A stretch of DNA of 64,000 nt from Catenovulum maritimum (GTDB lineage: Bacteria; Pseudomonadota; Gammaproteobacteria; Enterobacterales; Alteromonadaceae). The position numbers were made by a program, and so were the translations under genes. The stretch lies in contig NZ_KQ130491.1 in NCBI RefSeq assembly GCF_001050375.1, forward strand, positions 1 to 64,000, written 5' to 3'. Under the pieces are notes generated by a model. The model did not search any database and was not told the DNA's origin. It saw nothing but the letters and a program-made list of their open reading frames with translations. Below, piece after piece: positions 1-64,000 of this stretch (its first letter is position 1; each line of letters begins with the position of its first letter).

Positions 1-134
1 TTTAGCTCTAAAACATCGATAAGCTATTTTATTTAAAAAGCCGAGTCAAACCTATTTTTCAGTTATAGAAACTCAGTATTTTCTTGTCGTTTGGGTATAT
101 AATTTGGCCACAAATTTTTACGCTAAGACAGATA

Positions 135-1331
135 ATGAAAAATACTTTAATTTTATTTTTTACCTTTTTGCGTTTGGGCTGTACCGCTTTTGGTGGACCT
201 GTTGCTCATATTGCGTATTTTAGAGCCGAGTTCGTTGAAAGGCTCAAATGGTTTTCAGATTCCCAATACTCTCAGCTAGTCGCGATTTGCCAGTTTTTAC
301 CTGGCCCTGCAAGTAGCCAAGTAGGCATTGCTATTGGCATGAGCAGAGGCGGGCAGCTTGGCGCTTTTGCTGCTTGGCTCGGTTTTACTATGCCGTCTGC
401 TATTATCTTAATTATCTTTGCTTCTAGTCTCAGCTTAATACCAAGTGTCGAACTCAATTCTATTATTCACGGTTTAAAGCTAATTACTGTCGCTGTGGTA
501 TTTCAAGCCGTTTACATGATGGCTAAACAATTTGATAAAGGCCTTATCACTCGAGTATTGGCGATAGTGTCTGCCATAATTATCGGCTTCAGCCAAATTC
601 TTTGGCTTCAGTTCGCCATTATCATAGTTGCAGGTTTAGTCACCTGTTGGTTTATGAAATCTAATGCGCTGCCTCAAGATCCTCTCAATATCACAGTGAG
701 CGATAAAGCCGCCTCAAACAGCTTTAATTTACTTGTATTAGGCTTAGTGGGTTTGCCTTTGTTGGTTTGGTTTTCGCCAGTTAATTGGCTTATGTTAGTT
801 GATAGCTTTTTCCGTGTCGGCGCGATCGTTTTTGGTGGCGGGCATGTTGTGTTACCTATGCTACAGCAAGAGTTAGTGACTCCTGGTTGGGTAAACGCCA
901 ACAACTTTGTTGCAGGTTATGGTGCGACTCAATCTGTACCAGGGCCAATTTTTACTTTTGCTGCTTTTTTGGGGGCGGTTAATCAACTTGGTGTACCGCC
1001 TATTGCCGGCGCTTTTATTTGTTTATTTGCAATTTTTATCCCGTCATTTTTAATGGTAAATACTAGCTTGTACTATTGGCAAAAGTGGCAGCATATGACA
1101 TGGATGGCTAACGCTTTAATCGGCATTAATGCAGCTGTTGTTGGTTTGTTGGCCGCTTGCTTAATTAATCCGGTGGTCACCCAGAGCATTTTTTCTTGGC
1201 TGGATGGGCTTGTTTGTTTAGCTCTAATTGCAATTTTATTTAGTAAAAAATGTCCAGTCTGGTTACTCGTCATTCTAGTGACTAGTAGCTATTGGTTGGT
1301 TGCTCTATTTGATATATCAGCCTTGATTTAG
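135..1331 (+). CDS. chrA: Chromate transporter, long-chain ChrA type
   Basis: Inner-membrane protein of the CHR family, which exports chromate. At 398 residues it has the two-CHR-domain length. Each half opens with a family motif: FGGPVAHI near residue 20 and FGGGHVVLPM near residue 235, the first followed by QFLPGPASSQ and the second by QSVPGPIF. Hydrophobic segments run throughout. I chose the ATG at 135 because the protein then begins directly at the first conserved helix; the reading frame stays open upstream to an ATG at 84, which would add 17 unconserved residues. It is a lone gene, convergent with mutM. The substrate is inferred from the family; many members lie outside chromate resistance islands and sulfate or another anion cannot be excluded. 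Confidence 0.88.
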   Translation: MKNTLILFFTFLRLGCTAFGGPVAHIAYFRAEFVERLKWFSDSQYSQLVAICQFLPGPASSQVGIAIGMSRGGQLGAFAAWLGFTMPSAIILIIFASSLSLIPSVELNSIIHGLKLITVAVVFQAVYMMAKQFDKGLITRVLAIVSAIIIGFSQILWLQFAIIIVAGLVTCWFMKSNALPQDPLNITVSDKAASNSFNLLVLGLVGLPLLVWFSPVNWLMLVDSFFRVGAIVFGGGHVVLPMLQQELVTPGWVNANNFVAGYGATQSVPGPIFTFAAFLGAVNQLGVPPIAGAFICLFAIFIPSFLMVNTSLYYWQKWQHMTWMANALIGINAAVVGLLAACLINPVVTQSIFSWLDGLVCLALIAILFSKKCPVWLLVILVTSSYWLVALFDISALI

Positions 1332-1358
1332 CGCTATAACAAGGCTGAAGCAGTTGTT

Positions 1359-2171
1359 TTATTTTTGACAGTTTTTGCAATATACGGTTGCGCGTTGGCC
1401 AATTACTATACCTTGTAATTCAGCTGAGCAGTTTTTACAAGCTTCACCTGCTCTACCATATACCTTTAGTTCTTGAACAAAATACCCAGGCTTACCATCT
1501 GCTTGGGTAAAATCTTTTAAGGTGGTACCGCCTTGTTTAATTGCTTGGGCTAAAACTATTTTTATGTTCTTTACTAATTCAAAGTAACGATTAAGACTAA
1601 TTTTACCTGCTGCCCGTTTGGGATGGATGCCAGTCATAAATAGAGACTCATTAGCATATATGTTACCAACCCCGACTACATTTTTATTATCCATAATAAA
1701 TTGCTTAATCGAACAGGTTTTATTACGAGACTTTTCAAATAGGTATTCACCTGTAAAGTCCTCAGTGAGGGGCTCTGGCCCTAAATGCGCTAAATGACCA
1801 TCAGCATCCGCTAGATTCTCAAACCATAAAACCGCACCAAAACGTCTTGGATCATTTAACCTTAAACATAAGTCGTTTTTTAGCACGAGTTCAAAGTGAT
1901 CGTGCTTTTGGACTTGAGTCGAGCTGGGCACGACGCAAAGCTTGCCCGACATGCCAAGGTGTAATAATGCAAAACCTTTTTCTGTTTCTAATAATAGATA
2001 TTTAGCACGGCGAGTGATATTTAAGATTTTCAAGCCTTCAAGCGTCTTGATTGAATCCGGTATTGGCCAACGCATTTTCGGGTTACGTACAATAACCTGT
2101 TGGATTTCATGGTCAATTAAATGGGGCGAAATACCGAGTCGGGTAACTTCTACTTCTGGTAATTCAGGCAT
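1359..2171 (-). CDS. mutM: Formamidopyrimidine-DNA glycosylase
   Basis: Base-excision repair enzyme that removes 8-oxoguanine and formamidopyrimidines and cuts the abasic site by beta,delta-elimination. The N-terminus begins MPELPEVE, so the catalytic proline and glutamate are positions 2 and 3 before Met removal. The C-terminus carries the zinc finger CKNC ... CKNC. The 270-residue length matches the family. Convergent with chrA; the divergent side faces a 500-bp regulatory region shared with glnK. No anomaly seen. Confidence 0.97.
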
Positions 2172-2482
2172 CAGGGGTCGCTCTTAAATAAAAAAGATTA
2201 TACCTATTATCCGAGACGACTAAAAATCTAAAAATGCCTTATTAGCGGATGCACTAAATTATGACAGAGGTTAATTTGACGATTTAATTTCGCTAATAAG
2301 AGTACTTGAAGCTACCTATCAGACAGCTTAAATAATCTTTATAAGCAAGCTAAATAACAAGAAAAATGTATATATTTTATATTGTTAGTGAAACTCATTA
2401 TAAGCGAGAACTATGTTCATAATAAACTCGATAAGTATGCTTTGCTCTGCACTAAAACAAACCAAATTTGCTAGATAACTAA

Positions 2483-2520
2483 AATCGCATCACAAAATGT
2501 TGCACATTTATGATGCGATT
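2483..2520. repeat. Perfect inverted repeat upstream of glnK
   Basis: The arms AATCGCATCA and TGATGCGATT are exact reverse complements separated by 18 bp. There is no T-run, so it is not an ordinary terminator. Its position about 90 bp upstream of the putative sigma-54 promoter would suit an activator site or a structured element, but it does not match the NtrC consensus. Confidence 0.5.
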
Positions 2521-2610
2521 GTTGGATTTGTAAGCACCAAATTTGTACGTCAAATCCTGAAATAAAATAAAAGGTTATCTAAATTGTTGTTTTTTATTGC
2601 TTTTTTAACT

Positions 2611-2627
2611 TTGGCATAATGCTTGTA
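2611..2627 (+). promoter_or_regulatory. Sigma-54-like promoter of glnK-amtB
   Basis: TTGGCATAATGCTTGTA fits the -24/-12 pattern TTGGCAC-N5-TTGCA at the GG and most other positions, with GT in place of the usual GC at -12. It lies 47 bp before the glnK start. glnK-amtB operons in proteobacteria are classically NtrC/RpoN dependent, and rpoN lies in this window. A half-site GCACCA at 2534-2539 could be a weak NtrC site. Confidence 0.55.
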
Positions 2628-2652
2628 ATATGACCTGTAGCCATTTCTTTAA

Positions 2653-3012
<360 letters not shown>

Positions 3013-3041
3013 TTTTTTTGAAAATATTTTAGGAGACGACA

Positions 3042-4310
3042 ATGGAAAATAATGTATTTCACTTGCAGTATGCAATGGATACTTTCTATTTCCTAGTTTG
3101 TGGCGCCCTTGTTATGTGGATGGCTGCAGGCTTTGCAATGTTAGAAGCGGGTCTAGTACGTGCTAAAAATACAACCGAAATTTTAACTAAAAACGTAGCT
3201 TTGTTTGCAATTTCTTGCATCATGTACTTAGTTTCTGGTTATGCAATCATGTACGGCGGCGAGTACTTCTTAGTTGGTATTCAAGACGTAGATGTAGACG
3301 CTACTTTAGCTAGCTTTAAAGAACAAGGTGATTTCACTGGTGGTTCAATTTACTCAGGTGCTTCAGACTTCTTCTTCCAAGTAGTTTTCGTTGCAACTGC
3401 AATGTCTATTGTTTCAGGTGCTGTTGCTGAGCGTATGAAATTATGGTCATTCTTAATCTTTACTGTTGTTATGACAGGTTTCATCTATCCAATGGAAGGT
3501 GCTTGGACTTGGGGTGGTAGTGCTGTATTCGGTATGTACACTTTAGGCGACTTAGGTTTCTCTGACTTCGCTGGTTCTGGTATCGTTCACATGGCTGGTG
3601 CAGCTGCAGCTTTAGCTGGTGTACTATTACTAGGTGCTCGTAAAGGTAAATACACAGCTGACGGTCGTGCAAACGCAATCCCAGGTTGTAACATGCCACT
3701 TGCTACTTTAGGTACATTCATCTTATGGATGGGTTGGTTCGGCTTCAACGGCGGTTCTGTACTTAAATTAGGTGATATCGCAAATGCAAACGCAGTTGCT
3801 ATGGTATTCTTAAACACTAACGCAGCAGCAGCTGGTGGTGTTGTAGCTGCCTTAATCACAGCTCGTATCTTATTCAAGAAAGCTGATTTAACAATGGCAT
3901 TAAACGGTGCATTAGCAGGTTTAGTTGCTATCACTGCTGAGCCTTCTACTCCTACTGCACTTCAAGCAACTATCTTTGGTGCTGTTGGTGGTATCTTAGT
4001 AGTATTCTCTATCTTAGCTTTAGATAAATTAAAAATTGATGATCCAGTGGGTGCTATCTCTGTTCACGGTGTTGTTGGTTTATTAGGTTTATTATTAGTA
4101 CCATTAACAAATGACGGTTCTTCTTTCAGCGGTCAGTTAATCGGTGCATTAACTATCTTCGTATGGGTATTCGTAACTAGCTTCATCGTTTGGTTAATCA
4201 TCAAAACGGTTGTTGGTATCAGAGTATCTGATGAAGAAGAATATGAAGGTGTTGACATCTCTGAGTGTGGTATCGAAGCTTACCCAGAGTTCACTAAATC
4301 TTCTAAATAA
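3042..4310 (+). CDS. amtB: Ammonium transporter
   Basis: Trimeric inner-membrane ammonium channel. The 422-residue protein has the Amt pattern of hydrophobic helices and the twin pore histidines at H183 (IVHMAG) and H342 (SVHGVVG), together with the MEGAWTWGG segment. Unlike E. coli AmtB there is no obvious cleaved signal peptide; it starts MENNVFHLQYAMDTFY. The C-terminal tail (about 40 residues) keeps a VGIRVSDEEE stretch of the kind that couples to GlnK. Cotranscribed with glnK and ended by a strong terminator. Confidence 0.97.
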   Translation: MENNVFHLQYAMDTFYFLVCGALVMWMAAGFAMLEAGLVRAKNTTEILTKNVALFAISCIMYLVSGYAIMYGGEYFLVGIQDVDVDATLASFKEQGDFTGGSIYSGASDFFFQVVFVATAMSIVSGAVAERMKLWSFLIFTVVMTGFIYPMEGAWTWGGSAVFGMYTLGDLGFSDFAGSGIVHMAGAAAALAGVLLLGARKGKYTADGRANAIPGCNMPLATLGTFILWMGWFGFNGGSVLKLGDIANANAVAMVFLNTNAAAAGGVVAALITARILFKKADLTMALNGALAGLVAITAEPSTPTALQATIFGAVGGILVVFSILALDKLKIDDPVGAISVHGVVGLLGLLLVPLTNDGSSFSGQLIGALTIFVWVFVTSFIVWLIIKTVVGIRVSDEEEYEGVDISECGIEAYPEFTKSSK

Positions 4311-4332
4311 TTAGTTTATAATTATTTGATTA

Positions 4333-4357
4333 AAAGCCGCGTTTATCGCGGCTTTTT
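4333..4357 (+). terminator. Rho-independent terminator after amtB
   Basis: AAAGCCGCG-ttta-tCGCGGCTTTTTT: a GC-rich stem followed by a T-run, 22 bp past the amtB stop. Confidence 0.93.
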
Positions 4358-4456
4358 TGTATCTGTATGTTCCGTCCTTAATTGAATACTTGCTTTGCTA
4401 CCGAGGGATTACCGCTGGTTTTTAAAGTCGGGTTGATTTTTAAGCAGGGTGAGCTT

Positions 4457-5032
4457 TCAAACTTGGGTTGGTTTTTTAGCGAGCTTTCTTTGTAGTGTTC
4501 GTCTGTGCATGTTTAGCTGACGTGCTGTTTCAGATATATTCCCTTTGTTATCATCTAATACTTTTTGTATGTATTCCCATTCCAGCCTGTCTGGAGATAA
4601 CCTTTGTGATTCATCTGTAACTTGATTACTTGTTCTATCTGTTCGGCTATCGTCGATTAAATTTAATAGACTAGATAAGTTAATTGGTTTGGGTAAATAG
4701 TCATCAGCACCTGACTTTATCGCGGTTACTGTTGTTGCTATGCTGGCATAGCCTGTCACTACGATTATTTTAGCCTTTGGTTGCTGTTGTCTTAGCTCCG
4801 CAATATAGGGCAGGCTATTGGTATCGCCCAAGTTCATATCTAGCAGGATAATTTCTGGCGCAAACTCAGCGCATCTTGTTAATAAATGCGCGACATCATC
4901 TAAATGTTCACAGTGAAAACCTTTGCTGTTTAATTGCCGGCATAGGGTTCGGGCAAATACTGGGTCATCTTCAAGTAAGAGTAATTTTCGATTGTAGTTT
5001 GAGCTGGAAAGCGACTGGCTTGAAGTATTCAT
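4457..5032 (-). CDS. RegA/PrrA/RoxR-type redox response regulator
   Basis: Two-domain response regulator of the RegA/PrrA/ActR family. An N-terminal receiver has the LLLLEDDPVFARTL opening, the phosphoacceptor in IILLDMNLGD and the conserved lysine in DDYLPKPI; a Fis-type helix-turn-helix (ISETARQLNMHRRTLQRKL) ends the protein. Family members control respiratory and redox genes. The ATG at 5032 is chosen because it begins one base after the stop of the upstream kinase gene (TAG-C-ATG) and directly precedes the receiver; an in-frame ATG at 5068 would overlap the kinase. Expected cognate of the kinase. Confidence 0.9.
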   Translation of the reverse strand: MNTSSQSLSSSNYNRKLLLLEDDPVFARTLCRQLNSKGFHCEHLDDVAHLLTRCAEFAPEIILLDMNLGDTNSLPYIAELRQQQPKAKIIVVTGYASIATTVTAIKSGADDYLPKPINLSSLLNLIDDSRTDRTSNQVTDESQRLSPDRLEWEYIQKVLDDNKGNISETARQLNMHRRTLQRKLAKKPTQV

Positions 5033-5033
5033 G

Positions 5034-6311
5034 CTATTCAATATCCAAGATTCGGTATGGTAATTCAATTAAGCTATTCGTACCTAGTCCGGTATTAAAA
5101 TCTCGATTGGTTAAAGTTAATCGGCCGCCTAAATTTTCAATACTGGTATTGGCTAATACCAAACCAATCCCCATACCTTGGTTACTCTTAGGTATCACTT
5201 TTTGTCCTAGCTGTTGTAATAAATCTGGCGCAACGCCTTTACCATTATCTAGGATCTGAATTTGGATGTATTGCTCGGTTAACTCTAACTTAATCTCAAT
5301 TTGATCACTGTTATTTTGTAAGCTAGCACTCGCCGCATTTTGTAATATATTGCTTAGAGCCATTTGTAAATTAAAGTCTGTAAGGACTAACAAACTTTTG
5401 TCTTTAGGCAACTTACTAATATCCAACTGATACTGAACGTTATTAAAGCTGACCCACCAAAACTCTGTTGTTTGTTTAATAAAGTCGATGACAGACTGCC
5501 AAGTTTGATTTTCGGGCTGAGCATTTCTAGCAGTTGTCGTTATTTTATGAACCGCTTTACTACAAATTTCTATTTGCTCTGCTAACTCTCTGATTGCCTC
5601 TTGATTTGGACTTTGTTGAATCTCTTCAATCAATAAGTTTGCAGTTGATAAAGGAGTGCCTAATGAATGTGCGGCATTGGCTGCTGTGGTTGCGACCGCT
5701 AAGATTTGTTCATCTTTAAATTGTCGTTCTTTTAATTTAGTAATTGTCTTTGCTTGGTTTTTTATCGCAACTTTCTGCTGGGTGATAAACCAAGTCATTA
5801 ATAGGCTACTCATGATAAAAGTTAGCCACATACCGACTAAGTGTTCGATAAAGCTATTGCCTAAGTGATGGAAGTGCTCAGCTACGCCTTGCCACATCAA
5901 AAAGCTGTAAATTGCGATTGAGCTTAGGGTAATAAACCAAGCCGTTCTTCTTGCTAGTTGCAGTGCCGCACTAATCACTGGAATAAATAAGACAAATGTT
6001 GCGCCACTACTGGCACCACCATGCAATGAAAGTAAATAAGCATAAAAGCCCAAGTCGATAAAAAATGGAATGGCATTTTTGAGTTGATTATAAATAGAAT
6101 GCTTGTTAATTAATGGCGGCGCTTGCTTCGCTTTTTGTAGAGAAAATAAGATAAGGTGAATCGAATACGCACTAATAACCAACCATAAGTTAGTTTGAGC
6201 TATATCACCCCAAATACTAATGGCGATAACTGCTGCAATGAGCAAAAGCCAAGGTTGAGCTAAAGATAAGGTTTTAATCGTGTTTAAGCGATTGGATTGA
6301 ATTAGTTTCAC
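5034..6311 (-). CDS. RegB/PrrB/RoxS-type membrane sensor kinase
   Basis: Histidine kinase with about six N-terminal transmembrane segments (residues 15-178) and a cytoplasmic transmitter. The H-box AAHSLGTPLST with H215 is of the RegB type (HxLGTPL). C250 in QIEICSKAV aligns by eye with the redox-active cysteine of RegB. The ATPase domain has NILQNAA (N-box), DNGKGV and GMGIGLVL. The RegB quinone motif GGxxNPF is replaced at 98-104 by GGASSGA. Translationally coupled to the regulator gene. The signal is inferred to be redox or respiratory. Confidence 0.88.
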   Translation of the reverse strand: MKLIQSNRLNTIKTLSLAQPWLLLIAAVIAISIWGDIAQTNLWLVISAYSIHLILFSLQKAKQAPPLINKHSIYNQLKNAIPFFIDLGFYAYLLSLHGGASSGATFVLFIPVISAALQLARRTAWFITLSSIAIYSFLMWQGVAEHFHHLGNSFIEHLVGMWLTFIMSSLLMTWFITQQKVAIKNQAKTITKLKERQFKDEQILAVATTAANAAHSLGTPLSTANLLIEEIQQSPNQEAIRELAEQIEICSKAVHKITTTARNAQPENQTWQSVIDFIKQTTEFWWVSFNNVQYQLDISKLPKDKSLLVLTDFNLQMALSNILQNAASASLQNNSDQIEIKLELTEQYIQIQILDNGKGVAPDLLQQLGQKVIPKSNQGMGIGLVLANTSIENLGGRLTLTNRDFNTGLGTNSLIELPYRILDIE

Positions 6312-6340
6312 ATATACAGTTTATGGTACTCAGATATTTA

Positions 6341-6366
6341 AAGAGGCTAAATTGCTTCAGCCTCTT
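6341..6366. terminator. Hairpin between the Met-rich protein and the kinase
   Basis: AAGAGGCT and AGCCTCTT form an 8-bp perfect stem with a 10-nt loop. Read on the minus strand the tail is short (TTTAAATA), so it may attenuate rather than fully stop transcription from the Met-rich gene into the kinase genes. Confidence 0.5.
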
Positions 6367-6400
6367 TTGCAAGTTATTGCAAGCTTGTTTGCGCTAACAA

Positions 6401-7537
6401 CTAAAATGCTTTTTGCCAGCCAAGCATTAAACTTGAATCTGTCTTCATTTGAATACCATCAAAGTCTTGGGATATAGGTTTAGATAATTCAAAGGCGACT
6501 CTATGGCCGTTCAGCAATTTACCATTGAATACATAATTTACCCCTATGGCGGCATCTAATTGCTTAACGCCGCGCATATTTGCATCTGCACTAGGCATCA
6601 TCATAGGGTTTAACTTTTTATCTTGTCCTTTAAAGTTATCTTTATCTGTATAGCTTAAGCGAGCAGAAATACTGATATCCGAATTAATACCGATTGCCGC
6701 CCAATTGTGCCATACGATTTTATCGCCGGGTTGATATCCAGCATCATTTTTTTCTAATGCGGTTTCGTAATTAAACTGACTACCGAATTGAATTTGGTCT
6801 GCTTGATAAGTCAGGGTATAAGCTGCAAACGCATTATAGGTATCTGTGCCTAACTGCATCGGATAACCTAAGGTTATTTTATTACCCTCGTTATCGGTTC
6901 TTGTTTGCGCTACATCACCTGTCGGTAAATTTAAACCGATTGTAAAATGAGAGCGATATGCATCACCATTAAAGGCATTAATTAAAGCTGCAATACGGCT
7001 GTCGCCTAAACCTGAACTGCTGGTTTGCATCTGCATATGCTGCATCGCCATACTATTATCCATGCTCATGCCATTACCCATGTTTGACATGTCGTCGCTC
7101 ATTGGAGCATCCATTGACATATCATTGTTCATAGCGCCATTCATGCTATTCATCATACGCATTGCCATTTGCATATCATTTGATAAGTAATTGGTCATAA
7201 ACATTAGCGTGATATTGTCACTAGGCGCGTACATCATGCCTAGCATATGCATTTTCATTTGCATATCCTTAGGTGCCATCATGTAATTTTTTCCCTCAGC
7301 GCTCAGAGTATGATCTAGGCCGATATCCTCTTTACCCATTTGTAAGCCAGACATTTGCATATCCATATAGCGGTACGAAACCATCCATTCGCCTTGTTTA
7401 TGTAAATGATCTGCCATAATAGAAATTGGTGCATGGCCTAGTGCATTATGTTTTTTATCTTGATGATGATTGCCAGCAGCTAACACAGAGCAACTTGCTG
7501 TTAGTAATGAAACGACTAAGAATGATTGTTTAAACAT
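6401..7537 (-). CDS. Methionine-rich outer-membrane barrel protein, putative metal-related
   Basis: A 378-residue exported protein: signal peptide MFKQSFLVVSLLTASCSVLA, then alternating polar/hydrophobic strands ending in phenylalanine, as in outer-membrane barrels of the Phenol_MetA_deg-like transporter group. The striking feature is a central stretch (about residues 120-170) with roughly 18 methionines in 50 residues, plus other MxM motifs (DMQMSGLQM, DMQMKMHM) and an N-terminal HH cluster. Methionine clusters of this kind bind Cu(I) in CopA/PcoE-like proteins, so copper handling is a reasonable inference. It lies directly upstream of the redox sensor pair, 89 bp away and in the same orientation. 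Confidence 0.72.
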   Translation of the reverse strand: MFKQSFLVVSLLTASCSVLAAGNHHQDKKHNALGHAPISIMADHLHKQGEWMVSYRYMDMQMSGLQMGKEDIGLDHTLSAEGKNYMMAPKDMQMKMHMLGMMYAPSDNITLMFMTNYLSNDMQMAMRMMNSMNGAMNNDMSMDAPMSDDMSNMGNGMSMDNSMAMQHMQMQTSSSGLGDSRIAALINAFNGDAYRSHFTIGLNLPTGDVAQTRTDNEGNKITLGYPMQLGTDTYNAFAAYTLTYQADQIQFGSQFNYETALEKNDAGYQPGDKIVWHNWAAIGINSDISISARLSYTDKDNFKGQDKKLNPMMMPSADANMRGVKQLDAAIGVNYVFNGKLLNGHRVAFELSKPISQDFDGIQMKTDSSLMLGWQKAF

Positions 7538-7726
7538 GGATTTAGATAATTATTTGAATATGATTTCATTATAAAAAATAAATTCCACTTTGGGGTGTGA
7601 CAAATTGTCGCACTTGGGCCAATTTGTATTCCAATTTTTGCTAGATTTTTAGCTTAATTAACTTGTGAATTTATCCATATACTGTAAGCTCCGCGCCTTG
7701 ATCTATCTTGTTTTGAGAATATTTAA

Positions 7727-9193
7727 ATGTCAGAAATCACTCCAGAAAATATAGCCAATTTTGACCAACTTGGTTTAGCTAAAACCATAGTTGATGCCGT
7801 GAAATTAGCTGGTTATACCAAACCATCTCCAATTCAGGCAAAAGCAATTCCGGCTATTTTAACGGGTAGAGATTTAATGGCAGCAGCGCAAACTGGAACA
7901 GGTAAAACGGCTGGTTTTACCTTACCTATGTTAGAGCTACTTTCTAAAGGTAAACCGGCAAGAGCGAATCAGGTTCGCGCGCTTATTCTTACCCCAACCC
8001 GTGAACTTGCGGCTCAAGTGGGTGAAAGTGTTGAAAAGTACGGTAGTCAATTATCGTTAAAATCGGCAATTGTTTTTGGTGGCGTTAAAATTAACCCACA
8101 AATGCTAAAGCTAACCCGTGGTGTTGATATCCTAGTGGCAACGCCAGGACGCTTAATGGATTTACATCAGCAAAATGCCGTTAAGTTTGATGATTTAGAA
8201 ATTTTCGTATTGGACGAAGCTGATCGCATGTTAGACATGGGCTTTATTCGAGATATTAGAAAAATTATTAACTTACTACCAAAGCAGCGTCAAAACTTAC
8301 TGTTTTCTGCAACGTTCTCAAATGAAATTAGAGAACTTGCGAAGGGCTTAATCAATGACCCTATCGAAGTTTCAGTAAGCCCAGCCAACACGACAACTAA
8401 ACTTATCGAGCAATGGTTGCACGAAGTCGATAAAAGCGCTAAATCTAAAATGCTAATTAAGCTGATACAGCAAAATGACTGGCAACAAGCTTTAGTTTTT
8501 ACCCGAACTAAACATGGCGCAAATAGGTTAGCCCGTAAGTTAGATCAAGAATTTATCAGTGCGGCGGCCATTCATGGTGATAAAAGCCAAGGCGCACGAA
8601 CAAAAGCGCTCGCTAATTTTAAATCTGGTGAAATTAAAATACTGGTCGCAACTGACATTGCCGCGCGTGGAATCGATATAAGCGAATTACCACAAGTTGT
8701 AAACTTTGACTTACCGCATGTCGCGGAAGACTATGTGCATAGAATTGGTCGAACGGGTCGAGCTGGCTCTACAGGTAAAGCAATCTCTTTAGTCAGTGAA
8801 GATGAATTCAAGCAGCTACAAGCGGTTGAATCATTTATTGGTCAAATTATTGAGCGTAGAGAAGTGTCGGGTTACAAAGCAAGTAACCCTGTACCTGAAT
8901 CTAGATTAAAATCTTACAAAGCACCTAAACCTAAAAAGCCAAAGAAACCTAAGACGAATACAAGTGGCGAGCAAGCAGAAGCAAGCCAAGCCAACAATAA
9001 GCCAAAAGCTGACAGTCGAGGTCAGGCTAGACGAAAACCAAACTCTGGTTCAGCGAATAAAACAAGAAAGCCAAGAAATCCAGACGCCAGTGGCAATAAA
9101 CCAAGTAATCAAAACTCGGATAGACCTCAAAAAAAACGAGAATCTAATAAGCCCAACAAGGGTAACAGCTTTAAATTTAAAGCAACTCGTTAA
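7727..9193 (+). CDS. rhlE: RhlE-type DEAD-box RNA helicase
   Basis: ATP-dependent RNA helicase for RNA remodelling, typical of ribosome assembly or cold adaptation. The motifs occur in order: Q-motif ([13 protein letters not shown]), Walker [41 protein letters not shown] and HRIGRTGR. From about residue 385 the tail is highly basic and low complexity ([12 protein letters not shown], then RRKPN and KPSNQN stretches), the usual RNA-binding extension. The 488-residue length fits RhlE. Single gene. The exact subfamily is assigned by eye; RhlE versus a near relative is not certain. Confidence 0.9.
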
Positions 9194-9234
9194 TTTTATC
9201 CTCGCGATTAGCTGATTTAGCTCTATATGGCCAT

Positions 9235-9263
9235 CAGCTTTCAAATTGATGATTTGAAAGCTG
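9235..9263. repeat. Perfect hairpin downstream of rhlE
   Basis: CAGCTTTCAAAT and ATTTGAAAGCTG are exact 12-bp complementary arms around TGATG, 42 bp after the rhlE stop. No T-run follows on either strand, so it is probably an RNA 3-prime end structure rather than a classical terminator. Confidence 0.55.
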
Positions 9264-9423
9264 GCGGTAAAGCGATTTCTAATTTCTAGTACATTTGAAC
9301 TTACCTTCTAACTCCTCCTGCTTTAGCTCAAATTTTAACTCTATTTTTAACTTCAACTCCAAGTTCATCTCGAATTCGCTCTGTTTGATGAAGTATAAAA
9401 AACACCAGAAATAACTTGAACCT

Positions 9424-9446
9424 GAAATGTAATAATGTAACATGTC
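9424..9446 (+). promoter_or_regulatory. Zur box upstream of the zinc receptor
   Basis: The 23-bp site (GAAATGTAATA-A-TGTAACATGTC) matches 19 of 22 defined positions of the gammaproteobacterial Zur consensus GAAATGTTATA-N-TATAACATTTC. It ends 43 bp before the chosen start. A second, perfect 12-bp palindrome, ACGTTATAACGT, follows at 9456-9467 and may be another operator. Together they predict repression by zinc-loaded Zur. Confidence 0.8.
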
Positions 9447-9489
9447 GGAATTGTTACGTTATAACGTTTATTTTTTTGGTGTTTGTTAC

Positions 9490-11997
9490 ATGAAGTCTTC
9501 TAAAATTTTACCTTTAACGCTTGGCAGCGCTTTATCTTTTACCTGTTTAAATACAATGGCAGCTGAAATTCCATTAACAGGTGTGATTGTTGATTCTCAA
9601 AGTCGCCCAATTCATCAGGCTGTTATCCAAGTAAAAGGTAGCAAGCAGAAGGTTAAAACAGACAGTAATGGTCAATTTAAGATTAGCTTAGATACGTCTA
9701 AAGTGGATGAAATCCATATAACAGCTGACGGCTTCGCTCATGTTAATTTTCATTTAGATGAACAACCAGACTTAACCGCGCCACTTACCATTAAGCTTGC
9801 ATCTTCAGTAATGGAAGTAATTGATGTTAAAGCCAGTATTTTCCACTTATCGCAAATTGAGTCAGCTGCACCAGTGAGCGTTTTATCAAATGAAAAATTA
9901 CTTAATCGTCAAGCGGCAACATTAGGCGAAACTTTAAAAAATGAATTAGGTATTCATAGTAATTTTTATGGTGGCGTGACAGCTTCCCCTATTATTCGAG
10001 GTTTAGATGGACCAAGAGTAATGACAGCACAAAATGGTTTAGACACTGGCGACGTGTCTCGTGTTGGCCCAGATCATTCAATCACAGCCGAAGCGGGTAC
10101 CGCTGAGCAAATTGAAATTTTACGCGGCCCAGCTTCTTTATTATTTGGTAGTGGCGCAATTGGTGGTGTGGTTAATGTAGTCGACAACCGAGTACCTAGT
10201 TTTAAAAACAACAAAACAGAATTATTTTATAGCCACTCAAGTGTTAATCAACAAGACAGTGCGAGCTTAACGCTAGAGCGAGATATCGCAGATTTTGCTT
10301 TCCATTTAGATGGTTTTTGGCGTCAGTCAGATGATTATAAAATTCCTGAAGGCGAACACCATGCCGAAGAAGAGCATGAAGAAGACGGACATGAAGAAGG
10401 CCATGAAGAGGAACACGAAGCGCATGCAGATAGAGTTGAAAACTCGTATTCTGAAGCATCAGGGATAACTTTAGGCGCAAGCTATATATTAGATAACGGC
10501 TATATTGGCTTATCTTACGGCAGGTTAGATCAAGAATATGGTATTCCTGGCCACGAGCATGCATCTCATGAGGAAGAAGAGCATGACGAAGCACACGAAG
10601 ATGAGCATATGGAAGAAGCTCATGTATTCGCTAAAGTTAAACAAAACAGATATCAACTGATTTCAGAATTGAATCTAGCGGATAACTTCATCAATCAAAT
10701 TAATACCCGAATCGGCTACACAGACTACCAGCACGATGAAATTGAAGGGGATGAAATCGGCACTCGTTTTAACTCTAGATCAACAGAAGCCAAAGTTGAA
10801 ATGAGGCATAACACCCTTGCACAATGGCGTGGTGGTTTTACGTTACATTATAAAGATAAAGACTATAAAGCTGCTGGTGAAGAAGCATTTTCCCCCAATA
10901 GCAACGAACAAACACTCGCTTTAGCTTGGTTAGAAGAAAGGCATTTTGATGACTTACTAATCCAATTAGGCGCCCGAGTTGAGCAGGTAAAGATTAGCGC
11001 GGGTAACTTTAGTTATAATGAAATTCACTTCATTGAAGAAGGTGAAGAAGATGATCACCTAGATGCGCATGACGATGAACACCTAGATGAAGAAGCACAC
11101 ACAGAAGAGTTGTTTAGCAATTGGCAACAAAGCTTTAATTTAACTAACGTGTCACTTGGCTTTATTTGGGACTTTGCCCAAGGTTACAACCTAGGTGTAA
11201 ATTTAACTCGTGCTCAAAGAGCACCTTCTGCTGCTGAACTACTGTCTTTTGGTCCGCATTTAGCGAGCAACAGCTATGATATCGGTGCAGCTTATCAAGT
11301 CGATTTTGAATCTGGTCATGTTGACGATGTTAAGCTTAAAGCCGACATAGAAACGTCAAATAACTTAGATTTCTCAATCCGCAAATTTGAGGGTGATACA
11401 GGCTTTATTTTCAACTTATTTTATAATCGAATTAATAACTTTTACTATCAAGCTAATGTGAACCATGAAGCTGAAATTAGCCATGAACCGCATGAGGAAG
11501 AAGGCCACGACGCAGCAGATGAGGCTGAAGAACATGAGTTTCTCCACTTACCTGTTTATCAATATCAAACCGATGATGCGACGCTGAAAGGTATAGAGTT
11601 ACAATATATTTGGCAAATTAACTCGGAATTAAAATACACATTTTTAACTGATTATATCCAAGTTAAATTAGACAATAATGGCTACGCACCTAGAATTCCG
11701 CCACTAAGAATTGGCTCAAACCTAAATTATCAAACGGATAGTTATAGTGTAGAAGCTTCTTGGTCTTATTATGCTAAGCAAGACAAATTGGCAGAGTACG
11801 AAACGGCAACAGATGGCTACCATATGTTAGATTTAAGCTTTAATTATTACTTAAGCCAAAATACCACAGACTTAACTGTATTTGCTAAGGTGCAAAACTT
11901 AACTAATGAATATGCTCAAGTACATAGCTCATTAATAAAACAAGATTCACCTCTAGCAGCCCGTAATTTTACTCTAGGCATTCGAGCTGAGTTTTAA
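9490..11997 (+). CDS. znuD: ZnuD-like TonB-dependent zinc receptor
   Basis: Outer-membrane TonB-dependent receptor, 835 residues. In order: signal peptide ending TMAAE; a carboxypeptidase-regulatory-like domain (LTGVIVDSQSRPI, residues about 25-100); a plug (about 110-235) with RGLDGPRVM and VEILRGPASLLFGSG; then a barrel ending in GIRAEF. Four extracellular-loop stretches are packed with His, Glu and Asp (for example HHAEEEHEEDGHEEGHEEEH), as in zinc receptors of the ZnuD family. The ATG at 9490 is preferred over an in-frame ATG at 9442 because the latter sits inside the Zur box and the former starts a clean signal peptide. Likely role: zinc piracy under Zur control. Confidence 0.88.
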   Translation: MKSSKILPLTLGSALSFTCLNTMAAEIPLTGVIVDSQSRPIHQAVIQVKGSKQKVKTDSNGQFKISLDTSKVDEIHITADGFAHVNFHLDEQPDLTAPLTIKLASSVMEVIDVKASIFHLSQIESAAPVSVLSNEKLLNRQAATLGETLKNELGIHSNFYGGVTASPIIRGLDGPRVMTAQNGLDTGDVSRVGPDHSITAEAGTAEQIEILRGPASLLFGSGAIGGVVNVVDNRVPSFKNNKTELFYSHSSVNQQDSASLTLERDIADFAFHLDGFWRQSDDYKIPEGEHHAEEEHEEDGHEEGHEEEHEAHADRVENSYSEASGITLGASYILDNGYIGLSYGRLDQEYGIPGHEHASHEEEEHDEAHEDEHMEEAHVFAKVKQNRYQLISELNLADNFINQINTRIGYTDYQHDEIEGDEIGTRFNSRSTEAKVEMRHNTLAQWRGGFTLHYKDKDYKAAGEEAFSPNSNEQTLALAWLEERHFDDLLIQLGARVEQVKISAGNFSYNEIHFIEEGEEDDHLDAHDDEHLDEEAHTEELFSNWQQSFNLTNVSLGFIWDFAQGYNLGVNLTRAQRAPSAAELLSFGPHLASNSYDIGAAYQVDFESGHVDDVKLKADIETSNNLDFSIRKFEGDTGFIFNLFYNRINNFYYQANVNHEAEISHEPHEEEGHDAADEAEEHEFLHLPVYQYQTDDATLKGIELQYIWQINSELKYTFLTDYIQVKLDNNGYAPRIPPLRIGSNLNYQTDSYSVEASWSYYAKQDKLAEYETATDGYHMLDLSFNYYLSQNTTDLTVFAKVQNLTNEYAQVHSSLIKQDSPLAARNFTLGIRAEF

Positions 11998-12014
11998 TTA
12001 TAGCTAGGTCAAAC

Positions 12015-12056
12015 GAACACAGATCTGATTGATATAGCTCGATCAGATCTGAGTTC
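12015..12056. terminator. Hairpin after the zinc receptor
   Basis: Arms GAACACAGATCTGAT and ATCAGATCTGAGTTC pair at 14 of 15 positions around a 12-nt loop, 17 bp past the stop. No T-run; it may end or protect both the receptor transcript and the convergent DUF3465 pseudogene transcript. Confidence 0.5.
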
Positions 12057-12108
12057 ATACAGCTAAGCGCACCTGTCGTAAAACTAACGATTAAACTCAC
12101 TAATAAAG

Positions 12109-12768
12109 CTATTGGTAGACTTTACCATTATGCTTTAACCATCCGCCAACATGACGGCCTTTTGGGTCATGATGAGTCCAGTGAACCACACCCCCTTTTT
12201 TATTCCATTCATATTCACCGTAAAATTGGACGAGATCACCTTTGGCTATGGAATTTATTCTAGGCGCAAGGTCAATATTGTGTGCAATTAGAATGGTTTG
12301 TCCTGTTGAGAGTTTTAAAATAAATTTTTGATGGCGAGAGCCTTTATTATCACCTTTAAGTATTCTAATGACAGTGCCGCTCCCTTTTACTTGTACATCG
12401 CTTTGATGGTTTTCATAGAGCTAAATCAATATAAATTGCGAGTATCAGAGTCATCACAGACAGTTCAATTCAAGGCGTGTCATTGCAGGAATGTAGGCAC
12501 CTTTCAAAATGATACAACACAGAAGTGAGCTGTCTGTGAGGCTCCTGAAAGGCTGGGCTAAAAGCCATTTATTCTGCGTTAATTTGGCTTGGCATAGAAC
12601 CACTATGCCTGCGCCAACTTGCCTTGCCTAAATGGCTTTTATCTCCAGCTGATTATCGCTATTTATATTGATTTAGCTCTAAGCTAATTTTACAGACTCT
12701 GCTTGAACTGGAACAATTGATTGCAATAAAACCAATACAACAAATATCGATTTTAATATCTGATTCAA
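12109..12768 (-). pseudogene. DUF3465-family secreted protein, interrupted by a MITE
   Basis: The 5-prime part is 12768-12680 (TTG start, preceded by GAGGTGAGG) and the 3-prime part is 12415-12109. Deleting the 262-bp insert plus one TA joins them into an uninterrupted 131-codon frame: signal peptide (KSIFVVLVLLQSIVPVQA), then a domain with SRHQKFILKL, TILIAHNIDLAPRI, VQFYGEYEWNKKGGVVHWTHH and GRHVGGWLKHNGKVYQ, which I recognise as DUF3465. The function of the family is unknown to me. As it stands the frame is broken at codon 30: reading into the element meets a TAG almost at once. The intact flanks suggest a recent event. Confidence 0.88.
12418..12679. mobile_element. 262-bp MITE with 31-bp terminal inverted repeats
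   Basis: Terminal inverted repeats at 12418-12448 and 12649-12679 match at 28 of 31 positions and begin GAGCTAAATCAATATAAAT. The element is flanked by TA on each side (12416-12417, 12680-12681), the target duplication typical of IS630/Tc1-mariner transposition. It encodes nothing plausible; a 66-codon frame inside is not protein-like. Internally it folds strongly: TCACAGACAG (12454-12463) with CTGTCTGTGA (12530-12539); TAAAAGCCATTTA (12559-12571) with TAAATGGCTTTTA (12629-12641); and GGCATAG with CTATGCC around the loop AACCA (12591-12609). Confidence 0.9.
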
Positions 12769-12828
12769 TATCAAATCACCTCACCTCTATTTTTATCATG
12801 ATGGCTACACAGACGCTATTTGTTGGTT

Positions 12829-15132
12829 TTATTCTGATTTAAACCATTTAGTTAGCAAGCTTTCTAATTGAGAAATATCTATTGGTTTCATTAAGTAGTC
12901 ATCAAAATCAAACTCATCAGAACTGGAAATTTCATCGCTAGAGCTAAATTTGATTAAAATAGGTGGCTGTTTGCCTTGCTCAACGTAGTGTTGGGTGATT
13001 TTGAATGCGGCTTCTATACCGCCCATTTCAGGCATATGAATATCTAAAAAAATCATGTGGTAATGCTTTTTATCAATTAACTCTAGTGCTACTTGCCCAT
13101 TTTTAGCGGTATCCACAGTCAGCTGAAATCGGCCAAATACAGCTGTCGCGACCTCTCTATTGATATCTATATCATCACAAACCAAAATATTAGCATTAGA
13201 TAAAAGCGTTTGTTGGATTCGAGTGTCTAGATCTGGGTTCGCCGCACTTTCTGCAGCTATCGTTTTGACTTGTAAGGTGTAGTTAAATTTAGTTCCAACA
13301 TTTAGCTCGCTTTCTACCCAAACTTCTCCGGCCATTAACCCAATCAATTGTTTATTGATTGCTAGGCCTAAACCCGTACCCATTAGTTTCTTATTTTTAT
13401 CTGTGTTTTCTTGGGCGTATGGCTGGAATAGCTTATCCATAAACTCTTGATTCATCCCTAGGCCTGTATCTTGTACGCAAATCGCTAATGTGGCTGTTTC
13501 GCTCGATACATAGAGCTGTTGTACCGTTATAAGCACTTGCCCTTGCTCAGTAAATTTGACTGAGTTTCCTACAAAGTTATATAAAATTTGGCTAAATCTT
13601 GTTCCGTCGATTAAGTATTCTTCATCCACATTCGAATCAATATTAACCGCTATTTTTACCTGTTTATCTCTGACTAATTCAGTAAAAACATTGGCAACAC
13701 TATTAACTAACTGACGAATATTTGTTTTTGAAGGCCTTAATTCCATACAGCCTTGCTTACTTTTAGAGTAATCTAAAATGTCATTCACTATGGTTAATAA
13801 ATTTTGGCTATTAAGTTGAATGCTCTGTATCCATTTTTGTTGTTCCGGATTCAACCCAGAAGAATAGAGCATGTTTGAAATGCCTATTATACCTGTCATA
13901 GGTGAGCGAATTTCATGACTCATATTGGCTAAAAATTCACTCTTTTTCTTGTTTTCTTCATCCGCTTTGTCGGTAAGTGCTTTGAGTGTTTTGGTTTTTT
14001 CAGCGACTTTTTGTTCTAAGGTTTGGTTATAGCTAATTAACGAGCTAGATAAAGCATTGACTGAATCGGCTAAATCATTCAACTCAGCATAACTGTCCGT
14101 GTTTAACTTTAAAGCGTAATCACCGTCAGAGATCATTTTTGTTTTTGCGGTAAATTGTTTGATTGGTTCACTTATGTGTTTAACCGCTAAATAAGCAAAC
14201 ACGAGTGCGAATAATAAAATAACAATAATGCACAGGATAAAATAAAATTTAATTGCTTTTAATTCGGCTAAGGCTTCTTCTTTGTGTTGGGAAATGAGTA
14301 AAAACCAAGGCGTTGATTCAATACTTTGAGTGACAAAAAACAGTGCCTGACGCTTATCATTTATGCTCATTTGTAGCTCAGAGTTCGACTGATTCGAGAT
14401 ATCTTCGGGTACAATAGGGATGTTATCTTTTTGCTTAAATGAGAAATCGTTTTGGTTTAAAGCATGAAATAAAGTTTTTTCAGAGTGCTTATGTTTTATT
14501 GACTCAACTAAGTAAATCTTACCCGTTTCTCCCAAAAAATCAGAGTGATTCAAGGTTTGATACAAGGCTGAAAATTGAGTGTGAACCGTTAAGTAGCCGA
14601 GTTTTTCTCCATTTAAAAACAAAGGCGCGGTAAATAAATGCATGAACTCATTGTCTGCTATTAGATAGTTATCGACAGCGACATCTTTCACCTTTGTTAG
14701 TAAGGCGTAACTTTGTTTAAATTGGCTTAAAGGCTTGGCATCTGCTTTGGTTGAAATAATGATATTGCCGTCGCTATCATGAATATCAATTTGGTTGAAA
14801 TCGGGAATAGATGCTTTTGCATCTGATAGGATTCGCAGCATCCCTTGTTTTATTTCTTGTTGCTTCTCTTCTGCTTGCTCTGGATTGCTCACCTGCTGAC
14901 GGAGAAGCTTCCTCAGTTGAGTTCGGCTCGATGTTAACAAGATGCGTTCTTTGTTTTGTTTTATCAACAATTCTACCTGCTGTTTCAAGCCAATGCTTAA
15001 GCTGATAAGCCTTTCTTCGGTATGTTTATTTATATTTTTATAAGTAAAATAATACACAGTGCTAGAGAAAGTAACTAAGCAGAAAGTGCAAAATATTGCT
15101 AACGATATAAATAAGGTCTTTGGAAGAGTCAT
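12829..15132 (-). CDS. Hybrid sensor histidine kinase with Cache-like periplasmic domain
   Basis: A 767-residue inner-membrane kinase. Order: TM helix (8-29), periplasmic double-Cache-like sensor (about 35-285), TM helix (about 295-318), HAMP (about 320-370), coiled coil, HisKA with FLANMSHEIRSPMTGIIG (His near 405), HATPase with NSVKFTEQGQ, DTGLGMNQ and GTGLGLAI, and a C-terminal receiver (ILVCDDIDINREV, MIFLDIHMPEMGG, DDYLMKPID). No HPt domain is present and no response regulator is adjacent, so phosphate probably passes to an HPt protein elsewhere. Ligand unknown; Cache domains usually bind small extracellular metabolites. Confidence 0.9.
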   Translation of the reverse strand: MTLPKTLFISLAIFCTFCLVTFSSTVYYFTYKNINKHTEERLISLSIGLKQQVELLIKQNKERILLTSSRTQLRKLLRQQVSNPEQAEEKQQEIKQGMLRILSDAKASIPDFNQIDIHDSDGNIIISTKADAKPLSQFKQSYALLTKVKDVAVDNYLIADNEFMHLFTAPLFLNGEKLGYLTVHTQFSALYQTLNHSDFLGETGKIYLVESIKHKHSEKTLFHALNQNDFSFKQKDNIPIVPEDISNQSNSELQMSINDKRQALFFVTQSIESTPWFLLISQHKEEALAELKAIKFYFILCIIVILLFALVFAYLAVKHISEPIKQFTAKTKMISDGDYALKLNTDSYAELNDLADSVNALSSSLISYNQTLEQKVAEKTKTLKALTDKADEENKKKSEFLANMSHEIRSPMTGIIGISNMLYSSGLNPEQQKWIQSIQLNSQNLLTIVNDILDYSKSKQGCMELRPSKTNIRQLVNSVANVFTELVRDKQVKIAVNIDSNVDEEYLIDGTRFSQILYNFVGNSVKFTEQGQVLITVQQLYVSSETATLAICVQDTGLGMNQEFMDKLFQPYAQENTDKNKKLMGTGLGLAINKQLIGLMAGEVWVESELNVGTKFNYTLQVKTIAAESAANPDLDTRIQQTLLSNANILVCDDIDINREVATAVFGRFQLTVDTAKNGQVALELIDKKHYHMIFLDIHMPEMGGIEAAFKITQHYVEQGKQPPILIKFSSSDEISSSDEFDFDDYLMKPIDISQLESLLTKWFKSE

Positions 15133-15404
15133 TGCAAACCAAGGGTTAATCCATCAGCCTTAAGTATAGCGGATGACAACATATATGCTAGCTTGATTTT
15201 TGTTTTTAAGTATCTGTTTTTAAATGATTATTTAAAATTTAATTAGATAGGTAACTCGATTTATCAGCGTTGAAATAATCTAAAAATATATCTGAATGGT
15301 CACTTATTTTATTTTTAACTTTAGTGTTAATGGTTTCGGCAACTCAAAAGCTGCCGATAAAATTACTAGTCGCTATTGGCCTGTGTGTGGCTAGTAGCGC
15401 TAAG

Positions 15405-16187
15405 TTATTCTAATTCATAAACTACGAATATTTGCGCTGTAGCAACCATAGTCCCTGGTTCAAACGATGAGCCAGCACCTCTTACTGATATTCCAGAAAC
15501 ACGACTTAAAGCGTTAGCAATACTATAGTCACTTGTAGTACCTATATCCTCGGCCAGTATGCTTGCATGGCTACCGGAAATGCTTCTAGAAACATTTAGA
15601 TATTGCTTTTCAAGGCGCCTTAAATTGAACTCTGAAATAGAATAGACATCACCTAATGTCTTACCTTGGCTTTTCGCCAGCATAGTCGCTCTTTTTCTGG
15701 CATCTTCCATGGCAGCATTAAGCGCTTTATCGGTCAGCGCATCTGAATCGCTCACATCTAAAGACGAGGATATATCTTCCGAGATTTTGAGCGCAATCAG
15801 TGATGATAAAACCTCACTGTATAGATCAATATTCGTCAATTTAATCTTAATATTTCTTGAAACAGACGTGCCAATATAAATGCTTTTACCTTGCTCCCAT
15901 CTGGTTTTTCTCTGCACTCTCAAGCTATCAGATGTAATATTTTTCAAATCTATGCCGAGCTCAATGCTTTTTGATAACAGCGCTTTAGAGTTTTTGTCTA
16001 TTGCTTCTTTTGCTAAATCCACATCTTTATCTATTTCTTCAAGGTGAATCGAAAACAAAACAATATCTGGTGAAACATCAATACTTGCACTTCCCTCAAC
16101 ATAAACATGGGGTTCGTCTGGTAATGAAGACGCCATTGTTGCCAAAGGTAAGAAAGAGAGGATTAAGATTAGAACGGATTTCATCAA
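15405..16187 (-). CDS. SIMPL-domain (DUF541) periplasmic protein
   Basis: A 260-residue exported protein with signal peptide (MMKSVLILILSFLPLATMAS) and a SIMPL/DUF541 domain: VYVEGSASIDVSPDIVLFSIHLEE near the start, ALNAAMEDARKRATMLAKSQGKTLG in the middle, then a C-terminal half matching the second lobe. Family members include E. coli YggE, linked to oxidative-stress tolerance; the biochemical function is not settled. The gene begins about 20 bp after an attC-like recombination end (16206-16300), so it may have arrived as an integron cassette. The second Met could equally be the start. Confidence 0.8.
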   Translation of the reverse strand: MMKSVLILILSFLPLATMASSLPDEPHVYVEGSASIDVSPDIVLFSIHLEEIDKDVDLAKEAIDKNSKALLSKSIELGIDLKNITSDSLRVQRKTRWEQGKSIYIGTSVSRNIKIKLTNIDLYSEVLSSLIALKISEDISSSLDVSDSDALTDKALNAAMEDARKRATMLAKSQGKTLGDVYSISEFNLRRLEKQYLNVSRSISGSHASILAEDIGTTSDYSIANALSRVSGISVRGAGSSFEPGTMVATAQIFVVYELE

Positions 16188-16205
16188 ATGTACTCCATGT
16201 AATAG

Positions 16206-16300
16206 CTAACGCCTCTATATAGAGGCAGATGTGTAAGTTAGTTAAAATAGGCGACTCAGGAGTAAAAGCCAACCGTTATTTGTCTGCGGTGTGATTTATT
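16206..16300 (-). repeat. attC-like site upstream of the SIMPL gene
   Basis: The plus strand resembles the attC at 21246-21345 over about 55 bp: AAGTTrGyTAAAATArG, then GAG, AAGCCAACsGTTA, GTC and CTGCGG in the same order and spacing. The end facing the SIMPL gene reads, on the minus strand, GAGGCGTTAGC, like an integron R-prime core. It contains a perfect 16-bp palindrome, GCCTCTATATAGAGGC (16211-16226). The opposite core is degenerate and runs into another hairpin. Confidence 0.5.
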
Positions 16301-16425
16301 GTATTTAACAAACCAAAGTAGGCATTATTAAACACCGCCTTATGTTGCGCTATAACCTATGGCTGCGTTTAATAATGCCATATAGGATTTTGCTCTGTAC
16401 CTACCGTGTAAACACATAAATCACA
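16290..16425. repeat. Long nested inverted repeat
   Basis: Two nested perfect arm pairs: TGTGATTTAT (16290-16299) with ATAAATCACA (16416-16425), and GGCATTATTAAAC (16321-16333) with GTTTAATAATGCC (16367-16379). It starts where the R-double-prime core of the neighbouring attC-like site should lie. It could be a small inserted element or a cassette-end structure; no target duplication is evident. Confidence 0.55.
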
Positions 16426-16456
16426 GGCTGAACGCAAGATAAACTCGGTGTAGTAG

Positions 16457-16471
16457 GGCAGCTTAGCTGCC
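16457..16471. terminator. Hairpin after the cupin gene
   Basis: GGCAGC-tta-GCTGCC, 2 bp beyond the cupin stop. Strong stem without a T-run. Confidence 0.45.
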
Positions 16472-16473
16472 AA

Positions 16474-17118
16474 CTATAAATGCCCGACTTTAACCCAAAT
16501 TAGGGTGTCTACTTCAACATACGGGTTGTGCTGACTTCCATGCGGGTTTCTAATCCAAGTGCCGGCTGGGTAGCGGCCAAATTCATCAATAAACTCGCCT
16601 GATATCACGTAAATTTCTTCACCGCCCCAATGTTGGTGTGGTTTAAATTTTGCGCCAGCAGGCCAAAACACTAAAGCGGTCGATTCTGTTTTATGGCTAT
16701 GTAGTGGCATTACTTGAAGTAAATCATATCCCGCTTGCCAAGGTTCTTGTTGCGTATCTAGCAGTAAATGCTGGTTATCGTCGGCTTGAAACTGGTGTAA
16801 TTTTACTAATATGGTACATCCATTTTTGCTAAAGGGAGCGTGTTTAAATCCTTCTGGATTTCGGAAATATTGGCCTTGGTGATAATCCCCAGTGTGATCA
16901 GAAAATGTACCTTCTAACACCAGTATTTCCTCACCTAGCGGGTGGTCGTGTTCGGAAAAGCTCGCACCTGCGTCGTATTTTACTATGCTGGTTGCATGTC
17001 CTCTTTCTTTGTCTTCTCTCGCTAGCGGTTTGCGCCATACGCCAGCCTTGGGACTCGGTTGCCAATTTTGTTGCTTGGTATCTATGACGACTCTTTCGTT
17101 AAAATTCATATTTAGCAT
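16474..17118 (-). CDS. ChrR-like double-cupin protein
   Basis: A 214-residue cytoplasmic protein made of two ChrR-type cupin domains, with metal-binding style motifs HDHPLGEE (near 57) and HQHWGGEE (near 160). ChrR proteins are zinc anti-sigma factors in which a C-terminal cupin senses singlet oxygen or organic peroxides; here the N-terminal zinc anti-sigma domain is absent and no ECF sigma gene is nearby, so a stand-alone sensor or enzyme role is more likely. It starts 14 bp after the flavin-binding gene, at the end of the operon. The ATG at 17109 is an alternative start. Confidence 0.8.
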   Translation of the reverse strand: MLNMNFNERVVIDTKQQNWQPSPKAGVWRKPLAREDKERGHATSIVKYDAGASFSEHDHPLGEEILVLEGTFSDHTGDYHQGQYFRNPEGFKHAPFSKNGCTILVKLHQFQADDNQHLLLDTQQEPWQAGYDLLQVMPLHSHKTESTALVFWPAGAKFKPHQHWGGEEIYVISGEFIDEFGRYPAGTWIRNPHGSQHNPYVEVDTLIWVKVGHL

Positions 17119-17131
17119 TTTTGGGTCACTT

Positions 17132-18271
17132 TCATTTTTTTGTCGTTTTCACCTTTAAACTTGCAGCATAGTTAAATCCTGCAATAAAATTGGTATGCAA
17201 CGAAGCTGGATTAATTTGTACGTTTGAGCTGTCGCTTAAGTTTACTGCGAGTTCTGCTTTTGATGCTGAATCTTCATTGTTACTTGAAATACCAGTTGTT
17301 TCCATTCTAAAAGGTAAAGCTTGTTTTAACCAATAAGCATTTGTCATTTTAAAACGCCACAGCCTGTGGGCGTCACTAAATTCGTCTAAATTTTTAGCTT
17401 GCCAATCAATGCGTGCTTCACCTGTCATGGTTAAAATGTCCCCAGTTGAAAAGTCAAAAAAGAGTAAACCTGCTTTGCCGGTTTCTTCTATATTACCTAG
17501 GGTATTAAAGAAATTGTTACCTGCGTAATCCGGTATGATTAACTCCTTGTTTTGATCAAGCTTAACAAAACCGGGTTTACCGCCTCTGTGCGAAACATCA
17601 GCACCATGAGATGCAGGTGTTAGTGATTGATTTGAGCTTGAATCGTTTTGTGCGCTTTGTTGATAATAACTTGCAACAAAGAAGGTATCTGATTTTTGAA
17701 TCAAGCGAACTGCTTTTTCATCTAAGCGGGTTAGCTTTTTTTGATTCGTTTCCGCTTTAGCATCTAATGGACTAGGCTGAATAAGCTTGCGGGTATTTAT
17801 ATATTTGGGGCAATTTCCAAAGCTCTGTAATACTTTAAGTTCAACTTGGGTATTCGTTGTATTGTTAACTTGGACAGAGAGTCTATTACGGCGCTTATTC
17901 GATAAATCTAAGCCGAGTAAGCCTAGCTTATCATTGGCCGAAATTTTATGCTGAGTGGCATTAATCGAGCTAAAGTCTGGCTCATTTAGCCTTAATTTTT
18001 TGTCTGTGATGATTGAAATAAGTGGCTGTTTTTTATAAATAATACCCGCCCAAGGGTTTTGGTTATCATCAAGATAACCGACAAAAAGATAAGGTAAATT
18101 GCTAAAAAACTCACTATGCTGTTGGGGCATATAGTCACGTATATACTTTTGTCCTATTTCTGCCATTTGTGACTGTTTGCCAACAGACTGTTGCAGCTTT
18201 TGTTCTCCAATATGAAAAGTCGAGTGCATCGAATTTTGATTCTCTGCTTGCTGGGTTTTTAGAAGCGCCAT
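17132..18271 (-). CDS. Pyridoxamine-5-phosphate-oxidase-like flavin-binding protein
   Basis: A 379-residue soluble protein of the PNPOx-like split-barrel superfamily. The N-terminal pattern (FHIGEQKLQQSVG, IRDYMPQQHSEFFSNLPYLFVGYLDDNQNPWAGII) and the second half (FFVASYYQQ, HRGGKPGFVKLD, IPDYAGNNFFNTLGNIEETGKAGLLFFDF) recall the FMN-binding family often fused to a ferredoxin-reductase unit; that reductase part is absent here. Middle gene of an operon GST, flavin protein, cupin, which suggests a shared role in electrophile or peroxide detoxification. Substrate unknown. Confidence 0.78.
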   Translation of the reverse strand: MALLKTQQAENQNSMHSTFHIGEQKLQQSVGKQSQMAEIGQKYIRDYMPQQHSEFFSNLPYLFVGYLDDNQNPWAGIIYKKQPLISIITDKKLRLNEPDFSSINATQHKISANDKLGLLGLDLSNKRRNRLSVQVNNTTNTQVELKVLQSFGNCPKYINTRKLIQPSPLDAKAETNQKKLTRLDEKAVRLIQKSDTFFVASYYQQSAQNDSSSNQSLTPASHGADVSHRGGKPGFVKLDQNKELIIPDYAGNNFFNTLGNIEETGKAGLLFFDFSTGDILTMTGEARIDWQAKNLDEFSDAHRLWRFKMTNAYWLKQALPFRMETTGISSNNEDSASKAELAVNLSDSSNVQINPASLHTNFIAGFNYAASLKVKTTKK

Positions 18272-18307
18272 TTGTAATACACTCGCTATTCTGGCTAATC
18301 TTTGAGG

Positions 18308-18934
18308 CTATTTATTGGATGAATCAACTTGGGTTTTCTGCATAGGTTTAAAACCTTTTAGGGCTTCTATTCTCGTTAACCAAGTCGTCACATTAGGATA
18401 TTGCTCAAGCGAAACATCACCCTCAGGTGCGTGCGCTATATAGGTATAATGCGCTATGTCCGCTAGGCTAGGTTTGTCGCCAACTAGCCAGTTTTTATTG
18501 GCTAAATCTTGATTAAATAAAGTTAAAAACGAATGTGAAATAGTTAACGCAAATGATTTATCTAAAGCAGCGCCAAAAACATTAATCAGTCTTGCATTAC
18601 AAGGACCAAAGGTTAATTTACCAGCAGCTAAAGAGAAGTATTTTTGTATCTCTACTTGTTGCAGCAGATCTTCAGGATACCAATTTCTTTTAGCATCATA
18701 TTTATTGGCTAAATAAAGCAAAATTGCGTTTGAGTCGGCCAGTGTGATGTCGCCATCTTCTAAAACGGGTATTTGTCCCGCTGGGTTTTTAGCAAGAAAC
18801 TCAGGCGTTTTGTGCTCTCCGTTTGCTAGGTCTAAGTTAATAAGCTCTGCTTCTAAGCCCAGTAGAGATAAAAATAGTTCCACTCTATGTGAATGGCCTG
18901 ACAGAGGAAAAGTATATAGTTTGATTGCTGACAT
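18308..18934 (-). CDS. Glutathione S-transferase
   Basis: A 208-residue cytosolic GST: thioredoxin-fold N-terminus (IKLYTFPLSGHSHRVELFLSLLG, then NPAGQIPVLEDGDITLADSNAILLYL, with the cis-proline and the glutathione-binding ADS) followed by the all-helical domain with KNWLVGDKPSLADIAHYTYI. Probable conjugation of glutathione to electrophiles. First gene of the operon, divergent from the LysR regulator, which presumably controls it. Confidence 0.92.
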   Translation of the reverse strand: MSAIKLYTFPLSGHSHRVELFLSLLGLEAELINLDLANGEHKTPEFLAKNPAGQIPVLEDGDITLADSNAILLYLANKYDAKRNWYPEDLLQQVEIQKYFSLAAGKLTFGPCNARLINVFGAALDKSFALTISHSFLTLFNQDLANKNWLVGDKPSLADIAHYTYIAHAPEGDVSLEQYPNVTTWLTRIEALKGFKPMQKTQVDSSNK

Positions 18935-18977
18935 TATGATTACCTAAAGTGTTGATGTTTGATGAGGCTATTATGTT

Positions 18978-19000
18978 TGTTTATATTTTTTTGATAAACA
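18978..19000. promoter_or_regulatory. LysR-type operator between GST and lysR
   Basis: TGTTTAT-N9-ATAAACA is a perfect 7-bp dyad with the T-N11-A geometry of LysR-type binding sites, located in the 108-bp divergent promoter region. Confidence 0.6.
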
Positions 19001-19042
19001 TTGCTATTATTGAATAATTGTCAACAAAACGTGTTTAATTGA

Positions 19043-19927
19043 ATGGATACTATTGATGGATTAAAAACGGTTATCGCAGTCGTCGAAACCGGTTCTTTTA
19101 CTGCTGCGAGTGAGCGTTTAGCTATCTCTAAAGCCTTAGTAAGTAAATATATAGGCGAAATAGAAGATAAGCTGGATATTCGATTGTTTAACCGTACAAC
19201 ACGGAAGATATCTTTAACTGAAGCTGGCTCAAACTATTATCAGCATGCTGTACAGCTAGTTGAAAAATATGATGCCATGGTTGATGACGTTGTCGGCGAA
19301 CAAGCTAGTCCAAAAGGCTTGCTCAGAGTGAGTGCGCCAGTGACATTTGGTGAACGTTGGCTGGCTAGTCATATTCCTGAATTCAGCCAAATGTATCCTG
19401 ATTTAAATCTTGAGTTAGTGTTGAATAATAGGCCTGTCGATATGCTGGAAGAAGGCATAGATGTCAGAATTAAAATTGGCACAGTAGAAGACTCTAACAT
19501 GATAGCTAGGCACATAAATGATGTTGCTGTGCTAATGTGTGCTTCGCCCAAGTATTTAAAGCAACATGGTGTACCAGTTAAACCGGAAGACTTGCACCAA
19601 CACCAATGCATTATAGATACTAACTTTCGAGTTGGACGGTTTTGGCCGCTAACGTCAGAGCAGGGTCATCAAGTCACAATTGAAGTTGTTTCTAAGCTCG
19701 CTTGTAATAGTCCGCAAGCCATTGCAAATATTGCCAAAGCGGGTGGTGGGATTGCATTTATTACTCATCACGCGATCGCAGATGAACTTAACTCGGGTGA
19801 ATTGATTCAAGTTTTACCTGAGTATAAATCTCTCACTTTTGGCATTTATGCTATGTACCCGCATAGAAAGCATGTCTCTAGAAAAGTGAAATGTTTTGTA
19901 GAGTTTATGCAGCAAAAGTTTGGTTAA
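19043..19927 (+). CDS. LysR-family transcriptional regulator
   Basis: A 294-residue LTTR: N-terminal winged helix (VIAVVETGSFTAASERLAISKALVSKYIGEIEDKLDIRLFNRTTRKISLTEAG, residues 9-63, quoted here only as landmarks) and a C-terminal PBP2-like effector domain of the CrgA-like group. Divergent from the GST operon, the arrangement in which LTTRs usually control the neighbour and themselves. Effector unknown. A dyad operator lies in the shared promoter region. Confidence 0.92.
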   Translation: MDTIDGLKTVIAVVETGSFTAASERLAISKALVSKYIGEIEDKLDIRLFNRTTRKISLTEAGSNYYQHAVQLVEKYDAMVDDVVGEQASPKGLLRVSAPVTFGERWLASHIPEFSQMYPDLNLELVLNNRPVDMLEEGIDVRIKIGTVEDSNMIARHINDVAVLMCASPKYLKQHGVPVKPEDLHQHQCIIDTNFRVGRFWPLTSEQGHQVTIEVVSKLACNSPQAIANIAKAGGGIAFITHHAIADELNSGELIQVLPEYKSLTFGIYAMYPHRKHVSRKVKCFVEFMQQKFG

Positions 19928-20118
19928 GCGTTTAAAGCCGCAGTATTAAAGTACGACAAAATCGCTTGGTGTTAACTGCTTTAGCGTAGTCGCTTATATC
20001 CGAAGGTTTAAGCTTCACCTGACAGGCAGCTTTGGGCGAAAAACGGATCTGAAATATGTTTCATCTAGGCGTCTGCTTACGAGTTTAAGCCGTCTAAACG
20101 TCTCTATTTTCAATGACT

Positions 20119-20369
20119 GTAGGTTGGGCCGAGCGAAGCGAATCCCAACAATTGAACTTAATATTGCACGAGCCAATATTTATTTTATAACGACTTTAGC
20201 TGATTAGTTAAAAGGGAGTTTGGAGGTGCATTATCGAAGGTATTTTGTCAAAGGCGGCTGTTACTTTGTCACTGTCAATTAGGCTGGATCAAAGAAGATT
20301 GGGGATGCAGATCAATTTTAATCTGGTTAGGCGGTTTTGTTGGGGTTCGCTTCGCTCGACCCAACCTAC
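20119..20369. mobile_element. REP-bounded remnant of a REP-associated tyrosine transposase
   Basis: Outer 32-bp inverted repeats at 20119-20150 and 20338-20369 match at 30 of 32 positions. Each begins with GTAG followed by a GTTGGG...CCCAAC stem-loop, the foot plus hairpin layout of REP sequences recognised by RAYT transposases. Between them, on the plus strand at 20226-20279, a GTG-initiated frame preceded by GGAG reads VHYRRYFVKGGCYFVTVN and stops at TAG; this looks like the N-terminus of a RAYT protein. The catalytic middle is deleted and a short tail (IKEDWG-like) may be the C-terminus. A non-autonomous relic. Confidence 0.75.
20226..20282 (+). pseudogene. N-terminal fragment of a RAYT transposase
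   Basis: Eighteen codons, GTG to TAG, encode the RAYT-like RRYFVKGGCYFVTVN. The His-hydrophobic-His metal site and the catalytic tyrosine are not present in what follows. Confidence 0.55.
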
Positions 20370-20374
20370 GCGGG

Positions 20375-20474
20375 CTGTAACACACAGGCTAACCACACGA
20401 TAAAAATAGAAGTAGGATAAAGCATAACCCATTGATTTAATTGCTTTCTAAAAGTGCCTGTCCAGATAGTTTTT
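20375..20474. repeat. 100-bp direct repeat, copy 1
   Basis: Begins CTGTAACACACAGGCTAACC and ends near TCCAGATAGTTTTT; about 95 percent identical to copy 2, 158 bp downstream, with differences such as AGTAGG/AGCAGG and AACCC/AACCT. No open frame or known element is recognised. Confidence 0.85.
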
Positions 20475-20532
20475 TTAAAAGTTTCAGCCCGTTAATGCTG
20501 GCTCTATTAACTTTCGCCTTGGCAATAAAATA

Positions 20533-20632
20533 CTGTAACACACAGGCTAACCACACGATAAAAATAGAAGCAGGATAAAGCATAACCTATTGATTTTATT
20601 TCTTTCTAAAAGTGCCTGTCCAGATGGTTTTT
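20533..20632. repeat. 100-bp direct repeat, copy 2
   Basis: Second copy of the repeat, ending 5 bp before the stop of the convergently read lipoprotein gene. The 58 bp between copies are unrelated to the repeat itself. Confidence 0.85.
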
Positions 20633-20637
20633 AACTA

Positions 20638-21228
20638 CTATTTGATGAAATTCTTAGTGAATTTGGCTGTAGAAAACTCAGGAAATTGAGTTTTAAAATC
20701 TTTAATCACCTTATCATAGTCATCAAAAACAAAAACTTGTGTAAAAGGAGCTTGCACTTCTCCGGGTTTCCTTGTTTCAGAGCCGCCTATAAAAATCGGT
20801 TCCCATACGCCATACGTTCTTTTTGAAATTGGCTTTCTTCCCAACACATCGAACCCTGCACCTATGTGAAAAGATTTAACTAAGGTGCCAATATATTGAA
20901 AGGGCTCATCGCTTACAGTAAATGCAAAAGAAGTGTCTTTGGAGCCAGTACCACCTTGTCGTGAACCTATGGAATGAACGGTGTAGTTACCTGGTGGTAA
21001 ACGAAGGAAAAATGATTTTGCTCCCGTATATCCAATAAATTCGCCTGTATCCTCATTTTTTAAATCAAACCCAGTCCCTGAGCCCACCCCTCTTGACCAG
21101 ACACTTATGCCTCCGACGACAACTGGAAGATTTGAATCGGCTTTTTTGACGTCATACTTTGGAGATGGTCCTGAGGCACATCCGACAAAAAGAAAAACTA
21201 AAATGAATAGAGAATATTTGATTTTCAC
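20638..21228 (-). CDS. Hypothetical lipoprotein, probable integron cassette gene
   Basis: A 196-residue lipoprotein: signal peptide with lipobox FVGC (Cys 17), then a mostly beta-strand body with GxG-rich loops (WSRGVGSGTGFDL, RLPPGNYTVHSIGSRQGGTGSK). The RLPPGNYTV stretch resembles small beta-sandwich domains of DUF2846-like lipoproteins, but I do not recognise the family with confidence. It follows an attC site immediately upstream (21246-21345) in the cassette orientation. No partner enzyme nearby; function unknown. Confidence 0.7.
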   Translation of the reverse strand: MKIKYSLFILVFLFVGCASGPSPKYDVKKADSNLPVVVGGISVWSRGVGSGTGFDLKNEDTGEFIGYTGAKSFFLRLPPGNYTVHSIGSRQGGTGSKDTSFAFTVSDEPFQYIGTLVKSFHIGAGFDVLGRKPISKRTYGVWEPIFIGGSETRKPGEVQAPFTQVFVFDDYDKVIKDFKTQFPEFSTAKFTKNFIK

Positions 21229-21245
21229 AGGAATTCCTTGTGGTA

Positions 21246-21345
21246 GTTAACGGCCCATTCAGGGGCTTTTAATAAGTTGGCTAAAATAAGGAACGCAGTG
21301 AGGGAAGCCAACGGTTAAAAGTCCCTGCGGCAATGGCTTGTTATG
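21246..21345 (-). repeat. Integron attC site (VCR-like)
   Basis: Read on the minus strand: R-double-prime ACATAAC overlapping the stop of the preceding gene, then GCCGCAGGGACTTTTAA, CCGTTGGCTT ... AGCCAACTTA, TTAAAAGCCCCTG and R-prime GGGCCGTTAACT. Arms pair (GTTGGCT with AGCCAAC; CTTTTAA with TTAAAAG; CAGGG with CCCCTG), giving the imperfect hairpin of Vibrio-type attC sites. Confidence 0.7.
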
Positions 21346-21604
21346 TACCTTTTTTACGGAGCTTCGATTGGATGTATTTAAATACAACCAAAATACTAAA
21401 ACACCAAAAGGCAAACTTAAAACTGCTAACGAATATAAACCAAAATGGTTCTTCTTCAAAAGAAATCATATTGGTTACTCGAATATTCAGAATCTCTAAA
21501 TGTAAAAGTGCTCCTATTAATTGATCCCCTAGCCAAAAGACAAAGAAAGAACAAATAAAGAACCATAAGAAACTATCTGAAACGCCGAGTTCTTTAAATT
21601 TCAC
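21341..21604 (-). CDS. Small two-TM membrane protein, probable integron cassette gene
   Basis: An 87-residue protein with a GTG start preceded by AAAGAGG at a good distance. Two hydrophobic segments (about 13-33 and 58-80) are joined by a polar loop with ISFEEEPF; the tail is basic (QSKLRKKGT). Its stop codon overlaps the start of an attC site, as is normal for cassettes, and another attC lies 16 bp upstream. Family not recognised; function unknown. Confidence 0.65.
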   Translation of the reverse strand: MKFKELGVSDSFLWFFICSFFVFWLGDQLIGALLHLEILNIRVTNMISFEEEPFWFIFVSSFKFAFWCFSILVVFKYIQSKLRKKGT

Positions 21605-21619
21605 GAAACCTCTTTAGGT

Positions 21620-21722
21620 ACATAACACCCCAGTAATAAGTGACGTTAGTTTGGCAATTTTGTTGCGTCGTTTGCAACTAAAAATGCAAAACTTAAGGAA
21701 TCTTTTTAACTGGCTTGTTATG
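21620..21722 (-). repeat. Integron attC site
   Basis: Outer cores CATAACA (21621-21627) and TGTTATG (21716-21722) are perfect complements, extended inward by CCAGT (21629-21633 region) with ACTGG. The site lies exactly between two orphan genes in the same orientation, and the upstream gene stop falls beside it. Confidence 0.6.
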
Positions 21723-22044
21723 CGCTTAAGCCCGTAAACATAAGAGCAAATTTAATAGCAACGGTAGCGAAGACGAAAATCATAAGCCATTTACGAACAA
21801 GCCTTAGCTTAATTACAGTCTTATCATTTTGCTCAGATATAAAACCTGTTTTCATAGAGTCATTGAGATATACAGAACTAGTTGCCGCCGAATTAACTCC
21901 CATTTTACTCTCAATTGATTTTTCCCACTCTTCAGGATAATTGGCCTTGATGTGATCATTAAGCTCTTTATTTACGATGAGCAGTACAAGTAGGCTTACG
22001 ATAATAATAAAAGTAACGATTTTTGCTACCCTCCCAAAGCGCAT
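21718..22044 (-). CDS. Small membrane protein, probable integron cassette gene
   Basis: A 108-residue protein with a hydrophobic helix at 9-25 and a second at 84-104, separated by a soluble stretch containing YPEEWEKSIESKMGVNSA. The layout recalls UspB-like proteins but I do not claim the family. The ATG at 22044 is preceded by GGGAGGG-like sequence only after the start, and TTAAGC upstream gives a weak ribosome site, so translation may rely on an upstream transcript. It lies between two attC sites. Confidence 0.6.
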   Translation of the reverse strand: MRFGRVAKIVTFIIIVSLLVLLIVNKELNDHIKANYPEEWEKSIESKMGVNSAATSSVYLNDSMKTGFISEQNDKTVIKLRLVRKWLMIFVFATVAIKFALMFTGLSA

Positions 22045-22089
22045 AACAGCTTAATCATTAGAAGTGCGTATAGAACTTTTCAATATTGA

Positions 22090-22216
22090 GTCTAACAACG
22101 CCATTCCAATAAATTTTAAATTAATAATTTCATAAACTTAAGCTTAAATTAACTAAAGTGCAACAACAATTTTAGGCTAGAAACCAAGCCAACCGTCAAA
22201 TATAGGGTCGTTATGT
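22090..22216 (-). repeat. Candidate attC site at the head of the cassette cluster
   Basis: On the minus strand it runs from ACATAAC to GCGTTGTTAGAC; GTTAGAC is a perfect R-prime consensus (GTTRRRY). It contains the same TGACGGTTGGCTT block as the other sites (AAGCCAACCG at 22186-22195). Longer than the other two and weaker as a hairpin. Confidence 0.5.
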
Positions 22217-22357
22217 AAACTTACTATTATAAAAAACAAATAAAATTATATTGTTAATTACTATTATCTTCAGGAAACCAATACTTTGTTAAAAACAAAG
22301 CGAGAAATAATTTGATTTTTGAGTTAGCCTCAATGTCTGCTTCTGGCACTTATGCGA

Positions 22358-22397
22358 CTATCAGATTTGATTAAGCCTTAATAATCAAATCTGATAG
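22358..22397. terminator. Long perfect hairpin after the GH16 gene
   Basis: CTATCAGATTTGATTA and TAATCAAATCTGATAG are exact 16-bp arms around an 8-nt loop, 18 bp past the GH16 stop. There is no T-run. It separates the GH16 gene from the cassette cluster; 22217-22357 between them is AT-rich with nothing recognisable. Confidence 0.6.
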
Positions 22398-22414
22398 ATT
22401 CTTATTCATTTATA

Positions 22415-23725
22415 TTATTGCGCTTTGGGCGCTTCTACTAGCTTTACTTCATCAATAACAAAGTGCTTACCTTGTGGTTTATTTGTAAAATAAACGGTGA
22501 CTGATTTTGTTTCTGCTGTCGTTGTAAATTGAACGCTTTTTAAATGGTAGTAAGGAAAGAAATATCTATTATCTGTATATTTTTTGCCATCCATTACCAC
22601 GCCCATGTAGCCAGTGAACCATTTATTTTTCATATTGGTTTCGGTTGATTTTGTCCAAGCGGATAACATATAAGTGGTGTTGGGTTTTACTTTAACTTCT
22701 TGCTCTATGCGGCCTGCCGAAGTTAACTGAGCGGCCAGTTTTCCTGCTTTAGCATCTTCACTTATTGTGCTGGCAGTTCCTTGCCAATGCTCTAAATTTG
22801 CTTCAAAACTTGGGTTGTTAATTAAATTTTCTCTGTCGATACAACCTGGTCCATTGCCTTCTCTTTGCCAAATTCTGCTGTAATCAACCACAAATTTTTG
22901 GCCATCACCAAAGTCTTCTTTTGTCATTTGATCTGGTTTCAGTTCCCAATCAAAGGTTTCTGAATCTATCCATACTTTTTGCTCGTTAACCGCCACCCAA
23001 TTATCGCCAATTTCTTCACGTGTTTGGCAGCTAATTAAACGGCCATCAACGTAGATAGCTATGTAATTTTCATCCCATTCAAGCCCATAAACATGAAAAT
23101 CATCCGCGACTCTAAAATCTAAAATATGATCATTGGTCCAAATACGCTTACCGAAGGTTTTAGAGCCTTTGCGCCAATCGTGAAACGAAGTGTGGTATTT
23201 TTTAGCAGAATGCGACTTTTTCTTATTTTCTCCATAATGTTCAAAAACGTCGATTTCGCCACCTTTACCTGTAGTCCAGTATGCACTAGAAACTGGGCCG
23301 TCAGCCGCTTTGGCTCTTGTTTCCATATAACCATATTTGAATTTTTTCTTGGTAATAATGGCAGCTGTGGTTATTGGTGCTGGTTTGCCATAGTAATAAC
23401 CATTATTAAATTTCTCATCGGCGAATTTAAAGTCTGGATCCCATCTATTTGTAATGGTTAAAAAACCGTTGGCGATAGTTACATTGTCAGGGTTGAATTG
23501 CGATGGTGCTCTCCCTTTCCATTGGCCGTAATAGTTACTATCTTGGCCTAGGTTTAACCATTTGTCTAAATCGAGACTGTCGCCATTAAACTCGTCACTG
23601 ATTTCTTTATTCAGTTTCCAACCAGCTTTATTTTCAGGATCCGATAGCGGTACAGGCGCTGCGTATAATGAACCTGAAAAACAGGTTAAAAGCATCAGTA
23701 AATTACAATATCTAGCTAGTTTCAT
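22415..23725 (-). CDS. Secreted GH16 glycoside hydrolase with C-terminal CBM, probable beta-agarase type
   Basis: A 436-residue exported enzyme. Signal peptide to about residue 22 (SLYA/APV), GH16 catalytic domain (about 30-300) with WKGRAPSQF, the active-site motif GEIDVFE (nucleophile E157, D159, acid/base E162) and FHVYGLEWDENYIAIYVDG. The extra residue in the motif and the GRAPS segment are typical of marine agarase/porphyranase-type GH16. From about 312 a CBM4/9-like module starts LINNPSFEANLEHWQG. It should cut agar-type red algal galactans; porphyran or carrageenan cannot be excluded. No SusCD-like or sulfatase genes are nearby. Confidence 0.85.
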   Translation of the reverse strand: MKLARYCNLLMLLTCFSGSLYAAPVPLSDPENKAGWKLNKEISDEFNGDSLDLDKWLNLGQDSNYYGQWKGRAPSQFNPDNVTIANGFLTITNRWDPDFKFADEKFNNGYYYGKPAPITTAAIITKKKFKYGYMETRAKAADGPVSSAYWTTGKGGEIDVFEHYGENKKKSHSAKKYHTSFHDWRKGSKTFGKRIWTNDHILDFRVADDFHVYGLEWDENYIAIYVDGRLISCQTREEIGDNWVAVNEQKVWIDSETFDWELKPDQMTKEDFGDGQKFVVDYSRIWQREGNGPGCIDRENLINNPSFEANLEHWQGTASTISEDAKAGKLAAQLTSAGRIEQEVKVKPNTTYMLSAWTKSTETNMKNKWFTGYMGVVMDGKKYTDNRYFFPYYHLKSVQFTTTAETKSVTVYFTNKPQGKHFVIDEVKLVEAPKAQ

Positions 23726-24044
23726 GGATACACACCTTAATGATGAAATGACTTAGCTAACAAAGCATGCGTTCAGTAAGTCTAGTCGGTAAAAATTTTC
23801 ATATGTCACCAAATGCTTTTTGGGAGAGATATGTGAACTTGTCAATTTTATCGGATCAACATTATAAAATCCAATTAACATAATATAAATCTAAACATAT
23901 TATCTTTTTTGGTGAAACTATTTTCTCTAGCTGGATGAATCAATTTTCTTTGTTTGTCTCCTTCTACTGACACAAGGCTGTCAGTAGGCTTGATTTAAAC
24001 TCTTTAATATCAATTTATAAAGAGACAAAAGAGAGTATAGATAA
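23726..24044. other. Divergent intergenic region GH16 / VOC
   Basis: No gene. A perfect 9-bp hairpin, CTACTGACA-caaggc-TGTCAGTAG, lies at 23964-23987, 57 bp before the VOC gene, and ATATGTCAC / ATATGTGAA repeats occur near 23800-23835. Promoters for both genes must lie here but none is clear. Confidence 0.5.
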
Positions 24045-24428
24045 ATGAATAATAACAGTGTAAATATTGCGGTTTGGTTTGAAATTCCGGCAATTAACTT
24101 TGAGCGTGCGGTTTGTTTTTATCAAGACATTCTTGATGTCGAGATAGTGTCAATTGAGCTTGCAGGGTTCAAGCAAGGCTTGTTTCCTCATGATGATACA
24201 TCTTTAGTATCAGGCGCTATTGTTTGTGGTATGGGAGCTCAACCTTCTCGTAACGGCAGCGTGATTTACTTAAATGGTGGCGATGATCTTGAGCAAGTTT
24301 TATCAAAAGTAGAGGGAGCTGGAGGTGAAGTTATCACAGCTAAAACTCACTTAGGCGACGAAATTGGTTACATCGCCCATTTTATTGATATTGAAGGTAA
24401 TCGCATTGGTCTTCATTCTATGAATTAA
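24045..24428 (+). CDS. VOC (glyoxalase/bleomycin-resistance) family protein
   Basis: A 127-residue single-domain VOC protein with paired beta-alpha-beta-beta-beta units: VWFEIPAINFERAVCFYQDILD at the start and IGYIAHFIDIEGNRIGLHS at the end, the latter carrying a metal-binding style glutamate and histidine. Proteins of this subgroup are often annotated as glyoxalase-like enzymes but substrates are mostly unknown. Monocistronic, convergent with yjdM. Confidence 0.85.
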   Translation: MNNNSVNIAVWFEIPAINFERAVCFYQDILDVEIVSIELAGFKQGLFPHDDTSLVSGAIVCGMGAQPSRNGSVIYLNGGDDLEQVLSKVEGAGGEVITAKTHLGDEIGYIAHFIDIEGNRIGLHSMN

Positions 24429-24444
24429 TGCTAAAACTTAGTTG

Positions 24445-24472
24445 TAATAGCAGTTAGCTCTAGCTGCTATTA
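24445..24472. terminator. Bidirectional hairpin between VOC gene and yjdM
   Basis: TAATAGCAG and CTGCTATTA are perfect 9-bp arms around a 10-nt loop between two convergent stops. Confidence 0.55.
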
Positions 24473-24480
24473 ATCGGAAA

Positions 24481-24822
24481 TTAAGCTTTTTTGACCACGC
24501 TAGATTTTAACAGCATATCTCCTGAACCATCTACTTTACAGTCAATGTCATGATCGCCTGGTAAAAAGCGTTTAATAGTGGCTTTTGTACCTACCTTAAT
24601 CACAGTTGATGTACCTTTTACTTTTAAGTCTTTTACAACCGTTACTTTGTCGCCTTCCGCGAGTAAGTTACCTACCGCATCTTTTAACACAATTGCATCT
24701 TCATCGATATCGGCTTGGTTTGGATCCCACTCGTGTGCACATTCTGGACAAATTAATAAATTTTGATCTTGGTAAACATATTCTGAAGCGCATTTTGGAC
24801 AAGCTGGAAGTTGATCGCTCAT
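24481..24822 (-). CDS. yjdM: PhnA/YjdM-type zinc-ribbon protein
   Basis: A 113-residue protein with an N-terminal zinc ribbon (CPKCASEY ... LLICPECAHEW) and a C-terminal SH3-like PhnA domain (DAVGNLLAEGDKVTVVKDLKVKG). This is the protein formerly called PhnA in E. coli; despite the name it is not phosphonoacetate hydrolase and its role is unclear. Length and both halves match the family. Confidence 0.93.
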   Translation of the reverse strand: MSDQLPACPKCASEYVYQDQNLLICPECAHEWDPNQADIDEDAIVLKDAVGNLLAEGDKVTVVKDLKVKGTSTVIKVGTKATIKRFLPGDHDIDCKVDGSGDMLLKSSVVKKA

Positions 24823-25167
24823 AACTTTCTCTTATTGTTGATGAAGGCATAAAATTTGTGGGGCTATTATAGCTAACCTTAACTCTGGATAACAACTTGC
24901 TTTGTTGAGAGTCTTTTTGCTGATACTAGACTCTAGTAATAGCTAGCCATTAGCCAGCTATTAGCCAGTGTGATCATTGAATATAACACCTCTAAATTTA
25001 TCAGGTGCAATTTTGACTAATTTAAAAACATAAATAACTAATTGTTTTTAATATGATTGTTAGTTTCATTAGTTCATTTTGAATAAAAAGTGTGCAAAAA
25101 ATACTTGCCGTAATTGATATGGTGTTATATTGTTGTATAACACCATATCAATATAGGATGTATTTAC
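24823..25167. other. Intergenic region upstream of the GIN-GntR-ABC operon
   Basis: No gene. The far half contains TAGCCA repeats (24950-24970) and an isolated TATAACACC half-site (24982-24990); the near half contains the 40-bp operator-like palindrome directly before the operon. Confidence 0.6.
25113..25152. promoter_or_regulatory. 40-bp palindrome, probable GntR (YtrA-type) operator
   Basis: Two exact 17-bp arms, ATTGATATGGTGTTATA and its complement, flank TTGTTG. It ends 15 bp before the operon start, so it must overlap the promoter or the 5-prime leader. The second gene of the operon encodes a YtrA-like GntR regulator, making autoregulation the simplest reading. Confidence 0.75.
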
Positions 25168-26106
25168 ATGAATCGTCTAATTAAGGCCGTTTGTTCAGTT
25201 GCCTTGCTTGCCGCTTTTAACTTGCAAGCAACGGAAGCCATTTATCAAGTAATGCCGTTAAAAGATATTTCGTCATTGGTTGCCGAAGGGAATATTGTCG
25301 TTGAAGTAAAACAAGCAAATGATGAGAAAGCTGAAATATATTTGCGAAAGAATGGCAAAAACTCAGTTGTGATAACCCAAGAGGTGATGAGCAATAATGA
25401 CAATCAAGAACAATTTCGTTTAAGGGTTAGGGAGCAACCAAATGAAGCAGGCAATCAGAATGAAGCAGCGGCTTTGGCTGTTGTTAAGCTTTATTTAAAA
25501 CAAGTTGATTTAATTATTGCTGATGAGCTACATAAACTCACTATCTCAGGTCAGTTTGATTTAAAAGACGCTTTGGCTGTTCGCTTAGTTGGCGATAGCA
25601 AGGCTGAAATTGATTTAACCGCTGAAGCATTTCAACTAAATTTGAGTAATAGCTCAAGTGCAAATATTACTGCCCTCAATGCGAATCGATTTGATTTGTC
25701 TCTACGCAATCAATCCAGCGCTGTATTAGGTAACGGCCGTTTTCAACAGCAATACATAAAAATCGCCCATCAGGCTAATTTTACAATGCAGAATACGCAG
25801 TCCAACCAGATTAATATCGATGTGAGAAATCAAGCTAAAACTGTAATAGATAAAAGTAACAAGCACAGCCTAGCTGACATAAAGGTAAAGAACCAAGCCA
25901 ATGTAAAGTTCGATGTGTTCGGCTTAGAGCAAGTAAATGCGACCACGCGTAATCATGCCCTACTTAGTTTAGGCGGGCAGGCTAAGTTAAATGCCAAAGC
26001 GCATAATTCATCTTTAATTACTTACGTTGAAGTTGATCGCACACCGCTAAAAGTTAAGTTGGCTAACGCCGGTAAAGTAGAAAAAGTGGAGATCGCCAAT
26101 GAATAA
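25168..26106 (+). CDS. Exported GIN-domain (DUF2807-like) protein
   Basis: A 312-residue exported protein with signal peptide ending QATEA. The rest is a regular succession of short beta strands with repeated Ser/Asn/Ala turns (SSSANITALNANRFDLSL, NQSSAVLGNGRF, NQAKTVIDKSN), the pattern of the putative auto-transporter adhesin head GIN domain. GIN proteins often accompany GntR/ABC or anti-sigma modules and may sense the cell envelope. First gene of the operon; its end overlaps gntR by 8 bp. Confidence 0.78.
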   Translation: MNRLIKAVCSVALLAAFNLQATEAIYQVMPLKDISSLVAEGNIVVEVKQANDEKAEIYLRKNGKNSVVITQEVMSNNDNQEQFRLRVREQPNEAGNQNEAAALAVVKLYLKQVDLIIADELHKLTISGQFDLKDALAVRLVGDSKAEIDLTAEAFQLNLSNSSSANITALNANRFDLSLRNQSSAVLGNGRFQQQYIKIAHQANFTMQNTQSNQINIDVRNQAKTVIDKSNKHSLADIKVKNQANVKFDVFGLEQVNATTRNHALLSLGGQAKLNAKAHNSSLITYVEVDRTPLKVKLANAGKVEKVEIANE

Positions 26107-26476
26107 CCAATGGAGCGATGACATCCCCATATACAAGCAACTTGTAGAAAAACTAAAGAAAGCCATTTTGAATAATATGTATCCTGAAGAGACAGCTTTG
26201 CCCTCGGTTAGAGCGATTTCTGCAGAGTTAAATATCAATCATATTACGGTTTCAAAAGCTTACCATGAATTATTAGATGATGGACTCATCGAAAAGAGAA
26301 GAGGGTTAGGTATGTTTGTTAAATTAGGTGCAATAGAAGTGTTAAGTCATTCAGAAAAAACAAAATTTTTGACAGAAGATTTACCAAAATTGATTCAGAA
26401 AATGCACCAGCTCAACATAGACAGTGAACTCGTAATTAAGCAAATAAAGCAATTAGCTAAGGAGTCTGAACAATGA
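26099..26476 (+). CDS. YtrA-subfamily GntR regulator
   Basis: A 125-residue regulator with a winged helix (IPIYKQLVEKLKKAIL, LPSVRAISAELNINHITVSKAYHELLDDGLIEKRRGLGMFV) and only about 50 further residues, which is the short-effector YtrA architecture. YtrA regulators usually repress linked ABC-transporter operons. Overlaps the GIN gene by 8 bp and the ATPase gene by 4 bp. The 40-bp palindrome upstream is the predicted binding site. Confidence 0.93.
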   Translation: MNNQWSDDIPIYKQLVEKLKKAILNNMYPEETALPSVRAISAELNINHITVSKAYHELLDDGLIEKRRGLGMFVKLGAIEVLSHSEKTKFLTEDLPKLIQKMHQLNIDSELVIKQIKQLAKESEQ

Positions 26477-27345
26477 AACCCGTGATTCAGGCAACAAATT
26501 TAAATAAATTTTATGCCAAGCAGCAAGTATTATCTGGGGTTAACTTTACAGCCCAATCAGGTGAAATTATTGGTGTTGTGGGTACCAATGGCGCAGGAAA
26601 AAGTACTTTGCTTAAGAGTTTGCTTGGTTTAACTCGAGTTGAAGGCGACATTGAAGTTTGCGGTTTAAACCCACGAGAAGCTCATGATAAATTGATGGAA
26701 AAAGTCAGCTTTATTGCCGACACCGCGACTTTACCTAAGTGGATTACTGCGGCTCAGTTGTTCGAATATACAGCAGCAACTCATCCTAATTTTAATTTAG
26801 AATTAGCGGAAGCTTTTTTAGCTAAAACCAAAATTAAAGCCAATCAAAAAGTTAAAACTATGTCTAAAGGCATGGTTACCCAGTTACATTTAGCTTTAGT
26901 GATAGCGATTGATTCAGAGCTGTTAGTGTTAGATGAGCCAACAATTGGTTTGGATGTGATTCGCAGAAAGTCTTTTTATAATAGCCTGTTAGAAGATTAT
27001 TTTGATGATAACAACACAATTATTATTACCACGCATCAAATTGAAGAAGTCGAAAATATACTGACCCGAGCGGTATTTATTGATGACGGCAAAATCGTAT
27101 TAGATATGAATATAGAAGACATACCTCAGCGTTTTGCGCAGATTAAAGTTCAACCAGCCTGTCAGCCGCAACTAGAAGCGCTTAAGCCGATTTATCAAAC
27201 TAAAGCTATTGATGGTTTAGTTTACTTTTTCGATGGTTTTAATCCTGAGCAATTGACAGAATTTGGTGAATATAAAACCCCAAGTTTATCGGATATTTTT
27301 GTTGCCTTATTAGAAAAACAAGCAGTGGAGGTGAACCATGTTTAA
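26473..27345 (+). CDS. ABC transporter ATP-binding protein
   Basis: A 290-residue ATPase: Walker A GTNGAGKST (near 36), a signature-like MSKGMVTQLHLALVI in place of LSGGQ, Walker B LLVLDEPTIGLD, and H-loop ITTHQIEEVE. The MSKGM signature is common in YtrB/BcrA-type exporters linked to GntR regulators. It pairs with the downstream permease. Transported substrate unknown; envelope stress or antimicrobial export is an inference from YtrA-type operons. Confidence 0.93.
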   Translation: MKPVIQATNLNKFYAKQQVLSGVNFTAQSGEIIGVVGTNGAGKSTLLKSLLGLTRVEGDIEVCGLNPREAHDKLMEKVSFIADTATLPKWITAAQLFEYTAATHPNFNLELAEAFLAKTKIKANQKVKTMSKGMVTQLHLALVIAIDSELLVLDEPTIGLDVIRRKSFYNSLLEDYFDDNNTIIITTHQIEEVENILTRAVFIDDGKIVLDMNIEDIPQRFAQIKVQPACQPQLEALKPIYQTKAIDGLVYFFDGFNPEQLTEFGEYKTPSLSDIFVALLEKQAVEVNHV

Positions 27346-28333
27346 TCTATATTTAGCTCAGTTTAAACGGGAGTTTTGGGAACATAAAACGGTTATGTTT
27401 AAGGTACCTTTAATTGCGGCGTCTGTTGCTATTATCTCTATGTTAATCATGCTGCTTTATTTTCCTAGTATAGATAGCAAAACAATATATGTGCAGGCTG
27501 ATGGCGATTTACATATATCATTTGGCAATTCAAACAGTGGATATTCGACTCACTCTTCTGAGGTGTTATTAGATTCATCTCAGATAGATACGTTAGAAAA
27601 TTGGCAAGCGGTTGAGCAAGATTTTCCTCAGCGGGAAATCCAGAAAAAACCAGAGATGCAGCACTTAAAAGCAGAAGACTTAGCAGCTTTTCAAACTTGG
27701 AGTTTAGGTTTTAGTGCTTTGGTTATTTCTGTCTTTTTGATTAGTCTACTGGTCTCTAGCTTTTCTGCTGATAGAAAAGATAGCAGTATTTTATTTTGGC
27801 GGTCATTACCTATACCCGAAAGCCGAAATGTTGTGGTGAAGTATTTAAATGCATATTTAGGCCTAACTTTTATTTATCTTGCGATTACCTTATTAGCGTC
27901 TTTGATCATATTGAGTATGTTTGCTGTATTTGAAAGCTATATCTCTCCGGCAACAGATTTCATTATCACGCCATTGTTATGGTCGTTATTTTGGGCTTTT
28001 GCGAGTGGCTGCCTTTATTTGTTCTTTATTGTTTTTTGGCTGTCACCTATTTTTGCTTGGATCGGATTAGCAGCTAGTTACCCTAATCGTAATTTTGCAT
28101 TAGTCGCGATAGTACCTTTGTTATTAATCTCTTTGGTGGAATGGATTATCTTTAGTACAAAGACTTTTTCAACTAGCATCATAGATTACATAGATAAAGG
28201 AATGGACTCGGTTAGCTATTTAGCTAAAGGTGAATTTGGCCAAGTAGACTTTGGATTATTTGCGATAGGTCTGGTTGTTAGTGTGTTGTTTACTATCGCA
28301 ACTATCTATATGCGTAAATGGCGCATCGATTAG
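27338..28333 (+). CDS. ABC-2-type permease
   Basis: A 331-residue inner-membrane protein with about six hydrophobic segments (near 25-45, 125-150, 170-195, 205-245, 250-270, 305-325) and a long extracytoplasmic loop after the first (residues 46-120). It overlaps the ATPase gene by 8 bp. It has no clear paralogue in the window and no fused domains. It is the membrane partner of the ATPase. Confidence 0.85.
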   Translation: MFNLYLAQFKREFWEHKTVMFKVPLIAASVAIISMLIMLLYFPSIDSKTIYVQADGDLHISFGNSNSGYSTHSSEVLLDSSQIDTLENWQAVEQDFPQREIQKKPEMQHLKAEDLAAFQTWSLGFSALVISVFLISLLVSSFSADRKDSSILFWRSLPIPESRNVVVKYLNAYLGLTFIYLAITLLASLIILSMFAVFESYISPATDFIITPLLWSLFWAFASGCLYLFFIVFWLSPIFAWIGLAASYPNRNFALVAIVPLLLISLVEWIIFSTKTFSTSIIDYIDKGMDSVSYLAKGEFGQVDFGLFAIGLVVSVLFTIATIYMRKWRID

Positions 28334-28425
28334 CGGCTTCATTCGTTATAAGCCGGCATTATTTAATCGGCCGGCTTGATATCTTTGCTCAGACAATGAA
28401 TTTAGTTTTATAAGGATTTATCTAG

Positions 28426-31389
28426 ATGAAAACATCCGTTATTTTTCGACGGGCGATTTATTTCTTATTGCTCAATATTTTTAGCCTACAGTCTGCTTTA
28501 GCGAGTGTGAATATATTTGCCCAAGAGGATGATTGGCAGACGATAGAAACCGAACATTTCAATGTTCATTTTCCACCTGAGTTAAAAACTTGGGCCGTTT
28601 CTGCTGCGCATCAGGCTGAGATTGTAAGAGAGGTACTTAAAAAACAACAAAACAGAGTGTTAACAGAGAAAGTCGATACTTTTGTTGTTGATCCTTACAA
28701 TCTTCCTAATGGCATGGCTATGGGGCTGAGTCATAAACCAATTATGATATTGTTCGCCACCCCAGTGCAGTCAAACATACTGCCTAATTTTTCTAGCTGG
28801 CAGCAAACGCTAATTTTACATGAATATGTTCATTTGCTGCATTTAGCACAGAAACCTAGACATAAGTGGCGCAACCGAGCAGCGCAATGGTTTGACTTAT
28901 ATGATGCTTTAAAGCTTGATTCAGAGCGCTGGGTAGCCGAAGGCTATGCCACTCTACTTGAATCTAAATTAACCGGTCGAGGTCGTTTGTACGATGAAAG
29001 TGCAGAAAGCTTTTTGCTGCAAATTGCTAAACAGGGCGCTTTACCTAGCTATGAAGAGTTAAATAGGACTAAGGGCAGCTTTTCCGCTGGGGCTATGGCT
29101 TATCTGGTTGGTGCCAGATATTTAAAGTGGTTAGAAGATAAATACTCAGTTGAAGATTTAGATTCAGTATGGACACGTTGGTTTGCGGTTGAAAAGCGTG
29201 ATTTTAATCAGGCTTTTGTCGGGGTTTTTCAACAATCACCAAAACGTTTATATCAGGCATTTGTGGCTGAATATACAGAAAAAGCGATGCGTCACTTTCG
29301 CCAATTTGAATCCTCAAAAGCGACGCTCTGGATGGATTTTAAAGGTTGGGTTGTTTCTCCTAAAGTAAGCCCAAATGGTCAAAAAATTGCGTTTTTATCA
29401 AAAAATAAAAAACAGAAAAGCACTCGGTTAAATGTGCATTCAACCGCCGAAAATACTAAAGCATTAGAAAAGTTTAAGCAGAAAAACGCTAAAATTTTAA
29501 AGCGTGATCCTGTCGATATTCTAGATAAGATGCCAAAAGTTTTCGAGCGAAAGCATCAAGCGAGTCTTTCATTGTTGAGCTATCCCGGCATTAATAATCT
29601 GGTATGGTCAGATGACGAGACGATTCTATTTACCGCATTAACTTATAGCGAGCAGCACAAATCATTCCGTAATTTACACAGTTGGAATATTAAGACGAAT
29701 CAAGTACGCCGCTTGACTGATGAAATCAATATACGACGTTTTGATCTGGCTAGGTTTTCCAATCAAACTGGTCACTTTATTATTGCGGAAAAGAGTGAGT
29801 TGGGACAATCTCAGCTAATAAAGCTGGATCTGAGCAGTGATAAACTTGTCAATTTGACTGAGGCGAGTTTAGAGCATATTTACGATTTCCCTAAAATAAG
29901 TCCGAATAAGCAAAAACTAGCTTATTTGCGCACAGGGCTAAATCAAAAGTGGCGATTAGCCGTCAGAGATTTAGAGAATAAGACCGATTTTTGGCTACCT
30001 TTACCTAAAGATTACCAGTATGTTTCTTTCCCGCTTTGGCACCCAAGCAACGGGAATTTACTTTTTGTCGCCAGCCAAGATAATGCTTTTCGCTTATACC
30101 AATATGATTTTGCGACCAAGACGCTTTCGGCTTTAACTTCGGGAGAACAAAGTGTTTATTGGCCGGAGTTTTTAACCGAAAACAAGCTAGTTTATTTGAC
30201 CGCTAATGCGGATGGTATGGATCTGTATCAGATCAAACTAGACGAGTTAACTCCAAATAACTTAACTTTGAATTATTTAGCCCAAGACGATTTAGATGGC
30301 ACAGTAAGTAAACCTGAAAAAAGGTATCTGAATCAAACCAGCAAGTGGATGTTACCACCAGCCGAAGTTAAAACTAGCCAAGATATAGGGCAACTAAAAC
30401 CTTATGGTAGAGGCAAGCAATTTGGTACTTTGGTATTCGGCTTACATCAAAATACGGCGTCAACTGAATTGCTTGAGCTTGGTTTTAGAAGTTCGGATTG
30501 GCTACAAAAATTCAGCTGGCAAGTAAATTATAGTCAAGATACCCAAGCTGAGGTATTGGCTGGTGTTAATGCCAAAGCGAGTTATACGGCATTACCTGTC
30601 GATTTTATGGCTGAGCTTTATCAGTATGAAATGCGACCTGATCGCCAATCTAGTCAGGCTCAGCTCAGTCAAGCTTTTGATTTACCGCCGCAGCAATCCT
30701 TATCGGCTGAAATTAAACAAACGGGTGCTATGTTTAAAGCGAGTTTGCCTTATCAGCAAGCTTGGTTGAAGTTTGATACCTATGCTCAATACCAATGGAT
30801 TGATTACCAATCTGAGTTAATGGCTGTTAACAAACAGCAAAATTTGATCCTAGGTTTTGAGCAATCTTGGCGTTATTTAATGCCTAATTATTACTTATAT
30901 CAATCTAGCTCCGCTGATTTTATTCGAGGCAACACTGATAGTTTAAATTGGCAGGGCAATAACTTAGCTTTAGGGCTAGGTGTTCAATTTGAAAAATACG
31001 CCATTGAACTAGAAACCAAGCGGGTCAATCGAGCCAGTCAATCAGGAAATATTTTAAGCTTAGGTGGGTTTGAGTCTAACTTAGTTTCTAGCCAACAAAA
31101 TATAAATCAGATTTTTAGTCCAGAATTGGCTTTTTATTCTCAGTTTGGTAATGACTATAGCAAACACCAAGCCAAGCTTAAGTATCATGGGTTTAATTTC
31201 TTTATGCGCCAGCAGCAGCTAGATGATAATGAGAAGATAAAATCTGTTGGCGTAGATGCCTCACTTTATATTCCTATGGGATTTACGGGTGTGAGCCAAT
31301 TAAATGCCAAAATTGGCTACGCTAAGGTAAAATCTGAATTACGCAAAGATGATAATCAATTTTGGTTGAGTATTTTTCATAAGTGGTAA
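28426..31389 (+). CDS. Surface gluzincin peptidase-like protein with beta-propeller and outer-membrane barrel
   Basis: A 987-residue exported protein in three parts. Residues 38-280: a gluzincin-type domain with H132-E133-x-x-H136 in LILHEYVHLLHL and a likely third ligand E172 in RWVAEGYATLLES. Residues about 310-640: TolB-like beta-propeller repeats (GWVVSPKVSPNGQKIAFLS, KISPNKQKLAYLR, PLWHPSNGNLLFVA). Residues 660-987: amphipathic strands ending LSIFHKW, an outer-membrane barrel. It probably displays a protease-like head at the cell surface. It starts 92 bp after the permease gene; shared transcription is possible. Substrate unknown. Confidence 0.8.
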   Translation: MKTSVIFRRAIYFLLLNIFSLQSALASVNIFAQEDDWQTIETEHFNVHFPPELKTWAVSAAHQAEIVREVLKKQQNRVLTEKVDTFVVDPYNLPNGMAMGLSHKPIMILFATPVQSNILPNFSSWQQTLILHEYVHLLHLAQKPRHKWRNRAAQWFDLYDALKLDSERWVAEGYATLLESKLTGRGRLYDESAESFLLQIAKQGALPSYEELNRTKGSFSAGAMAYLVGARYLKWLEDKYSVEDLDSVWTRWFAVEKRDFNQAFVGVFQQSPKRLYQAFVAEYTEKAMRHFRQFESSKATLWMDFKGWVVSPKVSPNGQKIAFLSKNKKQKSTRLNVHSTAENTKALEKFKQKNAKILKRDPVDILDKMPKVFERKHQASLSLLSYPGINNLVWSDDETILFTALTYSEQHKSFRNLHSWNIKTNQVRRLTDEINIRRFDLARFSNQTGHFIIAEKSELGQSQLIKLDLSSDKLVNLTEASLEHIYDFPKISPNKQKLAYLRTGLNQKWRLAVRDLENKTDFWLPLPKDYQYVSFPLWHPSNGNLLFVASQDNAFRLYQYDFATKTLSALTSGEQSVYWPEFLTENKLVYLTANADGMDLYQIKLDELTPNNLTLNYLAQDDLDGTVSKPEKRYLNQTSKWMLPPAEVKTSQDIGQLKPYGRGKQFGTLVFGLHQNTASTELLELGFRSSDWLQKFSWQVNYSQDTQAEVLAGVNAKASYTALPVDFMAELYQYEMRPDRQSSQAQLSQAFDLPPQQSLSAEIKQTGAMFKASLPYQQAWLKFDTYAQYQWIDYQSELMAVNKQQNLILGFEQSWRYLMPNYYLYQSSSADFIRGNTDSLNWQGNNLALGLGVQFEKYAIELETKRVNRASQSGNILSLGGFESNLVSSQQNINQIFSPELAFYSQFGNDYSKHQAKLKYHGFNFFMRQQQLDDNEKIKSVGVDASLYIPMGFTGVSQLNAKIGYAKVKSELRKDDNQFWLSIFHKW

Positions 31390-31461
31390 GTGCAAAGCTT
31401 AGTTTTAGTGTGATAGAAATTATAGTGGCTGAAGCTGCTATAAATTTGTTTGGAGAGATAA

Positions 31462-31800
31462 ATGGCAGAACTTGAGATAACGGACCTAGTGGTAGGTGAA
31501 GGAAAAGAAGCGGTTAAAGGTGCGTTAATTACGACTAATTACCGCGGGTTTTTGAGCGATGGAACCCAGTTTGATTCATCTTATGATAAAGGCAGACCTT
31601 TTCAATGTGTGATTGGCACTGGACGCGTGATTAAAGGTTGGGATCAAGGCATTATGGGGATGAAAGTTGGCGGTAAGCGCAAATTATTTGTACCTTCTCA
31701 TTTAGCTTATGGCGAACGTAGTATGGGCAGCGTGATACCTGCTCATTCAGATCTGAGTTTTGAGATTGAATTACTCGAAGTATTGACTCGTGATGATTAA
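31462..31800 (+). CDS. FKBP-type peptidyl-prolyl isomerase
   Basis: A 112-residue single FKBP domain without signal peptide: ITTNYRGFLSDGTQFDSSYDKGRPF, VIKGWDQGIMGMKVGGKRKLFVP, LAYGERSMG and IPAHSDLSFEIELLEV, covering the conserved proline-isomerase pocket. Cytoplasmic protein folding. A good GGAGAG ribosome site precedes the ATG. Monocistronic. Confidence 0.95.
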   Translation: MAELEITDLVVGEGKEAVKGALITTNYRGFLSDGTQFDSSYDKGRPFQCVIGTGRVIKGWDQGIMGMKVGGKRKLFVPSHLAYGERSMGSVIPAHSDLSFEIELLEVLTRDD

Positions 31801-32029
31801 GGGGTCCTGATCTTGGTTTGAGCTGGGCGTACGTTATTTTACAACGCAAATTTAAGGGGATTTATCCCGCTCAGCTTATTTTTTACTGGTACTGTTAATT
31901 GGCTAGCTTCTTTAAGTGAAACATAATTTGCTTATTTTTTGTTCGTGATATTATAATATTATTTCTGGTGTGAGGTCTTTAACCAGACATAACTATAATT
32001 CTAATGCAGGCTAAGGGTGATACTTGTTG

Positions 32030-32065
32030 TTAAATTTAAATCAGATGGGGTTGATTTAAATTTAA
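32030..32065. promoter_or_regulatory. Inverted repeat upstream of the pectate lyase
   Basis: TTAAATTTAAATCA and TGATTTAAATTTAA are exact 14-bp arms separated by GATGGGGT, 70 bp before the start codon. Likely an operator or leader stem. Confidence 0.55.
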
Positions 32066-32068
32066 AGT

Positions 32069-32080
32069 GCCACCGGTGGC
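32069..32080. promoter_or_regulatory. CCGG-centred palindrome, possible LacI-family operator
   Basis: GCCACCGGTGGC is a perfect 12-bp palindrome 55 bp before the pectate lyase start. A central CCGG/CG step in a short palindrome is typical of LacI-family sites, which often govern polysaccharide genes. Confidence 0.45.
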
Positions 32081-32135
32081 TAAGTTGGGTTTGTGGCTTT
32101 AAATTGGAAACTAACAAGATAAAAAAGGTAAAAAA

Positions 32136-33314
32136 ATGAGAAAATTCTTATGCAGTTTGATTTTAATTCTGTTTAGTGCGAGCAGTATCGCAGCCTTATC
32201 TAGTGGGCGATATATTATTGTTTCAAAGTTAAATGGTAATGCTTTAGATGTTGCTAACTTTGATACCGCTAATGGCGCTAATGTGATGACATGGTATACC
32301 TTAGGTAATAATAACCAGCAATTTGATGTGCAAGATTTAGGGGATGGGTCGTACTCAATCCGAGCGGTCCATAGTGGTAAATCTTTGGATGTTTATGAAT
32401 GGAATACTGGCGATGGTGCCGAAGTTAGGCAGTGGGACTATACAGGTGCAGATAATCAGCGTTGGTGGTTAGATTATTACGGCGCAGGAAATTATGCGAT
32501 AACCTCTAAATTTAGTGGTAAGTCAATTGACGTATGGGGAATGAGTATGTTCCCAGGTGCAGACGCTAGGCTTTATTCTTACTGGGGCGGTGCGGGTCAA
32601 TTATGGAGCTTTATTCGAGTTGGTAGCGCAAGCGAGTGCTATGCGGGCGCAACTTTAACCAATACTTTTGTTGATTGTGGGGGGAAAACAATCGGGCTAA
32701 GTTGTAGTGGCGATGATGAATCTCAAGGCGCTGTGTTATCGCTTGATAATTCAACGGTTAAAAATGTAAAACTCTCTTCAAGTGGCGGGGCTGATGGCAT
32801 TCACTGTACTGCAGGTAACTGTACTATTGCTGATGTAACATGGAACGATATATGTGAAGACGCCGCGACAAATAAGTCTGAGGGAGGAACTATGACAATT
32901 GTTGGTGGTTCAGCATATAACTCAAATTCGGGTTATGGCGGAAAACCAGATAAAATTTTCCAACATAACTCTAAAAATAGCACCACAATTATTGGTGGAG
33001 GTTTCACCGCAACTGGGACTCATGGAAAGTTATGGCGGTCTTGTGGTAACTGTAGTAATAATGGCGGCCCAAGAAATGTGATCATTAACGATGTAAACAT
33101 TAATGCGACTATAGGTTCGATTGCTGGTGTAAATAGTAATTATGGTGATATCGCGATTATTCGTAACTTAAGAATTAAAAATTATTCTTCTGGTAAGCCA
33201 CCTGTATGTGAAGAGTATCAAGGTGTACAAAAGGGTAGCTCGTCGACTAAGTATGGGGAAGCGTGGAACTCTGCTAGTTGTAATGTATCGACTTCTGATG
33301 TGAGTTCTCTTTAG
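32136..33314 (+). CDS. Secreted pectate lyase, family PL3, with N-terminal ricin-type CBM13
   Basis: A 392-residue exported enzyme: signal peptide (to about residue 20), a ricin-like trefoil (about 22-165) with three repeats sharing GKSLDV/GKSIDV and QRWWLDYYGAGNY, then a PL3 right-handed beta-helix (about 170-392) with DGIHCTAGNCTIADVTWNDICEDAAT, DKIFQHN and GKLWRSCGNCS, the last two being PL3 signatures. It should cleave polygalacturonate by calcium-dependent beta-elimination. Cysteines are frequent, as usual in PL3. Monocistronic, with its own regulatory palindromes. Confidence 0.92.
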   Translation: MRKFLCSLILILFSASSIAALSSGRYIIVSKLNGNALDVANFDTANGANVMTWYTLGNNNQQFDVQDLGDGSYSIRAVHSGKSLDVYEWNTGDGAEVRQWDYTGADNQRWWLDYYGAGNYAITSKFSGKSIDVWGMSMFPGADARLYSYWGGAGQLWSFIRVGSASECYAGATLTNTFVDCGGKTIGLSCSGDDESQGAVLSLDNSTVKNVKLSSSGGADGIHCTAGNCTIADVTWNDICEDAATNKSEGGTMTIVGGSAYNSNSGYGGKPDKIFQHNSKNSTTIIGGGFTATGTHGKLWRSCGNCSNNGGPRNVIINDVNINATIGSIAGVNSNYGDIAIIRNLRIKNYSSGKPPVCEEYQGVQKGSSSTKYGEAWNSASCNVSTSDVSSL

Positions 33315-33381
33315 TTATTGGTTTAATTGCCAAATAGGCAGTATGCACTTAGTATTGTGCATGCGTTTTGGGAATTTAGAC

Positions 33382-33419
33382 TTGCTTTAAAGTTGGAGGT
33401 TAAACCAACTTTAAAGCAA
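33382..33419. terminator. Bidirectional terminator between pectate lyase and modF
   Basis: TTGCTTTAAAGTTGG and CCAACTTTAAAGCAA are exact 15-bp arms around AGGTTAAA between convergent genes, 9 bp from the modF stop. Confidence 0.75.
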
Positions 33420-33427
33420 TTTAAGTA

Positions 33428-34825
33428 TTATTCGCTAAGTTTAATTTTTTGCTTAAATAATGGCAAATGTTCATCTTCTCTGTGGCTGACTAGGACGATT
33501 GTGCTGTGTCGCTGAGATTCAATGTGTTGCAAAAAGTTGAGTATTTTATGTCGGTTAACTTCATCAAGGCCTTGGGTTGGTTCATCTAGCATTAACAGCA
33601 AAGGGGCTTTGACTAAGGCTCTGGCAATTAATACTAACCTTTGCTCGCCGTAACTTAATTGAGAAAATAGTGAGTTAGCGGCTTTTCTCATACCTATTTT
33701 ATCAAGCCAATGTTTGGCTATGTTTAACTGGGTGGCGTCTGGCTGTTTATATAAGCCGATTGAGTCATAAAACCCTGAAAGAACCACAGTTAGTACATTG
33801 CAATTGACTCTATAGCTTCTGTGTAATTCTGAACTGACCAAACCTATGTTTTTCTTTATATCCCAAATAGTTTCGCCCGAACCTCGGCGATAGCCAAATA
33901 CAGTGACTGGATTGCTAAAGCATTGTGGGCAATCGCCAGTGATTAGGTGCATTAGGGTTGATTTACCCGAGCCATTTTTGCCGGTAATTAAGGTGTGCTC
34001 TAAGGGTTTTATATTTAAGCTAACCTCAGAAAAAATTTGACGCTGGTTGTAACTGACGCTGCAATTTTCCAGTTGGGCTAAATAAGTATGCTGGTAGTCG
34101 CTAATTTGGAAAGGGCGATCTGGCCAGTCATTATTATCGAGCGTCTCTATACTGAGGAGTTGGTCTAATGCTTGTCCTGTTTTACTTGAATTGAGCTGGC
34201 CTAAATTGAGTAATTCTCCCCGTTCAATAAAAGCCACTTGCTGACACCAAAGAGGAATGTCTTGGCGATTACTTAACAGTAATAATACACAAATGCCTTG
34301 CTGACTGGCTTGCTTTAGCGTTTCTGAAAGCGCTTGGCAAGACTCCGTATCTAAACTGTCGAATGGGTTGTCACAGATAAGTAAATCTATACCGGAAAAA
34401 ATAGCTTTTAATATGAGTAATTTACGGCTTTCCCCTGTACTCAATTGGCGGTAGCCGGTTTCTAATTTTTCAGTTAAACCAAGCTGAGCGATTAAAGGGT
34501 GATTTAATTTATCTGCGGGTAAAAAGTCTTTGGCTTTAGTGCCGTAATCTACTTCATTGGTGATATCGGATTCATCAATTTTTAGCTCATGTTCGTAAAC
34601 GGCTTGCTGCGCCTCAAAAGAAATTAAGCTTACTTTTTTCTGATTCGGTCTGAGTAACTCGTCGGCAGTATAATTAGCCAGTTTATCAGTAAGTAGCTGA
34701 TCTAAATATTGTTTCCCTGAGCCATTTTTACCTACTACAACCCAACTTTCAGTTAAGAAAATTTGCCAATGCTTAATGATTAAATTTTTGTGTTTTAAAT
34801 TATCAATACTCAGAATGGGCTGCAT
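33428..34825 (-). CDS. modF: ModF-like double ABC ATPase
   Basis: A 465-residue soluble protein with two ABC domains, matching E. coli ModF along its length, for example YRRGSGETIWDIKKNIG and LVSSELHRSYRV. The second domain is intact: GKNGSGKST, LSYGEQRLVLIARAL, LLMLDEPTQGLD. The first is degraded: its Walker A reads GKNGSGKQ (Ser/Thr replaced by Gln) and Walker B ends ICDNPFD (catalytic Glu replaced by Asn), while its signature LSTGESRK remains. ModF is associated with molybdate genes but its role is unclear, and no mod genes are nearby. Divergent from the LPD1 gene, 30 bp away. Confidence 0.85.
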   Translation of the reverse strand: MQPILSIDNLKHKNLIIKHWQIFLTESWVVVGKNGSGKQYLDQLLTDKLANYTADELLRPNQKKVSLISFEAQQAVYEHELKIDESDITNEVDYGTKAKDFLPADKLNHPLIAQLGLTEKLETGYRQLSTGESRKLLILKAIFSGIDLLICDNPFDSLDTESCQALSETLKQASQQGICVLLLLSNRQDIPLWCQQVAFIERGELLNLGQLNSSKTGQALDQLLSIETLDNNDWPDRPFQISDYQHTYLAQLENCSVSYNQRQIFSEVSLNIKPLEHTLITGKNGSGKSTLMHLITGDCPQCFSNPVTVFGYRRGSGETIWDIKKNIGLVSSELHRSYRVNCNVLTVVLSGFYDSIGLYKQPDATQLNIAKHWLDKIGMRKAANSLFSQLSYGEQRLVLIARALVKAPLLLMLDEPTQGLDEVNRHKILNFLQHIESQRHSTIVLVSHREDEHLPLFKQKIKLSE

Positions 34826-34855
34826 AAATTAACTCTAGTTTGCTGGTTGCTCTAG

Positions 34856-35698
34856 GTGCATAATAACAGTTCATCAGATTATTTGAGAGAAAGCTTGAGC
34901 ATCCCCAAGACTAAAAAAAATCGTTTAAACCGAGCTTATTATCGTTCTGGCTTAGACCATAGATCTAGTTCTGATGTCTCTTTTGTTGATATCAGGCGAG
35001 CATTTGGTTTTAGAAGTATTCAAGTTGGTAAATGGGTAACACAAAAAGAGCAACAAATTGCGGCTAACTTAATTTTTGATGCCTTGTCCGATTTAGCCAT
35101 GATTTTACAAATACCCAAAGAGGCAATTTCATTAAGGGGTAGTTTGTCGCTGGCTTTTGGCACTGGCGGACAAAAATTTGCTCAAGCTCATTATCATATT
35201 GGTAAAAAAGAATTAGCGTTGGCTAAAAATGCGGGTGGCGGTGCGTTAGCGCACGAATGGTTTCACGCCTTCGACCATTATATTTGTTCAAAAATGTTGA
35301 GCTTGCCTAAATCAAAATTCGCCTCTCATGCTTGGCTGTTATCTGAAGAGACTATGCAGCATGAATTAAATCAATTGTTATCCCAAGTTTATCAATGCAT
35401 TTTTTTACAAAAAGATAACTCTCAGCTCCCAAGTGAGTACTTTAAAACAGCCGCTTTAATAGATAAAAAACTTGAGCAGGTGTATTACGCTTTACCTGAA
35501 GAGTTAGCCGCTAGAGCTTTTGAAGCTTATATTCAAGATTCAGTGAGTAATGAATTTCTTGTTAAAGGCACAAAGCAAAGCGATGAAGCAAAAGCCGGTT
35601 TGTATCCTTTAAACCAACACAGATTAGATATTGCGACTGCATTTGCTCAGTATTTTGAATTACTTGGTCGGTATTTATTTGCCGAAACTGCTAGATAG
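34856..35698 (+). CDS. LPD1-domain (CLCA_X-type) protein with zinc-peptidase-like motif
   Basis: A 280-residue soluble protein. Residues about 40-150 (GFRSIQVGKWVTQKEQQIAANLIFDAL, LRGSLSLAFGTGG, GGGALAHEWFHAFDHY) match the large polyvalent protein domain LPD1, whose AHEWxHxxD segment gives an HEXXH-like zinc site. The rest (LPEELAARAFEAYIQD, then TGLYPL-like GLYPLNQH) is the usual CLCA_X tail. The function is unknown; LPD1 also occurs in phage polyvalent proteins. The GTG start at 34856 has a weak ribosome site, so the true start may be elsewhere. Divergent from modF. Confidence 0.72.
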   Translation: MHNNSSSDYLRESLSIPKTKKNRLNRAYYRSGLDHRSSSDVSFVDIRRAFGFRSIQVGKWVTQKEQQIAANLIFDALSDLAMILQIPKEAISLRGSLSLAFGTGGQKFAQAHYHIGKKELALAKNAGGGALAHEWFHAFDHYICSKMLSLPKSKFASHAWLLSEETMQHELNQLLSQVYQCIFLQKDNSQLPSEYFKTAALIDKKLEQVYYALPEELAARAFEAYIQDSVSNEFLVKGTKQSDEAKAGLYPLNQHRLDIATAFAQYFELLGRYLFAETAR

Positions 35699-35758
35699 AA
35701 AACAAAACAGGCAGAAAGTATATTCTTTCTACCTGTTTACCGAGTTATGGTCAGGTGC

Positions 35759-37009
35759 TTATGGTAAAAGGTTCTCGCCTTTCCATAAATCTTCTAACTG
35801 TTCACGCTCTCTAACAAGGTGAACTGCGTCGCCATCAACCATTAACTCTGCCGCTCTTACTCGGCTGTTATAGTTTGAGCTCATAGTAAAGCCGTAAGCG
35901 CCAGATGAACGAATCGCTAATAAATCATCAGCAGCAATTGCTAAATCTCTATCTTTACCTAAGAAATCGCCCGTTTCACAGATAGGTCCAACAATGTCAT
36001 ATACCTTGCTTTCACGTTCTAGATTTGCATCTACAGGTATAATATTTTGCCAAGCGCTATATAAAGATGGGCGAATCAAATCATTCATTGCCGCATCAAC
36101 AATCGCAAAGTTCTTTTCTTCGCCTTGTTTTAAAAACTCAACTTTAGTGACTAAGATACCCGCATTCGCCATAATTGCTCGGCCTGGTTCAAAGACTAGT
36201 TTTAAGTTAGGTCTATCAGCTACACGTTCTAACAAAGCAGATACATATTCGTCTGGTTGTGGTGGTGTTTCATCGCTATAAGTGACACCTAAGCCGCCAC
36301 CTACGTCTAAATGAGATAATTGAATACCAGCTGCTGAAATTTCGTCAATTAAGTTTAATACTTTATCTAAAGCATCAATAAAAGGCTGAATTTCGGTTAA
36401 CTGAGAACCTATATGGCAGTCGATACCTTTTACATTCAAGTTATCTAGTGAAGCCGCATATTTATACACTTCAACCGCTCGCTCTCTTTCGATACCGAAT
36501 TTATTTGCTTTTAAGCCAGTTGAAATATATGGATGTGTTTTGGCATCTACATCTGGATTAACACGAATTGAAATCGGTGCAATTAATTCAAGCTCTTTAG
36601 CGACTTTATTGATTCTGTCTAATTCGGCTTCTGATTCAACATTGAAACAGTAAATGCCTGCTTCAAGTGCGTACTCAATTTCTGCTTCTGTTTTACCAAC
36701 ACCAGAGAACACGACTTTACTTGGATCGCCGCCAGCTTGGATTACTCTTGCAAGTTCGCCACCAGAGACAATATCAAAACCAGAACCCATTTTAGCCATT
36801 ACATTGAGTACGCCTAAATTAGAGTTGGCTTTAACGGCATAACAAACTAAATGCGGGTGGCTTTTTGCTGCATTATCAAATGCCAACCAATGACGCTCTA
36901 TGGTTGCGCGCGAATATATATAACAAGGTGTGTTATGAGTAGCGGCAATCTCAGCAACGCTTACGTCTTCAGCAAATAATTGCTGATCTTTATAGTTAAA
37001 AAAGTCCAA
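35759..37009 (-). CDS. lysA: Diaminopimelate decarboxylase
   Basis: PLP enzyme for the last step of lysine synthesis, meso-diaminopimelate to lysine plus CO2. A 416-residue fold-III PLP barrel with K60 in CYAVKANSN as the Schiff-base lysine, CHIGSQLTEI, GGGLGVTYSDE, EPGRAIMANAG and the active-site cysteine in GPICETGDFLG. The start at 37009 fits MDFFNYKDQQLFAEDV. Preceded by lptM by 12 bp, the common lptM-lysA order. Confidence 0.97.
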   Translation of the reverse strand: MDFFNYKDQQLFAEDVSVAEIAATHNTPCYIYSRATIERHWLAFDNAAKSHPHLVCYAVKANSNLGVLNVMAKMGSGFDIVSGGELARVIQAGGDPSKVVFSGVGKTEAEIEYALEAGIYCFNVESEAELDRINKVAKELELIAPISIRVNPDVDAKTHPYISTGLKANKFGIERERAVEVYKYAASLDNLNVKGIDCHIGSQLTEIQPFIDALDKVLNLIDEISAAGIQLSHLDVGGGLGVTYSDETPPQPDEYVSALLERVADRPNLKLVFEPGRAIMANAGILVTKVEFLKQGEEKNFAIVDAAMNDLIRPSLYSAWQNIIPVDANLERESKVYDIVGPICETGDFLGKDRDLAIAADDLLAIRSSGAYGFTMSSNYNSRVRAAELMVDGDAVHLVREREQLEDLWKGENLLP

Positions 37010-37021
37010 GCTTATCTCCGC

Positions 37022-37174
37022 TTATTTATCTGTTTGCTTACTTTCTGAATTTTGTTGTTGGCTATTCTGCTCTGTCTTTGCTGCTTTTTCTGGAATAAAT
37101 AGCGGCCCTTTTTGTCCGCAGGCGCTTAGCAAGACTAATGCAATAATGGCTAACACTAATTTTGGTTGTTTCAT
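37022..37174 (-). CDS. lptM: LPS-assembly lipoprotein LptM (YifL)
   Basis: A 50-residue lipoprotein with signal peptide and lipobox LLSAC (Cys 19), then GQKGPLFIPE, the LptM signature. In E. coli LptM helps mature the LptDE translocon. The frame extends upstream to 37297, but the ATG at 37174 gives a normal signal peptide and leaves the divergent cyaY promoter free; the upstream ATG at 37183 is possible. Upstream partner of lysA. Confidence 0.88.
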   Translation of the reverse strand: MKQPKLVLAIIALVLLSACGQKGPLFIPEKAAKTEQNSQQQNSESKQTDK

Positions 37175-37295
37175 ATTTAACATGGTAACCGATTTAAATG
37201 ATGAAGTTGGTTTATGCTCAAGAGTTTGGTGCATTTTACACAAAACTATGGGTATAATCTTGGGCATTATTCTATTGCAAAACCAAGAAAAAAAC

Positions 37296-37628
37296 ATGAG
37301 CCAAATAACAGAAACTCAATATCATCAACTTGTAGACGATATATTACTAGAAATTGAACAATTTTTAGAGAAAATTGAAGACGATTTTGACCTTGATTAC
37401 GAAAACTTTGGCGGCAAATTAGATATTGAATTTGCTGATGGCAGCAAAATCATCATTAATAAGCAAGAGCCTTTGTTACAGTTGTGGGTAGCGACCAAGT
37501 TTAATGGTCATCATTTTAATTACCAAGACGGCGTTTGGATTGATGAAAGATTCGGCGACGAGTTTTGGCACTTTATGAATCAAGCGGCAAGTAAACAAGC
37601 AAACGCAACAATTAACTTCCGTAAATAG
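37296..37628 (+). CDS. cyaY: Frataxin-like iron protein CyaY
   Basis: A 110-residue frataxin with the acidic first helix (DDILLEIEQFLEKIEDDFDLDYEN) and the conserved NKQEPLLQLWVA and GVWIDERFGDEFW strands. It modulates iron-sulfur cluster assembly. I start at 37296 because the protein then begins at MSQITETQYHQL as in the family; the 50 residues before it in frame overlap the lptM promoter and are not conserved. Divergent from lptM-lysA, as in many gammaproteobacteria. Confidence 0.95.
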   Translation: MSQITETQYHQLVDDILLEIEQFLEKIEDDFDLDYENFGGKLDIEFADGSKIIINKQEPLLQLWVATKFNGHHFNYQDGVWIDERFGDEFWHFMNQAASKQANATINFRK

Positions 37629-37639
37629 TGGAGATATAA

Positions 37640-38311
37640 ATGGCTGAGTTAATACCTCACATTGATGTGAATCCGAAAGGTGATGTTAAAGCTTTAGTGG
37701 TATGGATGCATGGTTTAGGTGACTCTGGGCATGGTTTTGCGCCTATTGTTCCTGAGTTTAATTTACCGGACGAGCTTGGTATTAGATTTGTTTTTCCGCA
37801 CGCGCCAGTTAGACCTATCACAGTGAATAATGGCGTGCCTATGCGTGGCTGGTACGATATCGTTTCATTCGATTTTGATAATCGTGCTGACGATTCGGGT
37901 GTTATAGAATCTGCAGTTGAGTTGCAAGCCCTGATTGATAATGAGCTGACAACTTATAATTTAACACCTGACAAGTTAGTGATTGCCGGTTTTTCTCAAG
38001 GCGGTGTCATGGCTTACCATTTAGGTTGTCGTCAAGCTCAGCCAATTGCAGGTATATTGTCTTTATCTGCTTATTTAGCTATGCCAAATCAACTTGCAGA
38101 GCAAGCATCAGATGCTGCTAAGCCAACACCTATTATGGCAATGCATGGTAATCATGATGAAATCGTACCAATTGAACTTGGCCGTTTATCTGCTGAAACC
38201 GTTAAGCAAGCTGGCTTCTCACTGGATTGGCTTGAGTATAATATGCAGCACAATATTTGCCCTGAGCAAGTTGAACAAATTGGCACTTGGTTAGCGCAAA
38301 AACTTGGTTAG
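37640..38311 (+). CDS. Alpha/beta-hydrolase, carboxylesterase/acyl-protein-thioesterase family
   Basis: A 223-residue cytosolic esterase: MHGLGDSGHGF oxyanion region, nucleophile S119 in GFSQGG, acid D173 in GNHDEIVP and H204 in MQHNICPE, together a full catalytic triad. The 67-residue to 80-residue region PMRGWYDIVSFD is a family signature. Members hydrolyse short-chain carboxyl esters and thioesters. It begins 11 bp after cyaY, so it is probably cotranscribed. Confidence 0.93.
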   Translation: MAELIPHIDVNPKGDVKALVVWMHGLGDSGHGFAPIVPEFNLPDELGIRFVFPHAPVRPITVNNGVPMRGWYDIVSFDFDNRADDSGVIESAVELQALIDNELTTYNLTPDKLVIAGFSQGGVMAYHLGCRQAQPIAGILSLSAYLAMPNQLAEQASDAAKPTPIMAMHGNHDEIVPIELGRLSAETVKQAGFSLDWLEYNMQHNICPEQVEQIGTWLAQKLG

Positions 38312-38326
38312 GTTTAAGCTTACATT

Positions 38327-39775
38327 ATGACCTTTGCCAGCTTAATTGGCAGCAAATATAAATTTGTTGCCTTAGTTTCCTTACTGATTTTTGCCGGTTT
38401 CACTGCAACTAGCTTAACTAGCTATTTTGTTGCACATAATAGCATTGCAAAACAAATTACAGAGTCCGCATTACCATTAACCAGTGACAATATCTACTCT
38501 GAAATTCAACGTGACTTGATGCAGCCTATCTTTATTTCTTCTTTGATGGCTCAAGACACTTTTTTACGTGAGTGGGTGATATCAGGTGAAATGGAAACAG
38601 ATAAAATCACTCGATATCTTGCGGGCATACAAGAACAATATCAAACGGTCACCGCTTTTTTTGTCTCTAATGAGAGCGCGAATTATTATCACTCTTCTGG
38701 TCGATTAAAAGCCATTAACCCTGATGATAAACAAGATGCTTGGTATTTCAGAGTGGCTCAAATGTCATCTGAATACGAGATTAATTTAGATTATGACACT
38801 GCAAAGCCAGACAGATTAGTCGTTTTTATAAATTACAAAGTATTTGATTTTGATGAGAATTTTATCGGTGCAACCGGTGTCGGTTTAGCATTAACTAAAG
38901 TTAAAGCTTTAATTGAAAGTTATCAAAACCGCTTTCAACGCAAAGTTTATTTTATTGATCGTGCTGGAAAGGTGACATTGAGAGGCGAAGCTTACCAAGA
39001 TTCAACCCGTTTATTTACAACTCCAGAATACCAAGCTCTGCTTTCCTCGGATTCCATTACAGAGCAAGCTGCATTCAGTTATAGTGATGATGGCAATCAT
39101 GTACATGTGAATGCGAGATATATTCCTGAATTTGATTGGTACGTTGTTATAGAACAGCAAGATAATCAGCTCACTTCTTCATTAGTCACCTCATTAATTT
39201 TTAATTTGGCGGTTAGTTTAATTATTACCCTAGTTGTTTTAGTTGTAAGTTATTTTTTAATCACCACATTTCAAACTAAGTTAGAGTATATGGCGACGGT
39301 AGACAAATTGTCGGGCGCTTATAACCGACACGGCTCAGATATTCTTTTTAAGCAGTGCATCAATTTCGCCAAGCGTAAAAATACGGCTTTATCTGCGATC
39401 TTATTGGATATAGATTACTTCAAAAAAATTAACGATAAACACGGGCACTTGGTTGGTGATAAAGCGATTAAGCAGGTGGCTGATGTGGTTAAATCTCAAC
39501 TTAGAAATTCAGATGCCTTGTGTCGCTGGGGCGGCGAAGAATTTTTAATTATCCTACCCGAGTGTGATTTAGATTCTGCTCGACAGCTTGCAGAAAAAAT
39601 TAGAGCTGAGCTAACCAAAACTGCTTTTTTAAAGGATGATTTTTTATCTGCGAGTTTTGGCGTAGGTTCTCATATAGATGGTGAAACAGAAGCTGAGTGG
39701 GTTAATCGACTCGATTTAGCTTTGTATCAAGCTAAACACAAGGGTCGTAACCGAGTCGAGTTAGCAAATAGCTAG
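38327..39775 (+). CDS. Diguanylate cyclase with periplasmic Cache-like sensor
   Basis: A 482-residue inner-membrane enzyme making c-di-GMP from two GTP. TM helices near 10-33 and 288-312 bracket a periplasmic double-Cache-like domain. The GGDEF domain (about 320-480) carries GGEEF in RWGGEEFLIILPE and an RxxD inhibitory site (RNSD) five residues before it, so both catalysis and product inhibition should work. It starts 15 bp after the esterase gene and ends convergent with dtd. Ligand unknown. Confidence 0.93.
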   Translation: MTFASLIGSKYKFVALVSLLIFAGFTATSLTSYFVAHNSIAKQITESALPLTSDNIYSEIQRDLMQPIFISSLMAQDTFLREWVISGEMETDKITRYLAGIQEQYQTVTAFFVSNESANYYHSSGRLKAINPDDKQDAWYFRVAQMSSEYEINLDYDTAKPDRLVVFINYKVFDFDENFIGATGVGLALTKVKALIESYQNRFQRKVYFIDRAGKVTLRGEAYQDSTRLFTTPEYQALLSSDSITEQAAFSYSDDGNHVHVNARYIPEFDWYVVIEQQDNQLTSSLVTSLIFNLAVSLIITLVVLVVSYFLITTFQTKLEYMATVDKLSGAYNRHGSDILFKQCINFAKRKNTALSAILLDIDYFKKINDKHGHLVGDKAIKQVADVVKSQLRNSDALCRWGGEEFLIILPECDLDSARQLAEKIRAELTKTAFLKDDFLSASFGVGSHIDGETEAEWVNRLDLALYQAKHKGRNRVELANS

Positions 39776-39789
39776 CTTGGCGTTTATGC

Positions 39790-40227
39790 TTACACTTCTA
39801 ACCTTATTGTCATTGGTCCGTCGTTCATTAAGCTAACTTTCATATCGGCTTGAAATTGACCCGTTTGAACTGGAATGTTTTCGGCTTCAATTTGCGCGGC
39901 TAGATGTAAATATAGCTCGTTTGCGATTTCTGGCAGGGCTGCATTTGAAAAGCTCGGTCTCATGCCTTTTTTAGTGTCTGCAGCTAGCGTAAATTGTGAT
40001 ACAACTAATATCTCCCCGGCTACATCTTTAACACTTAAGTTAGTTTTACCTTCTTCATCTTCGAAGATTCGATAGCCAGAGATACGTTTTGCTAGCCTGT
40101 CGGCTTTGGTTTTATCATCGCCTTTTTCGACTCCAACAAAGACTAGAATACCTTTGCCGATTGATGCTATTTCTTTCCCCTCTACCACGACATTAGCATG
40201 GCCTACTTTTTGTAATAATGCGATCAC
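39790..40227 (-). CDS. dtd: D-aminoacyl-tRNA deacylase
   Basis: Removes D-amino acids and glycine from mischarged tRNA. The 145-residue protein has both active-site signatures: SQFTLAAD in the middle and NDGPMT near the C-terminus (cross-subunit cis Gly-Pro motif). Last gene of the yihY-pip-dtd operon, three bases after pip. Confidence 0.97.
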   Translation of the reverse strand: MIALLQKVGHANVVVEGKEIASIGKGILVFVGVEKGDDKTKADRLAKRISGYRIFEDEEGKTNLSVKDVAGEILVVSQFTLAADTKKGMRPSFSNAALPEIANELYLHLAAQIEAENIPVQTGQFQADMKVSLMNDGPMTIRLEV

Positions 40228-40230
40228 GCT

Positions 40231-41202
40231 TTAATCCTGTTTGTTTTTTTCTTGAAAATATACTGCGAGTGCTCTACTGGCTTGACAAAAACTATGGGCA
40301 ATAGCTGTCTCGCCTAAAGAGTGACCCGCTTTAGGCACGATTAGCAGTTTGCTGTTCTCCCAAGCTTGGTTAAGCTGCCAAGCTTGGCTGAGATCGCAGA
40401 CAGCATCATATCGACCATGAATTAATGTTGCGGGTATATGCTGTATTTTATTGATGTTGTCTAAAATTTGATTTTCGCTAATAAAGCAATTGTTAGCAAA
40501 ATAGTGCGCTTCAAGTAAAGCCATTGCTAATGAGTGATGAGCCTCGGTCGCTTCTGGTTTCAGGTTTGGAGTAAAGTGTAAGCGTGATATTTGGCTTTCC
40601 CATAAACACCAGCACTTAGCTGCATTTAATTGCTGGATTTGGTTATCGCTGGTGAGCAATTCAAAGTAAGCTTTGATGATTTGCGATGCCGTTTTATGTT
40701 CAGAAGAAATAGGCTTTATAAATTCTTGGTAGTAATCAGGGAATAATTTAGCTGCGCCTTGGGCTTCGTATAACCAAGCTAAATCTTGTTTGCGACCTAA
40801 GAAAATGCCTCTTAGTAATAAAGCAGAAACTCGCTCTGGATAAGCTTGTGCATAGAGTAAAGCTAGGGTTGTGCCCCAGCTTCCGCCAGCAACAACCCAT
40901 TGTTCAATCTTTAAATAGCATCTTATTTTTTCAAGATCTGAAATTAAATCGGCAGTGGTGTTATTTTCTATTGATAAAAAGGGCTTGGAGAGTCCACAAG
41001 CTCGTTGATCGTAACTAATGATTCTATATAGTTCAGGATCAAATAGTTGCCTTATTAAGCTGTTACTTGCGCCACCTGGACCGCCATGGCAATAGACAAC
41101 TGGAATCCCATCTGGATTGCCTGATTCTTCCACATATACTTGGTGGTTATCGCCGACGTCGAGCCAAAATTTATTGTTTTCATTTATCTCTGGATACAGC
41201 AT
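40231..41202 (-). CDS. pip: Proline iminopeptidase
   Basis: A 323-residue alpha/beta-hydrolase that removes N-terminal proline from peptides. The motifs are CHGGPGGASNS (oxyanion), nucleophile serine in AGGSWGTTLALLYAQ, LLRGIFLGRKQDLAWLYE and GRYDAVCDLSQAW, ending with the catalytic histidine in KAGHSLGE. Length and motifs match the S33 family type with the cap domain. Middle gene of yihY-pip-dtd. Confidence 0.96.
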   Translation of the reverse strand: MLYPEINENNKFWLDVGDNHQVYVEESGNPDGIPVVYCHGGPGGASNSLIRQLFDPELYRIISYDQRACGLSKPFLSIENNTTADLISDLEKIRCYLKIEQWVVAGGSWGTTLALLYAQAYPERVSALLLRGIFLGRKQDLAWLYEAQGAAKLFPDYYQEFIKPISSEHKTASQIIKAYFELLTSDNQIQQLNAAKCWCLWESQISRLHFTPNLKPEATEAHHSLAMALLEAHYFANNCFISENQILDNINKIQHIPATLIHGRYDAVCDLSQAWQLNQAWENSKLLIVPKAGHSLGETAIAHSFCQASRALAVYFQEKNKQD

Positions 41203-41208
41203 ATTGAG

Positions 41209-42090
41209 CTACTCTTTTTTATCATCTAGTTCGATTATAGACGTATTTATGTCATTCTTTTTCTGATATAGGTCCATAATACAAGTTAATTCGGCGCCGA
41301 ATAATACGACTAACCAGCTAACATAGACCCATAAAAAGAAAATAGGGATAGCAGCGAGTGAACCATAAATGACTTGATAGGTAGGAAAAGCATTTATGTA
41401 CCAACCAAATAAGTATTTTATGAGTTCGAAAAATATACTTGTCATGAGTGCCCCCAAAATGGCGGCTGTGTTGCTTGGTGGTGCTGTAGGTACGATTCTG
41501 TATAAGAGTAAAAAATACAAAAAAGAAAATAGCAAAGGCAAGGTCACAGTAAAATATTCTGTTGGTAGCCAAGATGCAGCTTGATTGATCCATTCGAGCG
41601 CTAAAAACGCACTAGTCGCTGCCAAGCTAATACCTATCAATAAAGGCCCGACTATAATAACCAGTAAGTAGGTTAATAAATCTTGCCAGAATGGTTTAAG
41701 TTTTTTGCCTTTGAAAATTTTATTTAGTTCTTTATCGACATTTTTCAGTAGCATCATAGCGACGAAGAGTAGGGCAGCTAAACTTAAGCCTTTCATCTCT
41801 GATACGTTATCAATAAAGCGGTTGAGGTGTTGGGTGATTTCTTGCCCTGCATTTGGCACAAAGTGATCGAATAGAAATCCTTCCATTGTTTTTTGCGCCG
41901 AATCAAAGAAATCGAAGCTACCAAAAATCCCCAAAATAACCGTTACAAAAGGAATAAAGCTCAGTAGAGTCACATAAGTCAGATGACCAGATATAATGGT
42001 CAACTCATCTTCTTGGCATTTAGCGAACAGTTGTTTGATAAAATTTAAGCTTGGCTTAATTTTTTCAATTGTTTTTTTTAACACAAACAA
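41209..42090 (-). CDS. yihY: YihY/BrkB-family inner-membrane protein
   Basis: A 293-residue protein with about six TM segments and the family landmarks SGHLTYVTLLSFIPFVTVILG, TYLLVIIVGPLLIGISLAATS, FLLLYRIVPTAPPSNTAAILGA and WVYVSWLVVLFGAELTCI. The function is not established; the historical link to RNase BN is wrong. First gene of an operon with pip (6 bp away) and dtd. Confidence 0.94.
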   Translation of the reverse strand: MFVLKKTIEKIKPSLNFIKQLFAKCQEDELTIISGHLTYVTLLSFIPFVTVILGIFGSFDFFDSAQKTMEGFLFDHFVPNAGQEITQHLNRFIDNVSEMKGLSLAALLFVAMMLLKNVDKELNKIFKGKKLKPFWQDLLTYLLVIIVGPLLIGISLAATSAFLALEWINQAASWLPTEYFTVTLPLLFSFLYFLLLYRIVPTAPPSNTAAILGALMTSIFFELIKYLFGWYINAFPTYQVIYGSLAAIPIFFLWVYVSWLVVLFGAELTCIMDLYQKKNDINTSIIELDDKKE

Positions 42091-42242
42091 GTTTAACCAT
42101 TTGATAAAAATTATTAATGGGACTAGTTTACGAGAATTTACTTAGATTTATAGAGCTTGTTGAGTTTTAATTTATATCTGTTTTGAGAAAACAGTATAAT
42201 TTCAGCTAGCCACTACAGCAATTTATCATTTTGAGGAAAAGC

Positions 42243-42872
42243 ATGGATTTTTATTGCGAACGTTTGGATTTAAGTTTTTGGTCAGAGCCGGTGAATGCTT
42301 TAACCAATTTAGGTTTTATACTGGCTGGCTTGTTCGCACTGACTTTATTGAATCGTCACAAGTTAAAACTTACCCATCTGAATTTGTTAGCTTACTTTAT
42401 GATAATTATTGGTATTGGGAGCTTTTTATTCCATACTTTTGCGAGCCGTTGGGCTTTGTTTGCAGATGTGCTGCCAATTTATTTCTTCCAGCTTATTTTC
42501 TTGTTTAGTTATCAAAAATACGCGTTAAACTTTAATACTAAGCAAATTATTTTTGGCTTTGTATTGTTCATTTTGGCCGTAGTTGCGAGTAAATCCATAC
42601 CCGTTGCAATGAATGGTTCAGAAATGTATTTACCAACTATAGTCGCCTTAGTTGTTTTCAGCTGCCTATATAAATTAAGACAAGGTCGATTTGATTTTGC
42701 GTTACTCATTGCTAGCGGCGTATTCAGTCTTTCGCTTTTGTTACGGACAATTGATAACGCTATTTGCCAAGACTTTCCGCTAGGTACGCATTTTGGTTGG
42801 CATTTGTTGAATGCTATCGTGCTATTTTTTACTTGGTATAGTTTATACCTAGATGCTAAAGCCAAGGCTTAA
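42243..42872 (+). CDS. Ceramidase-like (CREST superfamily) membrane protein
   Basis: A 209-residue polytopic membrane protein with seven hydrophobic helices. The start MDFYCERLDLSFWSEPVNALTN, the FLFHTFASRWALFADVLPI segment and the late GTHFGWHLLNA segment give the His/Asp/Ser residues of the alkaline-ceramidase fold (a zinc hydrolase superfamily). The function in bacteria is uncertain. The ATG at 42243 is preceded by TGAGGAAAAGC, a strong ribosome site; an in-frame TTG at 42231 overlaps that site and is unlikely. Confidence 0.82.
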   Translation: MDFYCERLDLSFWSEPVNALTNLGFILAGLFALTLLNRHKLKLTHLNLLAYFMIIIGIGSFLFHTFASRWALFADVLPIYFFQLIFLFSYQKYALNFNTKQIIFGFVLFILAVVASKSIPVAMNGSEMYLPTIVALVVFSCLYKLRQGRFDFALLIASGVFSLSLLLRTIDNAICQDFPLGTHFGWHLLNAIVLFFTWYSLYLDAKAKA

Positions 42873-42882
42873 ACAAGCTGAG

Positions 42883-44445
42883 TTATAAAAATATATCTTT
42901 GTTATAGACGCCGTTGTATTTGCGGCTGCCATCTTTTTTCCAAAAGTCTATGGCTGGAATTTGTACTTCCCACAGCTCAGTTGCGTTCCAAGTAAATTCA
43001 TTGTGGAATCGGCTATTAAAATAGCTAACATCATAATGGCAAGTATGACGAGTTTCTTTAAAGAACAAATTGCTATTACTCGAAACTATGACTTCAGCTT
43101 GGGTTAAAAATTGCAGCTGGCGCCGAGTGATTTGTTTACAGATAGGCTCATTAATATCGGCAGGGTAGAGTGAGGAGACAATCGCTCTTTCGATTTCCCC
43201 TGTTTCTTGTTGGATAAAATAAATTCCAGAGCCTAGTGGGAAACGACCAACCATGTTCAAAAATAAGCTGACGTACTCATTGTTGTACTGATTATTGGTT
43301 TTTCCTTGCTCTATTATGTCGTAGGCTTGGTAAACTTGCTGGTAATCAAACTCTTCTTTGGTGGAAAGCAAGATAGAGCTATATACCATAGGTATTCTGA
43401 TTAAGTCGCCAAGTTCATGTTTAGGTGAGTTAAGACTTCTTAACGTTTCTAACATAAACAGCACTTTCTCTTTTTCTTCTTTGATAAATTTTGCTCTGGC
43501 TTCTTTGGTATCAAACCGCATATTTGGAATACCAATACCTAGCTTGATGTAATCTAATGTTTTGCTGTTAATGGTATTGATGAGCTGAGTTCTTTCTTCG
43601 TTATCTAATTGACGGTATCTATCCCCATCAAAAATTGCATTCACCTCTGGGCTGTGGCTGCCAATAGATTGAAGTAATGCTGCTTTCGCTATCGGTTTTA
43701 GAACTTCTTCTCGGTACGCCATTTTTAACTCAGCAGGCATAGGCTTTTTCAAGCTTTTGCTATGCTCAGCTTGCATGCCTTTTTCAGCCATTAAGCTAAA
43801 TGCTTCTTTAGATTGAAATAATTTTCCAATTCTATTTTTTATGTAGGGCGTTTGAAATTGGCTATGGTGCCTTGCTTCTTCAAATAGTGCTATGGTTAAT
43901 GCGGTAATATAGATAGGTTTATATTTTTCGTTTCTGACGTGTCTAACTTTGTCTTCAGGTGAAGGCGAGGACAGCGCAATTGTGCCCAATAATTGGCTGA
44001 AAATTCTTTGACCATCGAGTAAATCTAGAATTTGATCTGTGAGGTGATCTAACATCTCATATCTTTGATTTCGGCTATGCTGCATCGCCGTTTCTAGTGT
44101 GTGTAGGTCATCTTCTAATTTAGCTTGTAGGCTAGACAAACGTCGTAAATATCTATCGGTTGACGGTTGGTCTTTAATCTTGGGTAATTTACCTTTTTCT
44201 TTTCGGTAATTTTCGATTATGTCGATCTGATCTTGATAGGCTTTTATATTGGCTTTTAATTTCTTTAAGCTTTTGTATTGATCCTGATAGCTTTCAAAAA
44301 ATATGGCTGCTTCATCAACTAGCTTACGGTAGTTTTCTCTAAAGGATGTGATTTTTTTTGAGATGGCACTCGCCATAGTCGGAATTTTTGAAAACCGATC
44401 ATCTTGATTGTTTTTGTTATTTTTGGGTTTGCTATCTAGCAACAT
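42883..44445 (-). CDS. Degenerate HD-GYP-type protein, catalytically inactive by sequence
   Basis: A 520-residue cytoplasmic protein. Residues 35-140 are helical and coiled-coil-like. Residues 175-425 read like an HD-GYP phosphodiesterase: AKAALLQSIG (253-262) is where active proteins have ALLHDIGK, and FLNMVGRFPLGSG (395-407) matches the end of the HD-GYP domain. The HD pair is replaced by QS, and no HHE..DGxGYP is found; the corresponding region holds only charged residues. A C-terminal tail (430-520) is unlike anything I know. A c-di-GMP receptor or scaffold is possible but untested. Confidence 0.62.
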   Translation of the reverse strand: MLLDSKPKNNKNNQDDRFSKIPTMASAISKKITSFRENYRKLVDEAAIFFESYQDQYKSLKKLKANIKAYQDQIDIIENYRKEKGKLPKIKDQPSTDRYLRRLSSLQAKLEDDLHTLETAMQHSRNQRYEMLDHLTDQILDLLDGQRIFSQLLGTIALSSPSPEDKVRHVRNEKYKPIYITALTIALFEEARHHSQFQTPYIKNRIGKLFQSKEAFSLMAEKGMQAEHSKSLKKPMPAELKMAYREEVLKPIAKAALLQSIGSHSPEVNAIFDGDRYRQLDNEERTQLINTINSKTLDYIKLGIGIPNMRFDTKEARAKFIKEEKEKVLFMLETLRSLNSPKHELGDLIRIPMVYSSILLSTKEEFDYQQVYQAYDIIEQGKTNNQYNNEYVSLFLNMVGRFPLGSGIYFIQQETGEIERAIVSSLYPADINEPICKQITRRQLQFLTQAEVIVSSNSNLFFKETRHTCHYDVSYFNSRFHNEFTWNATELWEVQIPAIDFWKKDGSRKYNGVYNKDIFL

Positions 44446-44635
44446 CAGACTAATTGACTTCTTTTTTTAATTAACAACGCCTAACAGCCAATATCTGATA
44501 GGTAATAAGCTTAGCTAGCATTTTTCATCCTTGCTTTGTTAACAGATAGTAACAGCAGAACACTCAATTTTGAAGCCGTTTCCACATTTCCTTCTGCTTG
44601 TGATAATTACTTCTCGTTATTCGAGTAATATCGAA

Positions 44636-45382
44636 TTACCAAATATAGACAGCTTTAATCGATAACTTGTTGAGATCGCCATCATAATTGTAGTAATCAG
44701 TTTGGCCATCTTTACCTGAAGTCAGTTCTAGATTACCCAGTTCCGCTTCTGTCACTAAACTTAAGTTTCTTGATAACCTATAATTTAATCCTGCAGACAA
44801 TCGACTATAAGTATTATCGGCAATTGCTGTGTCAGCTTTAATATGCAGCACAAGTGATTTATATAACGGCATGTCTAATCTTAAGCCGGTATATAGTTGG
44901 AATTGGTCCGCTTTTAACTGTGCTTGTTCAACTAGGTTTATTTTAGTGTCAAATTTATGGGTAAGGTATCTTACGCCAGCTAAACCATAGAGCCTTAAGC
45001 CATTTCTGAACTTAATAATTGCCAAGCCCGCATCCATTTCTGCGCTTAAGCCCTTTAACTCTATTGCATAGGTCGAGTTATTCGCGGTTGCTGTATCCGT
45101 AACTTTAAACTGTTCTAGTGCGTAGCTAAAGGCCCAATCACTTGAAATTGAGTAACCTTCAAAACCAACTAAAGTATGCATGAGTTGAGCACTTGTCTCA
45201 GCAGTTAATTCGGCACTAAGTGATTGGTTACTCGCTTGTGTTTGGTCATAAAATTGAATATCTGAAGAGGCTTGGTATTTGGATAAACCAATTGCAAAGC
45301 CATGATGCCAACCGACCGCTGAAGCAGAACAACAAACGAAAGTGGATAAGAATAATAATGAATTTACAAAACCTTTGTACAT
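44636..45382 (-). CDS. Small outer-membrane beta-barrel protein
   Basis: A 248-residue exported protein: signal peptide MYKGFVNSLLFLSTFVCCSASA, then alternating strands (HGFAIGLSKYQ, GLRLYGLAGVRYLTHKF, LYTGLRLDMPLYKSLVLHIKAD, LSAGLNYRLSRNLSLVTEAEL) ending YNYDGDLNKLSIKAVYIW with a C-terminal aromatic, as expected for an OmpW/OmpA-like barrel of eight strands or so. No family is recognised firmly. Stand-alone gene, divergent from the DyP peroxidase gene. Function unknown. Confidence 0.7.
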   Translation of the reverse strand: MYKGFVNSLLFLSTFVCCSASAVGWHHGFAIGLSKYQASSDIQFYDQTQASNQSLSAELTAETSAQLMHTLVGFEGYSISSDWAFSYALEQFKVTDTATANNSTYAIELKGLSAEMDAGLAIIKFRNGLRLYGLAGVRYLTHKFDTKINLVEQAQLKADQFQLYTGLRLDMPLYKSLVLHIKADTAIADNTYSRLSAGLNYRLSRNLSLVTEAELGNLELTSGKDGQTDYYNYDGDLNKLSIKAVYIW

Positions 45383-45618
45383 AACCTACCTTTTTATAAC
45401 TGTGTCGATCAATGTTAATAAACTAAGTTACGGCTTATAGTTCATCTGAAAACAGAATATTTATATTATTTGAGAGTATTTTACATGAGTTTCGCATGTG
45501 AATATTCAATGCATTCAATTTCTATACCCTTTAACTTATATAATGTTACGCTGAAATTCGCAATTTTAATATTATTTAGTATAGTGTTTAGTAGATTTAA
45601 TTTGAGGGTAGGTCATTT

Positions 45619-46536
45619 ATGTCGCGTTATCAGCGTGGAATTTTAGCTGAAGCAAACTTGCACAGTTTATATTTATTATTTAATGCCGTTGATGGTGTTG
45701 AAGAAGATATCCGCCATCATTTGGCTGGATTCCACAAAATGATTACTCGCTATGACAATGAATATTCAGAGTCTGAATTAAGCGCTTTTGTTGCGGTTGG
45801 TGCCAATTATTGGGATCAGCTTTATCCAGATGCAAGACCTAAGTTGCTCGTCGACTTCCCTGAAATTCCTGATGCAATCCATCATGCACCCAATACCCCT
45901 TATGATTTATTTGTCCACATTCGTTCAGACCGTGCAGATGTTAATCATTTGGTCGGTAGCCAGATTTGTGATTTGTTCGGCGATAGTGTCCGCTTAGCTG
46001 AGCAAGTGAAAGGTTTTCGTTTTCTCGATGGTCGAGATTTAACTGGATTTGTCGATGGTACAGAAAATCCACATGGTGGTCGACGCCGTGATGTTGCTAT
46101 CGTCAAAGATGACGACGAAAAGTTTATCGGCGGCAGTTATATCCATATACAGCGCTATCGGCATAAACTAGATTTATGGAAAGAACTACCTGTGGTAGAG
46201 CAGGAAGATATTATCGGCCGAACTAAGGCTGATGATGTTGAGTACCCAAGTAAAGATAAAGCTGATTTTGCCCATACCAAAAGAACCAGCTTAAAAGATG
46301 AAGCAGGTAATTCAATTGAAATACTACGTCAAAGCATGCCTTATGGCACGATGAAAATACAAGGCTTATTTTTTGTGTCTTGTTGTCATACGCCAACGGC
46401 TTTTAATTTGATGTTAGAAAGTATGTTGGTTGGCGAGAATGGCCACTATGACCATTTATTAAATTATACCGAAGCTGAAACTGGAGCTGCATTTTTTGCC
46501 CCATCCATTGATTTTTTAACGTCTTATTCCAGTTAA
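45619..46536 (+). CDS. Dye-decolourising (DyP) peroxidase, YfeX-like
   Basis: A 305-residue cytoplasmic haem peroxidase: GFRFLDGRDLTGFVDGTENP contains the DyP GxxDG motif with the distal Asp, followed by GGSYIHIQRYRHKL; the proximal haem histidine is expected within FAHTKRTS and the distal arginine in ILRQSMPYG. Length matches YfeX. It lacks a Tat signal. It probably uses H2O2 to oxidise dyes, porphyrins or phenolics. A good AGGGTAGG ribosome site precedes the ATG. Monocistronic. Confidence 0.93.
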   Translation: MSRYQRGILAEANLHSLYLLFNAVDGVEEDIRHHLAGFHKMITRYDNEYSESELSAFVAVGANYWDQLYPDARPKLLVDFPEIPDAIHHAPNTPYDLFVHIRSDRADVNHLVGSQICDLFGDSVRLAEQVKGFRFLDGRDLTGFVDGTENPHGGRRRDVAIVKDDDEKFIGGSYIHIQRYRHKLDLWKELPVVEQEDIIGRTKADDVEYPSKDKADFAHTKRTSLKDEAGNSIEILRQSMPYGTMKIQGLFFVSCCHTPTAFNLMLESMLVGENGHYDHLLNYTEAETGAAFFAPSIDFLTSYSS

Positions 46537-46541
46537 AGATA

Positions 46542-46579
46542 AACCACTAAATGATATTAATTAGTGTTGTTTAGTGGTT
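46542..46579. terminator. Hairpin between the DyP gene and the WD40 gene
   Basis: AACCACTAAA and TTTAGTGGTT are perfect 10-bp arms around an 18-nt loop between convergent stops. Confidence 0.5.
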
Positions 46580-46640
46580 ACATCGCATAAATCTAGCTAG
46601 ATGCTTGCTTGTCCTTGTGTAAGTAAATCTTATCCCTTAG

Positions 46641-47669
46641 CTATGGTTTGGCTAGGTAGCCTTGGATTTGCCATTTTTGCAAAATCCCAAAGCTAGTTTC
46701 CGCACTTAAGAAGTTATCATCCAAACTAAAAGCAAAATCTAATACACTCGCAGTTGAGCTATCTGCTTCAAATGGCCACTCGGCTAATAGTTCGCCTGAT
46801 TTGACTGACCATAGCTTAACTTTTTGATTTGGTGCGCCAGTCGCAAGCCATTCACCATTATTTGAAAATACAACAGAGCTAAAAATTTGCTGTCGAACGG
46901 GGTAGTTTAATTCGGTTATTTTTTTGCCAGTGGTGAGGTCCCAGAGCCAAGATTGATTCATGCTATTTGCCGTAAATGCATACCTAGCTTGATTATCTAA
47001 TGCAACTTGGCTGATCCGGCCTGTGTGAGTGAACTTGTTTCTTACTTGCCCCGTTTTACTATTCCATAAATAAGCCATGCCCTCATAACCACCACTTAAA
47101 ACATAAGCACCATTGGCAGACATAGCTATTTGAGTGATACGATCAGTGTGGCCTAAAAATTCTATTCTTCGCCCTGTTTCTACATTGATGTGAATCACTT
47201 TACCGTTCAGTAAACCTAATGCGACAAATCTGCCTTGATTGCTGATTTTGGCAGAAGTGATGCTAGATTCATCGATACTATAAAAGCCTTTATTCGCACC
47301 CGTATTGATATTCCATATTGCGAAATTTTGCCTGTCTGCAGTTAAGACAGCCTGACTATCATGGCTAATTTCTACTAGATGAATTTGGCTATTTTGTTTG
47401 AATTTATGGTTCCAGACATATTTAGTTAAGTTTTTTTCTGTGTCCCAAAAGAGCACGCCATTTTGAGTGCTCACAGCTGCATATAAGCCAGCTTGTGATA
47501 ACGCTGATGCATAGGCACCATTGTCTGTATGGATTTGATGCAGTACCTCGGTTGGCGGAGCTTTGCTGCAACTAACAATACAAGCAAGACTCAATATACT
47601 TAGATGAGTTACTACATCTTTTTTTGCTTGGGCGATTAACTGAATAATGCGCGGTGAAATAATTGCCAT
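46641..47669 (-). CDS. WD40-repeat lipoprotein
   Basis: A 342-residue protein of WD40 propeller repeats (for example [38 protein letters not shown], the clearest one, given only as a landmark). The N-terminus has a long positive region, then [13 protein letters not shown], a lipobox with cysteine at about residue 34. This start overlaps the end of slmA by 34 bp; no better ATG lies downstream, so the unusually long n-region is a caution. Probable outer-membrane or inner-membrane lipoprotein scaffold. Likely cotranscribed with slmA. Confidence 0.75.
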
Positions 47670-48226
47670 TGTTTAGCCAAATGTTGAGACGGTAAATGCT
47701 TAAAGTCTGATCGAACAAATTGTCTTATTTGTCCTTCAATCCAGCTTGTTAGCAAGTTTGCGATAACATTGTCGTCAGAAACCAAATCTTTTCCTTCACG
47801 CATAGGTCTTTCGCGCAAAACTTGTTTGAATTGCGTTTCTATTTTTTCAAATAAGCTGGTGACTCGAGTTCTTAAACGTAATTGTTCGCCCATAAGTGCT
47901 TCGCCACTAATCATTCTTGAAATGCCTGGGTTTTTTTCGGCAAATAGCAAGACTAATTGAGCTATTTTAAGACTTCTGCTTGCCGACATTTTATCTTCTT
48001 CAAGAATTTTATTGATTCGAGAGAATAAGGTTTCTTCGACAAAATCTAATAAACCTTCAAACATTCTTGCCTTGCTGGGGAAGTGGCGGTATAGCGCGGC
48101 TTCAGTTACGCCTACGGCTTCTGCTAGTTTAGCCGTCGTAATTCTTTCGCCCGGGTTATTTTCTAACATAGTGGCCAAGGCTTGGAGGATTTCTTGCTTT
48201 CGGTTTGAACGTTTTCTAGTTGTCAT
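47636..48226 (-). CDS. slmA: Nucleoid-occlusion factor SlmA
   Basis: A TetR-like DNA-binding protein that blocks FtsZ assembly over the nucleoid. The 196-residue sequence has [51 protein letters not shown] as its helix-turn-helix region (landmark) and ends in the family tail [10 protein letters not shown]. It sits directly downstream of coaBC, the conserved coaBC-slmA neighbourhood of gammaproteobacteria, 39 bp away. Confidence 0.96.
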
Positions 48227-48265
48227 AATACTTATAGTCTAGTTTAGATTTTAAAAGAGTTGGCT

Positions 48266-49459
48266 TTATTTTTCTTCGTATTGAGCCGCGATTAGTTGCA
48301 ATAAATGTATGGCTAAATTTTGTTTGTCGGTTTGCTCTATTTCAACTGACCCCTTTGGCCAAAATACAGTCACAGCATTGTCATTACTATTGAAGCCAAT
48401 GGCTTGGTTTGAAACATCATTTGCGATTATCATGTCTAAATTTTTGCGCTGCATCTTGTCTTTCGCATAATGTGCTAAGTTCTGAGTTTCTGCAGCGAAG
48501 CCCACGCAAAAAGGTTTTTGAGCCAAGCTAGCGATACTTGCTAAAATATCGGGATTCCGTTCTAGCTCTAACGTTAATTCATCAGATGTTTTTTTCATTT
48601 TCTGCGGTGCGACCTGCTTCATTTTGTAATCCGCTACAGCGGCGCAGCTAATAAAAATATCGCAGTTTTGAGTGTACTCTTGCGCAGCCTGTAACATTTG
48701 TTCTGCATCAGAAATACTTATTTTGGTAATGCCGCCCGGTGTTTCAAGTGAGGTCGGTCCACTAATTAAGTTAACTTTAGCACCTAGCCACTGAGCGGCT
48801 TGCGCGAGTGCGTAGCCCATTTTCCCTGAGCTGTGATTTGAGATATAACGAACTGGATCGATTGCTTCTCGGGTTGGACCTGCGGTTATCGTTATATTTT
48901 TATTCGCTAGTACTTGAGGTAAAAAGAAGCTCGGCAATAAATTAATGATTTGCATTGGTTCTAGCATTCTGCCAGCACCAACATCGCCACAAGCTTGTTC
49001 GCCATGCGCTGGACCTAAAGTGAATCGACCATCTTTATGTAAGGTTTCTATATTTCTTTGGGTTGCTGGAGAAGCCCACATTTGCTGGTTCATTGCCGGG
49101 CATAAAATGATTGGCGCTGCGCTAGCTAAACAAAGTGTGGCAAGTAAATCATTCGCCATACCATTGGCGATGCGAGCGATAATATCTGCCGATGCCGGCG
49201 CAATTAAAATCAGGTCAGCCCATTTTGCTAATTCTATATGACCCATAGCTGCTTCTGCTGCTGGATCTAATAAACTATCTGAGACCGGATTACCCGACAC
49301 AGCTTGCATGGTTAATTGTGTGATAAAGGCTTTTGCACCTTCGGTCATTACGACTCTAACTTGAGCGCCTCGCTCAGTTAATCTTCTGGTTAATTCAGCG
49401 CATTTATAGGCTGCAATACCGCCAGAGATTCCAAGTAAAATTTTCTTATTTGTGAGCAA
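48266..49459 (-). CDS. coaBC: Bifunctional phosphopantothenoylcysteine synthetase/decarboxylase
   Basis: Coenzyme A synthesis. N-terminal CoaC flavoprotein decarboxylase (residues 1-190) with [12 protein letters not shown] and the catalytic-type histidine in [20 protein letters not shown], then PAMNQQMW. C-terminal CoaB synthetase (190-397) with [28 protein letters not shown] and [11 protein letters not shown]-like [10 protein letters not shown]. The length of 397 matches. Divergent from radC. Confidence 0.97.
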
Positions 49460-49715
49460 AACAGTTCTCCATGTTTAGAGTTTTAAATAAGTACTTACTT
49501 CCATTAAACCTAGCTAAATATAGCGAATGAAGTGGGGCTTAGTTTGGCTGAGTATAAATTGGTTTGATATTGACTGCAATGTAGAGAATCGAACTTTTAC
49601 CTGTGCCTTTTTCACAAGTTGAATTTGAATTACTTTAAATTGAGGGCAACTGGACTAAACTGAACTCAAATACTCTGCTATTTAGTTTGAACTGTGAATT
49701 ATTCAAGGATGAAAA

Positions 49716-50390
49716 ATGAATATTAAAGACCTCCCTTTATTTGAACGGCCTAGAGAAAAGTTATTACGCCAAGGCGCTAAATCTTTGTCTGACTCAGAGC
49801 TGTTAGCTATCTTTCTTAGAACCGGCGTATCAGGGCAATCGGCGATAGAGCTAGCAAGACAACTCCTAATTGATTTTGGCAGCTTACGGGGCATTCTAGG
49901 CGCTGATTTAACCCATTTTTGTCACGCTAGAGGGTTAGGGGAAGCTAAATTTTGCCAACTTCAAGCTTGCGTCGAAATGACTAAGCGGTTTTTAAGCGAA
50001 ACTCTAGTCAAAGAAAATGTTTTTGACTCTGTGGATGCGTGTCGACAGTATTTAACAGCAGAGCTGAGAGACCAAACTAATGAAGCCTTTGCTTGTTTGT
50101 ATTTAGATAACCAAAACCGGCTTATTCAATTTGAAACTTTATTTTATGGGACGATAGATGGCGCTGCTGTTTACCCTAGAGTTGTGGTTGAAAAATGCTT
50201 GCATAAGAAAGCTGCGGCGGTAATTTTTGCACATAACCACCCTTCTGGTATTGCTGAGCCTAGCCAAGCTGATAGGGCCATTACGATTCGGCTAAAACAA
50301 GCTTTATCTTTAATTGATGTTAATGTGTTAGATCATTTTATTATTGGTGATGGTCAAGTGGTCTCGTTCGCTGAAAGAGGGTTATTGTAA
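49716..50390 (+). CDS. radC: RadC-family JAB/MPN protein
   Basis: A 224-residue protein: N-terminal helix-hairpin-helix ([22 protein letters not shown]) and a C-terminal JAB1/MPN domain with the metal motif [19 protein letters not shown] (HxH-x-D). RadC was once linked to DNA repair, but its biochemical function is unsettled. Placed between coaBC and rpmB-rpmG, as in most gammaproteobacteria. Confidence 0.95.
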
Positions 50391-50438
50391 GCTTTTTTCA
50401 ATATTCAGTTAGAATTAAGCATATTTTTGATAAAAATA

Positions 50439-50467
50439 TTGACTAGGTAAGTGCTTTACTGTATAAA
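50439..50467 (+). promoter_or_regulatory. Sigma-70 promoter of rpmB-rpmG
   Basis: TTGACT (50439-50444), a 17-bp spacer and TATAAA (50462-50467), nearly consensus, 84 bp before rpmB. Strength is in line with a ribosomal protein operon. Confidence 0.8.
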
Positions 50468-50551
50468 TTGCGCCCTCTTGAATCAGGGTACGCAAACGAA
50501 TTTATTCTTGAGTCAGCAAGCTTAAGAATGGAAGTATTTGGAGACACAGCA

Positions 50552-50788
50552 ATGTCTAAAGTATGCCAAGTAACTGGTAAAAAGCCTGTAGTCGGTAACC
50601 ACCGTTCACACGCTAAAAATGCGACTAAACGTCGTTTTTTACCAAATTTACAATCGCACCGTTTTTGGGTTGCGAGTGAGAACCGTTTTGTAAAACTTCG
50701 TATATCAACCAAAGGTATGCGTATCGTTGATAAAAACGGTATTGATGCAGTTTTAGCTGATATCCGCTCACGCGGTATCAAAATTTAA
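50552..50788 (+). CDS. rpmB: 50S ribosomal protein L28
   Basis: A 78-residue basic protein beginning [12 protein letters not shown] and carrying [26 protein letters not shown], a diagnostic L28 stretch, with [12 protein letters not shown] near the end. I start at 50552 (preceded by TTGGAGACACAGCA) because that matches L28; the frame stays open 28 codons upstream, overlapping the promoter. First gene of the rpmB-rpmG operon. Confidence 0.98.
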
Positions 50789-50799
50789 GGAAGCCTAAG

Positions 50800-50955
50800 A
50801 TGCGCGATAAAATCCGATTGGTTTCTACTGCCGGTACTGGTTATTTCTACACTACCGACAAGAACAAAAAAAACATGCCTGGTAAATTTGAGATCAAAAA
50901 ATTTGATCCAAAAGTACGTAAGCACGTTGTTTTTAAAGAAGCTAAAATCAAGTAA
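50800..50955 (+). CDS. rpmG: 50S ribosomal protein L33
   Basis: A 51-residue protein starting [20 protein letters not shown] and containing [24 protein letters not shown]; it is the standard L33 without the zinc-binding CxxC pairs, so it does not release zinc. Eleven bases after rpmB with an AAGG-type ribosome site; ended by a strong terminator. Confidence 0.98.
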
Positions 50956-50970
50956 TCGATTTTAATTTTA

Positions 50971-50997
50971 AAAAACCCGGTCTATCCGGGTTTTTTT
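50971..50997 (+). terminator. Rho-independent terminator after rpmG
   Basis: AAAAACCCGG-tctat-CCGGGTTTTTTT, GC stem plus T-run. Confidence 0.95.
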
Positions 50998-51036
50998 ATA
51001 CCTAAAATTTTTGAATTGAAAGGTTAGAGCTCTAAA

Positions 51037-51507
51037 ATGATAAGACTGAGTCGCAAAGGTTGGAATAACGTACTCATTTTTGCCAGCCTCTTTATGATTT
51101 TAATTTTTAATGGTGTGCACAATAAATTAATCAATAAAGTCTCACCGGAACAAAGTAAAAACCTCCTGCCTGTCGCAGAAGTCGTTCTAAGTGCCGACTT
51201 TCCTAATATTTCAGTGGAGCGTGTTGGCCGTGGTTGGAGAAGCTTGCCGCAAAGCGAGTATACTGATCAGCAAATCTCTGACGTTATTAATCTGTGGCAG
51301 CAATTAGCAGGCGATTTAGTCACGAATGAAGTTTTGCTTGAGCAACTAAAACAGAGTTACCCAAACAAGGTGGTTAGCTTTTGGTTTGCAAACTATGAAT
51401 CTGCTTATGTACTACAGATATTTCAACATACAGATGGGCTAACGTATATTAAGTCTCCAGATGCTTGGTATTTAACAGATGCAATTAGCAGTGAGTTCTT
51501 TCTTTAA
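51037..51507 (+). CDS. Membrane-anchored hypothetical protein
   Basis: A 156-residue protein with one N-terminal TM helix (about 11-27, NVLIFASLFMILIFNGVH) and a periplasmic or cytoplasmic domain of mixed alpha/beta character with ISVERVGRGWRSLP, ISDVINLWQQLAG and YVLQIFQHTDGLTYIKS. I do not recognise a named family, though genes of this size are often found after rpmG in Alteromonadales. Convergent with and overlapping the beta-helix gene by 4 bp at the stops. Confidence 0.75.
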   Translation: MIRLSRKGWNNVLIFASLFMILIFNGVHNKLINKVSPEQSKNLLPVAEVVLSADFPNISVERVGRGWRSLPQSEYTDQQISDVINLWQQLAGDLVTNEVLLEQLKQSYPNKVVSFWFANYESAYVLQIFQHTDGLTYIKSPDAWYLTDAISSEFFL

Positions 51508-52520
51508 TCTGAACTGATTGAATCTGGTGTTAAGCTAGCGCTACCGCAGTTCCAAGTATTCTGCCTGCTATTTATATCAACTGTTTGGCCGCAAATTTCT
51601 ATATTAGCTAGCATGTTCTTTCTGTTTGCGAGCGACTTGACTTGAATAGTCGAGTCTTGAATTGTAATGTTTGCAACACCTGCAGGTGCTTGCTGGCCCT
51701 CATTCCATAAATTCATTAACGATGCTGTTGGGTTTAAAATACTGACATTGTTAAAGTACAGGTTTTTGGTATATCTGCCTTTCCTTGCATCTATAATGGC
51801 ATTGCCTGTATTCGTCCTACCCTGATTACCTATGATTAAGACATTTTTAAAAGTTGCGGTTGCATTGTTGCCATAGCTTCCCCAGCCAAATTGGATAGGC
51901 AGGGTATTACCAATCATTTTTATCACAGTGTTTTCGACGCTAATGTCGGCATAAACCTTAATGATATCATCGGCGGTTTCAAAGTAGCTATTGCGGACGA
52001 TAGTGCCGTCAGCGGCTGAAACGCCGTCACTATTATTTTGGTGCCCACCTCTGGCATCTATTGCTCTAACCGAATCAATTATCAGTTTGGCTTTGTCTCG
52101 CCCTGTGAAATGGAATGCATAAGGATCTAGAGAAGTTAAATTGGTGATTTTTACTGTGATATTACCCTTTGCAAGTACGGCTGATTTACATAACCCACAG
52201 CCGTTATTTTTCTTGTTGTAACGGGTAATTGGAGTGCCGTAAATGACAGAGGTGTATTTGTCTTCGCCTTTAATTTCCATACTATGAAAAACGTTAAAAC
52301 GACCTTGAACTCTGACGTCTTTAGCTATTATGAGGTTTTTTATTTGGGTTGGAACCGTCCAGCCAGTATGCCCGCCAGTTAGTGAACCATTGGTTGTAAG
52401 CTTTAACGTTTGCTGTTGTCCATCCCAAATGTATTCACCAGAATATGATATTTTAGGTGGTGTTGTCGTGGCACAGGCAGTTAAAAATAAAAGAATGAAA
52501 GAGGATAGGGCAAGGCGCAT
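51504..52520 (-). CDS. Right-handed beta-helix lipoprotein, probable polysaccharide-active enzyme
   Basis: A 338-residue lipoprotein with lipobox LTAC (about residue 16). The body consists of short beta-strand coils (VKITNLTSLDPYAFHF, AKLIIDSVRAIDARGG, GTIVRNSYFETADDIIKVYADISVENTVIKM given as landmarks) like GH28/GH49/PL-type parallel beta-helices. The NNSDGVSA...ADDIIK pattern recalls the NTDGID ... DDCIAI active-site region of polygalacturonases. I cannot name the exact family. It may degrade a pectic or algal polymer together with the PL3 and GH16 enzymes. Not in an operon. Confidence 0.68.
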   Translation of the reverse strand: MRLALSSFILLFLTACATTTPPKISYSGEYIWDGQQQTLKLTTNGSLTGGHTGWTVPTQIKNLIIAKDVRVQGRFNVFHSMEIKGEDKYTSVIYGTPITRYNKKNNGCGLCKSAVLAKGNITVKITNLTSLDPYAFHFTGRDKAKLIIDSVRAIDARGGHQNNSDGVSAADGTIVRNSYFETADDIIKVYADISVENTVIKMIGNTLPIQFGWGSYGNNATATFKNVLIIGNQGRTNTGNAIIDARKGRYTKNLYFNNVSILNPTASLMNLWNEGQQAPAGVANITIQDSTIQVKSLANRKNMLANIEICGQTVDINSRQNTWNCGSASLTPDSISSD

Positions 52521-52628
52521 AAGCTAATTCCAAAATATTGTTTTATGTCTATTTTGGTGTTTAAGTGCGCAAACGCAAGATAACTATGGCTAAGTTAAGT
52601 AAAGCTAGCCATAGTTACTCTTCAGTTG

Positions 52629-53162
52629 TTATTTTTGCGGAATAACCTGTTTTAAATACTGGAAAATTTGACGTGAGTATTTAGGTGGCTTGTCTTGTTT
52701 TTTTTCTTTTTGTGCTTGGCGCATCAACTGACGTAGTTGGCTGCGATCAAAATCTGACTCTGGGTGTGCTTCAATAATTTTGTTAATCGCACTATCACCA
52801 TTTTCAATTATTTGATCACGATATTGCTCCAATTTATGAAAGTGTTGATTGCTCGCAAGGTGTTGATTTTCAATTTTAGCTAAAGCGATTTTAAACTCTT
52901 CTAAATCACGGTAACGCATCAGCTTACCAATATATTGAGTCTGTCTTTTATAGGCTATGTGCTTGCCTTTAACTTTAATCGCATGATCAATGGCTTTTTG
53001 AAGCTCGTCATCCATTGGGATTTTTTTGATATTAACGGGTGAAAGTTTGAGTATTGCTTCACCAATTTCTTGAGCTTCTTCAGCATCTCGTTTTAACTCT
53101 GATTTACTGACGTAAATAATTTCTTCGTTCGGATCAACTGGATCTTGCCATTGCTTTGTCAT
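52629..53162 (-). CDS. darP: Ribosome-associated protein DarP (YjgA)
   Basis: A 177-residue basic protein of the DUF615 family: EEIIYVSKSELKRDAEEAQEIGE, LQKAIDHAIKVKGKHIAYKRQTQYIGKLMR and QLRQLMRQAQKE. It binds late 50S precursors in E. coli. Divergent from pmbA, the conserved darP-pmbA pair of gammaproteobacteria. Confidence 0.95.
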   Translation of the reverse strand: MTKQWQDPVDPNEEIIYVSKSELKRDAEEAQEIGEAILKLSPVNIKKIPMDDELQKAIDHAIKVKGKHIAYKRQTQYIGKLMRYRDLEEFKIALAKIENQHLASNQHFHKLEQYRDQIIENGDSAINKIIEAHPESDFDRSQLRQLMRQAQKEKKQDKPPKYSRQIFQYLKQVIPQK

Positions 53163-53302
53163 AATTATTGCTGCTGTTACTTGTGATTTAGTTAATTATA
53201 GCGAAATCTATACTGCTATGTGATTTTAGCTGATTTTAATGTCAGCGAAAAATCAGACTATGTTACACTAACTAAAGGAAATTGTATTTAGTGTACTAGG
53301 TT

Positions 53303-54628
53303 ATGATTGAAGAAATAAATCAAGTTGAGCAAGCCGTCAGCGAAGCTGTTGCGTTAGCTAAAAAATTAGGTGCGACAGCATCAGAAGTGTCTATGTCTAA
53401 GCAACAGGGCATTAGTGTCGGTTGTCGCATGCAAGAAGTTGAAACTGTTGAGTATGATTACGGCGGTGCTTTAGGCATTGCGGTTTGGTTTGGTCAAAGG
53501 AAAGGCACAGCCTCTACTTCTGATTTATCTCCAGAAGCGTTAAAAAAGACAGTTGAAGCGGCTTGTAATATAGCTAAATACACATCTGAAGATCCGTTTA
53601 GCGGGATTGCTGATCCTGACTTGATGATTAAGACTGTGCCCGATCTTGATTTATACCACCCGTCAAATATCAACACAGACCAAGCGATAAAAATGACGTT
53701 GGATTGTGAAAAAGCGGGATTAGAAGCTGATGAGCGAATTCAAAATAGTGATGGGGCTTCTTTTTCTTCGCATACTGGTTTTAAAGTATATGGTAACTCA
53801 ACTGGCTTGATTGCTGCTTACCCTAGCTCTAGACACAGCTTAAGCTGCGCCTTAATCGCTGGTCTGGGAGAAGATATGCAGCGTGATTATGCTTATACGG
53901 TATCGCGAGTGGCTAATAACCTAGAATCCGCAGATGTAGTTGGTAAGCGTGCTGCGGCTGAGTCGGTTGCACGTTTAAATGCTCGTCAGTTATCGACGAT
54001 GAAAGTACCTGTGTTATTTAACAGTGAAATAGCAAGTAGTTTATTTGGTCACTTTATTGCTGGTATTAGTGGTGGCAACTTATACCGTAAAGCGACTTTT
54101 TTGCTTGATTCATTAAACACCCAAGTTTTTCCTGATTGGCTAAATATTGTTGAAGATCCTTTGATTCCGCAAGGATTATCGAGCCGAGCATTTGATTCGG
54201 AAGGGGTCGCGACACAGAAACGCAATATAGTTGAAAACGGTGTGTTGAATACTTGGTTATTGACTAGTTACTCTGCAAATAAAATGGGTCTACAAACGAC
54301 AGGCCATGCTGGTGGTATCCATAATTGGTTGGTGGGTGCTGGTGGTGGCAGTTTTCAACAAATGCTACAAAAACTCGATACAGGTTTGTTAGTCACAGAA
54401 ATGATGGGCCAAGGCGTAAATGTTGTCACTGGCGATTATTCAAGAGGTGCTGCAGGTTTTTGGGTAGAGAAAGGCATTATTCAATACCCAGTACATGAAA
54501 TTACTATTGCCGGAAAACTATCTGATATGTTTAGTAGCATAGTAGCGATTGGTGATGACATAGATCCTAAAGGCAGCATTCAATCAGGTTCGGTATTAAT
54601 TAGCGAAATGCAGGTGGCGGGTAATTAA
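53303..54628 (+). CDS. pmbA: TldE/PmbA metalloprotease-complex subunit
   Basis: A 441-residue member of the TldD/PmbA family, which works with TldD to process microcin and gyrase-inhibitor peptides. Signatures: VEYDYGGALGIAVW, FDSEGVATQKRNIVENGVLNTWLLTSYSANKMGLQTTGHAGG and GVNVVTGDYSRGAAGFWVEKG (landmarks). TldE lacks the HExxxH zinc site of TldD, and none is present here. Divergent from darP; tldD is not in the window. Confidence 0.96.
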   Translation: MIEEINQVEQAVSEAVALAKKLGATASEVSMSKQQGISVGCRMQEVETVEYDYGGALGIAVWFGQRKGTASTSDLSPEALKKTVEAACNIAKYTSEDPFSGIADPDLMIKTVPDLDLYHPSNINTDQAIKMTLDCEKAGLEADERIQNSDGASFSSHTGFKVYGNSTGLIAAYPSSRHSLSCALIAGLGEDMQRDYAYTVSRVANNLESADVVGKRAAAESVARLNARQLSTMKVPVLFNSEIASSLFGHFIAGISGGNLYRKATFLLDSLNTQVFPDWLNIVEDPLIPQGLSSRAFDSEGVATQKRNIVENGVLNTWLLTSYSANKMGLQTTGHAGGIHNWLVGAGGGSFQQMLQKLDTGLLVTEMMGQGVNVVTGDYSRGAAGFWVEKGIIQYPVHEITIAGKLSDMFSSIVAIGDDIDPKGSIQSGSVLISEMQVAGN

Positions 54629-54673
54629 TTAATCCGGCTTTAGATTAAAGGCCAGACAAAATTTAGCTAGAAC

Positions 54674-54698
54674 ATGGGCTTGTTTAAATTAAGCCCAT
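54674..54698. terminator. Weak hairpin between pmbA and mgtE
   Basis: ATGGGCTT and AAGCCCAT pair around a 9-nt loop between convergent stops, followed by TTAA on the plus strand. Confidence 0.45.
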
Positions 54699-54747
54699 TT
54701 AATCACTGATTTATTGCAAATAAATACTTAACCTGAGCTCAGGTTAC

Positions 54748-56106
54748 TTACATCAATAACCAAGATGCCGTGCCTAAGAAGGCAAATATACCAACAATAT
54801 CCGTCACTGTAGTTAAGATAACACTACCTGCAAGTGCAGGATCTATCTTGAATTTTTTCAATATCAGCGGCACTGCTACTCCAGATATACCTGCTGCTAT
54901 CATATTCATCAACATAGCGAAGGCGATAACAATCGCTAAGTATAAATCTTGTTTCCATAAACCGACGACACTGGCAATAAGCACAGACCAAATTATACCG
55001 TTTAAAATACCGACAGTTAATTCTTTAATCATTAAACTGCGGGTATTACTAGGAGAGACATGACCAAGCGCCATAGCTCGAATAACAAGTGTTAAGGTTT
55101 GATTACCAGCGACACCACCCATACTAGGAACTATGGTGTTTAAAATTGCTAATACGGCAAGTTGGCCTAAAACATCTTCAAATAAATTTGAGACCATAGC
55201 CGCGAGTAGTGCGGTTAATAAATTTACGCCTAACCAAATGGAACGTTTTTGAGTACTCTTTACAACAGGGGCAAAAGTATCCTCTTCATCATCTAAACCC
55301 GCCATACTCATCATAGAGTGCTCGGCATCTTCTCTGATGATATCAACCATGTCATCAATCGTAATTCGCCCGAGTAAGTGATTCTCTTCGTTAACGACAG
55401 GAGCTGATATCCAGTTATGGCGTTCAAATAAAATCGCAGCTTCGCTTTCGGGCATAGTCGCTGGAATTGGGACTATGTCTGTATTCATTAACTCTGAAAT
55501 AATGACTTCAGGTTGAGAGGTTACGAGTGCAGTCAAACTAACTTCGCCAATTAACACATCTTGCTCATCGACTATGTATAGGGTATCTGTCGTTTTCGGT
55601 ATTTCTGAGCGCATTCTTAAATAACGCAGTACAACTTCAACACTGACGTTGGGTCTAATTGTGACCGTATCTGTGTTCATTACTGAGCCAGCGGAATACT
55701 CTTCGTATGCAAGTGCGGCTTCAGCTCTGTGTCTATCTTGGCTATCTAATGCTTGTAAAACTTCTTGATAAAGCTGGTCGGGTAAGTTTCTTAATACGTC
55801 CGCTAAATCATCTGTATCCATGCCTTCTGTTGCTTCAGCAACAGCTTCAGGCATCATTTGATGGATTATACTATTTCGTACGTCGTCGCTTAGTTCTTCT
55901 AAAATTTCGCCGTGAAATTCAGTATCTATCAGATCCCAAAATAGTATACGGGTTTTACCCGGTGAAGATTCTAATAAATGTGCGACGTCACAAGCCGGCA
56001 TATTGTGTAAAACATTTCGAACTTGCACAAACATACCTCGGCTGAGCGCCAATGTAAGTTCGTTTAATGTGCCACGATTAAGTGTTTGTTCGTATGCTTC
56101 AGGCAT
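54748..56106 (-). CDS. mgtE: Magnesium transporter MgtE
   Basis: A 452-residue transporter with the three MgtE parts: N-terminal superhelical domain (to about 130), two CBS domains (about 135-255, with YIVDEQDVLIGEVSLTALV and LLGRITIDDMVDIIREDAE) and five TM helices with the pore signature SMGGVAGNQTLTLVIRAMALG. It is the Mg2+-gated Mg2+ channel. It lies next to the ptsO end of the rpoN cluster, as in other Alteromonadales. Confidence 0.96.
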   Translation of the reverse strand: MPEAYEQTLNRGTLNELTLALSRGMFVQVRNVLHNMPACDVAHLLESSPGKTRILFWDLIDTEFHGEILEELSDDVRNSIIHQMMPEAVAEATEGMDTDDLADVLRNLPDQLYQEVLQALDSQDRHRAEAALAYEEYSAGSVMNTDTVTIRPNVSVEVVLRYLRMRSEIPKTTDTLYIVDEQDVLIGEVSLTALVTSQPEVIISELMNTDIVPIPATMPESEAAILFERHNWISAPVVNEENHLLGRITIDDMVDIIREDAEHSMMSMAGLDDEEDTFAPVVKSTQKRSIWLGVNLLTALLAAMVSNLFEDVLGQLAVLAILNTIVPSMGGVAGNQTLTLVIRAMALGHVSPSNTRSLMIKELTVGILNGIIWSVLIASVVGLWKQDLYLAIVIAFAMLMNMIAAGISGVAVPLILKKFKIDPALAGSVILTTVTDIVGIFAFLGTASWLLM

Positions 56107-56226
56107 GCTAACTCGTATTTATTGAAATAAAACAGATAAAAATGTTTATTGTGTGTCTTCTGGTGTTTATTTTAACGCAGATTTTAGATAAGGCTATGAA
56201 TTTATTGTGTCTTTGAAGTAAGAATA

Positions 56227-56505
56227 CTAAATGCTTTCTTCGTTAAACTTGGCATTAAACAATTCTTCTACAGCGATTAAGGCTTGTTCTGCATCTTCGC
56301 CTTCACAGCTGACTTCGACTTGGTTACCCGTCGCACCCGCCAACATTAGCAATGCCATTACGCTATTTGCGTTTGCTGACTTTTCTCCGTAAGTGATGAC
56401 GACTTTGCTTGAAAAATTTTGCGACAGCTGTACAAGTTGGGTAGCCGCTCGAGCATGTAAACCTAACTTATTCTTGATTAGTAATGTTTTTTTTATAATG
56501 GGCAT
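56227..56505 (-). CDS. ptsO: Nitrogen-PTS phosphocarrier NPr
   Basis: A 92-residue HPr-like protein with the phosphohistidine H17 in NKLGLHARAA and SKVVITYGEKSANANSVMALLMLAGATG. NPr transfers phosphate from EI-Ntr to PtsN. I start at 56505: the ATG follows the rapZ stop by one base (TAA-A-ATG); the frame is open further upstream within rapZ. Last gene of the rpoN cluster. Confidence 0.95.
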   Translation of the reverse strand: MPIIKKTLLIKNKLGLHARAATQLVQLSQNFSSKVVITYGEKSANANSVMALLMLAGATGNQVEVSCEGEDAEQALIAVEELFNAKFNEESI

Positions 56506-56506
56506 T

Positions 56507-57364
56507 TTAGTGTTTAGCTTGCTCGCGGTGAATAATGGCAACATCTGAATGGAGCTTAGCGAAGTGGAAGCCCAGCATTTCGGTAATGTAAACTGATCTA
56601 TGCTTACCACCGGTACAGCCTATGGCGACAGTCACATAACTTCTATTATTTTGTTCTAAATACGGCAACCAAGATTCAATATTATCACTAATTTGATTGA
56701 TAACCTGGCCGACTTCTTTGTGACCTTTTAAAAACTCTTGTACTGGTTTATCTAGACCAGTTAAAGGTCTGAGGCTTTCATCCCAATGAGGATTTGGTAA
56801 AAACCTGACATCAAAAACATAATCTGCGTCGGATGGTATACCGTATTTGAATCCAAAAGATTGGAAAACAAGTTTTAGTTGGCCTGCTTTTTTGTTGAGT
56901 ACTTTATTGGTAATGAGCTTATTTAAATCGTGAATGCTGGATTCGCTCGTATCTATATACAGATCGCTAATTTCACGAATAGGTCTAAGTAAATGATCTT
57001 CTTCAAGAATGGCTTCTTCTAAACTTAATCCAGCCGTCATCAAAGACAAAGGGTGTACACGCCTGGTTTCGGAATAGCGTTTTAATAAAGTTTGGTTGCT
57101 AGAATCCATGTAGACAACGACTACATCAGCAACGGCTTTTAACTGCTCAATTATTTGTGCTAAATCATTTTGCCAGTCACTAAAGTTTCTAATATCTAGA
57201 TTTAATGCGATGCGAGTATATTTGCCTTTCAAGGCGTCAGGCAAGAATGGTAATAATTGAATTGGTATATTATCAACACAGTAAAATCCTGCGTCTTCTA
57301 ACTGATCTAGTGCTGTTGATTTACCCGAACCAGATCGGCCTGATAATATAACAAGTTGTAGCAT
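56507..57364 (-). CDS. rapZ: RNase adapter protein RapZ
   Basis: A 285-residue protein binding GlmZ-type sRNA and nucleotides, controlling glucosamine-6-phosphate synthase in enterics. Walker A GRSGSGKST near the start, VVVYMDSSNQTLLKRYSETRRVHPL and the C-terminal VAIGCTGGKHRSVYITEMLG. Coupled to ptsO. Whether the GlmZ system exists in this organism cannot be seen here. Confidence 0.96.
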   Translation of the reverse strand: MLQLVILSGRSGSGKSTALDQLEDAGFYCVDNIPIQLLPFLPDALKGKYTRIALNLDIRNFSDWQNDLAQIIEQLKAVADVVVVYMDSSNQTLLKRYSETRRVHPLSLMTAGLSLEEAILEEDHLLRPIREISDLYIDTSESSIHDLNKLITNKVLNKKAGQLKLVFQSFGFKYGIPSDADYVFDVRFLPNPHWDESLRPLTGLDKPVQEFLKGHKEVGQVINQISDNIESWLPYLEQNNRSYVTVAIGCTGGKHRSVYITEMLGFHFAKLHSDVAIIHREQAKH

Positions 57365-57368
57365 GATT

Positions 57369-57815
57369 TTATTCCGTTATCGCTTGATATAATTCTGTAC
57401 TATTTTGTGCTGATTTTATCTTTTTAAGAACTGCTTTATCAGATAGTTTTTCTGCGACAGCGGCCAGTGATTTTAAATGATTATTACATTCGTTATCTGG
57501 TACCAATAACGCAAAGAAAATGCTCACAGGTTTATTGTCTATAGCATCAAAATTTATAGGTTCATCTGTGGTTAAGAAAATCGCTATGGTTTTATCTGTA
57601 TTTAGCAATCTACCATGAGGTAGTGCAATACCATTACCTATACCTGTACTACCTAAACGCTCTCTATGTAATAAGGCGTCTAAAATATCCTGTTCTGGGA
57701 TATCTTGTAGTATTTCAGCAGCAGTATGGCTAATAATTTCTATAAGTCGTTTTTTGCTTGAAATAGAGACTGCACATAAAGTGCAGTCTTGAGTTAATAA
57801 TTGATTGATATTCAT
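57369..57815 (-). CDS. ptsN: Nitrogen-PTS EIIA component
   Basis: A 148-residue EIIA(Ntr) with phosphoacceptor H67 in IALPHGRL and the family segments REERLGSTGIGNG-like HRERLGSTGIGNG and IFFALLVPDNE. It links nitrogen and potassium status to metabolism through the PTS. Its start overlaps the hpf stop by one base. Conserved rpoN-hpf-ptsN-rapZ-ptsO order. Confidence 0.97.
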   Translation of the reverse strand: MNINQLLTQDCTLCAVSISSKKRLIEIISHTAAEILQDIPEQDILDALLHRERLGSTGIGNGIALPHGRLLNTDKTIAIFLTTDEPINFDAIDNKPVSIFFALLVPDNECNNHLKSLAAVAEKLSDKAVLKKIKSAQNSTELYQAITE

Positions 57816-58102
57816 TAATGGCTTTTGAGCTTTTCTTTATGTTTAATGACTTGTCTATCAAGCTTATCAATTAAGCTATCTATTGCCGCATACATGTCTG
57901 TATGCTCGGCATTTGCAAATACTTCACCGCCTTTTAAATGCAATGTCGCCTCTGCTATTTGATTCAGTTTTTCAACGTTAAGGATGACATATACATTGTT
58001 GATGTGGTCAAAGTGTCTCTCTAGTTTAGAAAATTTAGTGTCTACGTATTCTTTTAAAGAATCAGTAACATCGATATGACGACCAGTTAGATTAATTTGC
58101 AT
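57815..58102 (-). CDS. hpf: Ribosome hibernation promoting factor, short form
   Basis: A 95-residue sigma-54 modulation/HPF-type protein: INLTGRHIDVTDSLKEYVDTKFSKLERH and LDRQVIKHKEKLKSH. The short form joins RMF in 100S dimer formation. Lies between rpoN and ptsN in the conserved order. Confidence 0.95.
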   Translation of the reverse strand: MQINLTGRHIDVTDSLKEYVDTKFSKLERHFDHINNVYVILNVEKLNQIAEATLHLKGGEVFANAEHTDMYAAIDSLIDKLDRQVIKHKEKLKSH

Positions 58103-58130
58103 ATAGGCTATTCCTTCATTTAGTTATGCC

Positions 58131-59627
58131 CTATAACAGGCTTTTACGTTGGTTAGAAGGCGGAATTGAAAGCGATTCACGATATTTCGCAATGGTTCGA
58201 CGAGCCACTTGAATACCTTGGTCTGCTAACAAATCTGCTATCTTACTATCGCTCAACGGTTTTGCTGGATTTTCTGCTGAAACCAGCTTTTTAATCAGTG
58301 CACGAATTGCTGTTGAGGAGCATTCGCCACCGTTCTCTGTGCTGACATGGCTAGAGAAAAAGTATTTAAGCTCAAAAATACCACGAGGCGTATGCATGTA
58401 TTTTTGTGTTGTTACACGAGATATAGTTGACTCATGCATTTCTACTTCTTCAGCCACATCATTTAAAACCATAGGCTTCATTGCTTCATCACCATATTCA
58501 AAAAATCCCTGTTGCTGTTTAACTATGCAGTTAGCAACTTTGAGTAAGGTGTCATTTCTACTTTCTAAACTTTTTATAAACCATTTCGCTTCTTGCATGT
58601 TAGAGCGAATAAACTGAGTATCAGCCGTGTTTTTCGATGTTTTACTAAGCGCGGCATATTGTGCATTTATACTAAGTTTAGGCACACTTTCTGGATTTAG
58701 CTCGACTACCCACTGATCTTTTATTTTTTTTACCGAAACATCAGGCACTATATACTGAGCTTCTGATGCAACAACCGCATTCCCTGGCCTTGGATTTAGG
58801 CTTTGGATAAGGGTCATTACTTCTTTTAATGCATCTTCTTTTAGTCGAGTTTTTCTCGCTAAAGTTCGGTAATCACGATTACCCAGTAAATCTATATGGT
58901 TCTTGATGACTAATTTAGTTTCTTTTAACCAAGGTGTATCATCTGAAAATTGGTTTAGCTGTATTAACAGGCACTCTTGTGTGTTACGACAAGCAACACC
59001 AACTGGGTCAAATACTTGGATGCGTTTTAGCACTGCTTCAACTTCATCTAGCTCGAGCTCATCAACCCCTACACTTTCTAAAATTTCTTCTGCCGACACA
59101 GTTAAGTAACCTGAATCATCAACTGCTTCTATTATGCTTGTGGCAATTGCGCGATCTAATGGCGTGAATGGGGTTAATTCCATTTGCCAGATTAGGTGAT
59201 CGCGAATGCTTTCAATGGTTTCACCTTGATAAACAAAGTCGTCATCGGAAGAAACAGAAGAAGATGAAGAAGAGGGGGTTGCTACGTTTGAAACATGATC
59301 GTCCCAGCTTGAGTCTGTTGGTAATTGCTCTGAAATTTCGTTTTTGACCAACTCATCATGGCTATCTGGGACTTGGTAATCTTCATTATCATCAGCATTT
59401 GAACTGGCATTTAAAGATTCAAATTCTTGCTCTTTTTTTGCCATTGCATCTAGTGAGTCGTGATCTTCTTTAATTTCTTCTGCTTCTAGTAAAGGGTTGC
59501 TGTCTAAAGCTTCTTGTATTTCAACTTGAAGATCTAAAGATGATAATTGCAGCAAGCGAATCGCTTGTTGCAATTGTGGGGTCATTGTTAAATGCTGACC
59601 AAATTTTAGCTGTATGGATTGCTTCAT
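58131..59627 (-). CDS. rpoN: RNA polymerase sigma-54 factor
   Basis: A 498-residue sigma factor. Region I glutamine-rich activator-response segment ([28 protein letters not shown], landmark), acidic region II (about 60-130, unusually rich in Ser/Asp: [12 protein letters not shown]), core-binding domain, and the C-terminal RpoN box [10 protein letters not shown]. It probably directs transcription of glnK-amtB seen at 2.6 kb. Fifteen bases after lptB. Confidence 0.97.
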
Positions 59628-59642
59628 TAATTAAACAAATCG

Positions 59643-60368
59643 TTATAATTTAAATTGTTCGCCCAAGTACACGTCGCGTACTTGCTGGTTGTTTAAAACT
59701 TCATCTGGTGTGCCGGAGGCAATAAGTTGCCCTTGACTTACTATATACGCTTTTTCGCAGACATCCAAAGTTTCTCTTACATTATGATCGGTAATTAATA
59801 CACCTAGCCCTCTATTTTTAAGATGAGTGATGATTCTTTTGATATCAATAACAGATATCGGGTCAACACCAGCAAAGGGTTCATCTAGTAAGATAAATTT
59901 AGGGTCTGCAGCCAGCGCCCTAGCAATTTCAACCCGACGTCTTTCACCACCCGAGAGCGCCATACCTAAGCTATCTTTGATATGCTGGATATGAAACTCG
60001 TCTAATAGCTCGTTTAGCTTGTCATGTCTTTGTTGATTATTTAAATCAGTCCTCATTTCAAGAATCGAGAAAATATTTTGAGTGACTGTTAATTTTCTAA
60101 AAATAGAAGACTCTTGAGGTAAATATCCAACACCAGCGCGAGCTCTCTCGTGCATAGGGTAATAGCTTATATCAGTGTCATCCAGTTGGATTTGACCTGC
60201 ATCATTTTCAACTAAACCAACTATCATATAAAAGGTTGTCGTTTTACCTGCACCGTTTGGGCCGAGTAAACCGACAATACTGCCAGATTCAACTTCTAAT
60301 GAGACACTTTTAACAACTTGGCGTTTTTTATACGATTTAGCTAAATTTTTGGCTATTAACTTAGGCAT
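59643..60368 (-). CDS. lptB: LPS transport ATPase LptB
   Basis: A 241-residue ABC ATPase of the LptB2FG exporter: Walker [24 protein letters not shown]-loop, signature [15 protein letters not shown], Walker [13 protein letters not shown] and [10 protein letters not shown]-loop. Starts immediately after lptA with no gap. Confidence 0.98.
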
Positions 60369-60899
60369 TTATTGTTCGCTTTTAGGGGTTAATACGGTTC
60401 TAACTTTATTCCCAGACTGCTTGTTCGATGAAGCAACTAGTTTTTGCTTAGTTAAGTCATACTCTATTTTATCACCATTCACTAAGCTATCTTTTTGCGT
60501 GATTTTAGCTTCGCCTTTTAGCGTAAGGAGCTTTTCTGCAACTAAATATCGAATTTCTAAAGCTTGTGCTGTTAGAACTTCACCAGATTCGAGCGTCTGT
60601 GTGTATAACGCCGGCTGTCCTGTCGCGATTAGCAATTCTTGCTGATTATTTTCGGACTCATTTTTAATTACCTCAAGTTTATCCGCAGTCATTTTTAAGC
60701 TGCCTTGAGATATTTCAACTTTGCCGAGGAAAGTTAGAGTATTATTTTTTAAATCTAATTTTTGCTGATTAGCATCTATTATGATGTTTTTGCCAAAGTC
60801 GGTTTCTAGGCTGTAAGCAAATTGGCTAAAGCAAAAGCATAAAACTAGGGTTAAATTAATTGACCAAATATTTCGTCTGTACATTATCCGTGAACTCAA
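60369..60899 (-). CDS. lptA: LPS periplasmic bridge protein LptA
   Basis: A 176-residue exported protein: signal peptide, then OstA-like beta-jellyroll repeats (IIIDANQQKLDLKNNTLTFLGKVEISQGSLKMTADKL, landmark) with GEAKITQKDSLVNGDKIEYDLTKQKLV. It relays LPS across the periplasm. The frame overlaps lptC by 44 bp; the ATG five codons further in (60884) reduces this to 29 bp and is also plausible. Confidence 0.94.
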   Translation of the reverse strand: MSSRIMYRRNIWSINLTLVLCFCFSQFAYSLETDFGKNIIIDANQQKLDLKNNTLTFLGKVEISQGSLKMTADKLEVIKNESENNQQELLIATGQPALYTQTLESGEVLTAQALEIRYLVAEKLLTLKGEAKITQKDSLVNGDKIEYDLTKQKLVASSNKQSGNKVRTVLTPKSEQ

Positions 60900-61407
60900 A
60901 TTCTTGTGTGTTTAAATTGGCTTTAAGACCCTTTCCGGTAAATTCAATTGCTTTACCTGAGCCTGTTATTTGGGTGTCGGTAGATAAAACACGGGTGTTT
61001 AGATTCATGTTTATCTGATCCATTTCGATTTGGTTTAGCCAGTTATTTTTTGTGACAGACTCGACCTTAACATCACCCACTAATTCTAAATATAAGTTGT
61101 CGTGGACACTACTTTCTTTTGCACTAATCATCCAGTTTGAATCTTTGTTTGAACCAAATAAAGTATAACTGGGCTGCTTAATAAATGTGAATTCAAGCTC
61201 TTCATAGTGTTCAAAATTTTCGGCTGTTAGTTTAGTTTTTATTTGTCCATCTGTGGTAAATATCGTTTGGCTTAGACCTTCAATTTGATAATCCGGCGCG
61301 TAAGCACTTTGGCTTTCTGTTTTGCTGATTTTTTCACTATCCCAATTTTGCCATAGTTTATAACTAATAAAGCAAATAACGAATATTGAAAATATCAGCC
61401 GACTCAT
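60856..61407 (-). CDS. lptC: LPS export protein LptC
   Basis: A 183-residue protein with a single N-terminal TM helix (LIFSIFVICFISYKLW) and a periplasmic OstA-like jellyroll (YQIEGLSQTIFTTDGQIKTKLTAENFEHYEE). It hands LPS from LptBFG to LptA. Overlaps kdsC by 4 bp (ATGA type). Confidence 0.94.
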   Translation of the reverse strand: MSRLIFSIFVICFISYKLWQNWDSEKISKTESQSAYAPDYQIEGLSQTIFTTDGQIKTKLTAENFEHYEELEFTFIKQPSYTLFGSNKDSNWMISAKESSVHDNLYLELVGDVKVESVTKNNWLNQIEMDQINMNLNTRVLSTDTQITGSGKAIEFTGKGLKANLNTQEFEFTDNVQTKYLVN

Positions 61408-61955
61408 ACACTCATACCTTGAGCTGAGCTTAAGATACCGCGGGTTTCTAGCATGATATCGCAGACTTCTCTAACGGCACCAAAACCACCTTTGCACCTA
61501 GTTTGATAATCAGATGTTTGCAATATTATAGGGTGCGAATCAGCAACGCCAATCGCTAAACCAACACGTTGCATTACTGTATAGTCTGGCATATCGTCAC
61601 CAATATAAGCGACTTGGCTATCTGTTAGTTGAAGCTCAGACAACAGTTTCTCGTAGGCAAGTATTTTATCTTCTTGGCCTTGATAAATGTGCTGAATCCC
61701 TAAGCTCTGCATACGTGTTTCGACAATTTTAGATTTTCTGCCAGTGATAACTGCAACCTGAATATCGGCATTGATTATGGCTTTGATACCAAACCCATCT
61801 CTAGTATGAAATGCTTTTAGTTCTTCACCTTGGTTACCTAGGTAAATTCGACCATCACTAAACACGCCATCGATATCGCAAATGAGCAACTTAGTTTGTT
61901 TAAATTTGTCAGCTACAGGATGAGCGACAGGTCCGTAAATTGAATTAAATATCAT
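61404..61955 (-). CDS. kdsC: 3-deoxy-D-manno-octulosonate 8-phosphate phosphatase
   Basis: A 183-residue HAD phosphatase: DIDGVFSDG (nucleophile Asp), FHTRDGFGIKAI, TGRKSKIVETR and YIGDDMPDYTVM. It releases phosphate from Kdo-8-P. Overlaps kdsD and lptC by 4 bp each. Confidence 0.97.
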   Translation of the reverse strand: MIFNSIYGPVAHPVADKFKQTKLLICDIDGVFSDGRIYLGNQGEELKAFHTRDGFGIKAIINADIQVAVITGRKSKIVETRMQSLGIQHIYQGQEDKILAYEKLLSELQLTDSQVAYIGDDMPDYTVMQRVGLAIGVADSHPIILQTSDYQTRCKGGFGAVREVCDIMLETRGILSSAQGMSV

Positions 61956-62926
61956 AGTATTTTTGCATTTAAGAGGTCATGCATATTGATTGCACCGACC
62001 GGTTGTTGGTTTTTGTCCAAGACCACTAAAGCATTTATTTTTTTGCTTTCCATTAACTGTAATGCTTCAGCTGCCAATAGGTTGGGCTCAATAGTGGTTG
62101 CACCTTTCGTCATAACGGCTTTGATTTCGGTGTCATGAATATCAACTTTTTTTGTCAGTACTCGGCGTAAGTCACCATCAGTGAAAATGCCCACTAAAGT
62201 ATTATTGTCATCAACGACACTAACGAAACCCATACCTTTATTTGATATTTCAATTAAGGTATCAGCAATGTTTGCTGTTTGTTGGATAATTGGTACCTTG
62301 TCTCCCGCATGCATTAAGTCGGATACTTTTAGGAGTAATTTTCTACCTAAATTACCCAAAGGGTGTGACACTGCAAAATCTTGAGCGCTAAATTTTCTTG
62401 CTTCTAATAATGACACCGCAATTGCATCCCCCATAACTAAGGCTGCGGTTGTGCTCGCTGTCGGAGCTAAGCCAAGTGGGCAAGCTTCTTTATCAACAGC
62501 GACTTTAATATGGATATCACTATATTGAGCTATATTGGATTCTGGGTTGCTGGTGATAGAAATGAGCTTGGCACCGATGCGTTTTATAACTGGTACTATA
62601 GTTAGTATTTCTGTACTTTCCCCAGAATTGGATAAGGTTAGAATGATATCCTGCTCGCTAATCATGCCTAAGTCGCCATGGCAAGCTTCAGCTGGATGCA
62701 CAAAAAATGCCGGAGAACCAGTGCTGGCTAAAGTCGCAGCTATTTTTCTACCTATATGACCTGATTTTCCGATCCCGATAACAACTATTTTTCCAGTGCA
62801 GTTTAATAATAACTGACAAGCTTGATTAAACGAGGCATCTAAACTCTCGTTTAATTTTTCTACGGCTTGAATCTCGGTCGCAAATACTTTTTTTGCGGAC
62901 AGAGTAAAATCTACACTTTGTGTCAT
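61952..62926 (-). CDS. kdsD: D-arabinose-5-phosphate isomerase
   Basis: A 324-residue enzyme making arabinose-5-phosphate from ribulose-5-phosphate for Kdo synthesis. SIS domain (GKIVVIGIGKSGHIGRKIAATLASTGSPAFFVHPAEACHGDLGM, landmark) with LSNSGESTEI, followed by two CBS domains (about 205-324). Overlaps yrbG by 4 bp. Confidence 0.97.
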   Translation of the reverse strand: MTQSVDFTLSAKKVFATEIQAVEKLNESLDASFNQACQLLLNCTGKIVVIGIGKSGHIGRKIAATLASTGSPAFFVHPAEACHGDLGMISEQDIILTLSNSGESTEILTIVPVIKRIGAKLISITSNPESNIAQYSDIHIKVAVDKEACPLGLAPTASTTAALVMGDAIAVSLLEARKFSAQDFAVSHPLGNLGRKLLLKVSDLMHAGDKVPIIQQTANIADTLIEISNKGMGFVSVVDDNNTLVGIFTDGDLRRVLTKKVDIHDTEIKAVMTKGATTIEPNLLAAEALQLMESKKINALVVLDKNQQPVGAINMHDLLNAKIL

Positions 62927-63903
62927 GCCGATGTAGCCATTCCAAATAATAAATACTGGTACGCGATAAAGCTAAATAATAAAACGCCGCCTTCTACCCG
63001 ATTAATGCTTCTTGGGCCTTTAATACCAATTGCCATTAAAATGAGTAAAACCGTCACACCTAGCATAATCCAGCTATCTCTTGTGACTGCTGATGGGTCG
63101 ATAGCGCCAGGTGCAATTAATGCTGGGATACATAAAACCGCTAAGGCATTGAATATATTTGAGCCAACTATGCTACCAAGTGCTAAATCATCTTCATTTT
63201 TCAGAATACCCGCGATTGATGCTGCTAATTCGGGTAAAGATGTACCAATCGCAATTATGGTTAAACCGATAATGAGATCACTTAAACCGAAAAATTTAGC
63301 AATTTCTACCGCTGAACCAACTAAAAATTCAGAGCTAATGAGTAATAATGCTAAACCGACTACCAACCACATAATTGCCTTAGAAGTCGCTACACCTTCG
63401 GGTACATCGTCTGAGACTTCTTCATCGAATAAATCTTTCTCACCCGATTTAGCTTTAGCGACTGAAGAAACCGTTAAATAGCCGATGGTTAACACAAATA
63501 AAACCAACAAAGCTATGCCTTCCCAGCGTTCAAAATTAAGGTCATATAAGAAAAATACTGCAACGGAGGAGGTTGCTAAAATGATAGGTAACTCTCTACG
63601 AATGGTCATTGAACCAACGAGCATAGGTTTTAATAATGCGGTAAAGCCTAAAACTAGGGTGATGTTTGTAATGTTTGAACCAATAACATTGCCAATCGCT
63701 GTGTCTATTTTGCCATCAATTGATGCAGTCGCTGCAACCATCATTTCAGGGGCTGAAGAACCCATAGCGACAATAGTTAAGCCGATTATTAAAGGGGACA
63801 ATCCCAGATTTCTAGCGAAAGCCGCTGCACCAAATACAAATTTGTCTGCGCTCCATACAAGGGTAGCTAAGCTGACAAGGAGAATCAGGAGTTGTTCTAA
63901 CAT
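62923..63903 (-). CDS. yrbG: YrbG-type sodium/calcium exchanger
   Basis: A 326-residue CaCA-family antiporter with two inverted halves carrying the ion-site signatures GLTIVAMGSSAPEMMVA (near 40) and GLTIIAIGTSLPELAAS (near 205), each preceded by an amphipathic helix, with an acidic loop (EKDLFDEEVSDDVPEG) in the middle. The exact ion stoichiometry is unknown. First gene of the yrbG-to-ptsO cluster; its promoter should lie in 63904-64000, where I see no clear site. Confidence 0.95.
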   Translation of the reverse strand: MLEQLLILLVSLATLVWSADKFVFGAAAFARNLGLSPLIIGLTIVAMGSSAPEMMVAATASIDGKIDTAIGNVIGSNITNITLVLGFTALLKPMLVGSMTIRRELPIILATSSVAVFFLYDLNFERWEGIALLVLFVLTIGYLTVSSVAKAKSGEKDLFDEEVSDDVPEGVATSKAIMWLVVGLALLLISSEFLVGSAVEIAKFFGLSDLIIGLTIIAIGTSLPELAASIAGILKNEDDLALGSIVGSNIFNALAVLCIPALIAPGAIDPSAVTRDSWIMLGVTVLLILMAIGIKGPRSINRVEGGVLLFSFIAYQYLLFGMATSA

Positions 63904-64000
63904 GTTATCCCTATTACTGAAAATTATTATTGGGTTTGTCTGGTCATTATACTCAATCGACTTGAATATGCGAGTAAAGCGATAGTCTGTTTAAGCAATA

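Follow-up and report, generated by a model that had tools for sequence, protein, structure and literature searches.

A minus-strand gene of Catenovulum maritimum is split by a 262-bp insert, and the locus raises the question of what this insert is, how it is moved and why its interior folds so strongly. The features concerned are listed below. Positions are those of the window, meaning the whole 64-kb stretch of DNA that was analysed; the model R1 is described further on.

12109..12417, minus strand: remainder of the interrupted DUF3465 gene, including the stop codon; the junction codon uses TA
12416..12417, no strand: left copy of the TA target site
12418..12448, plus strand: left terminal inverted repeat, end class A (28/31 against the right end; 15–16/20 against the IS630 ends of genome G054)
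12444..12547, plus strand: hairpin unit 1 (HP1); R1 110.6 bits, R1 having been trained on this copy; fold z -5.4
12550..12653, minus strand: hairpin unit 2 (HP2), an inverted copy of HP1; R1 60 bits, E 4.5e-13; fold z -5.75
12649..12679, minus strand: right terminal inverted repeat, end class A (28/31 against the left end)
12680..12681, no strand: right copy of the TA target site
12682..12768, minus strand: opening 29 codons of the split DUF3465 gene, counted from the TTG at 12768; signal-peptide-like by eye

An insertion in a DUF3465 gene

The element occupies positions 12418–12679. An earlier reading, made from the sequence alone, had described its 28/31 terminal inverted repeats, the TA on both sides and a frame restored by excision, and each of these observations holds. 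With the element present, the DUF3465 reading frame reaches a stop immediately. When the element and one TA are taken out, the flanks form a continuous open frame on the minus strand, 131 codons long from the TTG at 12768 or 133 from an in-frame TTG at 12774. The part of the gene past the insertion matches Pfam DUF3465 (E 9.8e-53), in agreement with the identity proposed for it.

A homologue of the gene is present in three of the seven other Catenovulum genomes (88, 67 and 66% identity), and in none of these three does an insert lie inside the matched part. The closest homologue, that of Catenovulum adriaticum (88% protein identity over 101 residues), is uninterrupted; its alignment across the insertion point is gap-free and has a single TA there, which is the empty site that the sequence-only reading had suggested seeking in relatives. 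Similarity between the two genomes is confined to the DUF3465 gene and the neighbouring genes differ, so that the gene is equivalent whilst equivalence of the locus is not established. Compared with this homologue the interrupted gene has a dN of 0.099 and a dS of 1.18, the latter near saturation, which indicates that it was broken recently. The suggestion of a recent insertion is further borne out by the closest copy of the element, which differs from that in the window at two positions (99.2% identity). The 262-bp insert is thus a recently moved MITE, an identity supported by copy number, by the TA duplication and by the relative's empty site. Elsewhere in the window, an 18-bp inverted repeat (89%) lies at 12015–12056, past the preceding 851-codon gene and in a terminator-like position.

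Copies in the genome and the genus

The element has the size and terminal inverted repeats of a MITE and carries no transposase, its one 66-codon frame overlapping the left end. Twelve near-full copies with 85–100% identity occur in the same genome, along with many fragments and solo ends, so that the search for further ends proposed at the outset has been answered. The 20-bp end, allowing up to three mismatches, occurs 31 + 35 times in this genome, and the reversed pattern 0 + 3 times. TA flanks both sides in 11 of the 12 copies, the remaining one having TA and TG. The window copy is the only one to interrupt an open frame of at least 100 codons; two further insertions sit within frames of 67 and 80 codons. 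Copies are also found in the genomes of Catenovulum sp. 2E275, C. agarivorans YM01 and DS-2, C. adriaticum and one further Catenovulum (G005).

The same genome holds several reduced or variant forms. Many solo 20-bp ends of class A, as the ends of the window element are termed, occur with nothing recognisable adjoining (L052, L054 and L058, for example), and at L053 two class A ends stand face to face with the interior missing. A single element with ends of a second class, B, is present at C17:92130-92396 alongside the class A copies. One contig starts within a class A end (C24:1-28), beyond which TTGCTAGT takes the place of the MITE interior, and this is possibly a longer element sharing class A ends.

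A conserved fold of two hairpins

The core of the family consists of two hairpins of about 104 nt in inverted order, separated by a spacer of about 1 nt, with terminal repeats of about 33 nt and TA outside. Compared with 200 shuffled sequences the element is much more stable on both strands (z -11.5 and -10.7). The strong internal hairpins remarked on earlier were correctly seen yet understated, the fold being conserved far outside Catenovulum.

For the analysis of conservation, 34 elements were picked for diversity among those collected and were aligned freely, the fold being derived from the alignment by RNAalifold. This gave an outer stem formed by both ends and, within it, two hairpins, with two-sided changes at 60 of 81 pairs. 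Covariation was 0.554, compared with 0.176 after shuffling and 0.05–0.10 when partners were slid. When no fold was assumed, each of the 11 column pairs with the strongest covariation still belonged to the two-hairpin fold. Below these, some co-varying pairs lie outside it (columns 13 and 227, for example) and are read as shared ancestry, while two pairs of the top twenty, columns 172 and 210 and, slightly lower, columns 175 and 207, extend HP2. Covariation is expected for the outer stem of any transposon end pair; for the two hairpins it is unexpected. A full-length palindrome, in which HP1 would pair with HP2, was considered and is unsupported by any of the strongest co-varying columns.

A covariance model, R1, was built from hairpin 1 of the 34 elements, with no hairpin 2 in its training. 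Over the 64-kb window it recovered HP2 on the opposite strand (60 bits, E 4.5e-13) and matched nothing besides the element's hairpins; judged by this match, HP2 is an inverted copy of HP1. Plain alignment of HP1 with reversed HP2 gave uneven results in nine sampled elements (z 1.0 to 7.5). Across 64 sources R1 found 125 units, 123 of them distinct. Adjacent units were in + - order in all 53 pairs, 49 of which had a 1-nt spacer. Among the distinct units, two-sided changes occur at all 35 model pairs and covariation reaches 0.927 (0.217 shuffled, 0.07–0.14 slid) in an alignment that was fitted to R1 and is biased towards the model. By a weak measure, further pair types in the units number 135 against 126.8, a value matched by 11 of 500 shuffles. 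Across 90 non-redundant units the letters conserved at 85% or more include an initial TCAG, as well as CAAGGC on the 5' side and, on the 3' side, AAC-GC. Rfam families gave nothing up to E 1 over window positions 11900–13000; at ten related loci the elements gave none above the gathering score, the sole match above it being a neighbouring tRNA.

Distribution of the core

Among 98 relatives, 20 match the middle of the element, often at 70–74% identity and over positions 27–237 only, leaving the outer 26 or so bases unmatched. These loci hold elements of the same length bearing different ends. In an even sampling of the GTDB class, with stricter filters and at most ten candidates scored per genome, R1 matched 89 of 369 genomes and 73 of 272 genera. 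Named genomes scanned with a pattern yielded 50 stretches with the core, the hosts being Catenovulum, Motilimonas, Vibrio litoralis, Vibrio sp. CK2-1, Pseudoalteromonas, Ferrimonas aestuarii and an uncultured Alteromonadaceae bacterium. At one locus (L202 of genome G244, 223–296 and 400–611) a core element lies about 100 bases beyond a tRNA gene.

Plasmid records, searched by BLAST and R1, hold both units in Pseudoalteromonas shioyasakiensis, Photobacterium and Variovorax paradoxus, the last scoring 69 and 41.9 bits with R1; in Azotobacter (52.3 bits) and in Catenovulum adriaticum they hold a single unit. No plasmid record matched two of three distant elements, and no phage record matched the element. 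Neither R1 on a 50-kb control from E. coli K-12 (up to E 10) nor blastn against E. coli genomes found a core.

Terminal classes

Besides class A, the ends fall into class B (TATACCC...), class C (TATACCAATCCGCAT) and class D (TAATACCAATTACATTAAT, in Ferrimonas), with others more distant. Recognisable inverted ends were found on 40 of 47 distant elements examined; 35 of these span 262–277 bp and the rest 249, 290, 290, 294 and 312 bp. When these 40 were joined by A, B, C, D and Variovorax and the 45 ends were clustered by single linkage over 20 positions, they formed 14 clusters at 14/20 identity, 18 at 15/20 and three at 13/20. Shuffled ends reached 14/20 in none of 500 trials and 13/20 in four.

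Such diversity might have arisen stepwise, the ends diverging alongside diversifying transposases without exchange and the core simply changing more slowly. This is an unlikely account, though one with observations on its side. Graded variants exist within class B, outer identity between B and C is 0.60, and single linkage at 13/20 merges the 45 ends into three clusters. Against it, elements of equal core identity (0.62–0.75, in the 34-element set) have an outer identity of 0.80 within class A (19 pairs) and 0.76 within class B (107 pairs), but of 0.43 between A and B (149 pairs; 0.30 when shuffled). In a tree of 43 cores, class A moreover stands apart from all others, B and C included, with an ultrafast bootstrap of 98; a nesting of class A within B on this tree depends solely on midpoint rooting. 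Class C and class D elements each occupy a separate position, with supports of 95 and 78. C and D ends are alike at 12–16 of 20 positions and this resemblance, together with the chaining into three clusters at 13/20, indicates that part of the end diversity may be gradual drift.

Some elements depart from the usual plan. In genome G093, three 57-bp elements (C3:47772-47828, C56:102780-102836 and C67:174551-174607) consist of two class B ends only; a core-free element may thus occur, or may arise by deletion. In Pseudoalteromonas sp. NBT06-2 (L143) the two ends of a core element look unlike each other, and this is possibly a mixed-end element.

Candidate carriers

The sequence-only reading had proposed an IS630/Tc1-like transposase with matching ends. 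None was found in the window's own genome, in which no DDE_3 profile match was obtained from the contigs of 3 kb and over (six shorter ones being left out), whereas the proposal succeeded in another genus. A DDE_3 gene is present in 20 of 118 genomes of the bacterial family. In one of another genus, G054, an 887-bp IS lies between the ends TATAGCTGGATCAATTTAATTTGCGATAATC and TATAGCTAAATAAATTTAATATGCGATAAT and has two frames, matching HTH_Tnp_IS630 (9.5e-24) and DDE_3 (6.7e-32), whose overlap lies at eight consecutive A, a stretch that may be a frameshift site. Elements of class A type are also present in G054. The DDE frame of this IS matched in 34 of 295 genomes, and in none of the eight genomes of Catenovulum, the window's genus. 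Thus the IS630/Tc1-mariner group is indicated by the TA target and by IS630 ends shared in G054, no transposase with such ends being found in the window's genome or genus.

With at least 20 of 26 positions required to match between inverted ends, six of 30 IS630-like loci proved to have them: G054 (class A), G528 (B), G127, G532 and G560 (C-like) and G160 (D). IS630 ends were sought for classes A–D, and the best 20-nt matches to MITE ends were 15–17 for A, 13–18 for C and 16–19 for D; for B they were 13–15 on the left and 18–20 on the right. A or B ends compared with other classes gave 8–12, and three distant end classes with no IS630 partner gave 6–13. Judged by these end sequences, IS630-family genes bear the ends of four MITE classes, A–D. 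An autonomous class B element had been sought by end pairing in nine genomes, where inspection by eye found no pair of IS length among the places listed; it was reached through a protein search instead (G528).

Agreement between carriers and elements within a genome is less general. Core copies were fetched from the IS-bearing genomes, and 19 of 30 gave ends. These agree with the ends of the resident IS only in G054, G528 and G160. In G560 the IS has ATACCAATT ends but the fetched copies bear ends of B type, and in G532 and G127 none of eight core copies had recognisable ends.

It is conceivable that the insert is an ordinary MITE, a recently spread deletion derivative of one IS630 element with a passive interior, whose fold is a by-product of its inverted repeats. 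The TA target, the IS630-like ends and the high identity of the copies fit such an origin. We nevertheless consider it improbable: the six IS630 elements read, which showed only transposase frames, have no counterpart of the interior, whose fold, with changes on both sides of its pairs, is retained from genus to genus and from family to family.

What maintains the fold

In 11 young copies from the window's genome, mutation amounts to 0.0140 per paired and 0.0149 per unpaired site (25 changes over 162 paired sites x 11, and 17 over 104 unpaired sites x 11). Of the 25 changed pairs 15 still form a standard pair and none is compensated, whereas between genera compensation is the rule. Long imperfect palindromes can be corrected by template switching, and in principle switching during replication could rewrite one hairpin arm from the other, so that the arms are matched by mutation itself. 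This seems very improbable, as no both-sided change accompanies the 25 paired positions altered in the young copies and as such a process would not keep the conserved unpaired bases CAAGGC and AAC. The equal site rates and the lack of compensation suggest instead that copies drift after insertion, arm-to-arm correction being unseen. Free mutation in young copies, set against compensation between genera, suggests that selection probably keeps the fold in those lineages that continue to move.

The mismatches bear on the form in which the fold may act. Counted on each unit's own strand, G.T exceeds A.C by 54:12 and 75:26, compared with 26:19 in the outer ends, which favours a single-stranded form. 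The argument is weakened by the fact that G.T is the more stable mismatch in DNA as well, and by an excess already present among young copies (13:4). One form of it would be an RNA read from either strand, with a sense unit in the first half of each transcript that is, for example, cut or bound so as to lessen the harm of insertion. The strand bias agrees with this, the two points just given and the lack of any Rfam family match speak against it, and we hold it to be possible but rather doubtful.

The reading that we prefer, and consider likely, is that of a structured and long-lived MITE chassis in which a conserved core is combined with replaceable ends, IS630-type transposases moving it in trans. 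The insert belongs to a large and old family of non-autonomous MITEs, the folded core being what is conserved. IS630-type transposases would mobilise it in trans, and replacement of the outer 21 or so bases would allow a lineage to switch carrier whilst retaining the core. Lineages in which the core no longer folds would cease to spread. In the weakest step, the hairpins would most likely act single-stranded, as RNA or ssDNA, aiding movement or host tolerance. A bolder version, put forward tentatively and at somewhat less than even chance, makes the two-hairpin core the true selfish unit, an orientation-independent single-stranded module surviving by capturing the ends of successive IS630 elements. 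The age that this version implies, with a core old enough for Alteromonadales, Vibrionales and Burkholderiales alike, is held with the same reserve.

Relation to known repeats and significance

Several known repeats share single features with this family. In REPIN/REP elements with RAYT, the mobile unit likewise consists of two inverted hairpin units. REP elements, however, use a tyrosine transposase (RAYT) and, according to the part of the literature consulted, are only 20–40 bp long; the TA target and IS630-like ends belong to the present family. The bcr elements of the Bacillus cereus group are mobile repeats with a conserved RNA fold, and are set apart, by description, by their different ends and hosts.

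RUP of Streptococcus pneumoniae is a 107-bp element of one species moved by one IS, IS630-Spn1, and resembles the present family in being short, with a TA target and IS630-like ends (PMC2229807). By contrast, the present family measures about 265 bp and has two inverted hairpin units, several end classes and many host families. CIR, from Caulobacter and other alphaproteobacteria, is likened to it by description only: it has two long arms with a linker and conservation between species, but a length of about 110 bp and an exposed GANTC (PMC2229807). Correia/NEMIS, ERIC/IRU and YPAL share TA termini with the family and form long stem-loop transcripts, some of them processed by RNase III; unlike it they are shorter and, as described, have one end type each (PMC2229807). 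The nearest precedents are RUP with IS630-Spn1 for mobilisation and CIR for the two-armed shape (PMC2229807).

The open-licence literature searched held no description of this structured MITE family, and an earlier printed one is possible. Its fold is conserved over very large distances while the ends that define families change, providing a natural test of what the interior of a MITE does. The covariance model can be used for annotating such repeats in genomes. MITEs are commonly viewed as the short-lived wreckage of one transposon; the present family suggests that non-autonomous elements can outlive their carrier transposases.
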